46,598 bases of DNA from contig MGTI01000157.1 of NCBI GenBank assembly GCA_001799365.1, forward strand, positions 1-46,598, read 5' to 3'. The notes beneath the pieces were generated by a model. It made no database searches and had not been told where the DNA came from. It saw only the letters and a list, made by a program, of their open reading frames with translations. Source of the stretch: Desulfobacterales bacterium GWB2_56_26. Its GTDB lineage: Bacteria > Desulfobacterota > Desulfobulbia > Desulfobulbales > Desulfocapsaceae. Numbering within the stretch: position 1 is the stretch's first letter; every line of letters starts with the position of its first letter. Of the stretch, positions 1-46,598 are shown in pieces. The translations under genes were made by a program, and so were the position numbers.

Positions 1-285
1 CTCATGATGCGGCAAAATGAAGCGCAAAGGGCGGATGATATGGGGGGCGGCCCTCAGCAGGACCTCCCGCTCGCGCAGGGCCTCGCGGACCAGGCGGAAT
101 TCGTAGTACTCCAGATACCGGAGTCCGCCGTGGATCAGCTTGGTGGAGGCCGATGAAGTGCCGTGGGCAAGATCCTCCTGTTCGCAGAGAAAGACGGAAA
201 GTCCCCGTCCCGCGGCATCACGGGCTATGCCGCAGCCGTTGATGCCACCGCCTATTACCGCTACATCGAAAACAGGAGTCTTCAT
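1..285 (-). CDS. glpD: Glycerol-3-phosphate dehydrogenase, N-terminal part (cut by window edge)
   Basis: The first 95 codons of an FAD-dependent glycerol-3-phosphate dehydrogenase, which oxidises glycerol 3-phosphate to dihydroxyacetone phosphate at the inner membrane and passes electrons to quinone. Seen: a start-proximal dinucleotide-binding fold with the motif VAVIGGGINGCGIARDAAGR (residues 8-27), then LAHGTSSASTKLIHGGLRYL, the signature stretch that contacts FAD in the GlpD family, and a basic segment REALREREVLLRAAPHI. The ATG is at 283-285. No strong Shine-Dalgarno is visible before it. The gene lies downstream of glpR on the same strand, separated by about 230 bases that hold a 9-bp inverted repeat, so GlpR control is likely. 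The C-terminal three quarters are outside the window, so completeness cannot be judged. The family call is firm. Confidence 0.93.
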   Translation of the reverse strand, partial: MKTPVFDVAVIGGGINGCGIARDAAGRGLSVFLCEQEDLAHGTSSASTKLIHGGLRYLEYYEFRLVREALREREVLLRAAPHIIRPLRFILPHHE

Positions 286-422
286 TTTTCGGCACTCTGT
301 TGCAGAGGTACTCTTTCAGGAACCGTTGCCAGAATTTCGGCCGTCTTCCGGCCGTACATCATGGCTTGGGCTTACTGCTTGGTTTCAGCTTTCATAATAA
401 AAAGTTTCGAACGCAAGTCTAA

Positions 423-451
423 CTGAGAATTAACCGAAAACAAATTCTCAG
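423..451. promoter_or_regulatory. Inverted repeat in the glpR-glpD gap, candidate operator
   Basis: Perfect 9-bp arms (CTGAGAATT at 423-431 and AATTCTCAG at 443-451) separated by 11 bases. The spacer and right arm contain CGAAAACAA (435-443), which recurs upstream of glpR at 1412-1420. A-rich CGAAAA-type elements occur in several DeoR-family operators, so this may be where GlpR binds in front of glpD. No T-run follows on either strand, so a terminator is less likely. Operator function is inference. Confidence 0.4.
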
Positions 452-519
452 GCAAGTGAAATTCTTACGGCAACAACATTTTTGTAAAGTATGGCATTTG
501 CCTCTGTAATAGCGAGCTG

Positions 520-1287
520 TCAGGGCCTGACGACCACCACGTTCACATCGTTTTCATTGCAGATGGCCTGAAGCTCTTTGGGCAATGGCGCATCGATGAC
601 GATGGTGTCGATCTGGGAGATGTGGCCGATCCGGATCGGCGCGTTCCGTTCGAGCTTCATGGCATCGGTAACCAGGATGATGTGGCGGGCGTTCCTGATG
701 ATCGCCTGGGCCACCCGGACCTCACGGAAATCGTAATCGAGCAGCGAGCCGTCCGCATCGATGGCGGAGACGCCGATCACGGCATAATCGGCCTTGAACT
801 GGTTGATGAAATCCACCGCCGCGTCGCCGACGATCCCGCCGTCCGAGCGGCGTACCTGGCCGCCGGCGATAATGAGCTCCACACCGAGAAAATTTTTCAT
901 GATTTCCACGGCATTGATGTTGTTGGTGATAACCAGCAGGCCGCGGTGGCCGGCCAGAGCGTGGGCTACCTGTTCCGTGGTGGTGCCGATATTGATGAGC
1001 AGCGAACTGTTGTCGGGGATCAACTCCGCCGCCTTCTTGCCGATGGCTTTTTTGGCGCCGGGGGCGAGAAGGCGTCTTGCTTCGTAACTGACGTTTTCGA
1101 TGCCCGAGCCGACGATGGCTCCGCCGTGCACCCGCTGCAGCAGCTGCCTGTCGCACAGTTCGTTGAGGTCCTTACGGATGGTCTGGGGCGAAACCTTGAA
1201 GGCGGTGGAGAGTTCGTCGACATCGACCCGGCCATGTTCCCGGGCAAGTGCGAGGATGGTGTTCTGTCGTTCGGAGAGTGTTTCCAT
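520..1287 (-). CDS. glpR: DeoR-family glycerol-3-phosphate regulon repressor
   Basis: A 255-residue repressor of the DeoR family. Residues 1-60 form the winged helix-turn-helix with the family signature VSPQTIRKDLNEL (32-44). Residues about 75-235 are the DeoRC sensor domain, with NIGTTTEQVAHAL, a phosphate/sugar-phosphate binding loop typical of the family, followed by ITNNINAVEI and LIIAGGQVRRSDGGIVG. The sequence tracks E. coli GlpR closely along its whole length as I remember it, so glycerol 3-phosphate is the likely inducer. GGAAGG lies at a good distance before the ATG at 1285-1287. It sits directly upstream of glpD on the same strand, which supports the name. It is probably autoregulated: the motif CGAAAACAA occurs both before glpR and before glpD. 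Full length, nothing missing. Confidence 0.9.
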   Translation of the reverse strand: METLSERQNTILALAREHGRVDVDELSTAFKVSPQTIRKDLNELCDRQLLQRVHGGAIVGSGIENVSYEARRLLAPGAKKAIGKKAAELIPDNSSLLINIGTTTEQVAHALAGHRGLLVITNNINAVEIMKNFLGVELIIAGGQVRRSDGGIVGDAAVDFINQFKADYAVIGVSAIDADGSLLDYDFREVRVAQAIIRNARHIILVTDAMKLERNAPIRIGHISQIDTIVIDAPLPKELQAICNENDVNVVVVRP

Positions 1288-1411
1288 GGAGCCTTCCTGA
1301 AAGTTGGGAGTGAAAGGGGGTCTGCCGCGGACGTTCCATTATTCAATGAAGGTTCGTTAATGTCAAATTATATTTCAAATGAAAGATGTGGCGGCGAAAA
1401 AAAGGACAAAA

Positions 1412-1420
1412 CGAAAACAA
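1412..1420 (+). promoter_or_regulatory. CGAAAACAA element between glpR and the EamA gene, possible GlpR half-site
   Basis: The 9-mer CGAAAACAA lies in the 287-base divergent gap between glpR and the EamA-type exporter and is repeated at 435-443 in front of glpD. The rest of the gap is AT-rich (about 1365-1400), fitting divergent promoters, but I could not settle on convincing -35/-10 boxes. A DeoR-type half-site is a guess based on the repeated 9-mer and the neighbouring glpR gene. Confidence 0.3.
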
Positions 1421-1574
1421 TATCTGAATCGAGAACGGCAGCGAGGTCGGCAGAACGGCGCGGAATGAGATAGATTGCTTGAAAAAAGGCGGCGTGCCTG
1501 TATACTTGCGGATCGCTTGGTTGAAAACCTCAAAAATACCTTCTCATGAAACTGGCACCCTTTCAAGGAGACCA

Positions 1575-2495
1575 ATGACACGTATCCAGGCAAATCTTCT
1601 TCTGACTCTGGCGGCCATCATCTGGGGCAGCAGTTTCGTGGTTCAGCAGATCGGCACCGGCGAGTTGGGGACCATCAGTTTTACCGGCTCCCGATTTCTG
1701 GTCGGGGCCTGCATGGTCCTGCCTTTTGCCTGGCGGCAGTTCCTGAGGGTCAGCCGGGAAGAACGGCCATTTAAGACCGCCGACTGGCTGGGGATTCTCT
1801 TGACCGGCTGTGTCCTGTTGACGGCGGCGGTCCTCCAGCAGCACGGCATCCTGCGGACCACCGTCACCAATTCCGGTTTTCTCACCGCCCTCTATGTTCC
1901 GATGGTGCCGGTGCTGGGCTTGCTCATCCTGCGGCGCAAGGTTCATTTCACCATCTGGCCGGCCTCGATCTGCTGTTTTGTCGGCACTTTCATTCTGAGC
2001 GGCGCCCGCGAGGTGGCTCTTGCAACGGGGGATCTGTGGGTGATCTCCAGTACCTTGTTCTGGGCGACCCACGTCATGCTGGTCGGGGCGATGGCCTCGC
2101 GGACCCGGGCGCCGCTGGTGGTGGCGGCGGGGCAGTTCCTGGTCTGTGGCTGCGGCGGCCTGCTCGTAGGCTTTTGGGTCGAAGCACCTGCGCCCGCCCA
2201 TTTTGCCGGGGCGCTCTGGGGCATTCTCTATGTGGGGATTTTTTCGGTGGGGATGGCCTTTACCCTGCAGGTGGTCGGCCAGCGCTTCACCCCGGCAGCC
2301 GATGCGGCGATTATCCTCAGTTCCGAAACGGTCTTTGCGGCCATCGGCGGCATGATCTTCCTGGGCGAACGGCTGAGCCTCATGCGTCTCTCCGGCGGCC
2401 TCTTGATACTCATCAGCATTCTCGCCGTCGAACTCGTCCCCCACCTCTCCCGGCCGCGCTCCCTGGCGGCGAGGGGGTCAAATCTTTCTTCTTGA
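1575..2495 (+). CDS. EamA/DMT-family membrane exporter
   Basis: A 306-residue inner-membrane protein of the drug/metabolite transporter superfamily, with two tandem EamA repeats and about ten hydrophobic helices. Typical landmarks are the N-terminal LLLTLAAIIWGSSFVVQQ (helix 1), the TGSRFLVGACMVLPFAWR segment (helix 2) and, in the second repeat, FTLQVVGQRFTPAADAAII followed by SSETVFAAIGGMIFLGERLS, the usual last-but-one loop of DMT exporters. I chose the ATG at 1575 because AAGGAG stands a few bases before it; a longer reading from 1479 has no ribosome site and a non-hydrophobic start. Family members export amino acids or metabolites, but the substrate cannot be read from sequence. It is divergent from glpR and not obviously in an operon. 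Confidence 0.85.
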   Translation: MTRIQANLLLTLAAIIWGSSFVVQQIGTGELGTISFTGSRFLVGACMVLPFAWRQFLRVSREERPFKTADWLGILLTGCVLLTAAVLQQHGILRTTVTNSGFLTALYVPMVPVLGLLILRRKVHFTIWPASICCFVGTFILSGAREVALATGDLWVISSTLFWATHVMLVGAMASRTRAPLVVAAGQFLVCGCGGLLVGFWVEAPAPAHFAGALWGILYVGIFSVGMAFTLQVVGQRFTPAADAAIILSSETVFAAIGGMIFLGERLSLMRLSGGLLILISILAVELVPHLSRPRSLAARGSNLSS

Positions 2496-2808
2496 CAGCA
2501 AACCCGCTCGCTATTCTTACAGTAGTTCTGGCGATATTCTTGCCGCCGGCCGGCATATTTCGTAAGCTAGCTCCTGCTAGGCTGCGTCCCCGGCCGACGA
2601 GCTCCCCTGAAACGGCTATTTCCGTCTAATCATCTGTAATTCTAGAATATTCTCACTCGACATTGACCCGACATGGCCAAGATATCAGGCCACTTGTCCA
2701 CCGATTCCTCCAGATGTCCCCTAGGATGTTTGAGCGGCCGGACGTATAAAAAAATCAAAGAAGGGTTCTTTCGACTGTCGTGACTATCTTGGAAAGGGAG
2801 GACATACG
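2496..2808. other. Non-coding gap before the glycine-zipper gene
   Basis: About 310 bases without a supportable gene. Short open frames here have no ribosome site or family resemblance. The segment 2636-2660 is AT-rich and could hold a promoter for the next gene, whose Shine-Dalgarno (AAAGGGAGG) ends shortly before its ATG at 2809. I see no terminator hairpin after the exporter gene. Confidence 0.5.
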
Positions 2809-3369
2809 ATGAAGACGGTGAAATCGATTATTGTGGCGGTATTGGTAGCAGGATTAATGGCGGTCCAGGCAGAGGCCCGGGACCAGGGCGTGAATGGATT
2901 GGTGGTGGGCGCTGGCAGCGGCGCTCTGGTGGGCCAGGCCATCGGCCGCGACACCGAAGGGACCCTCGTCGGGACTGCGGTGGGCGGCATGCTGGGTTAT
3001 ATAGTAGGCAATGAGATGGATAAGCAAGGTAACGATACTGCCTATGCTTCGGACAACGGCTATGCTTCGGCGCAGTCGGCGGTATACCTGCCGCCTCCTT
3101 CACCGTCGCCTAATTTGGTCCTTGCCTTCGGAGGCCGGCATGATCGTCGGCACTATGGTCCGATCGAGAGATGTCGCGATATTGTCACCGTTAAATGCTG
3201 GCACGGTCGATGTCGGGAGGTGATCAGAACCGAGTGCAGGGAGCGAGACCGACATTGGCGCGGCGACCGATATTGGCGCGGCGATCGACATTGGCGCGGT
3301 GACCGATATCGGCATGACGATCGTCACGATCGCTGGCGTGACCGCCCGCGTCACCGTGACAGGTGGTAG
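2809..3369 (+). CDS. Glycine-zipper envelope protein with Arg/Trp/His-rich repeat tail
   Basis: A 186-residue exported protein. Residues 1-23 are a Sec signal peptide (basic start, hydrophobic core, likely cut after AEA). Residues about 27-63 form a glycine zipper, with GxxxG spacing in GLVVGAGSGALVGQAIG and TLVGTAVGGMLGYIVG, as in YMGG/2TM glycine-zipper lipoprotein-like proteins that associate with the outer membrane. The middle is Ser/Pro/Ala-rich. Four cysteines follow in CRDIVTVKCWHGRCREVIRT (about 124-143) plus one more. The tail is made of DRHWRG/DRYWRG repeats followed by an Arg/Asp/His-rich stretch, coded by tandem 18-base units. There is no lipobox. The gene appears monocistronic, with an intrinsic terminator at 3397-3445. 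The exact role is unknown; envelope association is inferred from the zipper. Confidence 0.75.
   Translation: MKTVKSIIVAVLVAGLMAVQAEARDQGVNGLVVGAGSGALVGQAIGRDTEGTLVGTAVGGMLGYIVGNEMDKQGNDTAYASDNGYASAQSAVYLPPPSPSPNLVLAFGGRHDRRHYGPIERCRDIVTVKCWHGRCREVIRTECRERDRHWRGDRYWRGDRHWRGDRYRHDDRHDRWRDRPRHRDRW
3247..3318 (+). repeat. Tandem 18-base repeats inside the glycine-zipper gene
   Basis: Four head-to-tail 18-base units (3247-3264, 3265-3282, 3283-3300, 3301-3318). The first three differ only at Y positions of the pattern GAYCGAYATTGGCGCGGY; the fourth is degenerate. They encode the hexapeptides DRHWRG, DRYWRG, DRHWRG and DRYRHD. Near identity suggests recent slippage, so copy number may vary between strains. 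Confidence 0.85.
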
Positions 3370-3396
3370 CGAGAGATCTGAGATAGAGCACAGTTC

Positions 3397-3445
3397 AGAG
3401 GGGAACGTGGTTGCAGGAAACTGCCGCGTTCCCCTCTTTGTTTGG
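3397..3445 (+). terminator. Intrinsic terminator of the glycine-zipper gene
   Basis: Perfect 11-bp stem, AGAGGGGAACG (3397-3407) with CGTTCCCCTCT (3427-3437), extended inward by several weaker pairs, followed by TTTGTTT. It lies 28 bases after the stop codon of the glycine-zipper gene. Confidence 0.85.
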
Positions 3446-3561
3446 GATGCCACGGAAAAGTCGGCACAAGTCAGGAGGAGAACTGGCGGCCATCGGTGGA
3501 TCCGGCTATAATGATTCTTTAATTTTTCTGAACAAATTTGGGCTCAGCCAAGACCATCCAG

Positions 3562-3700
3562 ATGGTGTATCGAATCCTTGCCGACGCGGTCGCGCTCCTG
3601 CATTTCCTGTTCATTCTCTTTGTCGTTGCCGGCGGCCTGCTGGCCTTGTGCCGCACACCCTAGCCCTTGCTTTAACCTTGCCTTGCCCGCCGCGGTATGA
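3562..3700 (+). pseudogene. Decayed DUF2784-family membrane protein (N-terminal remnant)
   Basis: From ATG 3562 an open stretch of 33 codons reads MVYRILADAVALLHFLFILF then VVAGGLLALC and stops at TAG 3661. This matches, from memory, the start of DUF2784 membrane proteins, which normally run on to about 120-130 residues. In the next frame, 3683-3700 reads LPAAV then TGA where intact homologues have LPAAxWG, so the Trp codon looks mutated to a stop after a frameshift. Nothing recognisable follows before terC. The piece is far too short to be functional. Calling it a remnant is inference from the two matching fragments in the expected order. Confidence 0.55.
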
Positions 3701-3740
3701 GACCCTGACGTTGCGGAAATCCGGAATTGGGTGTATCTAA

Positions 3741-3766
3741 CCCACCATAAGGGGGATAGGTACCTC
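3741..3766 (+). promoter_or_regulatory. CsoR-like G/C palindromic box upstream of terC
   Basis: The block CCCACCATAAGGGGGATAGG plus TACCTC sits 45-70 bases before terC. Runs of C and G separated by a short AT-rich core, flanked by TA-rich bases, resemble operators of the CsoR/RcnR/CstR family. Related blocks occur at 6731-6790 and 21168-21192. It may instead be a hairpin in the leader. No csoR-type gene is in the window. Confidence 0.3.
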
Positions 3767-3810
3767 TTACCTCTTTATCGATAAACCGTACCTGGGAAAG
3801 AGAGATCGGC

Positions 3811-4581
3811 ATGGAATGGCTATGGGATATCAACGTCTGGAGTTCCCTTCTGACGTTGACCATCTTGGAAATTGTCCTCGGAATCGACAATATCGTTTTT
3901 CTCACCCTGCTGGTAGGCAAGCTGCCCGATCACAAGCGGGCTTTTGCCCGCCAGTTCGGCCTTCTCGCCGCCATGGGCACGCGCATCCTGCTGCTTCTGT
4001 CGGTGGCCTGGCTGGCGCGGCTGGTCCAGCCCCTCTTCCGGGTCTTCGACCATCCGGTCTCGGGGCGCGACCTGGTCCTGCTGCTCGGCGGGATCTTTCT
4101 GATCTATAAGGCGGTTATGGAAATCCACGGCAGCCTGGAAGGCGGAGAGGAAGTCCATGGGCCGAAACACATGTCCAACCTGTTGCCGCTGATTATCGTC
4201 CAGATTGCGATCATCGACATCGTTTTCTCCCTGGATTCGGTGATCACCGCCGTCGGCCTGGCGGACCATGTGCCGGTCATGGTGGCGGCAATCGTCATCG
4301 CCATCGGCGTCATGATGTTTGCCGCCCGGCCCATCGGCGATTTTGTGGAGAAGCATCCGACCGTGAAAATGCTGGCCCTGGCCTTTCTTGTTCTGGTCGG
4401 CTTCGCGCTGGTGGCGGAAGGTACCGGCCATGAAATACCCAAGGGCTACCTCTATTTCGCCATGGCCTTCTCGCTTCTCGTGGAGATGCTTAACCTTCGC
4501 CTGCGGCGCAAAAAAGCACCGGTCCATCTCCACCAGATCTATGAAGACCTCCTCAAGGAGCGGGACGAACAGGCGGAGTAG
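3811..4581 (+). CDS. TerC-family integral membrane protein
   Basis: A 256-residue membrane protein of the TerC family, with about seven hydrophobic helices. Both diagnostic acidic helices are present: EIVLGIDNIVFLTLLVGKLP (residues 20-39) and, in the second half, IIDIVFSLDSVITAVGLADH; the paired Asp residues in GIDN and SLDS are the conserved intramembrane acids of the family. The end is basic and cytoplasmic (RLRRKKAPVH). Relatives such as Alx and MeeF/MeeY export Mn2+ and aid metalation of exported proteins; TerC itself is linked to tellurite resistance. Metal export is therefore likely, but the ion cannot be read from sequence. GAGAG precedes the ATG. Its 3' end overlaps the convergent hydrolase gene by 29 bases. 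Upstream lie a DUF2784 remnant and a CsoR-like G/C box. Confidence 0.88.
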   Translation: MEWLWDINVWSSLLTLTILEIVLGIDNIVFLTLLVGKLPDHKRAFARQFGLLAAMGTRILLLLSVAWLARLVQPLFRVFDHPVSGRDLVLLLGGIFLIYKAVMEIHGSLEGGEEVHGPKHMSNLLPLIIVQIAIIDIVFSLDSVITAVGLADHVPVMVAAIVIAIGVMMFAARPIGDFVEKHPTVKMLALAFLVLVGFALVAEGTGHEIPKGYLYFAMAFSLLVEMLNLRLRRKKAPVHLHQIYEDLLKERDEQAE

Positions 4582-5140
4582 CCCCCTCGCAGGCGATCTC
4601 TTCGGCCGCGAAGACACCATCGCAAACGGCCGAGAGTGCGGCGATAAAGGCGGTCTGAACCTGTGCCGCCGGGGTCGTGTTTCCGGCAAAGGCGAGGTCT
4701 CTCGTGGCGGTGGCATCATGGACCAGGGTGCAGTGGAACCCGAGATCCTTCGCCGCTCTGACGGTGGCGTCGACACACATATGGGTCATCATGCCGACGA
4801 TGACCAGACGATGCACCCCCTGGGCCCGCAACGTCTCCAGCAGCGGCGTTTTGAGGAAGCTGTTGGGGAAATTCTTGGTGATCACCGGTTCCTCCGGCCG
4901 GGGAGAGACCATTGGATGGATTTTCTGGCCTGCCGTGCCGGGCAGGAAAAAGCCGCCTCCGGGCCGTACCGATTCATGGGCGACATGGACAACAGGCAAT
5001 AGCCTGTCCCGCCAGCATTGCAGGAGTTTTGCGGCCTGGCGGGCCGCCGTTTCGGCACCGGCCAGTTCCATTTTGCCGCCGGGAAAATAGTCATTCTGGA
5101 TATCGATGAGGAGAAGAGCATCTTTGTCGTGGTCTTTCAT
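4553..5140 (-). CDS. Isochorismatase-family cysteine hydrolase
   Basis: A 195-residue cytoplasmic hydrolase of the isochorismatase superfamily. The catalytic triad is complete: Asp13 in ALLLIDIQNDYF, Lys89 in VITKNFPNSF and Cys122 in GMMTHMCVDATVRAAKDLG, the last preceded by the usual cis-peptide loop. Relatives hydrolyse amide or N-carbamoyl groups (nicotinamide, N-carbamoylsarcosine, biuret), so this is probably a small amidase; the substrate is unknown. The ATG at 5138-5140 has AAGGAG upstream and overlaps the stop of the preceding SnoaL-like gene as ATGA, so the two are translationally coupled. The pair is divergent from an AraC-type regulator with a cysteine-bearing DJ-1/PfpI domain, its likely controller. 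It overlaps the end of terC by 29 bases, tail to tail. Confidence 0.87.
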   Translation of the reverse strand: MKDHDKDALLLIDIQNDYFPGGKMELAGAETAARQAAKLLQCWRDRLLPVVHVAHESVRPGGGFFLPGTAGQKIHPMVSPRPEEPVITKNFPNSFLKTPLLETLRAQGVHRLVIVGMMTHMCVDATVRAAKDLGFHCTLVHDATATRDLAFAGNTTPAAQVQTAFIAALSAVCDGVFAAEEIACEGATPPVRPAP

Positions 5141-5553
5141 TGCGTTGCTCCTTGGTATTGTTGCGGAAAGGGGGAAAATTGGTCGGCAACCACCAGCCAT
5201 CTGCCGTGTTCCCTGATCAGGGTGAGCATATCCCGGCCGGTGAGAAAAAGTGTCGTGCCATCGGCCTCGCCCGCCAATTCGTAGTAATAGGTGACGACTG
5301 CTGCTTCGTCAAAAACCTGCACCCGGACTTCTTTTTCCTTCCACGAATGGATGGCTACTCCCCTGGCAAAATTGCTCCAACCGGCGATGCACGCCTCTCT
5401 GCCTTCCAACCGGTATGGGTCAACCGGGGTGAGGGCCACCATCCGGTCGTGGAAATAATCCGGCAATTTTTCAAGTTCTACCAGGTTGCCGCAGGTCCAG
5501 CATCTATTCATTGCCTGGACCGTCGCCCATACTTCCTGTTCGGTCTTGTTCAT
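5137..5553 (-). CDS. SnoaL/DUF4440-like NTF2-fold protein
   Basis: A 138-residue protein with the NTF2-like pattern: an N-terminal helix (TEQEVWATVQAMNRCWTCGN), DYFHDRMVALTPVDPYRLEG with the conserved 'P.. G' before a helix EACIAGWSNFA, then alternating strands VRVQVFDEAAVVTYYYEL, LFLTGRDMLTLIREHGRWLVVADQFSP. The R-DM-T-IR--GRW-V--DQFS ending is typical of DUF4440/SnoaL-like proteins. Such folds serve as small enzymes or ligand binders; no catalytic residues can be assigned. It is the first gene of a two-gene operon with the isochorismatase-type hydrolase. I start at ATG 5551-5553, which begins a clean domain; a longer reading to 5655 adds an unrelated 34-residue extension over the promoter region. 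Confidence 0.75.
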   Translation of the reverse strand: MNKTEQEVWATVQAMNRCWTCGNLVELEKLPDYFHDRMVALTPVDPYRLEGREACIAGWSNFARGVAIHSWKEKEVRVQVFDEAAVVTYYYELAGEADGTTLFLTGRDMLTLIREHGRWLVVADQFSPFPQQYQGATQ

Positions 5554-5665
5554 CGTCTTCCATTGAAGTGAATTTTTTGGTAAAAAGCGGCAAGGTAACC
5601 ACTCAATTGCTGCTCGGTTATAACGTTCATTGTAGTCGCCCGGGCGAATCTGCAAAGTGTCGGTA

Positions 5666-5694
5666 TTGACAAAAAGAAGGCGATAATGGACAAT
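5666..5694 (+). promoter_or_regulatory. Candidate sigma-70 promoter of the AraC-type regulator gene
   Basis: TTGACA at 5666-5671, 17 bases, then GACAAT at 5689-5694 (four of six matches to TATAAT). Transcription would begin near 5701, leaving a leader of about 14 bases that contains AGGAG just before the ATG at 5715. The position, 110 bases from the divergent SnoaL-like start, also suits shared control. Confidence 0.5.
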
Positions 5695-5714
5695 CCGACT
5701 TTTCAGGAGCCATT

Positions 5715-6692
5715 ATGCCGACTGTCGCCTTGCTTGCCGTACAAAACTGCATGTACTCCAGTATCACCGGACCGTTCGATTGCTTGTCGGTGGCCTCCTC
5801 CCTGTGGCAAACGATGTCGGGAGGAGCGGAGCCATCCCTGTTCAGCCCGACGGTGGTGGCGCCCGCCGGCAGAATCGTTACCGCCTTCAACGGCACGATC
5901 ATCTTGGCCGATGACTGCCTCCGCGACGATATCGTTTACGATATCGTTTATGTACCGGTAGTTTTTGGCGAGCTTTCGCCGCTTTTAGCCGACGCCGAAA
6001 CCATCGGCTGGCTTGCCCGCCAGGGCGAGCGGGGCGCCTGTCTCTGTTCCGTCTGTGCCGGGGCCTTTCTTATCGCCCAGACCGGCAGGCTGAACGGCAG
6101 AAAGGCGACCACCCACTGGAACCTGGCGGACAGTTTCGCCGAGCGTTTTCCCGACGTCATCCTGAAGCGGGAAAAGATGCTGGTCGATGAGGGCGATTGC
6201 ATTACCGCCGGCGGGGTTTCGGCCTATCTGGATCTGACGCTGTACCTGACGGCCCGGTTCGGTTCCCACGAACTGGCCGCGATGCTGTCGAAGCTCCTGC
6301 TGATCGATCCATCCCGGCGCCTGCAGACTCCCTACCAGACCGGCAGCTTCAGGAAAAACCATGGAGACCTGGAGATTCTCGCCGTGCAGGAATGGCTCGA
6401 GGCCAATTTTGCCGGGATGGTCACTATCCGCGACCTTGCGGCCAGAGCGGGTCTCGGGGAGCGGACCTTCATGCGGCGGTTTAAGCGAGCAACCGGCGAT
6501 ACCCCGCTGCTCTATCTGCAGCAGCTGCGCATCGAGGCGGCGAGAAAACTTTTCGAATCGACCGCCGAGACTATCGAGGAAGTCACCCGGCAGACGGGTT
6601 ACGAGGATATCAGCTCCTTTCGCAAACTCTTCAAAAGATCCACCGGACTCTCACCGTCCGCTTATCGAAGAAAGTTTTCCGGCTTCTTTTAA
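5715..6692 (+). CDS. AraC-family regulator with DJ-1/PfpI (GATase1-like) sensor domain
   Basis: A 325-residue regulator of the GlxA/FtrA/CdhR type. Residues 1 to about 185 form a DJ-1/PfpI fold with a nucleophile-elbow-like Cys114 (CSVCAGAFLIAQTGRLNGRK), and THWNLADSFAERFPDV after it, as in GATase1-like AraC regulators. Residues about 218-322 carry two helix-turn-helix units: IRDLAARAGLGERTFMRRFKRATGDTP and EEVTRQTGYEDISSFRKLFKRSTGLSPSAYRRKF, the full AraC signature. Family members control amine, carnitine, arginine or nicotinate breakdown, often beside the hydrolases they regulate, so it probably regulates the divergent SnoaL-like/isochorismatase pair. AGGAG precedes the ATG. The ligand is unknown. 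Confidence 0.88.
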   Translation: MPTVALLAVQNCMYSSITGPFDCLSVASSLWQTMSGGAEPSLFSPTVVAPAGRIVTAFNGTIILADDCLRDDIVYDIVYVPVVFGELSPLLADAETIGWLARQGERGACLCSVCAGAFLIAQTGRLNGRKATTHWNLADSFAERFPDVILKREKMLVDEGDCITAGGVSAYLDLTLYLTARFGSHELAAMLSKLLLIDPSRRLQTPYQTGSFRKNHGDLEILAVQEWLEANFAGMVTIRDLAARAGLGERTFMRRFKRATGDTPLLYLQQLRIEAARKLFESTAETIEEVTRQTGYEDISSFRKLFKRSTGLSPSAYRRKFSGFF

Positions 6693-6699
6693 TGCATTA

Positions 6700-6728
6700 G
6701 AAATTCATGATTTTTAAGAATGAATTTC
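6700..6728. promoter_or_regulatory. 9-bp inverted repeat after the AraC-type gene
   Basis: GAAATTCAT (6700-6708) and ATGAATTTC (6720-6728) are perfect arms with an 11-base AT-rich spacer. It begins 8 bases after the AraC-family stop codon. The stem is AT-rich and has no T-run, so an operator for the following cupin gene is as likely as a terminator. Confidence 0.35.
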
Positions 6729-6730
6729 GT

Positions 6731-6790
6731 GAAGGTACTTATATACCCCTTCAAGGGAGTACTGAAAAGAGTCCCCCTTGTGGGGGTAGC
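6731..6790. promoter_or_regulatory. Two tandem CsoR-like G/C palindromes upstream of the cupin gene
   Basis: Site one, TATACCCCTTCAAGGGAGTA (6742-6761), has CCCTT-C-AAGGG at its centre, and its wider flanks GTACTT and AGTACT also read as a loose palindrome. Site two, GTCCCCCTTGTGGGGGTAG (6771-6789), has five C and five G pairs around TTGT. Centres are about 28 bases apart. C4-5/G4-5 cores with TA-rich flanks are the known operator style of CsoR, RcnR and CstR repressors. They lie 135-185 bases before the cupin start. Binding by such a factor is inference. Confidence 0.4.
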
Positions 6791-6925
6791 ATAGGTTTCC
6801 ATGACTCCGGTCTTATGTTTTCATCATGACAAAGGGAAACCTCTCGCAGTAAGATGGCCCTATCGGTTTTGCTCCGGCGAGCGGACTTTTAATACACAGA
6901 CAGGCTGACAGGATGAGGTGCGGAG

Positions 6926-7276
6926 ATGTTTGAGAAGAAGATTGAAGTCGGATATAAACGGGCGAAGGCGGGGATCGAGCAAAAGACCCTGGTATACGGT
7001 GAGAAGACCCTGATGGTCGAGTTCAGGCTGCACCAGGGCGCCAGCCTGCCCTTGCATGCCCATCCCCACGAACAGACCGGATATCTGGTGAGCGGCAGGA
7101 TTTTGCTCACCATCGGCGAGGTGACCCATGAGGTCCTGCCCGGCGACAGCTGGTGTATCGGCGGGGGGGTCAGGCATGGCGCCGAGATCCTCGAAGACTC
7201 GGTAGCCCTTGAGGTCTTTGCCCCGGTGCGCAAGGAATATCTGCCGGCTATGCAGGATGAAATGGTCGAGTTTTGA
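6926..7276 (+). CDS. Small single-domain cupin protein
   Basis: A 116-residue cupin. Motif one is GASLPLHAHPHEQTGYLVSG (38-57), with His44, His46 and Gln50 as likely metal ligands in the common HxHPHEQ variant; motif two is PGDSWCIGGGVRHGAEI, with His84 as the remaining ligand. The fold is a compact beta barrel with little beyond the core. Small cupins of this kind bind Fe, Mn or Zn and act as isomerases, dioxygenases or ligand-binding proteins; the specific role is unknown. Two G/C palindromes and an inverted repeat lie in the 230-base gap before it, so it is probably under its own regulation. Downstream is a convergent CBS-pair gene. Confidence 0.82.
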   Translation: MFEKKIEVGYKRAKAGIEQKTLVYGEKTLMVEFRLHQGASLPLHAHPHEQTGYLVSGRILLTIGEVTHEVLPGDSWCIGGGVRHGAEILEDSVALEVFAPVRKEYLPAMQDEMVEF

Positions 7277-7309
7277 ACAGGATCGATCAGTGTTGTGCCG
7301 GATTTTCCA

Positions 7310-7351
7310 GCTGAGCCGTGGCGAATTATCCCCTCTTTGTTCCGGCTCAGC
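7310..7351. terminator. Inverted repeat between convergent cupin and CBS genes
   Basis: GCTGAGCCG (7310-7318) and CGGCTCAGC (7343-7351) are perfect 9-bp arms with a 24-base loop that includes CCCCTCTTTG. It lies between two converging genes, where a shared terminator is expected, but the loop is long and neither side has a clear T-run. Confidence 0.35.
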
Positions 7352-7384
7352 CATCAGCTGGAGTGCCGGCAAATTCTGCCGAAT

Positions 7385-7852
7385 TTACTCCAGCAATAGC
7401 TTGGTCAGGGCATTATACACATCTCGTAAATAGACCACTCCCACAACCTTGCCGTCCGATCTGACGACCGGCAGCCTTCGGATCTGTTCGGTGAGGAAAA
7501 TATCGGCACAACGCAGCAGGGTCTCCTCGGCGGCGATGACCCGGACATCCTCCGTCATGATCTTGCTGACAAGCATGGACTCTGCGATCGCGGATTTTTC
7601 CCTGCGGATCGATTCCCAGGAAATATCCGAAAGACGTTCTTCGAAAAAGACATGTGCCGGGATGATGATCCGGAGAATGTCTTTGGTCGATACAATACCG
7701 ACGAGATTCATGGCCTGGTCGAGAACGACTATGCCGTTTACCGACAGACCGTGGCCGCGTTTGGTCGAACGCATGACCTGGACGGCTTCACGCAAGGACA
7801 TTTCCGGAGTCAGCCAGTTCTTGATGGGTTCCATTATGTCTTTGACTTTCAT
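7385..7852 (-). CDS. Two-CBS-domain protein
   Basis: A 155-residue protein made almost entirely of a CBS pair. CBS1 spans about residues 5-70 (VKDIMEPIKNWLTPEMSLREAVQVMRS to LVGIVSTKDILR), CBS2 about 95-150 (VSKIMTEDVRVIAAEETLLRCADIF to VVGVVYLRDVYNAL). Each has the usual 'G(I/V)V--(K/R)D' end that binds the adenosyl ligand. The linker FFEERLSDISWESIRREKS is longer and more charged than in minimal CBS pairs. Such modules sense AMP, ATP or SAM and regulate partner proteins; no partner can be named. AT-rich upstream DNA carries a 7-bp palindrome at 7912-7931. It is convergent with the cupin gene. Confidence 0.87.
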   Translation of the reverse strand: MKVKDIMEPIKNWLTPEMSLREAVQVMRSTKRGHGLSVNGIVVLDQAMNLVGIVSTKDILRIIIPAHVFFEERLSDISWESIRREKSAIAESMLVSKIMTEDVRVIAAEETLLRCADIFLTEQIRRLPVVRSDGKVVGVVYLRDVYNALTKLLLE

Positions 7853-8379
7853 GTTTCCTCCCGCTTAAGATCTTATCGTAACTCCTTAAGTTTTCTTTTC
7901 TTCGGCCACAATTTGATAGTACCATATCAAAGGTTGTTTTATCAATACTGCTTATGATGATGTTCACGACAATGAATAAAAAGAGATGGAATTCTACCAA
8001 GAATATGGTTTCATCTGTTTTTTTCGCATCCTGTCCACCCGGGTCATTGCTGCGACCGTTGCCTTCAGTTGCGGGGCCACCGCGGCACCTGAGCAGTATA
8101 GTTCATTTACATGTTGTAATTACAGACAATATTTGCATGGCACGGAAGCCTGACCATTATCGATAGCAGGTGCCGAAAAGGGAAAATCCCTAGCTTTTTT
8201 CGCCAATATTTTTTAAAAGAGGGAGTTACGCGAACTTCAGGGGGAAAAGACGGTTTTTCGCCAGGATGCGGAACGAAAACGTTTCCATCCATAATGCAGG
8301 TATTTTGCTGAAATATTGATAAAATCTGGAAAATCTTCCGGCCGGTACGGCGTATCGGTTATCTCTCTAGGAGACACGT
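7853..8379. other. Long AT-rich non-coding gap before upp
   Basis: About 530 bases with no gene I can support; short open frames lack ribosome sites and family resemblance. It holds the promoter region of the CBS gene (with the palindrome at 7912-7931) and of upp. At 8179-8200 a 5-bp hairpin AGGGA-AAA-TCCCT is followed by AGCTTTTTT, terminator-like in the plus direction but with no gene upstream to end, so it could close an unseen small RNA or act in the upp leader. The sequence shows nothing else clear. Confidence 0.5.
7912..7931. promoter_or_regulatory. Palindrome TTTGATA-N6-TATCAAA upstream of the CBS gene
   Basis: Perfect 7-bp arms at 7912-7918 and 7925-7931, centred about 70 bases before the CBS start codon (7852, minus strand). 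Size and symmetry fit a dimeric repressor or activator site. The binding factor is unknown. Confidence 0.45.
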
Positions 8380-9006
8380 ATGGCTGTCCACGTCGCAGAT
8401 CATCCGCTCATCAAACATAAGCTCGGACTCATGCGTCGCCATGATATCTCAACCAAGGATTTTCGCGACCTGTCTTCCGAGGTTGCCCGCCTTTTGACCT
8501 ACGAGGCGGCCAAGGATCTGCCCATCCAGAAAAAAACCATCCAGGGATGGGCGGGACCGGTCGAGGTGGACGAGTTGAAAGGCAAGAAGATTACCATCGT
8601 ACCCATCTTGCGGGCCGGACTGGGGATGATGAACGGCGTCATCGATCTCATTCCATCGGCCAAAGTCAGTGTCGTCGGCTTCTACCGCAATGAGGAGACG
8701 CTTCAGCCGGTCGAATATTACGTTAAAACGGCCAAGGATATCGAAGAGCGGGTCGCCCTCATTCTCGATCCGATGCTGGCCACCGGCGGCACCTTGCTGG
8801 CCACCATCGAGACCTTGAAAAAGGCCGGGTGCTTGACAATCAAGGGCCTCTTTCTCGTTGCCGCACCCGAAGGAATCAAAAGGGTGACCGAGGCCCATCC
8901 CGATGTCGATATCTATGTTGCTGCGGTGGATGACGGCTTGAACGAGTTCGGCTACATCCTGCCTGGGCTGGGCGATGCCGGGGATAAAATCTTCGGGACC
9001 AAGTAG
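8380..9006 (+). CDS. upp: Uracil phosphoribosyltransferase
   Basis: A 208-residue cytosolic enzyme that makes UMP from uracil and PRPP, the uracil salvage step. Seen: the family N-terminus [42 protein letters not shown], the PRPP-binding loop [21 protein letters not shown] and the uracil-binding C-terminal part [27 protein letters not shown]. Length matches the usual 208-210 residues. AGGAGA precedes the ATG. It stands alone, with a 530-base AT-rich gap before it and 129 bases before the transketolase-like gene, and it is well separated from the other salvage genes in the window (gpt, PfkB kinase). Confidence 0.97.
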
Positions 9007-9135
9007 AGTCGCCCTGGGGGAGGAAGCCCTGCAGGCTGACTGAAGATATAAGAAAAATTTGCTTTACCGATAAAGAGTTACGTAACATGACCGTAGCCGA
9101 TTCTGCGATTCAACCATTCTTAATTTGAGGTAGTA

Positions 9136-11022
9136 ATGAAATTTCCCATAGATTTAAGTAAATACACCAAGCTTACCTTCGACCTGCAGCAGGAGAGGCT
9201 CACCGACCGGCAACGTCAGACGCTGATTAATAATATCCAGCTGGTGCGCGACAGTCTGGTGTTTTTTACGGCGCTCGCCAATGTCAAAGGCTTGGGAGGG
9301 CACACCGGAGGTGCCTACGATATCGTGCCGGAGGTACTGGTCGTCGATGGCTTCATGAAAGGCTCGGCGGCCATCCATCCAGTCTATTTCGACGAGGCGG
9401 GCCACCGGGTGGCCATCCAGTATGTGATGGCGGTGCTGAACGGCTATCAGGCGCCGGAATGGCTGCTTCATTACCGCGAATATAACAAAGGCCTCTACGG
9501 TCATCCCGAACGCGACGAGAAGAACGGCGTGTTCTTTTCATCCGGCCGGCTTGGCCACCTATGGAGTTATGTGAACGGCGTGGCCGAAGCGGACGTCGCA
9601 AAAACCGTGGTCATGTTCGGCAGCGACGGCTCCCAGATGGAGGGAGACAATGCCGAGGCGGCCCGCTATGCGGTGGCCAGAAACCTCAAGGTCAAAGTGA
9701 TCGTCGACGATAACGATGTCACCATTGCCGGAAATCCCAGCTACTACATGAAAGGCTATGACGTCGCCGCGACTCTTGCGGGCAAGGGCCTCGCCGTGAA
9801 CGTCGGCAACGGCGAGGACATCGATGACCTGTTCGGCCGGATCCGCAAGGCGCTTCTCGCCGACGGCCCGGTTGCTCTCGTCAACAAGCGGTTGATGGCG
9901 GTCGGCGTGCCCGGTATCGAAGGTTCTCCCAAAGGCCATGACGTCATTGCCGTGGGTCTCGCCGTCGATTATCTGCAGGCGAGGGGCCTCACCGCGGCGG
10001 CCGAGATGCTGCAGAATTTCCCGGTCGAGAAGACCACAGTCACCTATCTGGGCAGCACTCCGGAGATGGGCAAGGTTCGCGACGATTTCGGCAAGGTGGT
10101 CTGCGAACTACTCGATTCCATTGACGATCCGGCCGCCAAGGTATTGGTTGTCGATTCCGATCTGGAAGGCTCCTGCGGCCTCCACCATATCCGTAAGAAA
10201 CATCCCGAGGTCTACGTTCCCGGCGGAATCATGGAAAGGAACAACTTCTCGGTTGCGGCCGGTTTCGGTTCCGAGCCGGGCAGGCAGGGGATCTTCGGCA
10301 CCTTTTCCGCCTTCCTGGAAATGGTCGTCTCCGAGATTACCATGGCCCGGCTCAATCAGGCCAATGTCCTGGCCCATTTCTCCCATTCCGGCATCGACGA
10401 TATGGCCGACAATACCTGCCATTTCGGGATCAACAACTTTTTTGCCGACAACGCGGTGGCCGAAGGCGATCTCACCCGCCTCTACTTCCCGGCGGATGTC
10501 CTGCAGCTCAGGGCAATGATGAAGAAGATCTTCGGCGATGCCGGCCTTCGTTTCCTCTTCTCCACCCGCTCGGCAACACCCTATATTCTTGATGAGCAGG
10601 GCCGGAAATTTTTCGAAACCGGCTATTCCTTTACCCCCGGCAAGGATGAGATCGTTCGCGAAGGCGTCGATGGCTATATCGTCACCTACGGCGAGATGCT
10701 TTATCGCTGCCTGGATGCGGTGGAACAGCTGCGGGCTCAGGGCATGCGGGTCGGCCTGATCAACAAACCGACCCTGAATGTGATCGACGAGGAGATGCTG
10801 GCGAAAGTCGGCAAAAGTCCCTTCGTGCTGGTCGTGGAGAGCCAGAACAGCAAAACAGGACTCGGGGTGCGCTATGGCACCTGGCTGCTGGAAAGGGGCT
10901 TGACTCCCCGTTATGCCGGCATGGGAACGAGCAGGATCGGCCACGGCGGAATAGCCGAGCAGCTGCCGCATCAGGGGCTTGCCGTCGAGGACATCAAGGC
11001 AAGGCTCCTCGCCATGCGCTGA
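9136..11022 (+). CDS. Transketolase-family ThDP enzyme, atypical
   Basis: A 628-residue ThDP-dependent protein with transketolase order: N-terminal ThDP domain (GGHTGGAYDIVPEVLVVDGF at about 55-74; MFGSDGSQMEGDNAEAARYA, then VDDNDVTIAGNPS, the metal/ThDP loop), central pyrimidine domain (GGIMERNNFSVAAGFGSEPG, with Glu in IMER as the expected cofactor-activating residue) and C-terminal transketolase-C domain. It departs from classical transketolase: the central GEDGPTHQ segment is replaced by GIDDMADNTCHFGINN, and the sugar-phosphate pocket motifs near the N-terminus differ. It therefore belongs to a divergent group with unsettled substrate. GAGG lies before the ATG. It follows upp by 129 bases. 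Confidence 0.82.
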   Translation: MKFPIDLSKYTKLTFDLQQERLTDRQRQTLINNIQLVRDSLVFFTALANVKGLGGHTGGAYDIVPEVLVVDGFMKGSAAIHPVYFDEAGHRVAIQYVMAVLNGYQAPEWLLHYREYNKGLYGHPERDEKNGVFFSSGRLGHLWSYVNGVAEADVAKTVVMFGSDGSQMEGDNAEAARYAVARNLKVKVIVDDNDVTIAGNPSYYMKGYDVAATLAGKGLAVNVGNGEDIDDLFGRIRKALLADGPVALVNKRLMAVGVPGIEGSPKGHDVIAVGLAVDYLQARGLTAAAEMLQNFPVEKTTVTYLGSTPEMGKVRDDFGKVVCELLDSIDDPAAKVLVVDSDLEGSCGLHHIRKKHPEVYVPGGIMERNNFSVAAGFGSEPGRQGIFGTFSAFLEMVVSEITMARLNQANVLAHFSHSGIDDMADNTCHFGINNFFADNAVAEGDLTRLYFPADVLQLRAMMKKIFGDAGLRFLFSTRSATPYILDEQGRKFFETGYSFTPGKDEIVREGVDGYIVTYGEMLYRCLDAVEQLRAQGMRVGLINKPTLNVIDEEMLAKVGKSPFVLVVESQNSKTGLGVRYGTWLLERGLTPRYAGMGTSRIGHGGIAEQLPHQGLAVEDIKARLLAMR

Positions 11023-11062
11023 GCCGTAGAGTCGCTGAACGGTCCTTGATAGAGGAGTCCCG

Positions 11063-11103
11063 CCTGGGACCAGGTGGTCTCTACGATCCTGCCTGGTCCC
11101 AGG
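11063..11103. terminator. Strong 12-bp inverted repeat between transketolase and chemosensory operon
   Basis: CCTGGGACCAGG (11063-11074) and CCTGGTCCCAGG (11092-11103) pair perfectly around a 17-base loop, about 40 bases after the transketolase stop. No T-run follows, so it is not a classical intrinsic terminator; it may mark a processing site or protect the 3' end. Each arm is itself near-palindromic. Confidence 0.45.
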
Positions 11104-11204
11104 GGTACGAGAATTTCTCCAACAGGGAATGGTTCAGGTGTGGTATCCTGAGAGGTGTATTGTGTAGTTGTCGGAGGCGGAAGCAGCGTTGTTCGGAACA
11201 GCTT

Positions 11205-11229
11205 GTCCAAATGTTGGATAATGTTGGAC
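11205..11229. promoter_or_regulatory. Inverted repeat GTCCAA-N13-TTGGAC before the MCP gene
   Basis: Perfect 6-bp arms (11205-11210, 11224-11229) lie 25-50 bases before the chosen MCP start. The spacer includes GATAAT, usable as a -10 box, but I see no matching -35 box. The placement suits an operator for the chemosensory operon. Short arms make chance occurrence possible. Confidence 0.3.
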
Positions 11230-11253
11230 GGTAACAGAAATCATGGAGACGGA

Positions 11254-13407
11254 ATGGACGGGAAAAGCAGAGAGCCTGGCGTGCAGGACAGTGTTTCTTC
11301 ACAACTTGCGGGACATCGAAAAATTCGTGCGAAACTGTTGTGGTCGTTTTCGGCGCTGATCGCGCTCACCCTGGTGGTAATCGCAATCACCCTCATTTCG
11401 CAGACCTTTGCCCAGAGAACAATCGACGATCTGGTGCGGGTCCATGGCAAAGTCGCCCGTTTGAGTCTTGAAACGGAAAAGACCTTGCGCGTCATGCAGG
11501 GGCTGGAAAAGGATTTCCTGCTGAACCACGACAAGATCGGCATCCGCGAAGCCAAAGAAATCTACCTCAATCCCTTCATAGCCAGCGGCGGCGAGGCCTA
11601 CCGGACCTTGTATCAGATCCAGCAACTGGCCAAAACGCCGCAGGATTCCGACGCCGCCCAGACGGCCATGGATTCCATCAACGAATATCTCAGTGCCTTT
11701 GTCGGTACGGCCAATATCCTGGAACTTCGGGTGGATAAGGAGTTCGGCGAACTGGTCAAGCTGCGCCAGAGCCTCGACAACCTCGGAGCAAGCGCCGCGG
11801 GCCTCGGCCAGTCGACGGTGCAGAACGGCTTTTATCAGCTCAAGGCGGTGCTGCAGGATTACCTCATGGTCCCTGACCGGGAAAAACTTGCCGCAGTTAA
11901 AACCCAGAAGGCGGCGTTTGCCGGCCTGATCGAGCAGCAGCCGGGAGCCGGAGAGAAGAAGGCCAAGGCCACCGAGCAGCTGGCCGAGTTCGACAAGTGG
12001 TTCGTCGAGGTGACCAATACCGACGGCATCATCGCCGCGCGGATCAGCGGTTATCAGGATGCGGCCAAGCGGGCGGAACCGGTAATCAAATCGTTTCTCG
12101 ATTACTCCGTTGCCAACGAGGCCAAAGCGACCGAGGATATGGAAAATACTGCGGCCCTCGTTAAGAAAATCGTGCTCGGTGTGGGTATCGTCTCCATTCT
12201 GCTGGCGGTATTCATCGCGGTGAAGCTGTCCCGGGGGCTGACCAATCAGGTCAACCACATTATGACGCTGCTCGCGGAAATCGGCCTCGGCAACTTCCAG
12301 GCCCGTACCCCCGTGGTGAGTAACGACGAACTCGGCGTCATGGCCTCAACCCTGAACGGCATGCTCGACAACATTACTGTGCTCATCCAGAGCCAGGAAG
12401 AGCGCGATGCCATCCAGGAATCGATCATGAAGCTGCTGGAAGACATCAGTACCCTGACCGACGGCGATTTCACCAGCCGCGCCGAGGTAACCGAGGACAT
12501 GACCGGGGCGATCGCCGACTCGTTCAACGCCATGGCCGACCAGTTCTCCGACATCATCAGTAAGGTAAAAGTGGCGACCCAATCGGTGGATATAACCTCG
12601 GAAGAGGTTGCCAGCCAGACCATGACCCTGGCGAGCAAGAACATCGAACAGGTGAAAGGGGTAACCGCGGCCGTTGCGGCCATAGAGCAGATGGTCGAAT
12701 CGATCCGTGCGGTGGCGAATAACGCCCAGAAATCTGCATCGGTATCGCGGCAGTCCAGGGTCAACGCCCAGGAAGGTGCCCTGGCGGTAATCGAGACCAA
12801 CAAGGCCATGGCCGAGATCCGTGAGCAGATCAACGAGACGGCCCGGTCGATCAAGCGCCTCGGCGAAACCTCGCTCGAGATCGGCAACATCGTCCAGATC
12901 ATCGACGAGATTGCCGACCGGACCTCCATCCTGGCCCTCAACGCCTCCATCCAGGCGGCCATGGCCGGTGAGGCGGGACATGGCTTTGCCGTGGTTGCCG
13001 ACGAGGTCCAGCGTCTGGCGGATAGTTCGAGTAACTCGACGAAACAGATCGAACTCCTGGTAAAGAGCATCCAGACCGAAATCAAGGAGGTCAGTAACCG
13101 TATCGACGAAGGTATCGGCAAGGTTGTCCAAGGCTCGAAGCTGGCCGACGGCGCCCATGAAAAGCTGCAGGAGATCGAAAAGGTTTCAAACGATCTGGCC
13201 GAACTCATCGAGGCCATCACGACAGCTACCACCAGCCAGGTGCAGGTGACCGAAACAATAGCAAAAACCATGAAAGAAGTCGGCGAGGTAAGTAGGGAAT
13301 CCTCCCTGTCTTCCCAGGATACGGCGGCATCGATGAACATCCTGAGTAAAACCGCCCGGGATCTGCGCTCAGCCGTCGAGGTCTTCAAAGTGGGAGATAC
13401 GGCTTAA
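11254..13407 (+). CDS. PilJ-type methyl-accepting chemotaxis protein
   Basis: A 717-residue membrane chemoreceptor. TM1 is about residues 27-50, a long helical periplasmic domain covers 51-300 (about 250 residues, possibly an HBM-type helical bundle), TM2 is about 303-326. Two HAMP-like units follow (327-380 and 388-440), then the cytoplasmic signalling hairpin 440-712. The tip reads ALNASIQAAMAGEAGHGFAV (561-580) then VADEVQRLAD, the PilJ variant of the canonical ALNAAIEAARAGE tip, and the poly-HAMP is also PilJ-like. I prefer ATG 11254 because GGAGAC stands before it; upstream starts at 11155 and 11221 lack a ribosome site. It heads an operon with two CheW genes and a ChpA-like CheA. No CheR/CheB is nearby, so methylation-based adaptation is doubtful. 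Confidence 0.88.
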   Translation: MDGKSREPGVQDSVSSQLAGHRKIRAKLLWSFSALIALTLVVIAITLISQTFAQRTIDDLVRVHGKVARLSLETEKTLRVMQGLEKDFLLNHDKIGIREAKEIYLNPFIASGGEAYRTLYQIQQLAKTPQDSDAAQTAMDSINEYLSAFVGTANILELRVDKEFGELVKLRQSLDNLGASAAGLGQSTVQNGFYQLKAVLQDYLMVPDREKLAAVKTQKAAFAGLIEQQPGAGEKKAKATEQLAEFDKWFVEVTNTDGIIAARISGYQDAAKRAEPVIKSFLDYSVANEAKATEDMENTAALVKKIVLGVGIVSILLAVFIAVKLSRGLTNQVNHIMTLLAEIGLGNFQARTPVVSNDELGVMASTLNGMLDNITVLIQSQEERDAIQESIMKLLEDISTLTDGDFTSRAEVTEDMTGAIADSFNAMADQFSDIISKVKVATQSVDITSEEVASQTMTLASKNIEQVKGVTAAVAAIEQMVESIRAVANNAQKSASVSRQSRVNAQEGALAVIETNKAMAEIREQINETARSIKRLGETSLEIGNIVQIIDEIADRTSILALNASIQAAMAGEAGHGFAVVADEVQRLADSSSNSTKQIELLVKSIQTEIKEVSNRIDEGIGKVVQGSKLADGAHEKLQEIEKVSNDLAELIEAITTATTSQVQVTETIAKTMKEVGEVSRESSLSSQDTAASMNILSKTARDLRSAVEVFKVGDTA

Positions 13408-13473
13408 AGCGACATTCCGGCATTGGCTCCTTTATGTAACTGACCTGAGAATATTTCGCGGTGTGGAGGAAAA

Positions 13474-14646
13474 ATGGGAAGAGCTTTAACGATTTTTTTG
13501 CTGGGATTGGTGCTGGCGGTAGGTATAAGGAATACCTGCCTTGCTGAAGAGAATGTCATCCGCATCGGCTTTAACATCGCCCAGACCGGCATGTTCGAAC
13601 TGGTCGGCAAAAATGCCATAAATGCCGGCGAACTGGTCCGCCAGGATATCGAAAAGGCCGGCGGACTTACGGTAGGCGGCAAGAGCTACAAGGTTGAGTT
13701 TCTCTATGGCGATCATACCTCCGATCCGTCAGTTGCCGCCGCCTTGGCAGTGAAACAGGTCAGCCAGGAGAAGGTCCTGGGGATCATCGGACCGCTCATC
13801 AGCCGCCAGGCGATACCCGTGGCCCAGATGGCGCAGGCCTATTCAACCCCCATGATCACCCCCTGGTCCACCTCTCCCCTTACAACCCAGAACCGACCAT
13901 TCGTATTTCGCACCTGTTTCGTCTTTACCATCCAGGGACCGGCCATCACCAAATTTGCCGCCAGCCAGTTCAACGCGACCAAAGCGGCAGTGCTGTACGA
14001 TATCATCAGCGCCTACCCGCGAGGCATGGCGAACAGCTTCAAGGAGGCCTTCGAGGCGGCGAACGGGCCTGGTTCGGTGGTTGCCTTCGAGGAGTTCCGC
14101 ACCGGCGATGTCGATTTCAGTAAACAGATGAATCGAATCAAGGAATCCGGGGCTCAGTTTCTCTTTACTCCCCAGCATTACAACGAGGTCCCCCTGATCG
14201 TCAGGCAGGCGAAGGCGCTGGGCTTGACCATACCCGTCGTGGGCAGCAACTCCTGGGCCGGAGGCGATCTTATCGGCCAGTGTGGTACGGATTGCAACGG
14301 CTTGTTTTTCACCGGCAACTATGCGCCAGGAAATGCCAAGGGACTCAACAAATCCTTTGTCGAAGCCTATACCAAGGCTTATGGCAGCAATCCGGATGAA
14401 CCGGCGGCGCTCACCTGGGATGCGGCGAGACTCATGGTCCAGGCGATCAAAAATACCGGCGGCCTGACCGGAGATCTGGTCCGCGATCGGATAGCGGTGA
14501 AGGATGCCTTGGCAAAAGTCAAGGACTTCGACGGCGCAACCGGGAAAATCGGCTTCGATGGCAACGGCGATCCCAGTAAATGCACGGTGATTGTCAAAAT
14601 CGATGAGAATGGAGTCTTCACCTTCCACGATTCTGTCTGTCCGTAG
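13474..14646 (+). CDS. LivK-like periplasmic binding protein in the chemosensory operon
   Basis: A 390-residue type I periplasmic binding protein of the branched-chain amino acid/amide/urea group. The signal peptide is residues 1-24 (cut after CLA). The first lobe shows IRIGFNIAQTGMFELVGKNA and LGIIGPLISRQAIPVAQMAQ, with STPMITPWSTSP and FRTCFVFTIQGPAITKFA as ligand-region segments; the second lobe has AVLYDIISAYPRGMANSFKEAF, FLFTPQHYNEVPLIVRQAKALG and the closing LTWDAARLMVQAIKNTGGL. Two cysteines, CGTDC, could form a disulfide. No ABC permease or ATPase genes lie beside it. It sits 66 bases after the MCP gene and just before a receiver protein, so it may present a ligand to the MCP rather than feed a transporter (inference). 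AGG-rich sequence (GTGGAGG) precedes the ATG. Confidence 0.85.
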   Translation: MGRALTIFLLGLVLAVGIRNTCLAEENVIRIGFNIAQTGMFELVGKNAINAGELVRQDIEKAGGLTVGGKSYKVEFLYGDHTSDPSVAAALAVKQVSQEKVLGIIGPLISRQAIPVAQMAQAYSTPMITPWSTSPLTTQNRPFVFRTCFVFTIQGPAITKFAASQFNATKAAVLYDIISAYPRGMANSFKEAFEAANGPGSVVAFEEFRTGDVDFSKQMNRIKESGAQFLFTPQHYNEVPLIVRQAKALGLTIPVVGSNSWAGGDLIGQCGTDCNGLFFTGNYAPGNAKGLNKSFVEAYTKAYGSNPDEPAALTWDAARLMVQAIKNTGGLTGDLVRDRIAVKDALAKVKDFDGATGKIGFDGNGDPSKCTVIVKIDENGVFTFHDSVCP

Positions 14647-14678
14647 TGCCGGATACACCTCAACCTTCTGGGGACGTT

Positions 14679-16565
14679 ATGCACAACTCTCGTACTGTTT
14701 CCGGTGACAATAAAGGAAATTTCCTCGACTACCTGAAATCGTTGCTGGGGATTTCAGGTAATGTCGACATCACAGTGAGAAAAGCTGTGCATGTCGGACT
14801 GGTGCAGGTTCGGCAGGGGCGGACCGTCGCGGCGGCATGGGGCCGCCTGGCCGGCAACGGCGCCCTCCTCACCCTGGCGGCCATGCCGGAGGTCGTCTAC
14901 GAGGCCGCGGAATCGACGAAACCGGCCGACGGCAATGTCACGCTGACCTTGCCGGCAGCGGAGCGGCTGCTGAATACCCTCCTCACCTCCCCGGGTGTCG
15001 ACGCAGGCGATGAAGAGGAAAAACTGCAGCAGGCCATTCATTTGTTCTATCAATTTCGCCGCAAGGAAGCGGGGGCGCTGCTGGTTGGGATCCTGCGCAC
15101 CAATCGCTTCTACTATCCGGCGTGGCTTTGGCATTCGCGCCTGATGACCCGGGCGGAGTATATCAAAAAGGCCCTGAACGAGGCAAAAAAGTGGGGGAAC
15201 TGCGATCGGGAGATCCAGCTTGAGGCGGCCAGGATCGAACCGCGGCTGGAAGGTGCTGCAGTCACGGTTAAGCGGTGTATTTTCTGCTGGTCCGTGGTGC
15301 AGGAAAAGGCGGACAGTTGCTCGAATTGCCAGGGAATGTTTCATATAGCGGGCCAGAAGGCACCGCCGCCAGGCGGCAACGCCGAGTTGGAGAAGGCGAT
15401 TGTTGCGTACAAACAAGAGTTCGCTGCATGCCCCGGTAATCCCCGGATTGCCTATTGTCTCTGCCTGGCCTTTTATTCGCTGGGCAGGATCGACCAGGCA
15501 ATCGAGTTTGTCGACCGAGCCATGAGAGTCTCTTCAGGGGAAGCGCTTTTTCTGAAGGCCAGAACCCTGCTCCAATCCTTTGCCGGTCAAGCCGTTCAAC
15601 CGGTTCCCCAGACTACACAGGTTGTACGCCCTATTGCTGCGGCTTCATCCGGCACAGGTGTCCCGGACAGGACCATTCTGGTTGTGGAAGACAGTCAGAC
15701 GTCGAGAAAAGTCATAACCATGCTGCTCGAACGAAAAGGCTACACCATCCAGGAAGCAAAGAACGGCTCCGAGGCCCTGGTCAAGCTTGCAGATGAGGCT
15801 CCGGATCTGGTGTTGCTCGACCTGATGCTGCCCGACATGTCCGGATACGAGGTCCTGGCGAAAATCAGGCAAGGCGGGAAAACCGCCGATATTCCGGTCA
15901 TCATGCTGACCGGCAAATCCAATCCCGCCGACCGGATGAAAGGACTGCACCACGGGTCCAACGAATACCTCACCAAACCTTTCGATCCGGCCAAACTGCT
16001 TGCCGTTCTGGAAAAATATCTCGACCATCCGGCCCCGCAACCACCGGCACAACATGCAGCGCCGCCGAAGGTTGTCGTCAAGACCGTACCTCAAGCGCCA
16101 AAAGCGCCGAATCCTCCGGTCCCGGCCCCGAAGCCGGCCTCAGTCGCCCCGGCACCCCTAAAACCGATGCCGGTTATGCCGGCCGTGCCCGCAGGCGGGA
16201 CCGCGAAGAAATCGATTCTGGTGGTGGAAGACAGCCCGACGTCGCGAAAAGTGATCTCGATGGTTATTGCCAAACGGGGGTATACAATCCATGAAGCGGC
16301 GACCGGAGCGGTGGCGATGCGCAAGGCCCAGGAGGGAACCCCGAGCCTCATCCTTTTGGACGCGATGTTGCCCGATATGTCCGGCTACGAAATTTTGCAT
16401 CGGTTCAAAAATGACGAGCGGCTGAAGGATGTGCCGGTGGTCATGCTGACCGCCAGGAATAACCCGGTCGACAGGCAGAAAGGGCTGCAGGGAGGTTCGG
16501 CGGCATACCTTACCAAGCCCTTCGACCCGGAAAAGCTGCTCGCCGTCATCGACGAGTATATCTGA
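14679..16565 (+). CDS. PATAN(DUF4388)-like / zinc-ribbon / TPR protein with two receiver domains
   Basis: A 628-residue cytoplasmic multidomain protein. Residues about 13-105 look like a PATAN/DUF4388 domain (FLDYLKSLLGISGNVDITVR, GLVQVRQGRTVAAAWGRLAG, PAAERLLNTLL). Residues 115-180 and 235-300 are helical TPR-like repeats (AYCLCLAFYSLGRIDQAIEF). Between them is a CxxC-x10-CxxC zinc ribbon (Cys200, 203, 214, 217). REC1 spans 331-450 (phosphoacceptor Asp381, VVED start, TKPF end); a Pro/Ala-rich linker runs 451-508; REC2 spans 510-628 (Asp561). The two RECs are close copies, so an internal duplication is likely. I use ATG 14679 (GGGGA before it); a GTG at 14646 overlaps the previous stop but has no ribosome site. 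There is no output domain, so it probably acts by protein contact. Confidence 0.78.
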   Translation: MHNSRTVSGDNKGNFLDYLKSLLGISGNVDITVRKAVHVGLVQVRQGRTVAAAWGRLAGNGALLTLAAMPEVVYEAAESTKPADGNVTLTLPAAERLLNTLLTSPGVDAGDEEEKLQQAIHLFYQFRRKEAGALLVGILRTNRFYYPAWLWHSRLMTRAEYIKKALNEAKKWGNCDREIQLEAARIEPRLEGAAVTVKRCIFCWSVVQEKADSCSNCQGMFHIAGQKAPPPGGNAELEKAIVAYKQEFAACPGNPRIAYCLCLAFYSLGRIDQAIEFVDRAMRVSSGEALFLKARTLLQSFAGQAVQPVPQTTQVVRPIAAASSGTGVPDRTILVVEDSQTSRKVITMLLERKGYTIQEAKNGSEALVKLADEAPDLVLLDLMLPDMSGYEVLAKIRQGGKTADIPVIMLTGKSNPADRMKGLHHGSNEYLTKPFDPAKLLAVLEKYLDHPAPQPPAQHAAPPKVVVKTVPQAPKAPNPPVPAPKPASVAPAPLKPMPVMPAVPAGGTAKKSILVVEDSPTSRKVISMVIAKRGYTIHEAATGAVAMRKAQEGTPSLILLDAMLPDMSGYEILHRFKNDERLKDVPVVMLTARNNPVDRQKGLQGGSAAYLTKPFDPEKLLAVIDEYI

Positions 16566-16589
16566 GTCAACTTCTCTTAAAGTGAACGT

Positions 16590-17150
16590 ATGTCAAGTTT
16601 CCCCGATCTTTTCAATCTCATCCGGCACATCGACGAACAGCTGACGGAGGCCGCCGCCGATTCTGCCGCGTTGATGCAGACTCCGAAATCGATTCCGGAG
16701 AAACTGACAAAATATATCCTGGTCGGTGCCGGCAATCTCCATTTGGCCATCGCCATCGAGGATATGGCTGAAGTCGGCCCATTGCCGGCTATTACCTTTC
16801 TTCCCAACCTGCCTGCCTGGATTCAGGGGATAGTCAATATCAGGAGCGAGATCATTTCGGTCGTCGATCTTCCTGTCTTTCTGGGACTGGCCGAAACAGG
16901 TGGTGCCGGCAGCCGGTTTGTCGTGCTGCACCAGCGGAAATTGAAAGTCGGCATCCGTCTGGACAGCATCATCGGCACGGTCGGCCGTTTCGCCTCGGAT
17001 ATCAAGCCGCTCGATGCCTTCGATGGCAATCGGCTGGATAAGTCCCTTTTTCATTCCGGCTTGCTGGTCGAGAAACGGTTCTACTTTATCTTGAATGTCA
17101 GGAAGCTATTGACTGCGCCACGACTCGTTGACTATAACAGGGCTGGCTAA
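16590..17150 (+). CDS. CheW-like coupling protein (PilI type)
   Basis: A 186-residue CheW-domain protein linking receptor arrays to CheA. The CheW core covers about residues 38-175: KYILVGAGNLHLAIAIEDMAEV, FLPNLPAWIQGIVNIRSEIISVVDLPVFLGL (the conserved 'G--N-R--I--V-DL' of CheW) and VGIRLDSIIGTVGRF. It has a 38-residue helical N-terminal extension (LIRHIDEQLTEAAADSAALM) absent from minimal CheW. It begins 25 bases after the double-receiver gene and is followed by the CheA gene, so it is in the same transcription unit. It is the first of two CheW proteins here; the second is divergent, and they may serve different sites in the array. Confidence 0.85.
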   Translation: MSSFPDLFNLIRHIDEQLTEAAADSAALMQTPKSIPEKLTKYILVGAGNLHLAIAIEDMAEVGPLPAITFLPNLPAWIQGIVNIRSEIISVVDLPVFLGLAETGGAGSRFVVLHQRKLKVGIRLDSIIGTVGRFASDIKPLDAFDGNRLDKSLFHSGLLVEKRFYFILNVRKLLTAPRLVDYNRAG

Positions 17151-17249
17151 ACAAGGCTGGCTGATTGCGGTGCCGGCAGCGTTCCGGCAAAAAACAAGGA
17201 TGTGGTACCTGCTGCGGATCTGAACCTCCGGGAAAGAGGACGAAAAGAG

Positions 17250-20200
17250 ATGTCGAAAATACTGAGAGCCGAGCTCGTTGAGCTTTTCATGGAGGAAGCT
17301 GCTTCCTATATCCCGGCGATACGGCAAAATCTGGACAAGCTTGCCGCCGAGCGCTCGGCGACGAGCGCCCTTGCAGAACTGCACCGGTTGTTTCATACCA
17401 TTAAGGGGGCGGCTGCCCAGGTTCAGTTGGCCGATCTCAGCCAGGGAGCAAGGTTTGTCGAGGACTTTCTGGAAGAGCTGATCGAAGAGGGCAGGGAACT
17501 CACCGTACAGCGTCTTGAAAATCTCGAAAAGATAACCGATATGCTGGGGGAAATGGTCGATACCTCCGGTGACTCATCGGCGGACAGCGGAGATTTCCAT
17601 GCCCGGGTCGTTGCTCTCTTCAGCGATACCGTAGCGCCGGCGGAGGAGGCTCCGGCCGCACCGGCAACTGCGGATCCGGTTTTTGCCGATGAGCGGCAGG
17701 AATGTCTTATGGCCATCCGGTCCATCATCCCGCTGCTGCAGGAACTGGCCGGCTGTATTGTGCCGGGGGTGGCGGAGTTGGAAGAGTACAATGGCATGGT
17801 CTTCAAAAAGTTGGACCATGCCGTGGCCGTCTTTTCCACCGCGGTCCGGACGGCCGGCATGGACGGGCAATACCGGCTGATGCGGGATTTTCAGCTGCTG
17901 CTCGGCAAACTCCACACCGACGGCATCTGGAGCCAGCCGGAAGTTGCAGGACTTATCAGCGATTTTTTCCAGTTTCTGGACGCTATCTTCACCCACGGCG
18001 ACCCTGAGAATAGTTCGACCGTCAGCCGGGTAGAGCATCAGTTGCAGGCCTTTCATTCCCTTCTTGCCGTTTTCCATAACGTGCAGCCGACAGATGCAAT
18101 AGAGGCCGAAACAGGGCTTGATGAAGATATTTTTGCCGCCCCGGCAGCGGATGACGAATCGGTGATCCTGCTCGAACAACTCGTCGAGACCGAATTGCCG
18201 GAGGATGTGGACCTCCTCTCGGACTGGCAGGAGGAATGGGCAGCGGACGGCCAGGCGGTTCTTGCTGAGCAAGAGCCGACGGTCAGCGAGGACCAACTGC
18301 TGCTGCTGGAGATCTTCCGCGCGGAGTGCGACGAGCATCTGATCGTGATCAACAGTTCCTTGAACAGCCTGGAACATCAAGTCGAGCAACCATCTCTTCT
18401 CACTCCGGAGTTGAGGGAGATTCTCAGCGAAATGCGCCGGGCCGTCCACACCCTGAAAGGTGCCGCCGCCATGACCGGCGTAAACCTTTTGGCCCAGGGC
18501 GCCCACTCGCTCGAAGACCTGCTGGACTGGCTCCACGACGAGGCGACGGAGATCACTCCCACGGAAGTCGGAATTCTTGCCACCGGGATCGATGTCATCG
18601 AGCTCCTGTCGCAATCGCCGGAGGCGAGCGGCGCGGAGCATCTGAGCCGTCTTGTGGCAACGATCGATGGGCATCTGGCCCAAGCAGGAGGCCGAACCGC
18701 GGCAGGTGAAGCTGAGCTTGCTTGGGAACCGGCGGATAAAGAAAGCGAAAAACCGGAAGCAGTCGAAACAACCCTTGCCGAAACGGACCCAAAAGAGGAG
18801 ACGCCCACCCGACTGCCGGGCGAATCCGGTTTCTTGCGGGTCAGGCTCGACGATCTCGACGAACTGATCGGTATTGAGGGCGAGTTGGTCGTTGCCCGCG
18901 GATCCGTTGAAAAAATGCTGGACGAGTTCGGCCAGACGCTTATCGAATTCGACAATGTCAAAGAGAATCTGCGGCGGAAATCCCAGGAGCTGGAAGCGGG
19001 CTTCGAAGTCAAATCCCTCTACGGCTTCAATCCCGTTGCCCCGGGAAACTCCGGAGAACCCGCGACGGGAGATTTCACCGAATTCGATCCGATCGAGCTT
19101 GACCGCTATTCCCAACTGAACCTGATTATCAGATCGCTGAATGAGATAACGGTCGATATCAACTCCATTCACGCCACCCTGGCCCTCCTGGCCAGCGACA
19201 TCCGCGGGCAGGTCAGCAAACAGCAGCTGACCATGCGCCTCATGCAGGAAAAACTCATGCGTATCCGGATGACGCCGATGTCTTCGCTCTCCCGGATGCT
19301 GTTCCGAACAGTCCGGGAGACCGCCAAAAAACTGGAGAAGAAGGTCAACCTCATCATCTCCGGGGAAGACGTCTATATGGACCGCTTCGTCTGGGCCAAG
19401 ATCACCGATCCGCTCATGCATATCCTACGCAATGGTGTCGACCACGGCATCGAGTCACCCCGGCAACGCATGGCCGCGAACAAGCCGGAGATCGCCACGA
19501 TCCGGCTGGAAGCCGAGCAGCACAGCCGTTTCGTAGTCCTGCGGGTGTCGGACGACGGCGGCGGCGTCGACATGGCGCGGATCAAGGCCAAACTGCAGAA
19601 CGAAGGGTTGGTGGCCAACCCGGACTTGTTGAGCGAGAAGGAGTTGATCGAGTACCTCTTCCATCCCAGTTTCTCCACCAGAGAGGACGTAAGCGCCATT
19701 TCCGGCCGCGGGGTGGGGCTCGATGTCGTCCGCCGCAACATCCAGGATCTGCGGGGTTCGGTGCAGATGCAGAACAAGCCGGAGCAAGGCGTCACTTTCG
19801 AATTCCAGATTCCTTTTACCCTGTCGGTCAACCGGGCGGCCATCGTGTCGGCGGCCGGCCGGGAGTTTGCCGTGCCGCTCCAGGATATTCAGCAGGTCAA
19901 ACGGTACGGGGCGGCCGAACTGGAGGCCGGCGACGGGCTCTATCTCCGCTTTGGCGAGCGGCTCGTGGCGGTCACGAATCTCGGCTACTGCCTGCAGCTT
20001 GAAGGTCGCAACACGACCCTGCCGGCAGGCGGAGAGGGGCTGCTGGCCATCGTCTTCAAGAAGGGCGAGGAACTGCGGGCGGTCTCCATCGACGAAGTCA
20101 TGGAACAGCGGGAGATCATCGTGAAAAACCTCGGCAGTCATCTGACCCATGTGCCGGGAATAAGCGGCGTGACTCTCACCGGCGCCGGAGAGTTGATCCC

Positions 20201-20663
20201 TATCCTCAACCTCAGGGAACTGGTGGAAATCAAGGCAACTATGGCGAAAGGCGAGGAGGAAGTTCCTCAACCGCTGGCCTTGAACGATCCCCTCAAGGTG
20301 CTGATCGTCGATGATTCCATCTCCGTCCGGCACAGCGTCGCCCGGCTGGTCGAAAGCCAGGCCTGGAAACAGCAGCAGGCGGTGGACGGGGTCGATGCTC
20401 TGGCCAAACTTGCATCATTTTTGCCTGATGTCATTGTCCTCGATATTGAGATGCCCCGGATGAACGGCTACGAATTCAAGAGCAATATCAACAACAATGA
20501 AGCGTTTCGGGATATTCCGGTGATCATGTTAACATCCCGGACTTCGGAAAAACACCAGCAGAAAGCGAAGGAACTGGGCATCCATCATTATATGACCAAG
20601 CCCTACCAGGAGGCAGCCTTCGTAAGGCTGCTCGAGAATATCCGCAGCGGCAGTGTACAGTGA
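17250..20663 (+). CDS. ChpA/PilL-like hybrid CheA histidine kinase
   Basis: A 1137-residue chemotaxis kinase with an attached receiver. HPt1: residues 5-105, phosphoacceptor His49 in LFHTIKGAAA. HPt2: residues 350-455, His400 in AVHTLKGAAA. Between them, 150-280 is a helical region that looks like a worn HPt without the His motif. The acidic linker (480-525) leads to dimerisation (about 527-680), then HATPase (N box HILRNGVDHGIE 724-735, DDGGG 768-772, GRGVGLD 819-825), CheW-like domain (855-995) and a C-terminal REC (1015-1134; Asp1065, acidic pair 1021-1022, Lys1117). Multiple HPt domains plus C-terminal REC mark the type IV pilus Chp class. GAGGA precedes ATG 17250; the upstream 17202 start has none. 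The REC may act as phosphate sink or own-kinase control. Confidence 0.9.
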   Translation: MSKILRAELVELFMEEAASYIPAIRQNLDKLAAERSATSALAELHRLFHTIKGAAAQVQLADLSQGARFVEDFLEELIEEGRELTVQRLENLEKITDMLGEMVDTSGDSSADSGDFHARVVALFSDTVAPAEEAPAAPATADPVFADERQECLMAIRSIIPLLQELAGCIVPGVAELEEYNGMVFKKLDHAVAVFSTAVRTAGMDGQYRLMRDFQLLLGKLHTDGIWSQPEVAGLISDFFQFLDAIFTHGDPENSSTVSRVEHQLQAFHSLLAVFHNVQPTDAIEAETGLDEDIFAAPAADDESVILLEQLVETELPEDVDLLSDWQEEWAADGQAVLAEQEPTVSEDQLLLLEIFRAECDEHLIVINSSLNSLEHQVEQPSLLTPELREILSEMRRAVHTLKGAAAMTGVNLLAQGAHSLEDLLDWLHDEATEITPTEVGILATGIDVIELLSQSPEASGAEHLSRLVATIDGHLAQAGGRTAAGEAELAWEPADKESEKPEAVETTLAETDPKEETPTRLPGESGFLRVRLDDLDELIGIEGELVVARGSVEKMLDEFGQTLIEFDNVKENLRRKSQELEAGFEVKSLYGFNPVAPGNSGEPATGDFTEFDPIELDRYSQLNLIIRSLNEITVDINSIHATLALLASDIRGQVSKQQLTMRLMQEKLMRIRMTPMSSLSRMLFRTVRETAKKLEKKVNLIISGEDVYMDRFVWAKITDPLMHILRNGVDHGIESPRQRMAANKPEIATIRLEAEQHSRFVVLRVSDDGGGVDMARIKAKLQNEGLVANPDLLSEKELIEYLFHPSFSTREDVSAISGRGVGLDVVRRNIQDLRGSVQMQNKPEQGVTFEFQIPFTLSVNRAAIVSAAGREFAVPLQDIQQVKRYGAAELEAGDGLYLRFGERLVAVTNLGYCLQLEGRNTTLPAGGEGLLAIVFKKGEELRAVSIDEVMEQREIIVKNLGSHLTHVPGISGVTLTGAGELIPILNLRELVEIKATMAKGEEEVPQPLALNDPLKVLIVDDSISVRHSVARLVESQAWKQQQAVDGVDALAKLASFLPDVIVLDIEMPRMNGYEFKSNINNNEAFRDIPVIMLTSRTSEKHQQKAKELGIHHYMTKPYQEAAFVRLLENIRSGSVQ

Positions 20664-20681
20664 TGCACGTGTGAGGCGCAC

Positions 20682-21161
20682 ATGGAGACGAGGCTTGAAG
20701 TTGCAACGATACAGGCGAACTGCGATCCTTTAAACGGGTATGACCTGTACTGGGCTGTGAGCAGGAGTCAGTTGGAATTTATCCTGCAGAATATCGAGGT
20801 GTTTCGCGCGCCGCCGTTCGCTGCCACGGCTCAATACCAGGAAAAAATGCTGCCGGTGGTGAATCTTGAAAAGCATTTCGGCCTGGTCGAGAAGAAATCG
20901 GGAAAATCCGCCAAATACCTGGTCCTTCGCGCCGCCGGTGCCAATCATGGCCTGGTCAGGCTGATAATCGAGACGCCGGTTCCGGTGAAACTGCAGAAAG
21001 TGGAGCAGGGACTCGCCGCTTCCTTTGGTGGGCTGGCGTTGCCGAAGAACAACGTGGATATCCTCGGCGTCTACTCACTTTCCGCAAATGAGCTGGCAAT
21101 CGTACCGGATATCGGCTGCATCAATCGATCGCTGAAACTGCGCGGCGACCATAATCTGTAA
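20682..21161 (+). CDS. Second, divergent CheW-like protein
   Basis: A 159-residue protein that can be read as a shortened CheW fold: YDLYWAVSRSQLEFILQNIEVFRAPPF (first strands), EKMLPVVNLEKHFGLV (the CheW 'PVVNL' segment), KYLVLRAAGANHGLVRLIIETPVPVKLQKV and the closing GVYSLSANELAIVPDIGCINRSLKL. It lacks the 'G--N-R' stretch, so CheA/receptor binding may be altered. It starts 18 bases after CheA and belongs to the same operon. The gene product could be a ChpC-like auxiliary CheW, which links extra receptors to the ChpA kinase in Pseudomonas. The family assignment is fair, the role inferred. Confidence 0.7.
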   Translation: METRLEVATIQANCDPLNGYDLYWAVSRSQLEFILQNIEVFRAPPFAATAQYQEKMLPVVNLEKHFGLVEKKSGKSAKYLVLRAAGANHGLVRLIIETPVPVKLQKVEQGLAASFGGLALPKNNVDILGVYSLSANELAIVPDIGCINRSLKLRGDHNL

Positions 21162-21167
21162 AATTGA

Positions 21168-21192
21168 CCCTCCACAAGGGGATAAGTACTTT
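21168..21192 (+). promoter_or_regulatory. CsoR-like G/C box between the second CheW and receiver genes
   Basis: CCCTCCACAAGGGGATAAGT followed by ACTTT matches the terC-upstream box CCCACCATAAGGGGGATAGG plus TACCTC at most positions, including AAGTACTT/AGGTACCT palindromes at the end. It begins 7 bases after the CheW stop and about 150 bases before the receiver gene, so the receiver may have its own promoter and control. Confidence 0.3.
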
Positions 21193-21335
21193 AACTTCTT
21201 TCCAACAAGAAATGAATTTCTAAGGTACTCATAACGAACGCCGCCTGGCGAATGAAGATTACATGACAATGGATGTCGGACCGGTACGGTGCGGCATAGA
21301 AATATTAAGAATATCAAAAAAAAAGGAAAAATTAT

Positions 21336-21701
21336 ATGGCCAGTAAATTGATAATGATAGTTGAGGACAGCCCGACCGACAGAAGAATCGCCGAATCCGT
21401 CTGTGCCGATAACGGCTACCGGGTCATTACCGTCACCGAGGGCGACAAGGCCCTGGCGATGGCGATTGAGAAGAAACCGGATCTCGTCCTGCTCGACGTC
21501 ATTCTGCCCAACAAGAACGGGTTCCAGGTGTGCCGGCAGTTGAAAACCACTCCGGAAACCAAGGACATCCGGGTCATCATCGTCAGCAGCAAGGATCAGG
21601 CGAGCGACAAATTCTGGGGCATCAAGCAGGGTGCCGACGATTACATCACCAAACCCTACAGCGAGGACGACCTGCTCGCTGCAATCCAGAAGAATATTTG
21701 A
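21336..21701 (+). CDS. Single-domain response regulator (PilH/PilG/CheY-like)
   Basis: A 121-residue stand-alone receiver: acidic pair in MIVEDSPTDRR (Glu9, Asp10), phosphoacceptor Asp in LVLLDVILPNKNGFQVC, switch Ser in VIIVSSKDQASDKFWG, Lys in DYITKPYSEDDLLAAI. The NKNGFQVCR and FWGIKQGADDYITKPY segments look like PilH/PilG of type IV pilus systems. AAGGAAA precedes the ATG. It is the last gene of the chemosensory cluster, after a 174-base gap with a G/C box, so it may be separately expressed. It is the likely phosphate acceptor from the ChpA-like kinase, carrying the signal to the pilus motor or acting as a sink; no pilus genes are in the window. Confidence 0.9.
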   Translation: MASKLIMIVEDSPTDRRIAESVCADNGYRVITVTEGDKALAMAIEKKPDLVLLDVILPNKNGFQVCRQLKTTPETKDIRVIIVSSKDQASDKFWGIKQGADDYITKPYSEDDLLAAIQKNI

Positions 21702-21840
21702 TAATCGGCGGGATCAGCATCCTGGCCGGCGGCATCGGCGCGCGGTTTCGAAATCGCCGCGAGCCCAGATTGTCCTCTATCGTCTGGCCGCCTTCGTCTT
21801 TGTCGGACTGGCGGTGAAGCTTGCCATGGCCAGGCGATAG
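21702..21840 (+). pseudogene. C-terminal remnant of a LysE/RhtB-family exporter
   Basis: Right after the receiver stop codon, 21754-21840 reads SPRAQIVLYRLAAFVFVGLA then VKLAMARR and stop, which matches the usual C-terminus of LysE/RhtB amino-acid exporters (SPRAQ--L-RLAG--FIGLG-KLA---). In the preceding frame, 21703-21755 reads IGGISILAGGIGARFRNR, resembling the segment just before it in intact homologues, so one frameshift separates the two. No start or upstream helices exist because the intact receiver gene occupies that place. Hence the remnant looks cut by whatever joined the chemosensory operon here. Identification rests on recalled family pattern. Confidence 0.5.
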
Positions 21841-21879
21841 TCTTGGCCGCTGCACTTCGACAGTAAAACAAAAAATTCC

Positions 21880-22557
21880 ATGACCCATGAACATAAAACG
21901 GTAAAGCCGGGCCGGCGGCCCGGCACCGTCCTCTCGGATTCGGGTGAAGAGTTGACGTTGCCCGCAGGTTGGGACCTGCTACCCCCAGGCGATGGCCCGT
22001 TGACCAAACTGGTCAAAGCCAAGGGACCGACCTGGCTGATTCAGGTGAAGATCGGCAGGCGGCTTATGTCCCGGGGAATCTGGGCAAAAGGCGACCATAT
22101 CCGGGAAGCTCGGGAGGAAGTCTCGGCCAAACGCACCGCGCCGGACTACGACCGGAAACGCGAGCAGGAACTGGCCAGGAAGGGGAAAAAACACCTGGAA
22201 TACGTACAGGAATTTTCGGCGGCGGTGGTCGATTTCCTGGACTTTCACCCTCGCCATGCGGATCTTGCGGCGCAACTGGCACGGGCGGTGGCCGAGCATG
22301 CCACTCCGGTCGGCAGCGGCACCGTTGCAAGAACCGAGCGAATACCCGTGGCGGACAGAGCCCGCTCGGCGCTCATTGCCTGGCTGCGCCATCAGGCCAC
22401 CGAATATGACCGGATGAAGATCGAGCGGATAAAAGGCCGGCGGAGAGAGGTACGCCGGGAACTGGCTGCCCGGTCGCTGACCATGCTGCAGCCGTACCGA
22501 AGGGGCGAGGAGGCCGACAGCGGCTGCCCCTTGCAGCGGGCTTTAAGACGATTGTAA
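21880..22557 (+). CDS. DUF2293-domain protein
   Basis: A 225-residue protein of unknown function. The first half is basic and soluble, with 'WDLLPPGDGPLTKLVKAKGP' and GPTWLIQVKIGRRLMSRGIW followed by charged helices. The second half (about 118-210) has the DUF2293 pattern: HARP-type ARAVAEHATPVGSGTVARTE, RIPVADRARSALIAWLRHQA, then TEYDRMKIERIKGRRREVRR and ELAARSLTMLQPYRRG. The conserved RIP--ERA--A---WIRH-T--Y and KG-RR-VRR--A-RS motifs suggest nucleic-acid contact, but no role is known. It has no partner in an operon and is convergent with the PfkB kinase gene. Start ATG 21880 is the first good one after the LysE remnant. Confidence 0.72.
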   Translation: MTHEHKTVKPGRRPGTVLSDSGEELTLPAGWDLLPPGDGPLTKLVKAKGPTWLIQVKIGRRLMSRGIWAKGDHIREAREEVSAKRTAPDYDRKREQELARKGKKHLEYVQEFSAAVVDFLDFHPRHADLAAQLARAVAEHATPVGSGTVARTERIPVADRARSALIAWLRHQATEYDRMKIERIKGRRREVRRELAARSLTMLQPYRRGEEADSGCPLQRALRRL

Positions 22558-22607
22558 GGGCGATCTGCCGCTGCCGGCTCCGAGGAAGAGGCCGGCGCCG
22601 ATCAAAC

Positions 22608-23531
22608 CTACCTGTCCTGCATCCTCCGGTTGAATTCTTCGGGGGTGAAGGAATAGACCTGGGTGCCGTTGCACTCAACCGCAAAAGAGGCGCAGACGCT
22701 GCCCCGGAGGGCGGAAGCCTCGAAATCTTCGCCTTGCACCAGCCCGCTCAGCAATCCTCCCCGGTAGGCATCGCCTGCCCCGGTGGGATCGACAACTCTG
22801 CTTGCCTTGAACGACGGAATGGTGAGCGGCCGACCCTGGTGGTAGATCTTTGAACCTGCTTCGCCGAGGGTAACGATAGTCGTCTTAGCCATCTCAAAAA
22901 GCTGGCCGTTGGCCAGGCCGGTTTTGTCCTGAATCAGGTTGAACTCGTAGTCGTTGACGATGAGCAGGGTGCAGCCGGTGATGACTTCCACCAGATCGCG
23001 CGGCTGGAGCATAGGCAGGGCCTGGCCCGGATCGAATACATAATCGATACCGGACTTCTTGCAGCGGCGGGGATAATTTATCATATCATCGAGATTGCCG
23101 GGCGAGACGAGAAGCAAGGTTTTCTCCGGGTCGAGCGATTCGATATCGAGATCCGAGGAATACTTCATCGCCCCCGGATTGAAGCCGGTGATCTGATTGT
23201 TTGCCATATCGGTGGTAATATAGGCGCCGGCCGTCAATTCTTCGGCAATGACCTTGATACCGTTCCTCGCGATGCCGTTTTTGTCGAGCCATTCGAAATA
23301 TTTATGGTGGTCGCTGCCGATGGTTGCCGAGATGAACGGGCTCTCGCCCATGAGCTTCAGGGCGTAGCCGATATTGCCGGCGGTGCCGCCATAATTTTCC
23401 GTTACGCCGTTGACCTGGAAGCAGACATTGAGGCTATGAATCTTGTCCGGCAGGATATGGTCCGAAAATTTGTCGGAAAAATTCATGATACGGTCATAGG
23501 CGAGGGAGCCGGAAACGATGATATCTTTCAT
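22608..23531 (-). CDS. PfkB-family sugar/nucleoside kinase, possibly adenosine kinase
   Basis: A 307-residue ribokinase-fold kinase. N-terminal signature IIVSGSLAYDRIMNFSDKF, GGTAGNIGYALKLMGESPFI (substrate lid and binding glycines), and the C-terminal PfkB signature VVDPTGAGDAYRGGLLSGL with the catalytic Asp in GAGD. ATP-site residues are in TTIVTLGEAGSKIYHQGRPL. The substrate is not fixed by sequence; the size, the ILPDKIHSLNVCFQVN segment and the frequent annotation of such proteins in anaerobes as adenosine kinase make purine nucleosides plausible, and a BMP-type nucleoside ABC operon with gpt lies 3 kb away. I use ATG 23529-23531 because the protein starts cleanly there; a 39-residue longer reading is unsupported. 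Confidence 0.82.
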   Translation of the reverse strand: MKDIIVSGSLAYDRIMNFSDKFSDHILPDKIHSLNVCFQVNGVTENYGGTAGNIGYALKLMGESPFISATIGSDHHKYFEWLDKNGIARNGIKVIAEELTAGAYITTDMANNQITGFNPGAMKYSSDLDIESLDPEKTLLLVSPGNLDDMINYPRRCKKSGIDYVFDPGQALPMLQPRDLVEVITGCTLLIVNDYEFNLIQDKTGLANGQLFEMAKTTIVTLGEAGSKIYHQGRPLTIPSFKASRVVDPTGAGDAYRGGLLSGLVQGEDFEASALRGSVCASFAVECNGTQVYSFTPEEFNRRMQDR

Positions 23532-24112
23532 TGCGTAAGCCTTGGTTGAGTAAGAGTTTTTGAGGGAATATTCACTCCTCTCCCCCTGAAGAGGGAACGG
23601 GGTAAAGAGTTCCTGATCGGGGCCGGAGTGTGGCACAGTTTCTATCACTCACCGGATAATTTCAACAATTAGTTTACAGGAAATGGAAAAGATCTGAGCT
23701 GAAGGTTCAGCTGACGGCGAAACATCAGTTGCAGGGAGAAGAGTCGGGTGCACCTTCATTGCTTAATGTTTTTTGCTATGGTAAAAAAGAATTTCGTTTG
23801 AAGAAACGAGGACCGGGCAACTGCCAGGCATAAACCCTGCGGATCGAAGATTGATCCGTACGATTCTCCTTGAGTTTTCAGGAGGAGTTTGTTACGCAAA
23901 GGAGGGACTGCCGCAAGAGGTTGCTTATGGCCTGAAATAGCAGATAAAACATCATGTTTTTGTAGAGTCGCCTGTTGCCGGGGAATTCCATGGCGGATAT
24001 TCCATTTCGCCTGCTGGCCGGTCCGATTGTCCGTGAGAAGAAGAGTTTTGGGGGTACGGTCCAAAGTTTCGGGGGACTGAATCGAAAAATACTATTTAAC
24101 AAGGAGATGAGG
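23532..24112. other. Non-coding gap upstream of the amino-acid ABC operon
   Basis: About 580 bases between divergent genes with no supportable coding region. At 23840-23858 a 6-bp hairpin CGGATC-GAAGATT-GATCCG is embedded in a GC-rich patch (23805-23860) that could be structured RNA in the ABC operon leader, but it fits no riboswitch class I know. AAGGAG at the end serves the binding-protein gene. The rest shows no clear signal. Confidence 0.45.
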
Positions 24113-24916
24113 ATGAAAAAACTGTCGTTGTTATTTGTCGTTGCACTCGCTGTGTTGACCTTTACCGCCGGCGCCGCGTTTTCTGCGGATACCCTCGCCG
24201 AGATCCAGAAGCGCGGGAAACTGAGGGTCGGCATGGAGCCTGGCTATATGCCCTTCGAGCTGACCAACCAGAAAGGGGAGATAATCGGCTTCGACGTGGA
24301 TGTGGCCAAGAGAATGGCCGCGGCGATGAAAGTGGAGCTGGAACTCGTTTCCACCGCCTGGGATGGCATTATCCCCGCCCTGCTCACCGATAAGTTCGAT
24401 GTTATCATGTCGGGCATGACCCTGACCCAGGAAAGGAATCTGAGCGTCAACTTCGCCCAGCCCTACATCCTCATCGGCCAGTCCGTCCTGCTCAAGAAAG
24501 ATCTCGCCGGTGCCGTCAAATCCTACGCTGACTTGAACAATGCGAAGTACACCGTAGCCTCCAAACTGGGCACCACCGGCGAGCAGGCGACCAAAAGGAT
24601 GATCCCCAACGCCAAGTACATCTCCTATGAAACCGAGCAGGAAGGCGTCATGGAACTGGTGAATGGCAAGATCGATGCCTTCATCTACGACCTCCCCTTC
24701 AATGCCATCGCCGTCAATCAGAAAGGCCAGGGGAAAATCGTCCATCTGAGCGAACCCTTCACCAAGGAGCCACTGGCCTGGGCGATCCGCAAGGGCGACC
24801 CTGATTTCCTCAACTGGCTCGACAATTTCATGGCCCAGCTCAAATATGACGGGGAATACGACAAGATCTACAAGAAATGGTTCCAGGACGATGCCTGGTT
24901 GAAAGAAATTCAGTAA
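24113..24916 (+). CDS. Amino-acid ABC transporter, periplasmic binding protein
   Basis: A 267-residue polar amino-acid binding protein (SBP_bac_3, cluster F). Signal peptide residues 1-24 (cut after FSA). Mature protein opens with LAEIQKRGKLRVGMEPGYMP, then KGEIIGFDVDVAKRMAAAM, ELVSTAWDGIIPALLTDKFD and the family hallmark DVIMSGMTLTQERNLSVNFA; lobe two has VASKLGTTGEQATKRMIP and IDAFIYDLPFNAIAVNQ. Arg in TQERN is the usual carboxylate ligand. Specificity may be for arginine, glutamine, glutamate or others. I choose ATG 24113, six bases after AAGGAG; ATG 24107 is too close to it. It is followed by a permease and ATPase in the same operon. Confidence 0.92.
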   Translation: MKKLSLLFVVALAVLTFTAGAAFSADTLAEIQKRGKLRVGMEPGYMPFELTNQKGEIIGFDVDVAKRMAAAMKVELELVSTAWDGIIPALLTDKFDVIMSGMTLTQERNLSVNFAQPYILIGQSVLLKKDLAGAVKSYADLNNAKYTVASKLGTTGEQATKRMIPNAKYISYETEQEGVMELVNGKIDAFIYDLPFNAIAVNQKGQGKIVHLSEPFTKEPLAWAIRKGDPDFLNWLDNFMAQLKYDGEYDKIYKKWFQDDAWLKEIQ

Positions 24917-24933
24917 CAGGGAAGGTAGCTATT

Positions 24934-25890
24934 TTGAAAGCCACACATAATACGTGGCCCTGGAAGCTCTTGCTGGCGGTTATCCTGATCGGGGGGGCCG
25001 CCGGCACCTGGGGTGCGGTAGCGAAGATCGATTACCAATGGCGCTGGAACAGGGTGCCGCAATACTTTGTCTACGTCGCGGAAGAAGCCCAGAAGACTCC
25101 CTTCAATGGCAAAGTTTCTTCCATTGTCAAAAAAAATGGTGATGCGGTGGTCACGGTGGCTTCAGGCTCGCAGAGGGTCGAGCTGACTGTCACCGCAGAC
25201 AGTCTCAAGGTTACCGAAAACGAGGATATCTTTTCCGGCGATACCGTAGGTTTCGCCAAAGGCTGGCACCTTGGCCCGCTGATGTACGGCTTGTGGACCA
25301 CCCTCTGGATCTCCGCCGTCTCCAGTGTCTTCGGGCTCATTTTTGGCCTCGTCGCAGGTCTTGCCAGAGTCTCTAAGAATTACACGATTCGGGGGCTGGC
25401 GATCACCTATGTTGAATTCATTCGCGGGACGCCGCTGCTCGTCCAGATTTTTATCGCCTACTTTCTCCTCGGCACCGTCTTCAATCTCAGCCGCAATGTC
25501 TGCGGCGTGGGTGCGCTCTCGCTCTTTGTCGGTGCCTATGTGGCCGAAATCGTCCGGGCCGGGATCCAGTCGATCTCGAAAGGACAGACGGAGGCTGCCC
25601 GGTCGCTGGGAATGACCAAGTTTCAGACGATGTGGGATGTCATCCTGCCGCAGGCGTTCAAGCGCATCCTGCCGCCGCTGGCCGGCACGTTTATCAGCCT
25701 GATCAAAGACTCGTCGCTGGTCTCCGTCATCGCCATCACCGATCTCACTAAATCGGGCAGGGAAATCATTACCTCCACCTTCGCCACCTTCGAGGTGTGG
25801 ATTCTGGTCGCGGTGATGTACCTCCTGGTGACTTCGCTCTTGTCGCAACTTGTTTTCTACATGGAACGGAGGCTTGCCGTCAGTGATTAA
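24934..25890 (+). CDS. Amino-acid ABC transporter permease with a periplasmic insert (TTG start)
   Basis: A 318-residue inner-membrane permease of the HisM/GlnP type. After TM1 (about 9-30) an unusual extracytoplasmic segment of about 65 residues (45-110) with alternating short strands ([34 protein letters not shown]) comes before the TM domain (about 115-310). The EAA loop [20 protein letters not shown] is intact, as are the [15 protein letters not shown]-like first helix and [16 protein letters not shown]. No ATG or GTG is available after the binding protein gene; TTG 24934 with GGAAGG before it is the best start. The stop overlaps the ATPase start. The insert may dock the binding protein or add a fold of its own; this is inference. 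Confidence 0.87.
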
Positions 25891-26617
25891 AGCGCAAAAT
25901 GTGGTAAAGATCTTCCCGGTCAAATCAGGCGTGGTCCGGGCCGTGGATGGGGTGTCGGTTGATGTGGCGCGGGGCGAGGTCGTGGTCATCATCGGCCCGT
26001 CCGGGTCGGGGAAATCCACTTTCCTCCGCTGCATCAACGGCCTTGAAGACTTCTCCGAGGGACATATCATCATCGACGGAGTTGATCTGGCCGACCGGAA
26101 GACCAACATTAACAAGGTACGGGCCGAGGTCGGCATGGTCTTCCAGCAGTTCAACCTCTTTCCCCATAAGACGGTCCTGGAGAATCTAACCTTGGCCCAA
26201 TGCCGGGTGCGCAGGCGCGGGAAAAAGGAAGCCGAGGAAAGAGCCCATATGCTGCTGCGCAAGGTAGGGATCCAGGAAAAGGCCCATGAATATCCTTCCC
26301 GTCTATCGGGGGGACAGCAACAGCGGGTGGCGATTGCCAGGGCTCTGGCCATGGACCCGAAGATCATGCTGTTCGACGAACCTACCTCGGCCCTCGATCC
26401 GGAAATGGTCGGCGAGGTGCTCGATGTCATGAAGCAGCTGGCCAGGGAGGGCATGACCATGATGGTGGTCACCCATGAAATGGGCTTTGCCCGCGAGGTG
26501 GCAGATCGGGTTATCTTCATGGATGAGGGAAAGGTAGTGGAAGTGGGGACACCCGAACACTTCTTCACCAATCCTCAGGAAGAGCGGGCTAAGCTGTTCC
26601 TGAAACAGGTCCTGTAA
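25883..26617 (+). CDS. Amino-acid ABC transporter ATP-binding protein (GTG start)
   Basis: A 244-residue ATPase of the GlnQ/HisP group. Walker [11 protein letters not shown]-loop [18 protein letters not shown], signature [20 protein letters not shown], Walker [16 protein letters not shown]-loop VVTHEMGF are all in place. The GTG at 25883 overlaps the permease stop (25888-25890) and has GGAGG about ten bases upstream, which favours it over earlier starts. It completes an operon of one binding protein, one permease and one ATPase; a single permease working as a homodimer is normal for this class. Confidence 0.93.
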
Positions 26618-26696
26618 CCTGCGACCAATCGATGGCAGTTTTTTTCACAGCGAAACAAATCAAGTTTTGAATACTGATAGATAAGGAGGAGTCGGG

Positions 26697-27758
26697 ATGC
26701 GAGTATGGAAGGCTTTACTGGCCGTACTGCTGATTGGTGCAGTGAATACCGCTTACGGTGCGGACAAAGAAATGAAAGTAGGTTTTGTATATGTGTCTCC
26801 CATCGGCGATGCGGGGTATTCCTACTCCCACGACAAGGGGCGGCAAGCTATCGAGGCCCTGCCCGGGGTGACCACCTCCTATGTCGAGGCGGTCCCCGAA
26901 GGTCCGGATTCGGAGCGGGTTATGCAGAATATGGCGAGAAAGGAATTCGACATCATCTTTGCCACAAGTTTCGGCTATATGGACCCAATGCTGAAGGTTG
27001 CCAAACAATTCCCCAAGACCGTTTTCATGCACTGTTCCGGCTTTAAGACGGCCGAGAATATGGGCAATTATTTCGGCAGGATGTACCAGGCCAGGTATCT
27101 TTCCGGGATGGTCGCCGGCGCCATGACCAAGGGCAATGTGCTTGGCTATGTCGCGGCATTTCCGATCCCGGAGGTTATCCGCGGCATCAACGCCTTTACC
27201 CTGGGCGTTAAGTCGGTAAATCCCAATGCCACGGTGCGGGTGGTCTGGACCAAAACCTGGTATGATCCGGCAACCGAGAAAGAAGCGGCCAAGTCGCTGC
27301 TCGATGTCGGCGCCGATGTCATCGCCCAGCACCAGGATTCCCCCGGACCTCAGGAAGCTGCCCAGGAAAAAGGCGTCTACTCGATCGGCTATAATTCCGA
27401 TATGGCGACCTTCGCACCGAAGGCTCATCTGACCGCCCCGGTCTGGAACTGGGCGCCCTATTACACCAAAGTGGTCGAAGATGTCCGCAAGGGCACCTGG
27501 AAATCGGAGGCCGCCTGGCCCGGAATGGCCGACGGCGTAGTCGATCTGGCTCCGTTCGGACCGATGGTTCCCAAGGATGTTCAGGACAAGGTAAATGCGG
27601 AAAAAGCTAAAATTGTTGCCGGAACCCAGAAAATTTTCGTTGGCCCGATCAAGGACCAGAACGGCGAAGTGAAGATCGCCGACGGCGTGGTCGCTACAGA
27701 CCCGGAACTGCTCGGCATGACTTGGTTTGTCGAAGGTGTTGTCGGTACGACGAAATAA
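26697..27758 (+). CDS. BMP-family ABC transporter binding protein (nucleobase/nucleoside type)
   Basis: A 353-residue periplasmic protein of the BMP (basic membrane protein/PnrA) family. Signal peptide residues 1-22 (cut after YGA), with no lipobox, unlike many Gram-positive BMP lipoproteins. Family landmarks: VGFVYVSPIGDAGYSYSHDK, EGPDSERVMQNMARKEFDI, IFATSFGYMDPMLKVAKQFP, NMGNYFGRMYQARYLSGMVA, VIAQHQDSPGPQEAAQEKGV. PnrA homologues bind purine nucleosides; this YFGR subgroup is seen beside purine genes too. GGAGGAG lies before the ATG. It heads an operon with two permeases, gpt and a double ATPase, which favours a purine substrate. Confidence 0.9.
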   Translation: MRVWKALLAVLLIGAVNTAYGADKEMKVGFVYVSPIGDAGYSYSHDKGRQAIEALPGVTTSYVEAVPEGPDSERVMQNMARKEFDIIFATSFGYMDPMLKVAKQFPKTVFMHCSGFKTAENMGNYFGRMYQARYLSGMVAGAMTKGNVLGYVAAFPIPEVIRGINAFTLGVKSVNPNATVRVVWTKTWYDPATEKEAAKSLLDVGADVIAQHQDSPGPQEAAQEKGVYSIGYNSDMATFAPKAHLTAPVWNWAPYYTKVVEDVRKGTWKSEAAWPGMADGVVDLAPFGPMVPKDVQDKVNAEKAKIVAGTQKIFVGPIKDQNGEVKIADGVVATDPELLGMTWFVEGVVGTTK

Positions 27759-27795
27759 TCTCCCCCACTTCTGCTGGCATGGGTAAAGTATCCTG

Positions 27796-28860
27796 ATGCT
27801 TCGGATGCGTATCACCAAGAGACAGGAGCCCCTAGGAATCGGCGGCTCCTGTTTTGTTTTATTGACGGCTTTGTCACTGTCCCTGCTGGTCAGTGCTGTG
27901 TTGCTGTATCTCGGCGGAACATCGCCCATCCGCGGAATATCCGTCCTATTCCAGGGTGCCTTCGGCTCCCGCTATGCCTTGGAGGACAGCATCCTCAAGG
28001 CCATTCCCATTTTTCTCTGCGCCCTGGGGGTGGCAGTTGCCTTTCGTCTGAAGATCTGGAATATCGGCGCCGAAGGACAATTTGCTCTGGGGGCAATCGG
28101 AGCCACCTGGATCGCCCTGTCGTTTCCCGCCTGGCCCAAGTTCATCCTGCTTCCCGCCATGATCGGCATGGCCATGGCGGCCGGCGGATTGTGGGGACTG
28201 ATTCCGGCCCTGCTCCGGCAAAAACTCCGCACCAATGAGATAATCGTCACCCTGATGATGAACTATATCGCCATTCTGTTTCTCGATTTTCTGGTGTACG
28301 GGGTGTGGAAGGACCCGACCAGTTTCGGCTTTCCCATGACTCCGGGTTTTTCGGAGCAGGCGATCGTCGGCAAGATCGGCGCCACGGCGGTGAACTGGGG
28401 ACTGGTCCATTGCCTCGTGCTCGGTACCTTGGTCTTCTTCTTTTTCCGGTTCACCCGGATAGGCTTTGAGATTAAAGCCAGCGGGGACAATGTCCGGGCC
28501 GCCCGCTATGCCGGCTTGCCTTATGACCGGCTGGTCATGCTCGTTATGGTGATGAGCGGGGCTCTTGCCGGCTGGGCCGGCTTTCTCGAGGCCTCGGCCA
28601 CGGTCAATCGTCTGCAGCCGTCGATCATGGTCGGCTACGGTTATACCGCCATCGTCGTTGCCTGGCTGGCGAGGCTGCACCCGTTGAGCATCGGCATCGC
28701 CGCCGTACTGCTGGCCGGCCTGCGGGTGGGAGTCGAGAGTCTGCAGCTCGATCTGCAGGTTCCCGCCGCTTTCGGCGGGATCATCGAGGGGCTGATTCTG
28801 CTTACCGTCCTTGCCGGCGGCCTGTTTACCCACTACCGCCTGGTGCCGAGGAAACACTGA
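27796..28860 (+). CDS. BMP-type ABC transporter permease 1
   Basis: A 354-residue inner-membrane permease of the BPD_transp_2 class (YufP/NupP-like), with eight to nine hydrophobic helices. Typical segments: the N-terminal LLTALSLSLLVSAVLLYLGG, LKAIPIFLCALGVAVAFRLK and IWNIGAEGQFALGAIGATWI (the conserved 'NIGAEGQ' of the class), LRTNEIIVTLMMNYIAILFL, and EASATVNRLQPSIMVGYGYT. The start is ATG 27796 or 27805; the ribosome site is weak. A terminator-like hairpin lies inside the first 20 codons (27822-27860), probably lowering expression relative to the binding protein. Confidence 0.87.
   Translation: MLRMRITKRQEPLGIGGSCFVLLTALSLSLLVSAVLLYLGGTSPIRGISVLFQGAFGSRYALEDSILKAIPIFLCALGVAVAFRLKIWNIGAEGQFALGAIGATWIALSFPAWPKFILLPAMIGMAMAAGGLWGLIPALLRQKLRTNEIIVTLMMNYIAILFLDFLVYGVWKDPTSFGFPMTPGFSEQAIVGKIGATAVNWGLVHCLVLGTLVFFFFRFTRIGFEIKASGDNVRAARYAGLPYDRLVMLVMVMSGALAGWAGFLEASATVNRLQPSIMVGYGYTAIVVAWLARLHPLSIGIAAVLLAGLRVGVESLQLDLQVPAAFGGIIEGLILLTVLAGGLFTHYRLVPRKH
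27822..27860 (+). terminator. Intrinsic-terminator-like hairpin inside the permease gene start
   Basis: ACAGGAGCC (27822-27830) pairs perfectly with GGCTCCTGT (27844-27852) around a 13-base loop, followed by TTTTGTTTT (the first T's shared with the stem end). It sits between the binding-protein stop (27758) and the body of the first permease, within its N-terminal codons. It has all parts of a Rho-independent terminator. Partial termination here would set binding protein above membrane parts. Confidence 0.6.
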
Positions 28861-28893
28861 CATGGAACGGAAGCTTTCAGGTGCGCGAATCCC

Positions 28894-29814
28894 ATGACTT
28901 TTGAAATCATCATTGCCCTGCTGGCGGCGACAGTCCAATCGGGAACTCCCATCCTGTATGCCACCTTGGGCGAGATCTTCACCGAAAAGTCGGGAGTGCT
29001 CAACCTGGGCGTGGAAGGAGCGATGATTATTGGGGCGCTCACCGCTTTTATCGTTGCCCGGTTCACCGGCAACCCAGTGCTCGGCTTTCTCGCGGCAGGC
29101 CTCGCCGGCTCCCTGGCTACGGCCATTCATGGGGTGGTATGTCTCGGGTTCCAGGGCAACCAGGTGGTATCGGGCCTGGCGCTCACCATTTTGGGCGTGG
29201 GGCTCGCCAATTATATCGGTACCGGTTATGTCGGCATGTCGGCTCCCGGTTTCCAGCCGCTCGCCATTCCGGGGCTGGCCGATATCCCTGTTATGGGACC
29301 GATTTTCTTCCAGCACGATCCGCTGGTTTATGTGAGTTATCTCATTGCACCCCTCTTGTGGCTGTTCTTTGCCCGGACTCGTTTCGGTCTCGGCCTGCGG
29401 GCCGCAGGGGAATATCCCGCCGCGGCCATCGCCGCCGGGCTGAACGTGGCGGCCTATCGGTGGCTGGGGATTATGGTCGGGGGCTTTTTCATGGGTTTGG
29501 GCGGGGCCTATCTGTCCCTGGCCTACACCCATCTGTGGACCACCAACCTGACGGCGGGCCGCGGGTGGATCGCCGTGGCGCTGGTCATTTTCGCCTTCTG
29601 GCGGCCGGGTCGGGCAGTTTTCGGGGCCTACCTGTTCGGCGGCATCATGGCCCTGCAGCTGCGGCTGCAGGCCTCTGGCACCCAGCTGCCCTCGTCGATA
29701 CTGCTCATGCTGCCTTATGTCCTGACCGTTCTGGTCCTGGTTTTGTCCTCATGGCGCAAGGGAACCAGTGAGCAACCGGGGGCGCTCGGCGTGAACATCG
29801 AACCCGTCGATTGA
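28894..29814 (+). CDS. BMP-type ABC transporter permease 2
   Basis: A 306-residue permease of the BPD_transp_2 class (YufQ/NupQ-like), partner of the preceding one. Seen: [40 protein letters not shown] (the conserved 'G--NLG-EGMM' segment), [40 protein letters not shown] and [20 protein letters not shown] then [13 protein letters not shown]. About eight hydrophobic helices. It begins 33 bases after permease 1 and is followed by gpt after 46 bases. Confidence 0.9.
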
Positions 29815-29860
29815 GAGGAAGCGGGATCTGACTATTAAATTTGAAAAGAGGGAAATCTTT

Positions 29861-30349
29861 ATGTCGGCACAATCAACCTATCGAAAAACCTATCCGATCT
29901 CTTGGGACCAGCTCCACCGCGACTCCAAGGCCCTGGCCTGGCGTCTGTTGAATATGGACTATTTCAAGGGGATCATCGCCATTACCCGCGGCGGTCTGGT
30001 GCCGGCGGCGATCATCGCCCGGGAATTGGACATCCATCTGGTCGACACCATCTGTATCTCCAGCTATGACTGGAAAGACAAGAAGGGAGATGCCGACATT
30101 CTGAAAAAATTCGACGGCAACGGCGAGGGCTGGCTGCTGGTCGACGATCTGGTCGATACCGGCCGAACAGCCAAGATAGTTCGGCAGATCGTACCCAAGG
30201 CCCACTTTGCCACCGTCTATGCCAAGCCGGCCGGCCGGCCGCAGGTCGACACCTATATCACCGAGGTGAGTCAGGACACCTGGATTCTTTTTCCTTGGGA
30301 CACCGAGTCGCAGTTCGTCGTGCCGCTGGCGGGGAAGGAGAGACCCTGA
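29861..30349 (+). CDS. gpt: Xanthine-guanine phosphoribosyltransferase
   Basis: A 162-residue purine salvage enzyme that converts guanine, xanthine and, less well, hypoxanthine to their monophosphates with PRPP. PRPP loop: [21 protein letters not shown]-terminal [13 protein letters not shown] and [21 protein letters not shown]-terminal base-binding [12 protein letters not shown]. Length and pattern match E. coli Gpt (152 residues) with a short tail. It lies between permease 2 and the ATPase of a BMP-type importer, with only 2 bases before the ATPase ATG, which suggests that imported purine base is trapped at once as nucleotide. GAGGG-rich sequence (AAAAGAGGG) precedes the ATG. Confidence 0.93.
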
Positions 30350-30351
30350 AC

Positions 30352-31866
30352 ATGACGGCAAGTGGTCCGCTCATCCGGCTGGAGGGCATCTGCAAGTCCT
30401 TCGGCACGGTCCTGGCTAACCGGGATGTGTCGCTGACGATCGAATCCGGCAAGGTCCTCGCCCTCCTGGGCGAAAACGGTGCGGGGAAGTCGACGATCAT
30501 GTCGATTCTCGCGGGACAATTGCAACCGGATAGCGGCGCCATTTATCTGGACGGCCGGCAGGTTATCCTTTCCTCAACGGAAAAAGCGATCAAAGCCGGG
30601 ATCGGCATGGTCTATCAGCACTTCAAGCTGGTCAGCGCTATGACCGTAGCCGAAAACATTTTTCTCGGCCGGGGAGGGATCTGGCTGAACTGGTCGCGTA
30701 TGCATCGGGAAGTCGCCGCGCTTGCCGAACAGTACGGCATGAAGGTCAACCCTGCAGCCAAGATCGGTGACCTGTCGATGGGGGAACGACAACAGGTCGA
30801 GATCCTGAAACTCCTGCACCGAAGGAGTTCTATCCTCATCTTCGACGAGCCGACCGCCGTGCTCACTCCCCGCGAGGCCGACAACCTCTTCGACACCATG
30901 CGGCTTATGACCGCAAGCGGCAAGGGGATCGTCTTCATCAGCCACAAGCTCGAAGAAGTCATGGCGATTGCCGACACTGTCGCCATTCTGCGACGCGGCG
31001 AGATTGTCGATACCCTTGCCGCAGCCGACGTCCACTCCCCGGCCGAACTGGCCGAGCGGATGGTAGGGCGGGAAGTCCTTCTGCAGGTGGAGAGAATCCC
31101 GCAGGAACCGCGGCAGATCGTGCTCAAGGTTCACGAACTGCAGGATGCGGTGCTGTCGAATGTCAATCTGGAGCTTCGCCAGGGCGAGATCTTAGGCCTC
31201 GTCGGAGTGGCCGGCAACGGCCAGAAGCAGCTGGTGGAAACCATCTGCGGCCTGCGCCGCCCGGCCGAAAACACGATCCGGATCCTCGGCATGGAGTGGC
31301 GGAAATTCTTCCGCAAGGCGGACTGGGAAAGGACTCTGGCCTATGTACCGGAGGACAGGCAGGGCTTGGCGACCTGTCAGGGGCTGACCCTGCTCGACAA
31401 CTTCCTGCTGACCACCCGGGGCGGTTTTGTGCGCGGCCCATGGCTTATGCGCCACTTAGCCGAGGCGAAAGCACTCCACCTGATCGAGGAGTTCGATATC
31501 CGGCCGCCGGATCTTGCGGCTTTTGCCTGGCAGCTTTCCGGCGGCAACCTGCAAAAGATGGTGCTGGCCCGGGAATTTTACCGAAAACCGCGGCTGATCG
31601 TCGCCGAGCAGCCTACGCAGGGTCTCGATATCGCCGCAGCCGAGGATGTCTGGAATTTGCTCCTCAAAGCGAGGGAGGCGTCCGGCATTCTGCTTGTCAC
31701 CGGGGATCTCTCCGAGGCGCTGGCGCTCTCCGATCGCATCGGCGTGATGTATAATGGCAGAATTGTCGATCTGTTTGCTGTCGAGGATGAAGAAAAGGTG
31801 GCGCTCATTCCCCAAATGATGGCGGGGCTCTCGACTACGACCGATCGGCACCTCGCGACCTTCTAA
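30352..31866 (+). CDS. BMP-type ABC transporter ATP-binding protein, two ATPase domains
   Basis: A 504-residue double ATPase of the RbsA/NupO type. Domain 1 (about 5-240): Walker A LLGENGAGKST, signature LSMGERQQVEILKLL, Walker B ILIFDEPTAVL. Domain 2 (about 255-500): degenerate Walker A GVAGNGQKQLVE, without the Lys-Ser/Thr, signature LSGGNLQKMVLAREF, Walker B LIVAEQPTQGLDI. The loss of Walker A in the second site is normal for this subfamily, so one site is likely catalytic. ATG 30352 follows the gpt stop by 2 bases, with AAGGAG some 12 bases before. It ends the operon, 10 bases from the convergent PilZ gene. Confidence 0.92.
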   Translation: MTASGPLIRLEGICKSFGTVLANRDVSLTIESGKVLALLGENGAGKSTIMSILAGQLQPDSGAIYLDGRQVILSSTEKAIKAGIGMVYQHFKLVSAMTVAENIFLGRGGIWLNWSRMHREVAALAEQYGMKVNPAAKIGDLSMGERQQVEILKLLHRRSSILIFDEPTAVLTPREADNLFDTMRLMTASGKGIVFISHKLEEVMAIADTVAILRRGEIVDTLAAADVHSPAELAERMVGREVLLQVERIPQEPRQIVLKVHELQDAVLSNVNLELRQGEILGLVGVAGNGQKQLVETICGLRRPAENTIRILGMEWRKFFRKADWERTLAYVPEDRQGLATCQGLTLLDNFLLTTRGGFVRGPWLMRHLAEAKALHLIEEFDIRPPDLAAFAWQLSGGNLQKMVLAREFYRKPRLIVAEQPTQGLDIAAAEDVWNLLLKAREASGILLVTGDLSEALALSDRIGVMYNGRIVDLFAVEDEEKVALIPQMMAGLSTTTDRHLATF

Positions 31867-31876
31867 CGAAAGAACC

Positions 31877-32794
31877 TCAGGCAATAAGATCGATGCCGCT
31901 CCATGCCGATTTATCAGCCAGCTCCTTGAGATGGGCTCTCTGAATCATGGCCACGAGAGATTCTATCACTGCCGCCGTAGTCTTGCTCGGGAGATCGAAT
32001 TCGATGCCGCAGACATACTCGATGCCGCTCTTTTTTCGTATCCTGCTGAGGTGCTTGACGGTTCCACCGACGCTGACCCGGAGTTCATCGTCAAGGTACA
32101 GTTTCATCCCGTACGACTCGTTGATTTTAATGTTTCTCTGATCCTGCTTGGACACCGCAAAGGACATGCCGCGTATGCTGATGTCCACAGGAGCGGCCAA
32201 AAATTCCTTCGCGTTCTCGCCGAGTTCCAGGGAGACGGTAAAGTTCAGGCTTTCTATGACTTTTGCGCGGAATTCTCTGGTGTTGCGCACGATTCTGGCG
32301 AGTACGGGATAGGTCAGGCGGAGCACCGGGATTTCCTGGACCTTGCCCAGTTCTTCGAAGGTGGTGGCCATTTCCACGGCAAAGGCCTTGGTAAACATGC
32401 GCAGAACAATGAAACGGGAATAGCGCAGATGGAGGTTGCCGAGACCCGGTTCGAGTGGCAGGGTGACCAGATGGGTCATGTCGGTCAAGTATTCGCCGGG
32501 GTCGTAATCGGGCTGACTGAAGACTATTCGGCCATCGATCTCATCCTCGATGAGGTCAGGGAGATCGTCCTTGAGCCGCGAAAAGTAGACTCTGGGCATG
32601 CCGTCGACTTCCACCTCCAGCGCCTTGTCGTCGAACAGTGCGGTTTGAAGGTAGGGCAGGATCTTTTCTTTGGCGGTGAAAATCTCCCCTTTCTCCAGCG
32701 CCGTTTCCAGCGCCTCGACGGTGAATGTTTCGCTGGGAAAGAAACGCTGCAACTGTCTTTTGATTTCTTCTGTCATTGGCTGGAATTTAGGCAT
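31877..32794 (-). CDS. PilZ-domain protein, likely c-di-GMP receptor
   Basis: A 305-residue cytoplasmic protein. The C-terminal part (about 170-275) is a PilZ domain with the second c-di-GMP motif D204-x-S206-x-x-G209 in APVDISIRGMSFAV and ending strand EYVCGIEFD. The first motif, normally RxxxR, is less regular here (R170/R173/R176, RxxR spacing), so affinity is uncertain. The N-terminal 165 residues resemble a YcgR-N-like or similar PilZN beta domain (EVDGMPRVYFSRLKDDLPDL, VTLPLEPGLGNLHLRYSRFI) preceded by a helical start. Such proteins couple c-di-GMP to motility or adhesion, fitting the chemosensory operon in the window. No good ribosome site is visible for ATG 32792-32794 or the alternative at residue 7. 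Confidence 0.78.
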   Translation of the reverse strand: MPKFQPMTEEIKRQLQRFFPSETFTVEALETALEKGEIFTAKEKILPYLQTALFDDKALEVEVDGMPRVYFSRLKDDLPDLIEDEIDGRIVFSQPDYDPGEYLTDMTHLVTLPLEPGLGNLHLRYSRFIVLRMFTKAFAVEMATTFEELGKVQEIPVLRLTYPVLARIVRNTREFRAKVIESLNFTVSLELGENAKEFLAAPVDISIRGMSFAVSKQDQRNIKINESYGMKLYLDDELRVSVGGTVKHLSRIRKKSGIEYVCGIEFDLPSKTTAAVIESLVAMIQRAHLKELADKSAWSGIDLIA

Positions 32795-32883
32795 AATATT
32801 ATGAAATCATCAAGACCTTTATTATAAACGCTATCGCAACCGGCAGAAAAATGGAAGCGATGTTTTCTTGGAAATCAAGCCAG

Positions 32884-33306
32884 ATGAAACAACTCACCAC
32901 ACCTCGAATCGACCAGTGCATCGGCTGCCATTCGTGTTCGCTTGCCTGCGCCCGTCATGTTCACAAAAAATTATCCTGGAATGCCGCTGGGATCCGTATC
33001 CGCTCCGCCGGCGGCCTGTCGACCGGCTTTACCGCCCACCGGTGTCTCGCCTGTTCCCCGGCACCCTGTGCCCAGGTCTGTCCGACCGGCGCCTATATTG
33101 ATCGTCCGGGTGGCGGGGTGATCGTCAAACGGGCGCTCTGCATCAGGTGCGGCCAATGTGTCGAGGCGTGTCCGGTGGAGGCTATTTATCAGGACCAAGG
33201 CGGCGAGGTCTACGTCTGCATTCACTGCGGCCAATGTGTGCCGTTCTGTCCGCAGAATTGCCTGGAGATGGTCGAAACAGCCGGCAACCGGGAGGTGTCG
33301 ATATGA
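32884..33306 (+). CDS. Four-cluster ferredoxin, electron partner of the AOR
   Basis: A 140-residue polyferredoxin. Cysteines occur in four sets: 12/15/18/22, 54/57/62/66, 86/89/92/96 and 112/115/118/122, plus Cys126, so four [4Fe-4S] clusters are expected. Set 2 has the longer C-x4-C gap often seen in HycB/AorA-like subunits. It overlaps the AOR start as ATGA, so the two are coupled. In Aromatoleum, AorA is a similar subunit that wires the tungsten enzyme AorB; this is the likely role here. I start at ATG 32884 (KQLTTPRIDQCIGC is a natural beginning); ATG 32851 or 32860 would add 8-11 residues, and no start has a clear ribosome site. Confidence 0.85.
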   Translation: MKQLTTPRIDQCIGCHSCSLACARHVHKKLSWNAAGIRIRSAGGLSTGFTAHRCLACSPAPCAQVCPTGAYIDRPGGGVIVKRALCIRCGQCVEACPVEAIYQDQGGEVYVCIHCGQCVPFCPQNCLEMVETAGNREVSI

Positions 33307-35048
33307 TACGGCAAGAATTCCGGATCCTCCTGGTCGATCTTTCGATCGGCAAGGGAAAAATCGTCTTGGTCGACGGGCGGAACAGTGTCGCCGGCGGCAG
33401 CGGCCTGGCGGCCCTGCTGTTCAGGGAATACGGCCATCCCGACCGTGGCTGGGACGATCCGGCCCAACCGCTCATCTTCGCCATCGGTCCGTTGACCGGC
33501 TACTTCCCGTTGATGAGCAAAACGGTCTGCTCGTTCAAGTCCAATTATCATCGCGAATACACCGAGAGTCATGCCGGGGGACGGTCGGCGCTGGCGCTGC
33601 GATTCGCCGATCTCGATGCGCTGGTCATCCACGGTCGGGCGAAGGTGCTTTCCTGCCTCGGTATCGGGGCGCACTCTCTGGAGCTGAAGGAGGCGTCTTT
33701 TCTGCGGGGGATGGATGCGGAAACATCGGGCAAGCTCATCCGCCGGATGTTCAAGGACGGCAGCGGCCATCGGTCGATCATGCGGATAGGCCCCGCCGGC
33801 GAAGCGGGGTTAGCCATGGCCTGCATCAATGTCGATACTTATCGTCATTTCGGACGGATGGGCGGCGGGGCGATCATGGGCACCAAGAATCTCAAAGGGC
33901 TCGTCATCCACGGGGATAGCGATTTCATGGTGCCGGAAGGCAAGGGGTATGGTGCCGAATTCAAGGAGATCTATACCAAGGTCACCGCGACCGAGATGAT
34001 GCGTAAGTATCACGATCTGGGCACACCGGAAAATCTGCAGGGGCTGAACGATATTTCCTCACTGCCCTGGAAAAACCTGCAGGAAACTCACGATCCGGCC
34101 ATTGCCTCGATCACCGGGCGGGCATTTGCCGATCAGACCCTGCTCAGGAACGGCGCCTGTTCCGGCTGTCCGGTGGGCTGTATCCATATTGGCTATATCC
34201 GGGAAAAAGCGGCGGATAACCGGTACCACTATCATCAGGTGGCCTATGACTACGAGCCGATCTTTGCCGCCGGGACTATGCTGGGAGTCACCAAACCCTT
34301 CGATGTCCTGCGCATCCTCGATGTCATGGAAAAGGTGGGACTCGATGCTATGTCCGGCGGCGTGGCGCTCGCCTGGGCGACGGAGGCGACCCAACGGGGC
34401 CTCATTTCCGCTGCCGAAACGGGGGTGCCCCTCCGCTTCGGCGATGCAGATTCCTACCGGCTGGCGGCCAAAAACCTAGGGCTTGCAGCCAATGACTTCT
34501 ACAGGCTGCTGGGCCAGGGGACCATGAAGGCGGCAGCGGTGTACGGGGGCGGCGATTTCGGCTGCGTGCTCGGTCAGGAAATGGCCGGATATGCCACCGG
34601 CGAGCTGTTTTTTGCGGCGCAGACCCTCGGTTTCCGCCATTCCCATCTCGATACCGGCGCCTACAGCTACGATCAGAAAAACAGCGATCGCGATATCGAC
34701 AAGGCAGTCGATTTCCTCATGGCCGACGAGCCGGGCCGGGTTTTTCTCACTTCCATGGTCGGCTGCCTGTTTGCCAGATCGGTCTATACCGAAGAACAGC
34801 TGGCCAGATGCCTGGATCTGCTTGGTTTTTCTACGCTTGCCGCGAATATCCCCGGAACGGCGGAACAGATCAGGCGGCTGCGCTGGCAGGTCAGAGCGAA
34901 GACGGGTTTTGATCCGGCCAATTTCACCATTCCGAAGAGGTTTTACCAGATTAAAACCTGGAAGGGGCTTGTCGACGGCAGCTACCTCGACAGCCTGAAG
35001 CAGGAGTATGGCCGCCGGATACAGCAACTCATCGCCGCGGATCAATAA
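33303..35048 (+). CDS. Aldehyde:ferredoxin oxidoreductase (tungsten AOR family)
   Basis: A 581-residue enzyme of the AOR family, which oxidises aldehydes to acids with reduction of ferredoxin, or works in reverse, using a W- (or Mo-) bis-pterin. The [4Fe-4S] ligands are present: Cys286, Cys289 and Cys293 in ACSGCPVGC, and Cys488 in MVGCLFARS. The pterin domain has GRSALALRFADLDALVIHGR and HFGRMGGGAIMGTKNLKGLV. C-terminal AOR_C follows, with VGLDAMSGGVALAWATEATQ. GGGAGGTG lies just before the ATG, which overlaps the ferredoxin stop. The ferredoxin-AOR pair resembles AorAB; the FAD subunit AorC is not in the window. Downstream is a shared terminator and the convergent mdh. Substrate unknown. 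Confidence 0.92.
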   Translation: MIRQEFRILLVDLSIGKGKIVLVDGRNSVAGGSGLAALLFREYGHPDRGWDDPAQPLIFAIGPLTGYFPLMSKTVCSFKSNYHREYTESHAGGRSALALRFADLDALVIHGRAKVLSCLGIGAHSLELKEASFLRGMDAETSGKLIRRMFKDGSGHRSIMRIGPAGEAGLAMACINVDTYRHFGRMGGGAIMGTKNLKGLVIHGDSDFMVPEGKGYGAEFKEIYTKVTATEMMRKYHDLGTPENLQGLNDISSLPWKNLQETHDPAIASITGRAFADQTLLRNGACSGCPVGCIHIGYIREKAADNRYHYHQVAYDYEPIFAAGTMLGVTKPFDVLRILDVMEKVGLDAMSGGVALAWATEATQRGLISAAETGVPLRFGDADSYRLAAKNLGLAANDFYRLLGQGTMKAAAVYGGGDFGCVLGQEMAGYATGELFFAAQTLGFRHSHLDTGAYSYDQKNSDRDIDKAVDFLMADEPGRVFLTSMVGCLFARSVYTEEQLARCLDLLGFSTLAANIPGTAEQIRRLRWQVRAKTGFDPANFTIPKRFYQIKTWKGLVDGSYLDSLKQEYGRRIQQLIAADQ

Positions 35049-35050
35049 AA

Positions 35051-35088
35051 AGCGAGGCGGACGCCGGTTGCCCGGTCGTCCGCCTTGG
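35051..35088. terminator. Bidirectional terminator between AOR and mdh
   Basis: AGGCGGACG (35056-35064) and CGTCCGCCT (35078-35086) pair perfectly, continued inward by CCGG/CCGG (35065-35068, 35073-35076) with one bulged base. On the minus strand the stem is followed by CGCTTTTTATTG, a good tail for mdh; on the plus strand the tail TTGGTGTTTC is weak. Confidence 0.8.
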
Positions 35089-35116
35089 TGTTTCAAGACA
35101 ACAAAAGAACTGTCAA

Positions 35117-36094
35117 TTACAGCAGGTCGGCGATCGCCTCTTTCTCCGAAAGCAGTTCCTGCTCGGTGGCGGTCATCATTTTTTTCTGGAAATCGCTGAT
35201 CGCAAGACCCTTCACTTCCTTCCATTCGCCGTTTTCACAGGTGATCGGGAAGGAATACATGATGCCGTCGTTGATGCCGTAGCTGTTGCCGCCGCTGTAA
35301 ACGCCCATGCTGACCCAGCCGCCGTTCGTTCCCTGAGCCCAGTCACGCATATGGTCGATTGCGGCCGAGGCGGCGGAGGCCGCACTTGAGGCCCCGCGGG
35401 CCTTGATGATCGCGGCGCCGCGCTGCTGTACGGTGGGAATGAATTCGCTTACATACCACTCATCGCTGACCTTTTCCTTGACCGAGGCGCCATCGACCGT
35501 GGCGTAGCTGATGTCGGGAAACTGGGTGGCGGAATGGTTGCCCCATACCACCATCTTCTCCACCTTGGTGGAATGGCTGCCGGTCTTGGCCGCGATCTGG
35601 GACAAAGAGCGGTTATGGTCGAGACGCATCATGGCCGTGAAGTTTTTCGGACTCAGATCCGGGGCGTTTTTCAAGGCGATGAGGGCATTGGTGTTGGCCG
35701 GATTGCCGACCACCAGCACCTTGACGTTGCGTTTGGCATTATCATTGAGGGCCTTGCCCTGAACGGTAAAGATCGCGCCGTTGGCCTTCAGCAGATCGGA
35801 ACGTTCCATGCCCGGACCACGCGGCCGCGAACCTACGAGCAGGGCGTATTCGATATCCTTGAAAGCGACGTTGGCATCGTCGGTAGCGACAATGCCAGCC
35901 ACCAGCGGAAAGGCACAGTCATTCAGTTCCATGACCACGCCTTCGAGGGCCTTCATGGCCGGTGGAATCTCCAGGAGCTGGAGAATGACCGGCTGGTCTT
36001 TTCCGAGCATATCTCCGGCTGCGACACGGAAGATAAGGGAATAGCTGATTTGACCGGCTGCGCCGGTAATTGCGACACGTACTGGGGTTTTCAT
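35117..36094 (-). CDS. mdh: Malate dehydrogenase, cytosolic type
   Basis: A 325-residue NAD-dependent malate dehydrogenase that interconverts malate and oxaloacetate. NAD-binding loop [12 protein letters not shown] (9-20); substrate arginines Arg92 and Arg98 in [15 protein letters not shown]; Asp159/Arg162 in MMRLDHNRS; catalytic His187 in [13 protein letters not shown]. These mark the cytosolic/Thermus-type MDH subfamily rather than the lactate-dehydrogenase-like one. GGAGG precedes the ATG at 36092-36094. The C-terminus ends with AIADLL. It is single, convergent with the AOR gene, divergent from the histidine kinase gene. Confidence 0.95.
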
Positions 36095-36291
36095 CTGGTC
36101 CTCCTTAGAAGAATTTTGAGAATGTATCACAAAAACATCGCCTTAAAAAAGGCAAGTGCCAAGATACCATAATGTTTGTAAGGAATCTAGCGCAAGAGCC
36201 CTGAAAGGACTAATTTTTGTTAGTTGCGTCGACAGCAATTTCTCCAACCTTTTGGCTTTTCAACATTTTTCGCCTGATCTCCCGATAGGAG

Positions 36292-36337
36292 AGCCGGCCC
36301 CCGGTCTACAAAAAAACTCTGGGGGCTGCTATTTTTT
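36292..36337 (+). terminator. Terminator-like hairpin in the histidine kinase leader
   Basis: GGCCCCC (36296-36302) pairs with GGGGGCT (36321-36327, one G-U), extended outward by AGC/GCT with a bulge, and followed by ATTTTTTT (36331-36338). It points toward the kinase gene, about 70 bases before its start. With no gene ending upstream on this strand (mdh runs the other way), it may be an attenuator or guard against stray transcription. The surrounding 36095-36404 gap shows no further feature I can name. Confidence 0.5.
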
Positions 36338-36404
36338 TGCCTGATAATTTGTGCTATTCTCAATTGAGTGGAGCAACGAGAATTTTGCGGAGCGAAAACA
36401 TCCC

Positions 36405-39400
36405 ATGGCGGAAACGGAAAAACCGAATGAAGGTCCGGGCAACGGCACGGGATTGGCGAACCCTCCGGGTCGATTGACGTGTTTGCTGCGTTTGCCGACC
36501 GGGATCAGGGAAAAGCTCATCGCGATTTTTATCGTCATCAAGGTCCTCCCGCTCATCGCCCTGGCGCTCTTCGCCGCCCGGCAGATTGCTTTGCTGGGCG
36601 ACACCGTCAAACTCCAATCCGAACAGATGGTCGGGGATACCCGGGAACTGGTGACGGAGATCGGCGCGCTGGCCTCGGAGAGTTCGATCAGGGCTCTCGA
36701 TCTGAAATCACGGGAAAGCATCGAAAGGCTCACCACCGACACGGCCCTGAGCGTCGCGGGTTTTCTCTATGAGCGCGACAGCGATATTCTCCTGGCTGCC
36801 CAGCTGGCCGCAACGGAATCCGCTTACCACCAATTCCTGACCATTCGCCGGAAAGGAGTGATCCGGCACCGCGACTGGCAGCTCAGCGAGGATGGCGCGG
36901 CGTGGCGGCCGCCCGATTCCGGACCGGTGCAGAATCATGAGGTTCAGGTCTCTGCTCCCGACAACAAAAAGGATTTCCACTCCCGCCAGCCGCAGCGCTT
37001 TGCCGAAACCAAACTTGCGCCGCTCTATCACGAGATGACCTTTGTCGATCTCGACGGCAAAGAAAAGGTCAAGGTTTCGGCAACCGAGCTGCTGGGCGCC
37101 GAAAAGCGGGACGTTTCCCGGCCGGAAAATACCTGGTGCCGGGCCGAGACCTATTTTGCCGAGCTGGCGGCCCTGCAGCCGGGCGAGGTCTATGTTTCCA
37201 GGGTTATCGGTCCCTATGTCTCCTCGCCGCTCATCGGTCCCTACACTCCAGCGCGGGCCAAACAGGCGGGCATTGCCTTTGCCCCGGAAAAGGCCGGATA
37301 CGCCGGCAAGGAAAATCCGGCGGGCAGGCGCTTTCAAGGTATCATCCGCTGGGCATCCCCGGTTTTCCAGGACGGCCGGAAAATAGGCTATGTGACCCTG
37401 GCTCTCGATCACACCCATATCATGGAGTTCACCGACCATATCGTGCCGACCGAGGAGCGATATTCGGATATTTCCGATGCAGGCGCCGGCAATTACGCCT
37501 TCATGTGGGATTTTGCCGGCCGCAACATTAGCCATCCCCGGGATTATTTCATTGTCGGCTACGACCCAGAGACCGGCGAGCAGGCCGTGCCCTGGCTGAG
37601 CGACGAACTCTACGAGATCTGGCAGCAGGCGGGATCCTTCCGCAGCTTCGAAGAGCTCGCCCCGCAGTTCCTGGAACAGTCGCTCAGCAAAAAACCAGCC
37701 GCCCCGCTGACCAAAGCGGGTGCCCTCGGTCTTGATTGCCGGTACCTCAATTTTGCGCCCCAGTGCGTCGGGTGGCATGACCTGACCCAACACGGCGGCT
37801 CGGGATCGTTCGTCATCTTCTGGAGCAATCTCTGGAAACTGACCACGGCAGCAGCAATTCCCTACTATACCGGCATATATAAGGAGAGCCCGCGCGGCTT
37901 CGGCTATGTCACCATCGGCGCCAATGTCGACGAATTCCACAGTTCGGCCACGGAAACTGCAGCTCGGATCAACGCCACTACCCGGGAATACGAGACCGGC
38001 CTTGACCGGAAAAAGGAGGACACCCTGGCCCTGCTCGACCGGTTGCTCGGCACGACCCTCAAGAACCTAACCTTGTCGACCGCGGTCATGGTGATTCTCG
38101 TTATTTTCATTGCCATCTGGATGGCATCGGCACTCACCGGCAAAATTACGGCGATCATCGGCGGGATCAAGCTCTTTCAGTCGGGCAAACTGCACGGCCG
38201 GCTCAAGGTGGCAAGCGGCGACGAACTCGGTCAGCTGGCCCGGGCTTTCAATGAGATGGCCGACACAATCCAGGTGTCGATGGCAAAAATCGGGGAGGCA
38301 AGGGATCGGGCGGAGGAATCGGACAAGGCGAAAAGTCTGTTCCTCGCCAATATGTCCCATGAGATCCGGACGCCGATGAATGCCATCATCGGCATGAGCA
38401 GGCTGGCTCTTGCGGCTAGTGAGAACAATGAACAGCACAAACTGCTCGATTCGGTCAAAACCTCGGCCGATTCCCTCCTGGCCGTGGTCAACGACATCCT
38501 CGACTTCTCCAAGATCGAGGCCGGCCAGCTCGATCTGGAGAACCACACCTTTTCCCTCGGTACACTGGTGCAATCGACGATCAAGTCCATCTCCGTGCTC
38601 GCCCGGCATAAGGGCATCGGAGTAGGGTACGGCATTGCCGAAAATGTTCCGGAATATGTGCGCGGCGATCAGATGCGGTTACGCCAGATCCTCTTGAATC
38701 TGCTCGGCAATGCGGTCAAATTCACCAAGCGGGGAACGGTCAGCCTGGAGATCCGCAATGTTGCCAGGCAGGATCTGAAAACCGAACTGCTGTTCACCGT
38801 GCGCGACACCGGCATAGGCATTCCGCTGGAACACTTGGAGATGATCTTCGACAGGTTCTCGCAGAGCGATATCTCTATCTCCCGCAAGCACCAGGGGGCC
38901 GGACTGGGTCTGGCGATCAGCAGGAAGCTCTGCCGCATGATGGGCGGCGATATTCAGGTGGCAAGCGAAGTCGGCATGGGCAGCACCTTTACCTTCAACA
39001 TCGTTTTCGACCTGCCGGTGGATGACGAGCGTTCCGGCGCCGAAAGCGAGCCGTCCTGGCCGGGCCTGGAACACCCGTTGCATATCCTGCTGGTAGAGGA
39101 TAACGCGGCCAATCGCGAGCTGGCGAGGATGGTCCTGGAAAATGAAAAACTTCAGGTGACTCTGGCTGAGAGCGGCATGGATGCCCTGAAAAAACTCGCC
39201 GCAGGCAACTTCGATACAGTGATTATGGATATCCAGATGCCGGAGATGGATGGCTTCACCGCGACCAGCATCATTCGCGCATGTGAATCCGGCAAGGCCC
39301 TGTCCGTGGATATCAACGAAGCAGTCGAACACAATCTTCGCGACCGGCTCTACGGCCGGCATCAGCCGATCATTGCCTTGACCGCCCATGCCATGCGGGG

Positions 39401-39524
39401 TGACAGGGAAAGATGCATCGCCGCGGGGGCGGACGATTATCTCACCAAACCCTTCGTGCCCGAGCAGGTCATGGCCGCCCTTAGGCGTTGTGGCAACCTG
39501 CAGGCAGACTCGTCACATATCTGA
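36405..39524 (+). CDS. Hybrid sensor histidine kinase with large periplasmic sensor and receiver
   Basis: A 1039-residue inner-membrane hybrid kinase. TM1 about residues 35-58; a large periplasmic region of about 490 residues (60-550), too big for a single Cache and perhaps double Cache plus an insert; TM2 about 555-578; HAMP about 580-632; HisKA with phosphoacceptor His652 in MSHEIRTPMNAIIGMSRLAL; HATPase with LLNLLGNAVKFTKRG (N), DTGIGIPLEHLEMIFDRFSQ (G1), GAGLGLAISRKL (G2). REC at the end, phosphoacceptor Asp942 in VIMDIQMPEMDGF; about 25 extra residues precede its IIALTAHAM strand. GGAG stands about eleven bases before ATG 36405. No matching HPt or output gene adjoins. Ligand unknown. Confidence 0.87.
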   Translation: MAETEKPNEGPGNGTGLANPPGRLTCLLRLPTGIREKLIAIFIVIKVLPLIALALFAARQIALLGDTVKLQSEQMVGDTRELVTEIGALASESSIRALDLKSRESIERLTTDTALSVAGFLYERDSDILLAAQLAATESAYHQFLTIRRKGVIRHRDWQLSEDGAAWRPPDSGPVQNHEVQVSAPDNKKDFHSRQPQRFAETKLAPLYHEMTFVDLDGKEKVKVSATELLGAEKRDVSRPENTWCRAETYFAELAALQPGEVYVSRVIGPYVSSPLIGPYTPARAKQAGIAFAPEKAGYAGKENPAGRRFQGIIRWASPVFQDGRKIGYVTLALDHTHIMEFTDHIVPTEERYSDISDAGAGNYAFMWDFAGRNISHPRDYFIVGYDPETGEQAVPWLSDELYEIWQQAGSFRSFEELAPQFLEQSLSKKPAAPLTKAGALGLDCRYLNFAPQCVGWHDLTQHGGSGSFVIFWSNLWKLTTAAAIPYYTGIYKESPRGFGYVTIGANVDEFHSSATETAARINATTREYETGLDRKKEDTLALLDRLLGTTLKNLTLSTAVMVILVIFIAIWMASALTGKITAIIGGIKLFQSGKLHGRLKVASGDELGQLARAFNEMADTIQVSMAKIGEARDRAEESDKAKSLFLANMSHEIRTPMNAIIGMSRLALAASENNEQHKLLDSVKTSADSLLAVVNDILDFSKIEAGQLDLENHTFSLGTLVQSTIKSISVLARHKGIGVGYGIAENVPEYVRGDQMRLRQILLNLLGNAVKFTKRGTVSLEIRNVARQDLKTELLFTVRDTGIGIPLEHLEMIFDRFSQSDISISRKHQGAGLGLAISRKLCRMMGGDIQVASEVGMGSTFTFNIVFDLPVDDERSGAESEPSWPGLEHPLHILLVEDNAANRELARMVLENEKLQVTLAESGMDALKKLAAGNFDTVIMDIQMPEMDGFTATSIIRACESGKALSVDINEAVEHNLRDRLYGRHQPIIALTAHAMRGDRERCIAAGADDYLTKPFVPEQVMAALRRCGNLQADSSHI

Positions 39525-39549
39525 CAATTGAAGGACGGATCCGAATCAG

Positions 39550-41184
39550 TTAGTTCATTTTTTCCTGCGACTTGGTGTCCGTTGCTGCTGCTTTGCGCAG
39601 ATCGTCCTTCATCAGTTTGTAGTTGATGGCGTCGACGAGTGCCTGCCAGCTCGCCTCGATGATATTGACGGAGACGCCGACCGTGCCCCAGCTCGCATGG
39701 CGGTCTTTGCTCTCCACCAGAACCCGAACCTTGGCCTCGGTGCCGTGTTCGCCGGACAGCACCCGAACTTTATAGTCGGTGAGTTCCATCTCAGTCAGCG
39801 ATGGATAAAACCGGGACAGAGCCTTGCGGATGGCGGTATCCAGGGCGTTGACCGGGCCGTCGCCCATGGCCGCGGTATGCACCTCGTTGCCGCCGATGTA
39901 GAGCCGGATGGTTGCCTCGGTAAGAGGCGGCTTGTCCATCCGATATTTATGGTTCATCACCACAAAACTCTCGAATTTGAAATAGTTCTTCTGCAGGCCC
40001 ATGGCCCGGCGCATCAGCAGTTCAAAGCTGGCCTCGGCGCCCTCGTACTGGTAACCCTTGTTTTCCAGGGCCTTCAGCTCGCCGATGATGGTTGGTAGGA
40101 CCGGATCGTCGGGCGCGAGACTGAGGCCCCACTGATTGGCCTTGTGCAGGATATTGGCACGGCCCGATTGGTCGGAGATGAGAATGCGGCGGATGTTGCC
40201 CACCTTATCGGGGGCGATATGCTCGTAGGTGAGCGGATTGTTGTTCACCGCACTGACGTGGATGCCGCCTTTATGGGCAAAGGCCGACTCGCCCACATAC
40301 GGCTGGTAACGATAATGGGGCAGATTGGCCAGCTCGTTGACCAGCCGAGAGGTGGTGTAGAGGTTATCGATATTCTTGCGCACCTCGCATTCGACACCCA
40401 TCTTGAACACCAGGGCGGGGATAATGGAAGTCAGGTTGGCATTGCCGCACCTCTCGCCAAAGCCGTTGATGGTGCCCTGTACCTGTCTGATTTTGCACTC
40501 GGACACGGCAATGAGCGAATTGGCCACGGCGGTCTCCGAGTCGTTGTGCGAATGAATGCCCAGATGGACATCCTTGAACCGTGCGGCGAGAAATTTTTTC
40601 ACCCGCCTGATGATCGGCGGGATCTCGTGGGGCAGCGTCCCACCGTTGGTGTCGCAGAGAATAATCGTCTCCGCGCCGCCGCTCGCCGCACTCTCCAGGG
40701 TGCTGAGGGCATATTCCTCGTTGTTCTTAAAGCCGTCGAAAAAGTGTTCGGCGTCGTAAAACAGATGTTCGACGTAGGGCCGCAAGAAGATCAAGGTGTC
40801 TTCGATCAGCATCAGGTTGTCTTCCAACTCGATGTGGAGCGCGTCCCGCACGTGGATATCCCAGCTTTTACCGAAGATCGTCACCGCCGGGGTCTTGGCG
40901 TTCAAGATGGCGATGAGATTGGGATCCTGCTCCGGCCTGTTTCTGAAGTGACGGGTCGACCCGAAGGCGGCGAGTTTGGCATGCTTCAGTCCGATGGACT
41001 GCATTCTCTCGAAATATTCGACGGATACGGGATTCGAGCCGGGCCAGCCTCCTTCGATGAAATCAATGCCCAGGTCATCCAGCGCCAGCGTAATACGGAT
41101 CTTGTCCTCAACCGACAGGTTGAAATTTTCGGCCTGGGTGCCGTCGCGGAGAGTGGTGTCGTACAGTTCGATAAAATGCGCCAT
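39550..41184 (-). CDS. cimA: Citramalate synthase
   Basis: A 544-residue DRE-TIM enzyme that condenses pyruvate and acetyl-CoA to (R)-citramalate, the entry to threonine-independent isoleucine synthesis. Seen: catalytic YDTTLRDGTQAENFNLSVED (8-27), HSHNDSETAVANSL with the metal-binding His pair, GFGERCGNANLTSIIPAL, KGGIHVSAVNNNPLTYEHIA, and a C-terminal LeuA-dimer allosteric domain from about residue 415 (YRMDKPPLTEATIRLYIGGN to DYKVRVLSGEHGTEAKVRVL). The pattern and length mark the CimA group (about 520-545 residues) rather than LeuA or homocitrate synthase. AAGGAAAG precedes the ATG at 41182-41184. Isoleucine feedback is usual for the C-terminal domain. Convergent with the kinase. Confidence 0.93.
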   Translation of the reverse strand: MAHFIELYDTTLRDGTQAENFNLSVEDKIRITLALDDLGIDFIEGGWPGSNPVSVEYFERMQSIGLKHAKLAAFGSTRHFRNRPEQDPNLIAILNAKTPAVTIFGKSWDIHVRDALHIELEDNLMLIEDTLIFLRPYVEHLFYDAEHFFDGFKNNEEYALSTLESAASGGAETIILCDTNGGTLPHEIPPIIRRVKKFLAARFKDVHLGIHSHNDSETAVANSLIAVSECKIRQVQGTINGFGERCGNANLTSIIPALVFKMGVECEVRKNIDNLYTTSRLVNELANLPHYRYQPYVGESAFAHKGGIHVSAVNNNPLTYEHIAPDKVGNIRRILISDQSGRANILHKANQWGLSLAPDDPVLPTIIGELKALENKGYQYEGAEASFELLMRRAMGLQKNYFKFESFVVMNHKYRMDKPPLTEATIRLYIGGNEVHTAAMGDGPVNALDTAIRKALSRFYPSLTEMELTDYKVRVLSGEHGTEAKVRVLVESKDRHASWGTVGVSVNIIEASWQALVDAINYKLMKDDLRKAAATDTKSQEKMN

Positions 41185-41415
41185 GTCTTTCCTTCTTCAC
41201 TCAAGTCCCGGGTGGCTCCCGGATCGGATAAAGAGGACAGTTCGAAAAAATGTCCCCATGCAATGTGGAACCTCCAAAAATAGTTGACTTTATCCAAAAA
41301 GCAAAGGCTAAAAGTATCCGGGCGGGCAGACCATCCCGGAGTCAAGCCGGCCGACGGTCGCAGGGGAGTGCAGTTGGCTGCTCTCTGGAAAGAGTCGACG
41401 GGCAGGCGGCGGCAA

Positions 41416-41616
41416 TCAATCGTGAAAGGGCCCGGGAGCGCAGAGGGCACCTTCGGTGTTCGCCTTCTTCCCGCAATTGCCGCAGATGAATGTCGGATTT
41501 TTCGTCATTTTTTCGATTACCGCAGTTTTTCCCGCAGTTGTCAATTCACACAGATGCATCGCGTGGTTGTCTGGATTGGTGCACAGATTGTCGATGTTGA
41601 TCAGTCGGTCACTCAT
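41416..41616 (-). CDS. Small cysteine-rich protein, probable zinc-binding
   Basis: A 66-residue protein not assigned to a named family by me. It contains CxxPDNHAMHLCEL (first Cys pair with two His between), then FICGNCGKKANTEGALCAPG with CxxC plus one more Cys, so a small Zn site is likely (CxxC and HxxxHxC-type ligands). GAGGA lies before ATG 41614-41616, better than the longer start at 41787, which reads through upstream DNA in a non-protein-like way. I recall similar short proteins in sulfate reducers, without a known role. It lies upstream of cimA on the same strand, separated by 231 bases with its own promoter-like DNA. Confidence 0.6.
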   Translation of the reverse strand: MSDRLINIDNLCTNPDNHAMHLCELTTAGKTAVIEKMTKNPTFICGNCGKKANTEGALCAPGPFHD

Positions 41617-41774
41617 AGTGTTGTCCTCTTCTGTTTTTGTGGAAAACTCGAAACCTCTTTGTAATAAGTATCCCGGAAGACAGCGAAGATAGCAAGCCAT
41701 GAAAGGCAGGACAGACGCTTCCTGCAAGGTGGTAAAAAACCAGGCCAGCGCCATCGCCTTAAGGTGACCGGAAA

Positions 41775-41787
41775 TTGGTCCTACCAA
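41775..41787. promoter_or_regulatory. FadR/PdhR-type operator palindrome TTGGT-CCT-ACCAA
   Basis: A perfect 5-bp palindrome with a 3-base centre, TTGGTCCTACCAA, the known consensus style for PdhR, LldR and related FadR-subfamily GntR repressors (TTGGTnnnACCAA). It lies 320 bases before the GntR-type gene at 42105 and 160 bases before the divergent small gene's start. Confidence 0.65.
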
Positions 41788-41868
41788 AGTTGATCGCTGA
41801 TCGTCATATGGGAAAAAAGTATTGTTCTCAGTTTTTTAGACAAAAAATCAGCAGATCGAATACAATTA

Positions 41869-41882
41869 ATGGTGCTACCAAT
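41869..41882. promoter_or_regulatory. Second FadR/PdhR-type operator, ATGGT-GCT-ACCAAT
   Basis: A second site about 95 bases downstream of the first (nine helical turns): TGGT-GCT-ACCA is perfectly palindromic, with one mismatch to the TTGGTnnnACCAA style. Two sites upstream of a FadR-type gene suggest autoregulation with looping. Confidence 0.55.
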
Positions 41883-42104
41883 TGTGCGGCGATCGAGATG
41901 AATAGCGGTCGATTCTTGCTAAAGATCTCCCCTCCTGCCAACATAACATATTGTTGGAAAAAGGGTTTTTTCAACCGGATGGGGGATTTTGCATTGCATT
42001 TTTCCGGTTTTTTTCCTAACCTCGGGACCAATAGCGGCCTTGGAACTTGAAAAACATCGGAAATGCCGCCTCAGATTATGAAACTTTAGCTTCAGACAAA
42101 ATTC

Positions 42105-42806
42105 ATGAACCTCAAGCCAATTAAACCGAAACGTATTTCCGATCAGGTCTTCGAACAGATCCGGGAATTGATCTATAAGGGTGAGTTTAAACCGGGCCAG
42201 CAGATTCTCCCGGAAAGGGAGTTGGCCATGTCTATGGCCGTGAGTCGGACTTCGGTTCGAAACGCCATCAATAAGCTCGTCACCCTCGGCCTGCTCGAAC
42301 ACCGTCAGGGCCAGGGAACCTTTGTCAGCTCGCCGGAAAATCGGGAAGGCAACCCGCTTGCTGCCGTGATGGCAACCGATGAGGCAACCCTCGACGATCT
42401 GCTCGAGGTGCGTCTGGGGTTGGAATGCAATGCCGCAATGCTCGCGGCCCAACGGGCAACCGAAGCGGATTTGAAAGCCATAAAGAAAAGTCTGGAGGAA
42501 ATGGCCGAGGATCTGGAGGGCACTGGAAAAATCGGCACCGGTCCGGATACCGCCTTTCATATGGCCGTGACATTTTCCACCAAGAACCCGGTGCTCATCC
42601 ATCTGATGCGTAACTTCTACGATTTTCTCTTTGTCGGAATCAAAAAGAATCTCACCCACATGTACATGGACCGGGGGGCACTCGACGATGTGATCGACCA
42701 TCATCGGGCCGTCTACGAGGCAATCGTGCGTCGATCGCCCCAGGAAGCCCATGATGCCATGCGCACCCACATCCGGTACGTCCAGGAGTATTTCCGTACC
42801 CGTTGA
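42105..42806 (+). CDS. GntR-family regulator, FadR/PdhR subfamily
   Basis: A 233-residue regulator. Residues 5-75: winged helix-turn-helix (ISDQVFEQIRELIYKGEFKP, GQQILPERELAMSMAVSRTS, VRNAINKLVTLGLLEHRQGQ, GTFVSS). Residues about 90-225: FCD effector domain with metal-ligand pattern (DLLEVRLGLECNAAMLAAQR, DTAFHMAVTFSTKNPVLIHL, DHHRAVYEAIVRRSPQEAHD, AMRTHIRYVQEYF). The pattern is of PdhR/LldR-like proteins that sense pyruvate, lactate or similar. It probably controls itself through the palindromes at 41775 and 41869 and, by position, the adjoining TRAP genes that seem made for 2-oxoacids. No clear ribosome site before ATG 42105, but the domain begins right there. A strong terminator follows. 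Confidence 0.88.
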   Translation: MNLKPIKPKRISDQVFEQIRELIYKGEFKPGQQILPERELAMSMAVSRTSVRNAINKLVTLGLLEHRQGQGTFVSSPENREGNPLAAVMATDEATLDDLLEVRLGLECNAAMLAAQRATEADLKAIKKSLEEMAEDLEGTGKIGTGPDTAFHMAVTFSTKNPVLIHLMRNFYDFLFVGIKKNLTHMYMDRGALDDVIDHHRAVYEAIVRRSPQEAHDAMRTHIRYVQEYFRTR

Positions 42807-42824
42807 GCCCTGCTTCGTCTCTCC

Positions 42825-42860
42825 AGGCTCGCTGCATCCGTGATGCAGCGAGCCTTTCTT
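42825..42860. terminator. Shared terminator of the GntR and dctM genes
   Basis: AGGCTCGCTGCAT (42825-42837) and ATGCAGCGAGCCT (42843-42855) form a perfect 13-bp stem with a 5-base loop CCGTG, followed by TTCTT on the plus strand. It ends the GntR gene; its right flank touches the dctM stop codon, so it probably also ends the convergent TRAP operon. Confidence 0.88.
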
Positions 42861-44193
42861 ATTGAGCCAGCCCGTAAAATTTCGGATAAAGTGCCACCGT
42901 CATCAGGACGATGGCCTGAAGAATAATGAAGGGCACAACTCCTTTGTAGATATCGGTAGTTCGTACCTCCGGCGGGCAGACCCCCTTAAGATAGAAGAGC
43001 GAAAAGCCGAATGGCGGGGTCAAAAAGGAGGTCTGCAGGTTCATGGCAATCATGATGGCAAAGAACAGCGGTTCGAGACCAATGGCCGTGGCGATAGGCA
43101 GCAGAACGGGGACCACGATATAGCAGATCTCGAAGAAATCGATGAAAAAGCCAAGCACAAAGACGGTCAGGTTGGCCAGGAACAGAAACGTCCATTTCGC
43201 GCCGGGCAGGTTGAGCAGGGCCTCTTCGACTATCGAATCCGCACCGCTGTAGAGAAACACCATGGAAAAGGCGGTGGCGCCGATGAGAATGGCGAAGACC
43301 ATGGCCGTCACCTTCACCGTTTCGAGCCCGGACTCCTCGACAACCTGCCAGCTCAGTTTCCGGTACATGGCAGCCAGGACCATCGCGCCGATGCAGCCGA
43401 CGGCGGCGGATTCGGTGGGAGTGGCAATGCCCATGAAGATAGAACCAAGCACCAGCACGATAAGGGTTATCGGCGGCAGAATGGCAATGAGAGCCTTCCT
43501 GACATTGACGAACACGGTGCCGTCCTGGGCCGGCATGGCCGGTCCGGCATTCCTGTCGATGAACGCCACGACGAGGATGTAGACGACATAAAGAGCCACC
43601 AGCATCAAGCCGGGATACAATGCGGCTTGAAAGAGATCGCCAACCGGCAGTTGGAAAATATCGCCGAGGACGATCAGCACGACGGAAGGCGGAATGATCT
43701 GCCCCAAGGTTCCGGCGGCGCAGATTGTGCCTGTCGCCAATCTCTTGGAATAGCCGTATTTCAGCATGACCGGCAGGGAAATCACGCCCATGGCCACCAC
43801 CGAAGCGCCCACCACGCCGGTCGAGGCGGCCAGCATGGTCCCGACCAAGACGGTACTGACGGCAATTCCACCCCGGACCCTGCCGAACAGGGTGCCCATG
43901 GATTCCAGCAGCTTTTCGGCGAGTTGCGACTTCTGTAGGATTATGCCCATAAAAATGAAGAGGGGAATGGCCATCAGGATGGTGTTGTTCATGATGGAGT
44001 AGACCCGGAACGGCATCATCGAGAACATCTGCAGAAATTCCTTGGAAATCGCAGCCATGCTCACGTCCGGCGCGATCTCGACGATCGCCGCCAGGATGCC
44101 GAAGAAGATGGAGACGGAGCCGAAGGTAAAGGCGACCGGATAGCCGATGGCCAGCAGCATGAGAGCCGAACAGAACATGATTATACCGATCAT
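42859..44193 (-). CDS. TRAP transporter large permease, DctM type
   Basis: A 444-residue membrane protein with about twelve hydrophobic helices, the ion-coupled channel part of a TRAP importer. Family landmarks: YPVAFTFGSVSIFFG, IPLFIFMGIILQKSQLAEKL, ASTGVVGASVVAMGVISLPV, YSKRLATGTICAAGTLGQII, PPSVVLIVLGDIFQLPVG, PTESAAVGCIGAMVLA and FLTPPFGFSLFYLKGV. The ATG at 44191-44193 overlaps the DctQ stop (ATGA), so the two are coupled. The genes match the TakP-like binding protein upstream. Confidence 0.93.
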   Translation of the reverse strand: MIGIIMFCSALMLLAIGYPVAFTFGSVSIFFGILAAIVEIAPDVSMAAISKEFLQMFSMMPFRVYSIMNNTILMAIPLFIFMGIILQKSQLAEKLLESMGTLFGRVRGGIAVSTVLVGTMLAASTGVVGASVVAMGVISLPVMLKYGYSKRLATGTICAAGTLGQIIPPSVVLIVLGDIFQLPVGDLFQAALYPGLMLVALYVVYILVVAFIDRNAGPAMPAQDGTVFVNVRKALIAILPPITLIVLVLGSIFMGIATPTESAAVGCIGAMVLAAMYRKLSWQVVEESGLETVKVTAMVFAILIGATAFSMVFLYSGADSIVEEALLNLPGAKWTFLFLANLTVFVLGFFIDFFEICYIVVPVLLPIATAIGLEPLFFAIMIAMNLQTSFLTPPFGFSLFYLKGVCPPEVRTTDIYKGVVPFIILQAIVLMTVALYPKFYGLAQ

Positions 44194-44741
44194 TTACTTT
44201 CCTCCAGGGTCTCGTGTTGCTGCGGAGCGATATTTTGGGGCCTGGCATTACGCAGGATATTGATGTTTTGCACGATGTAGCCGAAGGCGGTGAAGATCAG
44301 CAGGGAAAAAGACAGAGGGATCATGCCCTTGATCAGGTAACGGTACGGCAGGCCGCCCGGGTTTTCCGATATTTCCTTGATCTTATAGGAATCCTGGACA
44401 AAGTCGAGCGAGCCGAACAGAATGAGCAGGGCGAGAGGCAACAGGAAAAAGACGGTGCCGACGATATTGATCAGGGCTTTCTTGCGCGGCGAAAACCGAT
44501 CATAGAGAAAATCGACCCGGACGTGTGCTTCGTCGATGAGGGACACGGAGACGCCAAAGAGGATGACGATGGAGAAGAGATGCCATTCCAACTCCTGCAT
44601 CGCCACCGAACTGTTGTGGAAAGAATAGCGCATGATAACATCGAAAAAGACATTGACGGCCATCAGTAGAAAGACCACCGACAGCATCTTCCCCCAAACC
44701 CGGTTCAGTCGGCGATAAAATTTTTCAATCTCGATCAGCAT
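44190..44741 (-). CDS. TRAP transporter small permease, DctQ type
   Basis: A 183-residue four-helix membrane protein that links the binding protein to DctM. Helices lie at about 15-37, 50-72, 92-112 and 138-160, with the DctQ hallmark VFFDVIMRYSFHNSSVAMQE followed by LEWHLFSIVILFGVSVSLI and a charged DEAHVRVDFLYDRFSPRKK loop. Length is normal. GGAGGA precedes ATG 44739-44741; a longer reading by ten residues is not needed. The dctP gene ends 197 bases upstream with a terminator between, so the membrane genes get only read-through or a second promoter. Confidence 0.9.
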   Translation of the reverse strand: MLIEIEKFYRRLNRVWGKMLSVVFLLMAVNVFFDVIMRYSFHNSSVAMQELEWHLFSIVILFGVSVSLIDEAHVRVDFLYDRFSPRKKALINIVGTVFFLLPLALLILFGSLDFVQDSYKIKEISENPGGLPYRYLIKGMIPLSFSLLIFTAFGYIVQNINILRNARPQNIAPQQHETLEESK

Positions 44742-44855
44742 TTGTTCCTCCAGGCACCCGGGATCGGTCACCGGTTTAAGACATTTTCACCCCACTTTCT
44801 GGGACCTCAATCTCGACAGCTGCTCCAACATGGCATGCCGGACTTCTGTTGTAAA

Positions 44856-44900
44856 TAAAAAAGAAAAACCGTCCATCCACCTTAAACAGTGGATGGGCGG
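44856..44900 (-). terminator. Terminator after dctP, before dctQ
   Basis: On the minus strand, CCGCCCATCCAC (from 44900 to 44889) pairs with GTGGATGGACGG (44880-44869), a 12-bp stem with one G-U pair and an 8-base loop, followed by TTTTTCTTTTTT. It stands 38 bases after the dctP stop and about 115 bases before dctQ, so it should cut most transcripts after dctP. Confidence 0.88.
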
Positions 44901-44937
44901 TGAAATCGGCAGAGCTTATACCGGAACCCGGCATCGA

Positions 44938-46011
44938 TTATTTGGCGATCGCTTCAGTGGTCTCAAGATAGTACTGGGTCGACATCTTGCTCCATTCGCG
45001 GGCTTTTTTCATATACTTCTGCTGGGAATCGTAGACTTCCTTGAATTCGGGGTTCTGGGCGGCATAGGCTTCCATGACCTCGTCGTTGGCCTTCTTCATC
45101 GCCTTCAGAACCTCCGGTGGGAAGGTCATGACCTTGATGTTCGGGTGCTCCGACTTCATTACCTCCCAGGCCTTGGCACTGGCGTCGAAGTTCTCGCTGA
45201 GCATGTCGGCGGCGACGGCCTGCATGGCGGTCTTGAGGACCGTCTGGTAGCTCTTCGGCAATTTGTCGAAGGCTTCCTTGTTGATGAGGAACTGCATGTC
45301 CGAGGCGGGCTCATGCCAGCCGGTGTAATAGTAGGGGGCGATCTTATGGAAGCCCATCTTGATGTCCATGCCGGGCCCCACCCATTCGAGGGCATCGATG
45401 GTGCCGCGATCGAGGGAGGTGTACATTTCCCCGGGCGCAATATTGGTGACGTTGACCCCGAGTTTGGCGAAGACCTCGCCGGCCAGACCGGGAATACGCA
45501 TTTTCAGGCCCTTCAGGTCATCCAGCGACTTGATTTCTTTCCTGAACCAGCCGCCCATCTGCACGCCGGTGTTGCCGCCGGGGAAGGAATAGACGTTGAA
45601 CTTGCTGTAGACTTTTTCCTGCAGTTTCTGGCCGTCGTCATACCAGAGCCAGGCATTCTGCTCGTCGGAGGTCATGCCGAAGGGGACGGAGGTGAAGAAA
45701 ACGGTGGTGATGTCTTTGCCCTTCCAGTAGTAGGAGGCGGAGTGGCCCATCTCGAACTGTCCGCCTTTGACCATGTCGAGAATCTCGAGGGCGGCTTTGT
45801 GCTTCTCGGCGCCGTCCACCTTGATCTCGAAATTGCCATCCGTCATCTCGCTCACGATTTTTGCCAGTTTCGGCGCCGGCGAGGCCAGCGGGGTCAAAGT
45901 GGACGGCCAGGTCATGGCCAGTTTCCAGCGGACTTTTTCGGCGGCCAGAGCCGGCGATGCAATCAGCACGCAGGCGGCAAGCGCACAGGCGATCTTCCCG
46001 ATTCGTTTCAT
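44938..46011 (-). CDS. TRAP transporter binding protein, TakP-like (2-oxoacid type)
   Basis: A 357-residue periplasmic TRAP receptor. Signal peptide residues 1-23 (cut after ALA). TakP-like landmarks: RWKLAMTWPSTLTPLASPAP, GGQFEMGHSASYYWKGKDIT, FFTSVPFGMTSDEQNAWLWY, FPGGNTGVQMGGWFRKEIKS, GLKMRIPGLAGEVFAKLGVN (Arg expected to grip the carboxylate) and GTIDALEWVGPGMDIKMGFH with the Glu-Trp pair that holds ion and ligand in Rhodobacter TakP. This subgroup binds pyruvate and other 2-oxoacids or 2-hydroxyacids with a cation. GGGAGG lies before ATG 46009-46011. It is the first gene of a TRAP set with a terminator before dctQ, and three CGCAGTAT elements lie in its promoter region. Confidence 0.88.
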   Translation of the reverse strand: MKRIGKIACALAACVLIASPALAAEKVRWKLAMTWPSTLTPLASPAPKLAKIVSEMTDGNFEIKVDGAEKHKAALEILDMVKGGQFEMGHSASYYWKGKDITTVFFTSVPFGMTSDEQNAWLWYDDGQKLQEKVYSKFNVYSFPGGNTGVQMGGWFRKEIKSLDDLKGLKMRIPGLAGEVFAKLGVNVTNIAPGEMYTSLDRGTIDALEWVGPGMDIKMGFHKIAPYYYTGWHEPASDMQFLINKEAFDKLPKSYQTVLKTAMQAVAADMLSENFDASAKAWEVMKSEHPNIKVMTFPPEVLKAMKKANDEVMEAYAAQNPEFKEVYDSQQKYMKKAREWSKMSTQYYLETTEAIAK

Positions 46012-46060
46012 ACTCTCCTCCCAAATAGGTTTAAACATAGCCCGGAACGGGCGGGGTTGC

Positions 46061-46104
46061 ATACTGCGCGCCCCTTCCACCACGCAGTATCTTTTTCGCA
46101 GTAT
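46061..46104. promoter_or_regulatory. Three CGCAGTAT elements upstream of dctP
   Basis: The 8-mer CGCAGTAT occurs at 46083-46090 and 46097-46104 in direct order, 14 bases apart, and inverted (ATACTGCG) at 46061-46068, forming an 8-bp palindrome with the first. The cluster is 50-95 bases before the dctP start codon (46011). Such clusters usually bind a regulator; it does not look like the FadR-type sites in front of the GntR gene, so a different factor may act here. Confidence 0.5.
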
Positions 46105-46221
46105 CCTTTTAATCCCTGATATTTAATACGCCGGGCATAATAAGGCAACAACCGATAACAGTCTCGGTTATTTACGGGTGAAAAAAAAGTGATAAGAAGT
46201 ATAGAACTAAGGACTGATCAA

Positions 46222-46297
46222 TGAGGACTGTAGGGGCGAAAAATCTTTCGCCCTCCAATTTGGGCGAAAGATTTTTCGCCCCTACCTTCAGTCCTCA
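46222..46297. repeat. REP-like element: perfect 24-bp inverted repeat with GTAG ends
   Basis: Arms at 46230-46253 and 46262-46285 are perfectly complementary over 24 bases, separated by an 8-base loop TCCAATTT. Each arm starts (outer end) with GTAGGGGCG and carries an internal GGGCGAAA/TTTCGCCC. A looser outer pairing (TGAGGACT 46222-46229 with AGTCCTCA 46290-46297) extends it past a 4-base bulge. A GTAG tetranucleotide beside a hairpin is the mark of REP sequences moved by REP-associated tyrosine transposases. It lies between dctP and the arginase gene, with no transposase here. Confidence 0.75.
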
Positions 46298-46310
46298 GCA
46301 CTCATCCTCG

Positions 46311-46598
46311 TCAGAGAATTTTTTTGCCGAACAGGGAGGAGACCAGGTTGACGGCCATCTGGGCGGTGCGGTTCTGGATGTCGAGGATGGGATTGATTTC
46401 CATGATGTCGACGGAGTGCAGCTTGTCGGTCTCGGCGAGAATCTCCATGATCAATTGCCCTTCCCGGTAGGTCAGCCCGCCCTGCGACGGAGTGCCGACA
46501 CCCGGCGCATCGAGGGGGTCCATTACATCGAGATCGAGGCTGACATGGATTTTTTCCAGGTGTTTGAACCCCTGCAGGACCTTGGTGAGGACCGCGCG
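46311..46598 (-). CDS. Arginase/ureohydrolase, C-terminal part (cut by window edge)
   Basis: The last 95 residues of a manganese ureohydrolase. Seen: HVSLDLDVMDPLDAPGVGTP, with the SxDxDxxDP metal-binding motif of the arginase family, QGGLTYREGQLIMEILAETD and VDIMEINPILDIQNRTAQMA, which closes with the NP-LD--N-TA--AV pattern of arginases (RocF type) rather than agmatinases (which have VEVSP-YD). The start lies outside the window. If arginase, it splits arginine to ornithine and urea. It ends 25 bases after a REP-like repeat on its 3' side. Confidence 0.85.
   Translation of the reverse strand, partial: RAVLTKVLQGFKHLEKIHVSLDLDVMDPLDAPGVGTPSQGGLTYREGQLIMEILAETDKLHSVDIMEINPILDIQNRTAQMAVNLVSSLFGKKIL

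Follow-up and report, generated by a model that had tools for sequence, protein, structure and literature searches.

The window, by which we mean the whole 46,598-nucleotide stretch of DNA that was analysed, carries a chemosensory operon on its forward strand, in which the gene for a multidomain response regulator lies between those for a receptor and a binding protein on one side and those for CheW, CheA and CheY on the other:

11155-13407, + strand: methyl-accepting chemotaxis protein (MCP) with HAMP and MCP signal domains (Pfam)
13474-14646, + strand: periplasmic binding protein, Peripla_BP_6, adjoining the receptor gene (Pfam)
14679-16565, + strand: regulator gene, PATAN - helical/TPR-like - four-cysteine ribbon - TPR - REC1 - linker - REC2 (open reading frame, Pfam, family alignment)
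16590-17150, + strand: CheW (Pfam)
17202-20663, + strand: CheA with two Hpt stretches, dimerisation, ATPase and CheW domains and a C-terminal receiver, with no P2 match (Pfam)
20682-21161, + strand: second CheW-like protein, a weak match (20.4 bits in Pfam against a cut-off of 23.5)
21336-21701, + strand: single-domain CheY (Pfam, trees, gene order)

The regulator gene encodes 628 amino acids plus a stop codon. A GTG at 14646 is a possible other start; the start codons of relatives line up with the ATG at 14679. The reading frame proposed in the earlier note is real. Pfam finds two strong receivers in the protein (E 3.5e-58 for the whole protein), together with weak matches to TPR models and to a double zinc ribbon. 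Its parts are as follows:

14712-14993, + strand: divergent PATAN/DUF4388 domain, spanning roughly residues 12-105 (profile-profile match, shuffled controls, relatives' Pfam matches)
15006-15263, + strand: helical region, about residues 110-195, weakly TPR-like (TPR_20 at 109-143, E 0.068; conserved alignment blocks)
15270-15344, + strand: CxxC-x10-CxxC ribbon, residues 198-222, with C200, C203, C214 and C217 (homologue pattern; weak DZR_2)
15375-15578, + strand: TPR pair, about residues 233-300 (family Pfam TPR models; solved TPR chains)
15666-16022, + strand: receiver REC1, residues 330-448, phospho-acceptor D381 at 15819-15821 (Pfam, site residues)
16023-16205, + strand: linker between REC1 and REC2, 61 residues, 54% proline plus alanine (composition)
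16206-16562, + strand: receiver REC2, residues 510-628, phospho-acceptor D561 at 16359-16361 (Pfam, site residues)

The source genome (4.5 Mb in 263 contigs) contains one match to the N-terminal 314 residues of the regulator. This genome (G000) is rich in two-component signalling, with 136 HATPase matches and at least 151 receiver-type matches (scoring covered 150 of 205 candidates). The nearest named relative is a MAG titled Desulfobulbaceae bacterium BRH_c16a (62% over residues 1-307). In that assembly, two contigs (G003:C16 and C32) hold copies, L026 and L027, that match the query equally and perhaps stem from two strains in one bin.

Genomes of the class were counted as carriers of the N-terminal unit when they matched its 305-position profile below E 1e-30; up to nine candidates were scored per genome, and the count is a lower bound. 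At least 56 of the 257 genomes are carriers, and they belong to three of the 15 families (f1, f12 and f15). One of these matches, in G033, spans profile positions 1-138 only. An even draw of 297 genomes of the phylum gave five long matches, the window included, all within the window's order. Outside the 56 carriers, the profile matches listed are partial and cover mostly the PATAN part, some the TPR part only.

The ribbon and the receivers were examined in 41 loci, one of them the window's and the others from 40 of the 55 remaining carriers. Fourteen loci have two C-terminal receivers (one locus being cut by a contig end) and 18 have a single one; seven have a receiver at each end, and one (L125) has an N-terminal receiver only. 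L123 (G084), where an in-frame TAA falls between the PATAN-TPR part and the receiver through either a sequencing error or a real split, was counted apart. The extra receiver ahead of PATAN in L124-L131 keeps its acceptor aspartate in all eight loci; asparagine replaces one residue of the acidic pair in one of these sequences and the lysine in one. The domain mix had been thought new. Most of the individual domain calls hold, while the combination is not peculiar to the source genome and marks a conserved family.

The PATAN-like start of the protein is visible at the level of this family and not in the window protein alone. The latter has no DUF4388 (PF14332) match in Pfam at E up to 1, and its residues 1-115 on their own have none even at E up to 10, so the profile search that had been suggested as a check on the N-terminus came back empty. 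For a more sensitive comparison by hhalign, the query alignment consisted of residues 1-115 from ten family members with double receivers, and the target of seven of the eight Pfam-defined DUF4388 domains that the source genome encodes outside the regulator (L033, which has a long insertion, was left out). L018, whose N-terminus is cut by an in-frame stop, was excluded from two family alignments, this query set included. The two alignments matched over 63 columns (94.8%, E 5.1e-8, score 47.9), corresponding to regulator residues 21-85. The best of 200 column-shuffled controls reached a score of 17.7 and E 0.024. Reversing the alignment gave E 0.15, and three stretches from elsewhere in the family alignment gave E 0.25, 0.61 and 0.79. 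The family N-terminal profile, in turn, recovers three of the DUF4388 domains of the source genome.

Relatives carry the Pfam match that the window protein lacks. DUF4388 is matched by five of the ten double-receiver N-termini (E up to 10, best 0.0012), and none of the ten matches any other Pfam family at that threshold. With E up to 1, it is matched by six of 15 family members (best 9.7e-10) and by four of five single-receiver relatives (best 1.7e-10); two other Pfam families are weakly matched among the latter, in one member each. The profile-profile match, the shuffled controls and these matches in relatives support the assignment of the N-terminus, by homology and at family level, as a divergent PATAN domain. 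That it is instead some unrelated domain agrees with the failed search on the window protein, yet is very improbable given the distance between the hhalign result and both the shuffled and reversed controls, and given that DUF4388 is the sole Pfam family found in the ten close relatives and recurs in most of the single-receiver ones. Two-sequence AlphaFold2 models of the regulator (mean pLDDT 42.7 and 43.6) were too poor to bear on the PATAN fold or the clustering of the cysteines.

The earlier note saw no output domain in the regulator. This is doubtful and probably wrong, since PATAN is reported as the part that mediates the contact with PilB in Synechocystis (PMC10519157); by this analogy PATAN is the likely output domain.

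Behind the PATAN domain, the pattern C200-x2-C203-x10-C214-x2-C217 has all four cysteines invariant in a 15-sequence alignment, and CxxC...CxxC occurs in 41 of 41 homologues (as CxxCW in 35, whereas in six a different residue follows the first pair). The proposed four-cysteine ribbon thus stands as a conserved motif, while as a zinc ribbon profile match it falls short, DZR_2 scoring 12.7 bits in the window protein against a cut-off of 27. The helical repeats present a similar picture. TPR matches of the window protein alone lie below the Pfam cut-offs, whereas 13 of the 15 sequences of the family have a TPR_2 match (E up to 1, the best being 7.3e-7) and family profile positions 233-289 match solved designed TPR chains, so that a TPR pair can be assigned at family level.

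Both receivers have complete phosphorylation sites: E337/D338, D381, T411 and K433 in REC1, and E517/D518, D561, T591 and K613 in REC2. The acidic pair, the aspartate, the threonine and the lysine are intact in 39 of 39 REC1 and 13 of 13 REC2 homologues, in agreement with the proposal that D381 and D561 are the phospho-acceptor positions. The Pro/Ala-rich character of the linker was also described correctly for the window; in 12 relatives the linker is 45-88 amino acids long and contains only 12-42% proline plus alanine.

The two receivers had been described as near-duplicates produced by a recent duplication, and neither term fits. REC1 and REC2 of the window are only 56% identical to each other, compared with 86% (REC1) and 91% (REC2) to their counterparts in the nearest relative. 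A tree of 58 receivers was built with IQ-TREE and rooted on CheY, for which six of 35 CheY rows were used; receivers shorter than 100 amino acids (L095 REC2) were left out. A supported group (98/91) unites the REC2 sequences of the window's genus with the one from a single member of genus g15, so that the duplication is older than the genus. REC2 of genus g14 groups with single-receiver homologues, and the duplication probably occurred twice. A single origin of all REC2 sequences is disfavoured (forcing them together gave AU p 0.025), with one old duplication plus losses as a possible variant. One C-terminal receiver looks like the ancestral state, because proteins of that type branch outside. 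The idea that REC2 is a captured operon CheY was rejected: the CheY sequences cluster in a clade (100/99) that is separate from both REC1 and REC2.

A division of labour in which REC1 is the working switch and REC2, instead of being a second output switch, serves mainly as a phosphate buffer or sink is possible. We put it forward tentatively; it would be compatible with a pilus-directed role of the protein. A single C-terminal receiver in an otherwise similar operon (18 of the 41 loci) argues that one receiver suffices, and in the trees REC2 sits with REC1, away from the operon CheY. Against such a subordinate role, REC2 has kept all five site residues in every one of the 13 sequences; its identity to the window across 12 relatives (49-91%) is about that of REC1 (49-86%), which fits either role.

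The gene neighbourhood is conserved together with the protein. Downstream of the PATAN gene, 36 of 41 loci have CheW and CheA in the same orientation. Three of the remaining five (L095, L115 and L125) reach a contig end downstream; L127 has CheB, MCP and CheA with no recognised CheW, and L124 carries the N-terminal unit with no CheW, CheA, CheB or MCP within 5.9 kb downstream. In 17 of 41 loci, which are 16 of the 17 of family f12 plus L130, the PATAN gene and CheW directly flank a CheY gene, and in trees the window CheY groups with the CheY proteins of this position. A Peripla_BP_6 homologue is present in nine of the 14 double-receiver loci, the window included, and its position next to the receptor gene suggests binding-protein-mediated sensing. 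Pfam found no photoreceptor domain in the window receptor and recognised no CheR or CheB in the window operon. A peptidase M16 gene lies within the operon in 10 of 41 loci, all of single-receiver lineages (L105:2879-4153, L119:2216-3514 and eight others, the copy of L109 being an edge fragment), and was not found in the examined stretches of the double-receiver loci.

By composition the operon resembles the Pil/Pix operons of type IV pili; the pix operon has the gene order pixGHIJL. CheA proteins of the Tfp class are described in PMC10782961 as having several Hpt domains, a C-terminal receiver and no P2. The window CheA has this make-up, although several Hpt domains with a receiver also occur in the ACF class, and the joint encoding of an MCP, a CheW and two response regulators in the window likewise agrees with the definition of the Tfp class. 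Relatives extend the number of Hpt stretches in CheA to three (L119) and five (L126). This genetic setting lends support to the view that the adjacent CheA phosphorylates the regulator and that the system is connected with pili.

A scan of 30 open reading frames of the window recognised no pilus gene. The source genome encodes PilB (771.5 bits, cut-off 675.65) and PilT (352.9 bits, cut-off 319.1). Co-occurrence with PilT was rejected as evidence: all 56 carriers have PilT-family matches, as do 192 of the 201 other genomes, and these matches are uninformative since all 148 near-complete genomes of the class have them. FliM gave no match (E 1e-10) in 27 of 56 carriers, compared with 49 of 201 other genomes (Fisher p 0.0009, a test that ignores kinship; two genera account for 13 of the 27, and not all the genomes are complete). 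There are five single-contig genomes among the carriers that lack a FliM match (G027, G046, G125, G126 and G130), and the N-terminal unit does not seem to depend on the flagellar switch.

From these observations we consider it reasonably probable that the regulator is a PixG-like, pilus-directed response regulator in a CheA pathway. This reading draws on the PATAN homology, the intact receiver sites, the linkage to CheW and CheA, the Tfp-like make-up of CheA, the presence of PilB and PilT in the genome and the carriers without FliM. Several findings count against it: the FliM of the source genome leaves a flagellar or other target possible, the window misses the DUF4388 profile and holds no pilus gene, its CheA is also like those of the ACF class, and there are family members with no CheW or CheA nearby (L124) or no C-terminal receiver (L125).

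A pathway that serves an alternative function (polysaccharide, biofilm or second messenger) or the flagellum, with the PATAN-TPR-ribbon part binding another partner, is in our judgement unlikely. It would accord with the multi-Hpt, receiver-bearing CheA proteins of the ACF class (PMC10782961), with the FliM of the source genome and with the other DUF4388 matches there, which indicate that PATAN-like domains are used in several proteins. It fits less well with the many FliM-less carriers, and the grouping of a PATAN-receiver gene with those for CheW and CheA is familiar from pilus systems.

If the regulator is indeed directed at pili, the receptor, which probably takes its input from the binding protein encoded next to it, would set the kinase activity of the CheA-receiver protein, and the CheA Hpt domains would pass phosphate to REC1 (D381) and REC2 (D561). 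Phosphorylation could then alter the presentation or oligomerisation of the PATAN-TPR-ribbon module. This module would bind PilB/PilC, the motor for pilus extension or the platform, and may set where or whether pili extend, with the ribbon and TPR in a scaffold role. The CheY at 21336 is a likely PilH/PixH-like antagonist. In Synechocystis, phosphorylated PixG is reported to interact with PilC and PilB1 (PMC12288463).

The closest counterparts are the PATAN-CheY regulators of the Synechocystis tax operons (PixG/TaxP2/PilG), in which, according to PMC5812497, PMC10519157 and PMC12288463, an N-terminal PATAN is joined to a CheY-type receiver and encoded with CheY, CheW, MCP and a CheA-type kinase; the pix/tax operons parallel the window operon in gene composition (PMC5812497). 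The window regulator differs in the four-cysteine ribbon and TPR-like helices between PATAN and receiver and in having two receivers, its host is not a cyanobacterium, and its receptor has no Pfam photoreceptor domain. The Pil-Chp system of Pseudomonas similarly has two response regulators, PilG and PilH, which are governed by a CheA with several Hpt domains and a receiver at its C-terminus, as well as two CheW-like proteins (PMC12632253 and PMC10782961). Its PilG lacks PATAN according to PMC10519157, and it includes PilK and ChpB (PMC12632253), unlike the window operon with its lack of a recognised CheR or CheB; CheB is found in the relative L127. Other PATAN/DUF4388 proteins of delta-type bacteria share a homologous N-terminal domain, which in the window is too divergent for the Pfam profile. 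Examples given in PMC11934962 and PMC11580455 are GSU2641 of Geobacter and MXAN_3211 and MXAN_4965 of Myxococcus, so PATAN outside cyanobacteria is not itself new. Among the matches listed from the open-licence literature, we found no publication linking Desulfobulb and PATAN and no relevant title joining three of PATAN, TPR, zinc ribbon and receiver.

A bolder version, which we regard as improbable, would make the single chain a pilus regulator and polar docking scaffold at once, with PATAN gripping the motor, the TPR docking at a pole or membrane hub, the ribbon reporting redox state or metal, and the receivers acting as a two-site (graded or coincidence) switch. Were it true, pilus behaviour would depend jointly on chemosensory and redox signals.

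Judged from its sequence, the regulator is ordinary in kind and unusual in make-up, probably a variant of the PATAN-CheY pilus regulators. PATAN regulators that contact the pilus motor have already been described in cyanobacteria; here, a conserved and operon-linked version with added TPR and ribbon is found in three families within one order of sulfate-reducer relatives. Its natural variants, with one receiver, with two, or with a receiver at either end, may help to show how phosphorylation sets pilus direction outside phototaxis.
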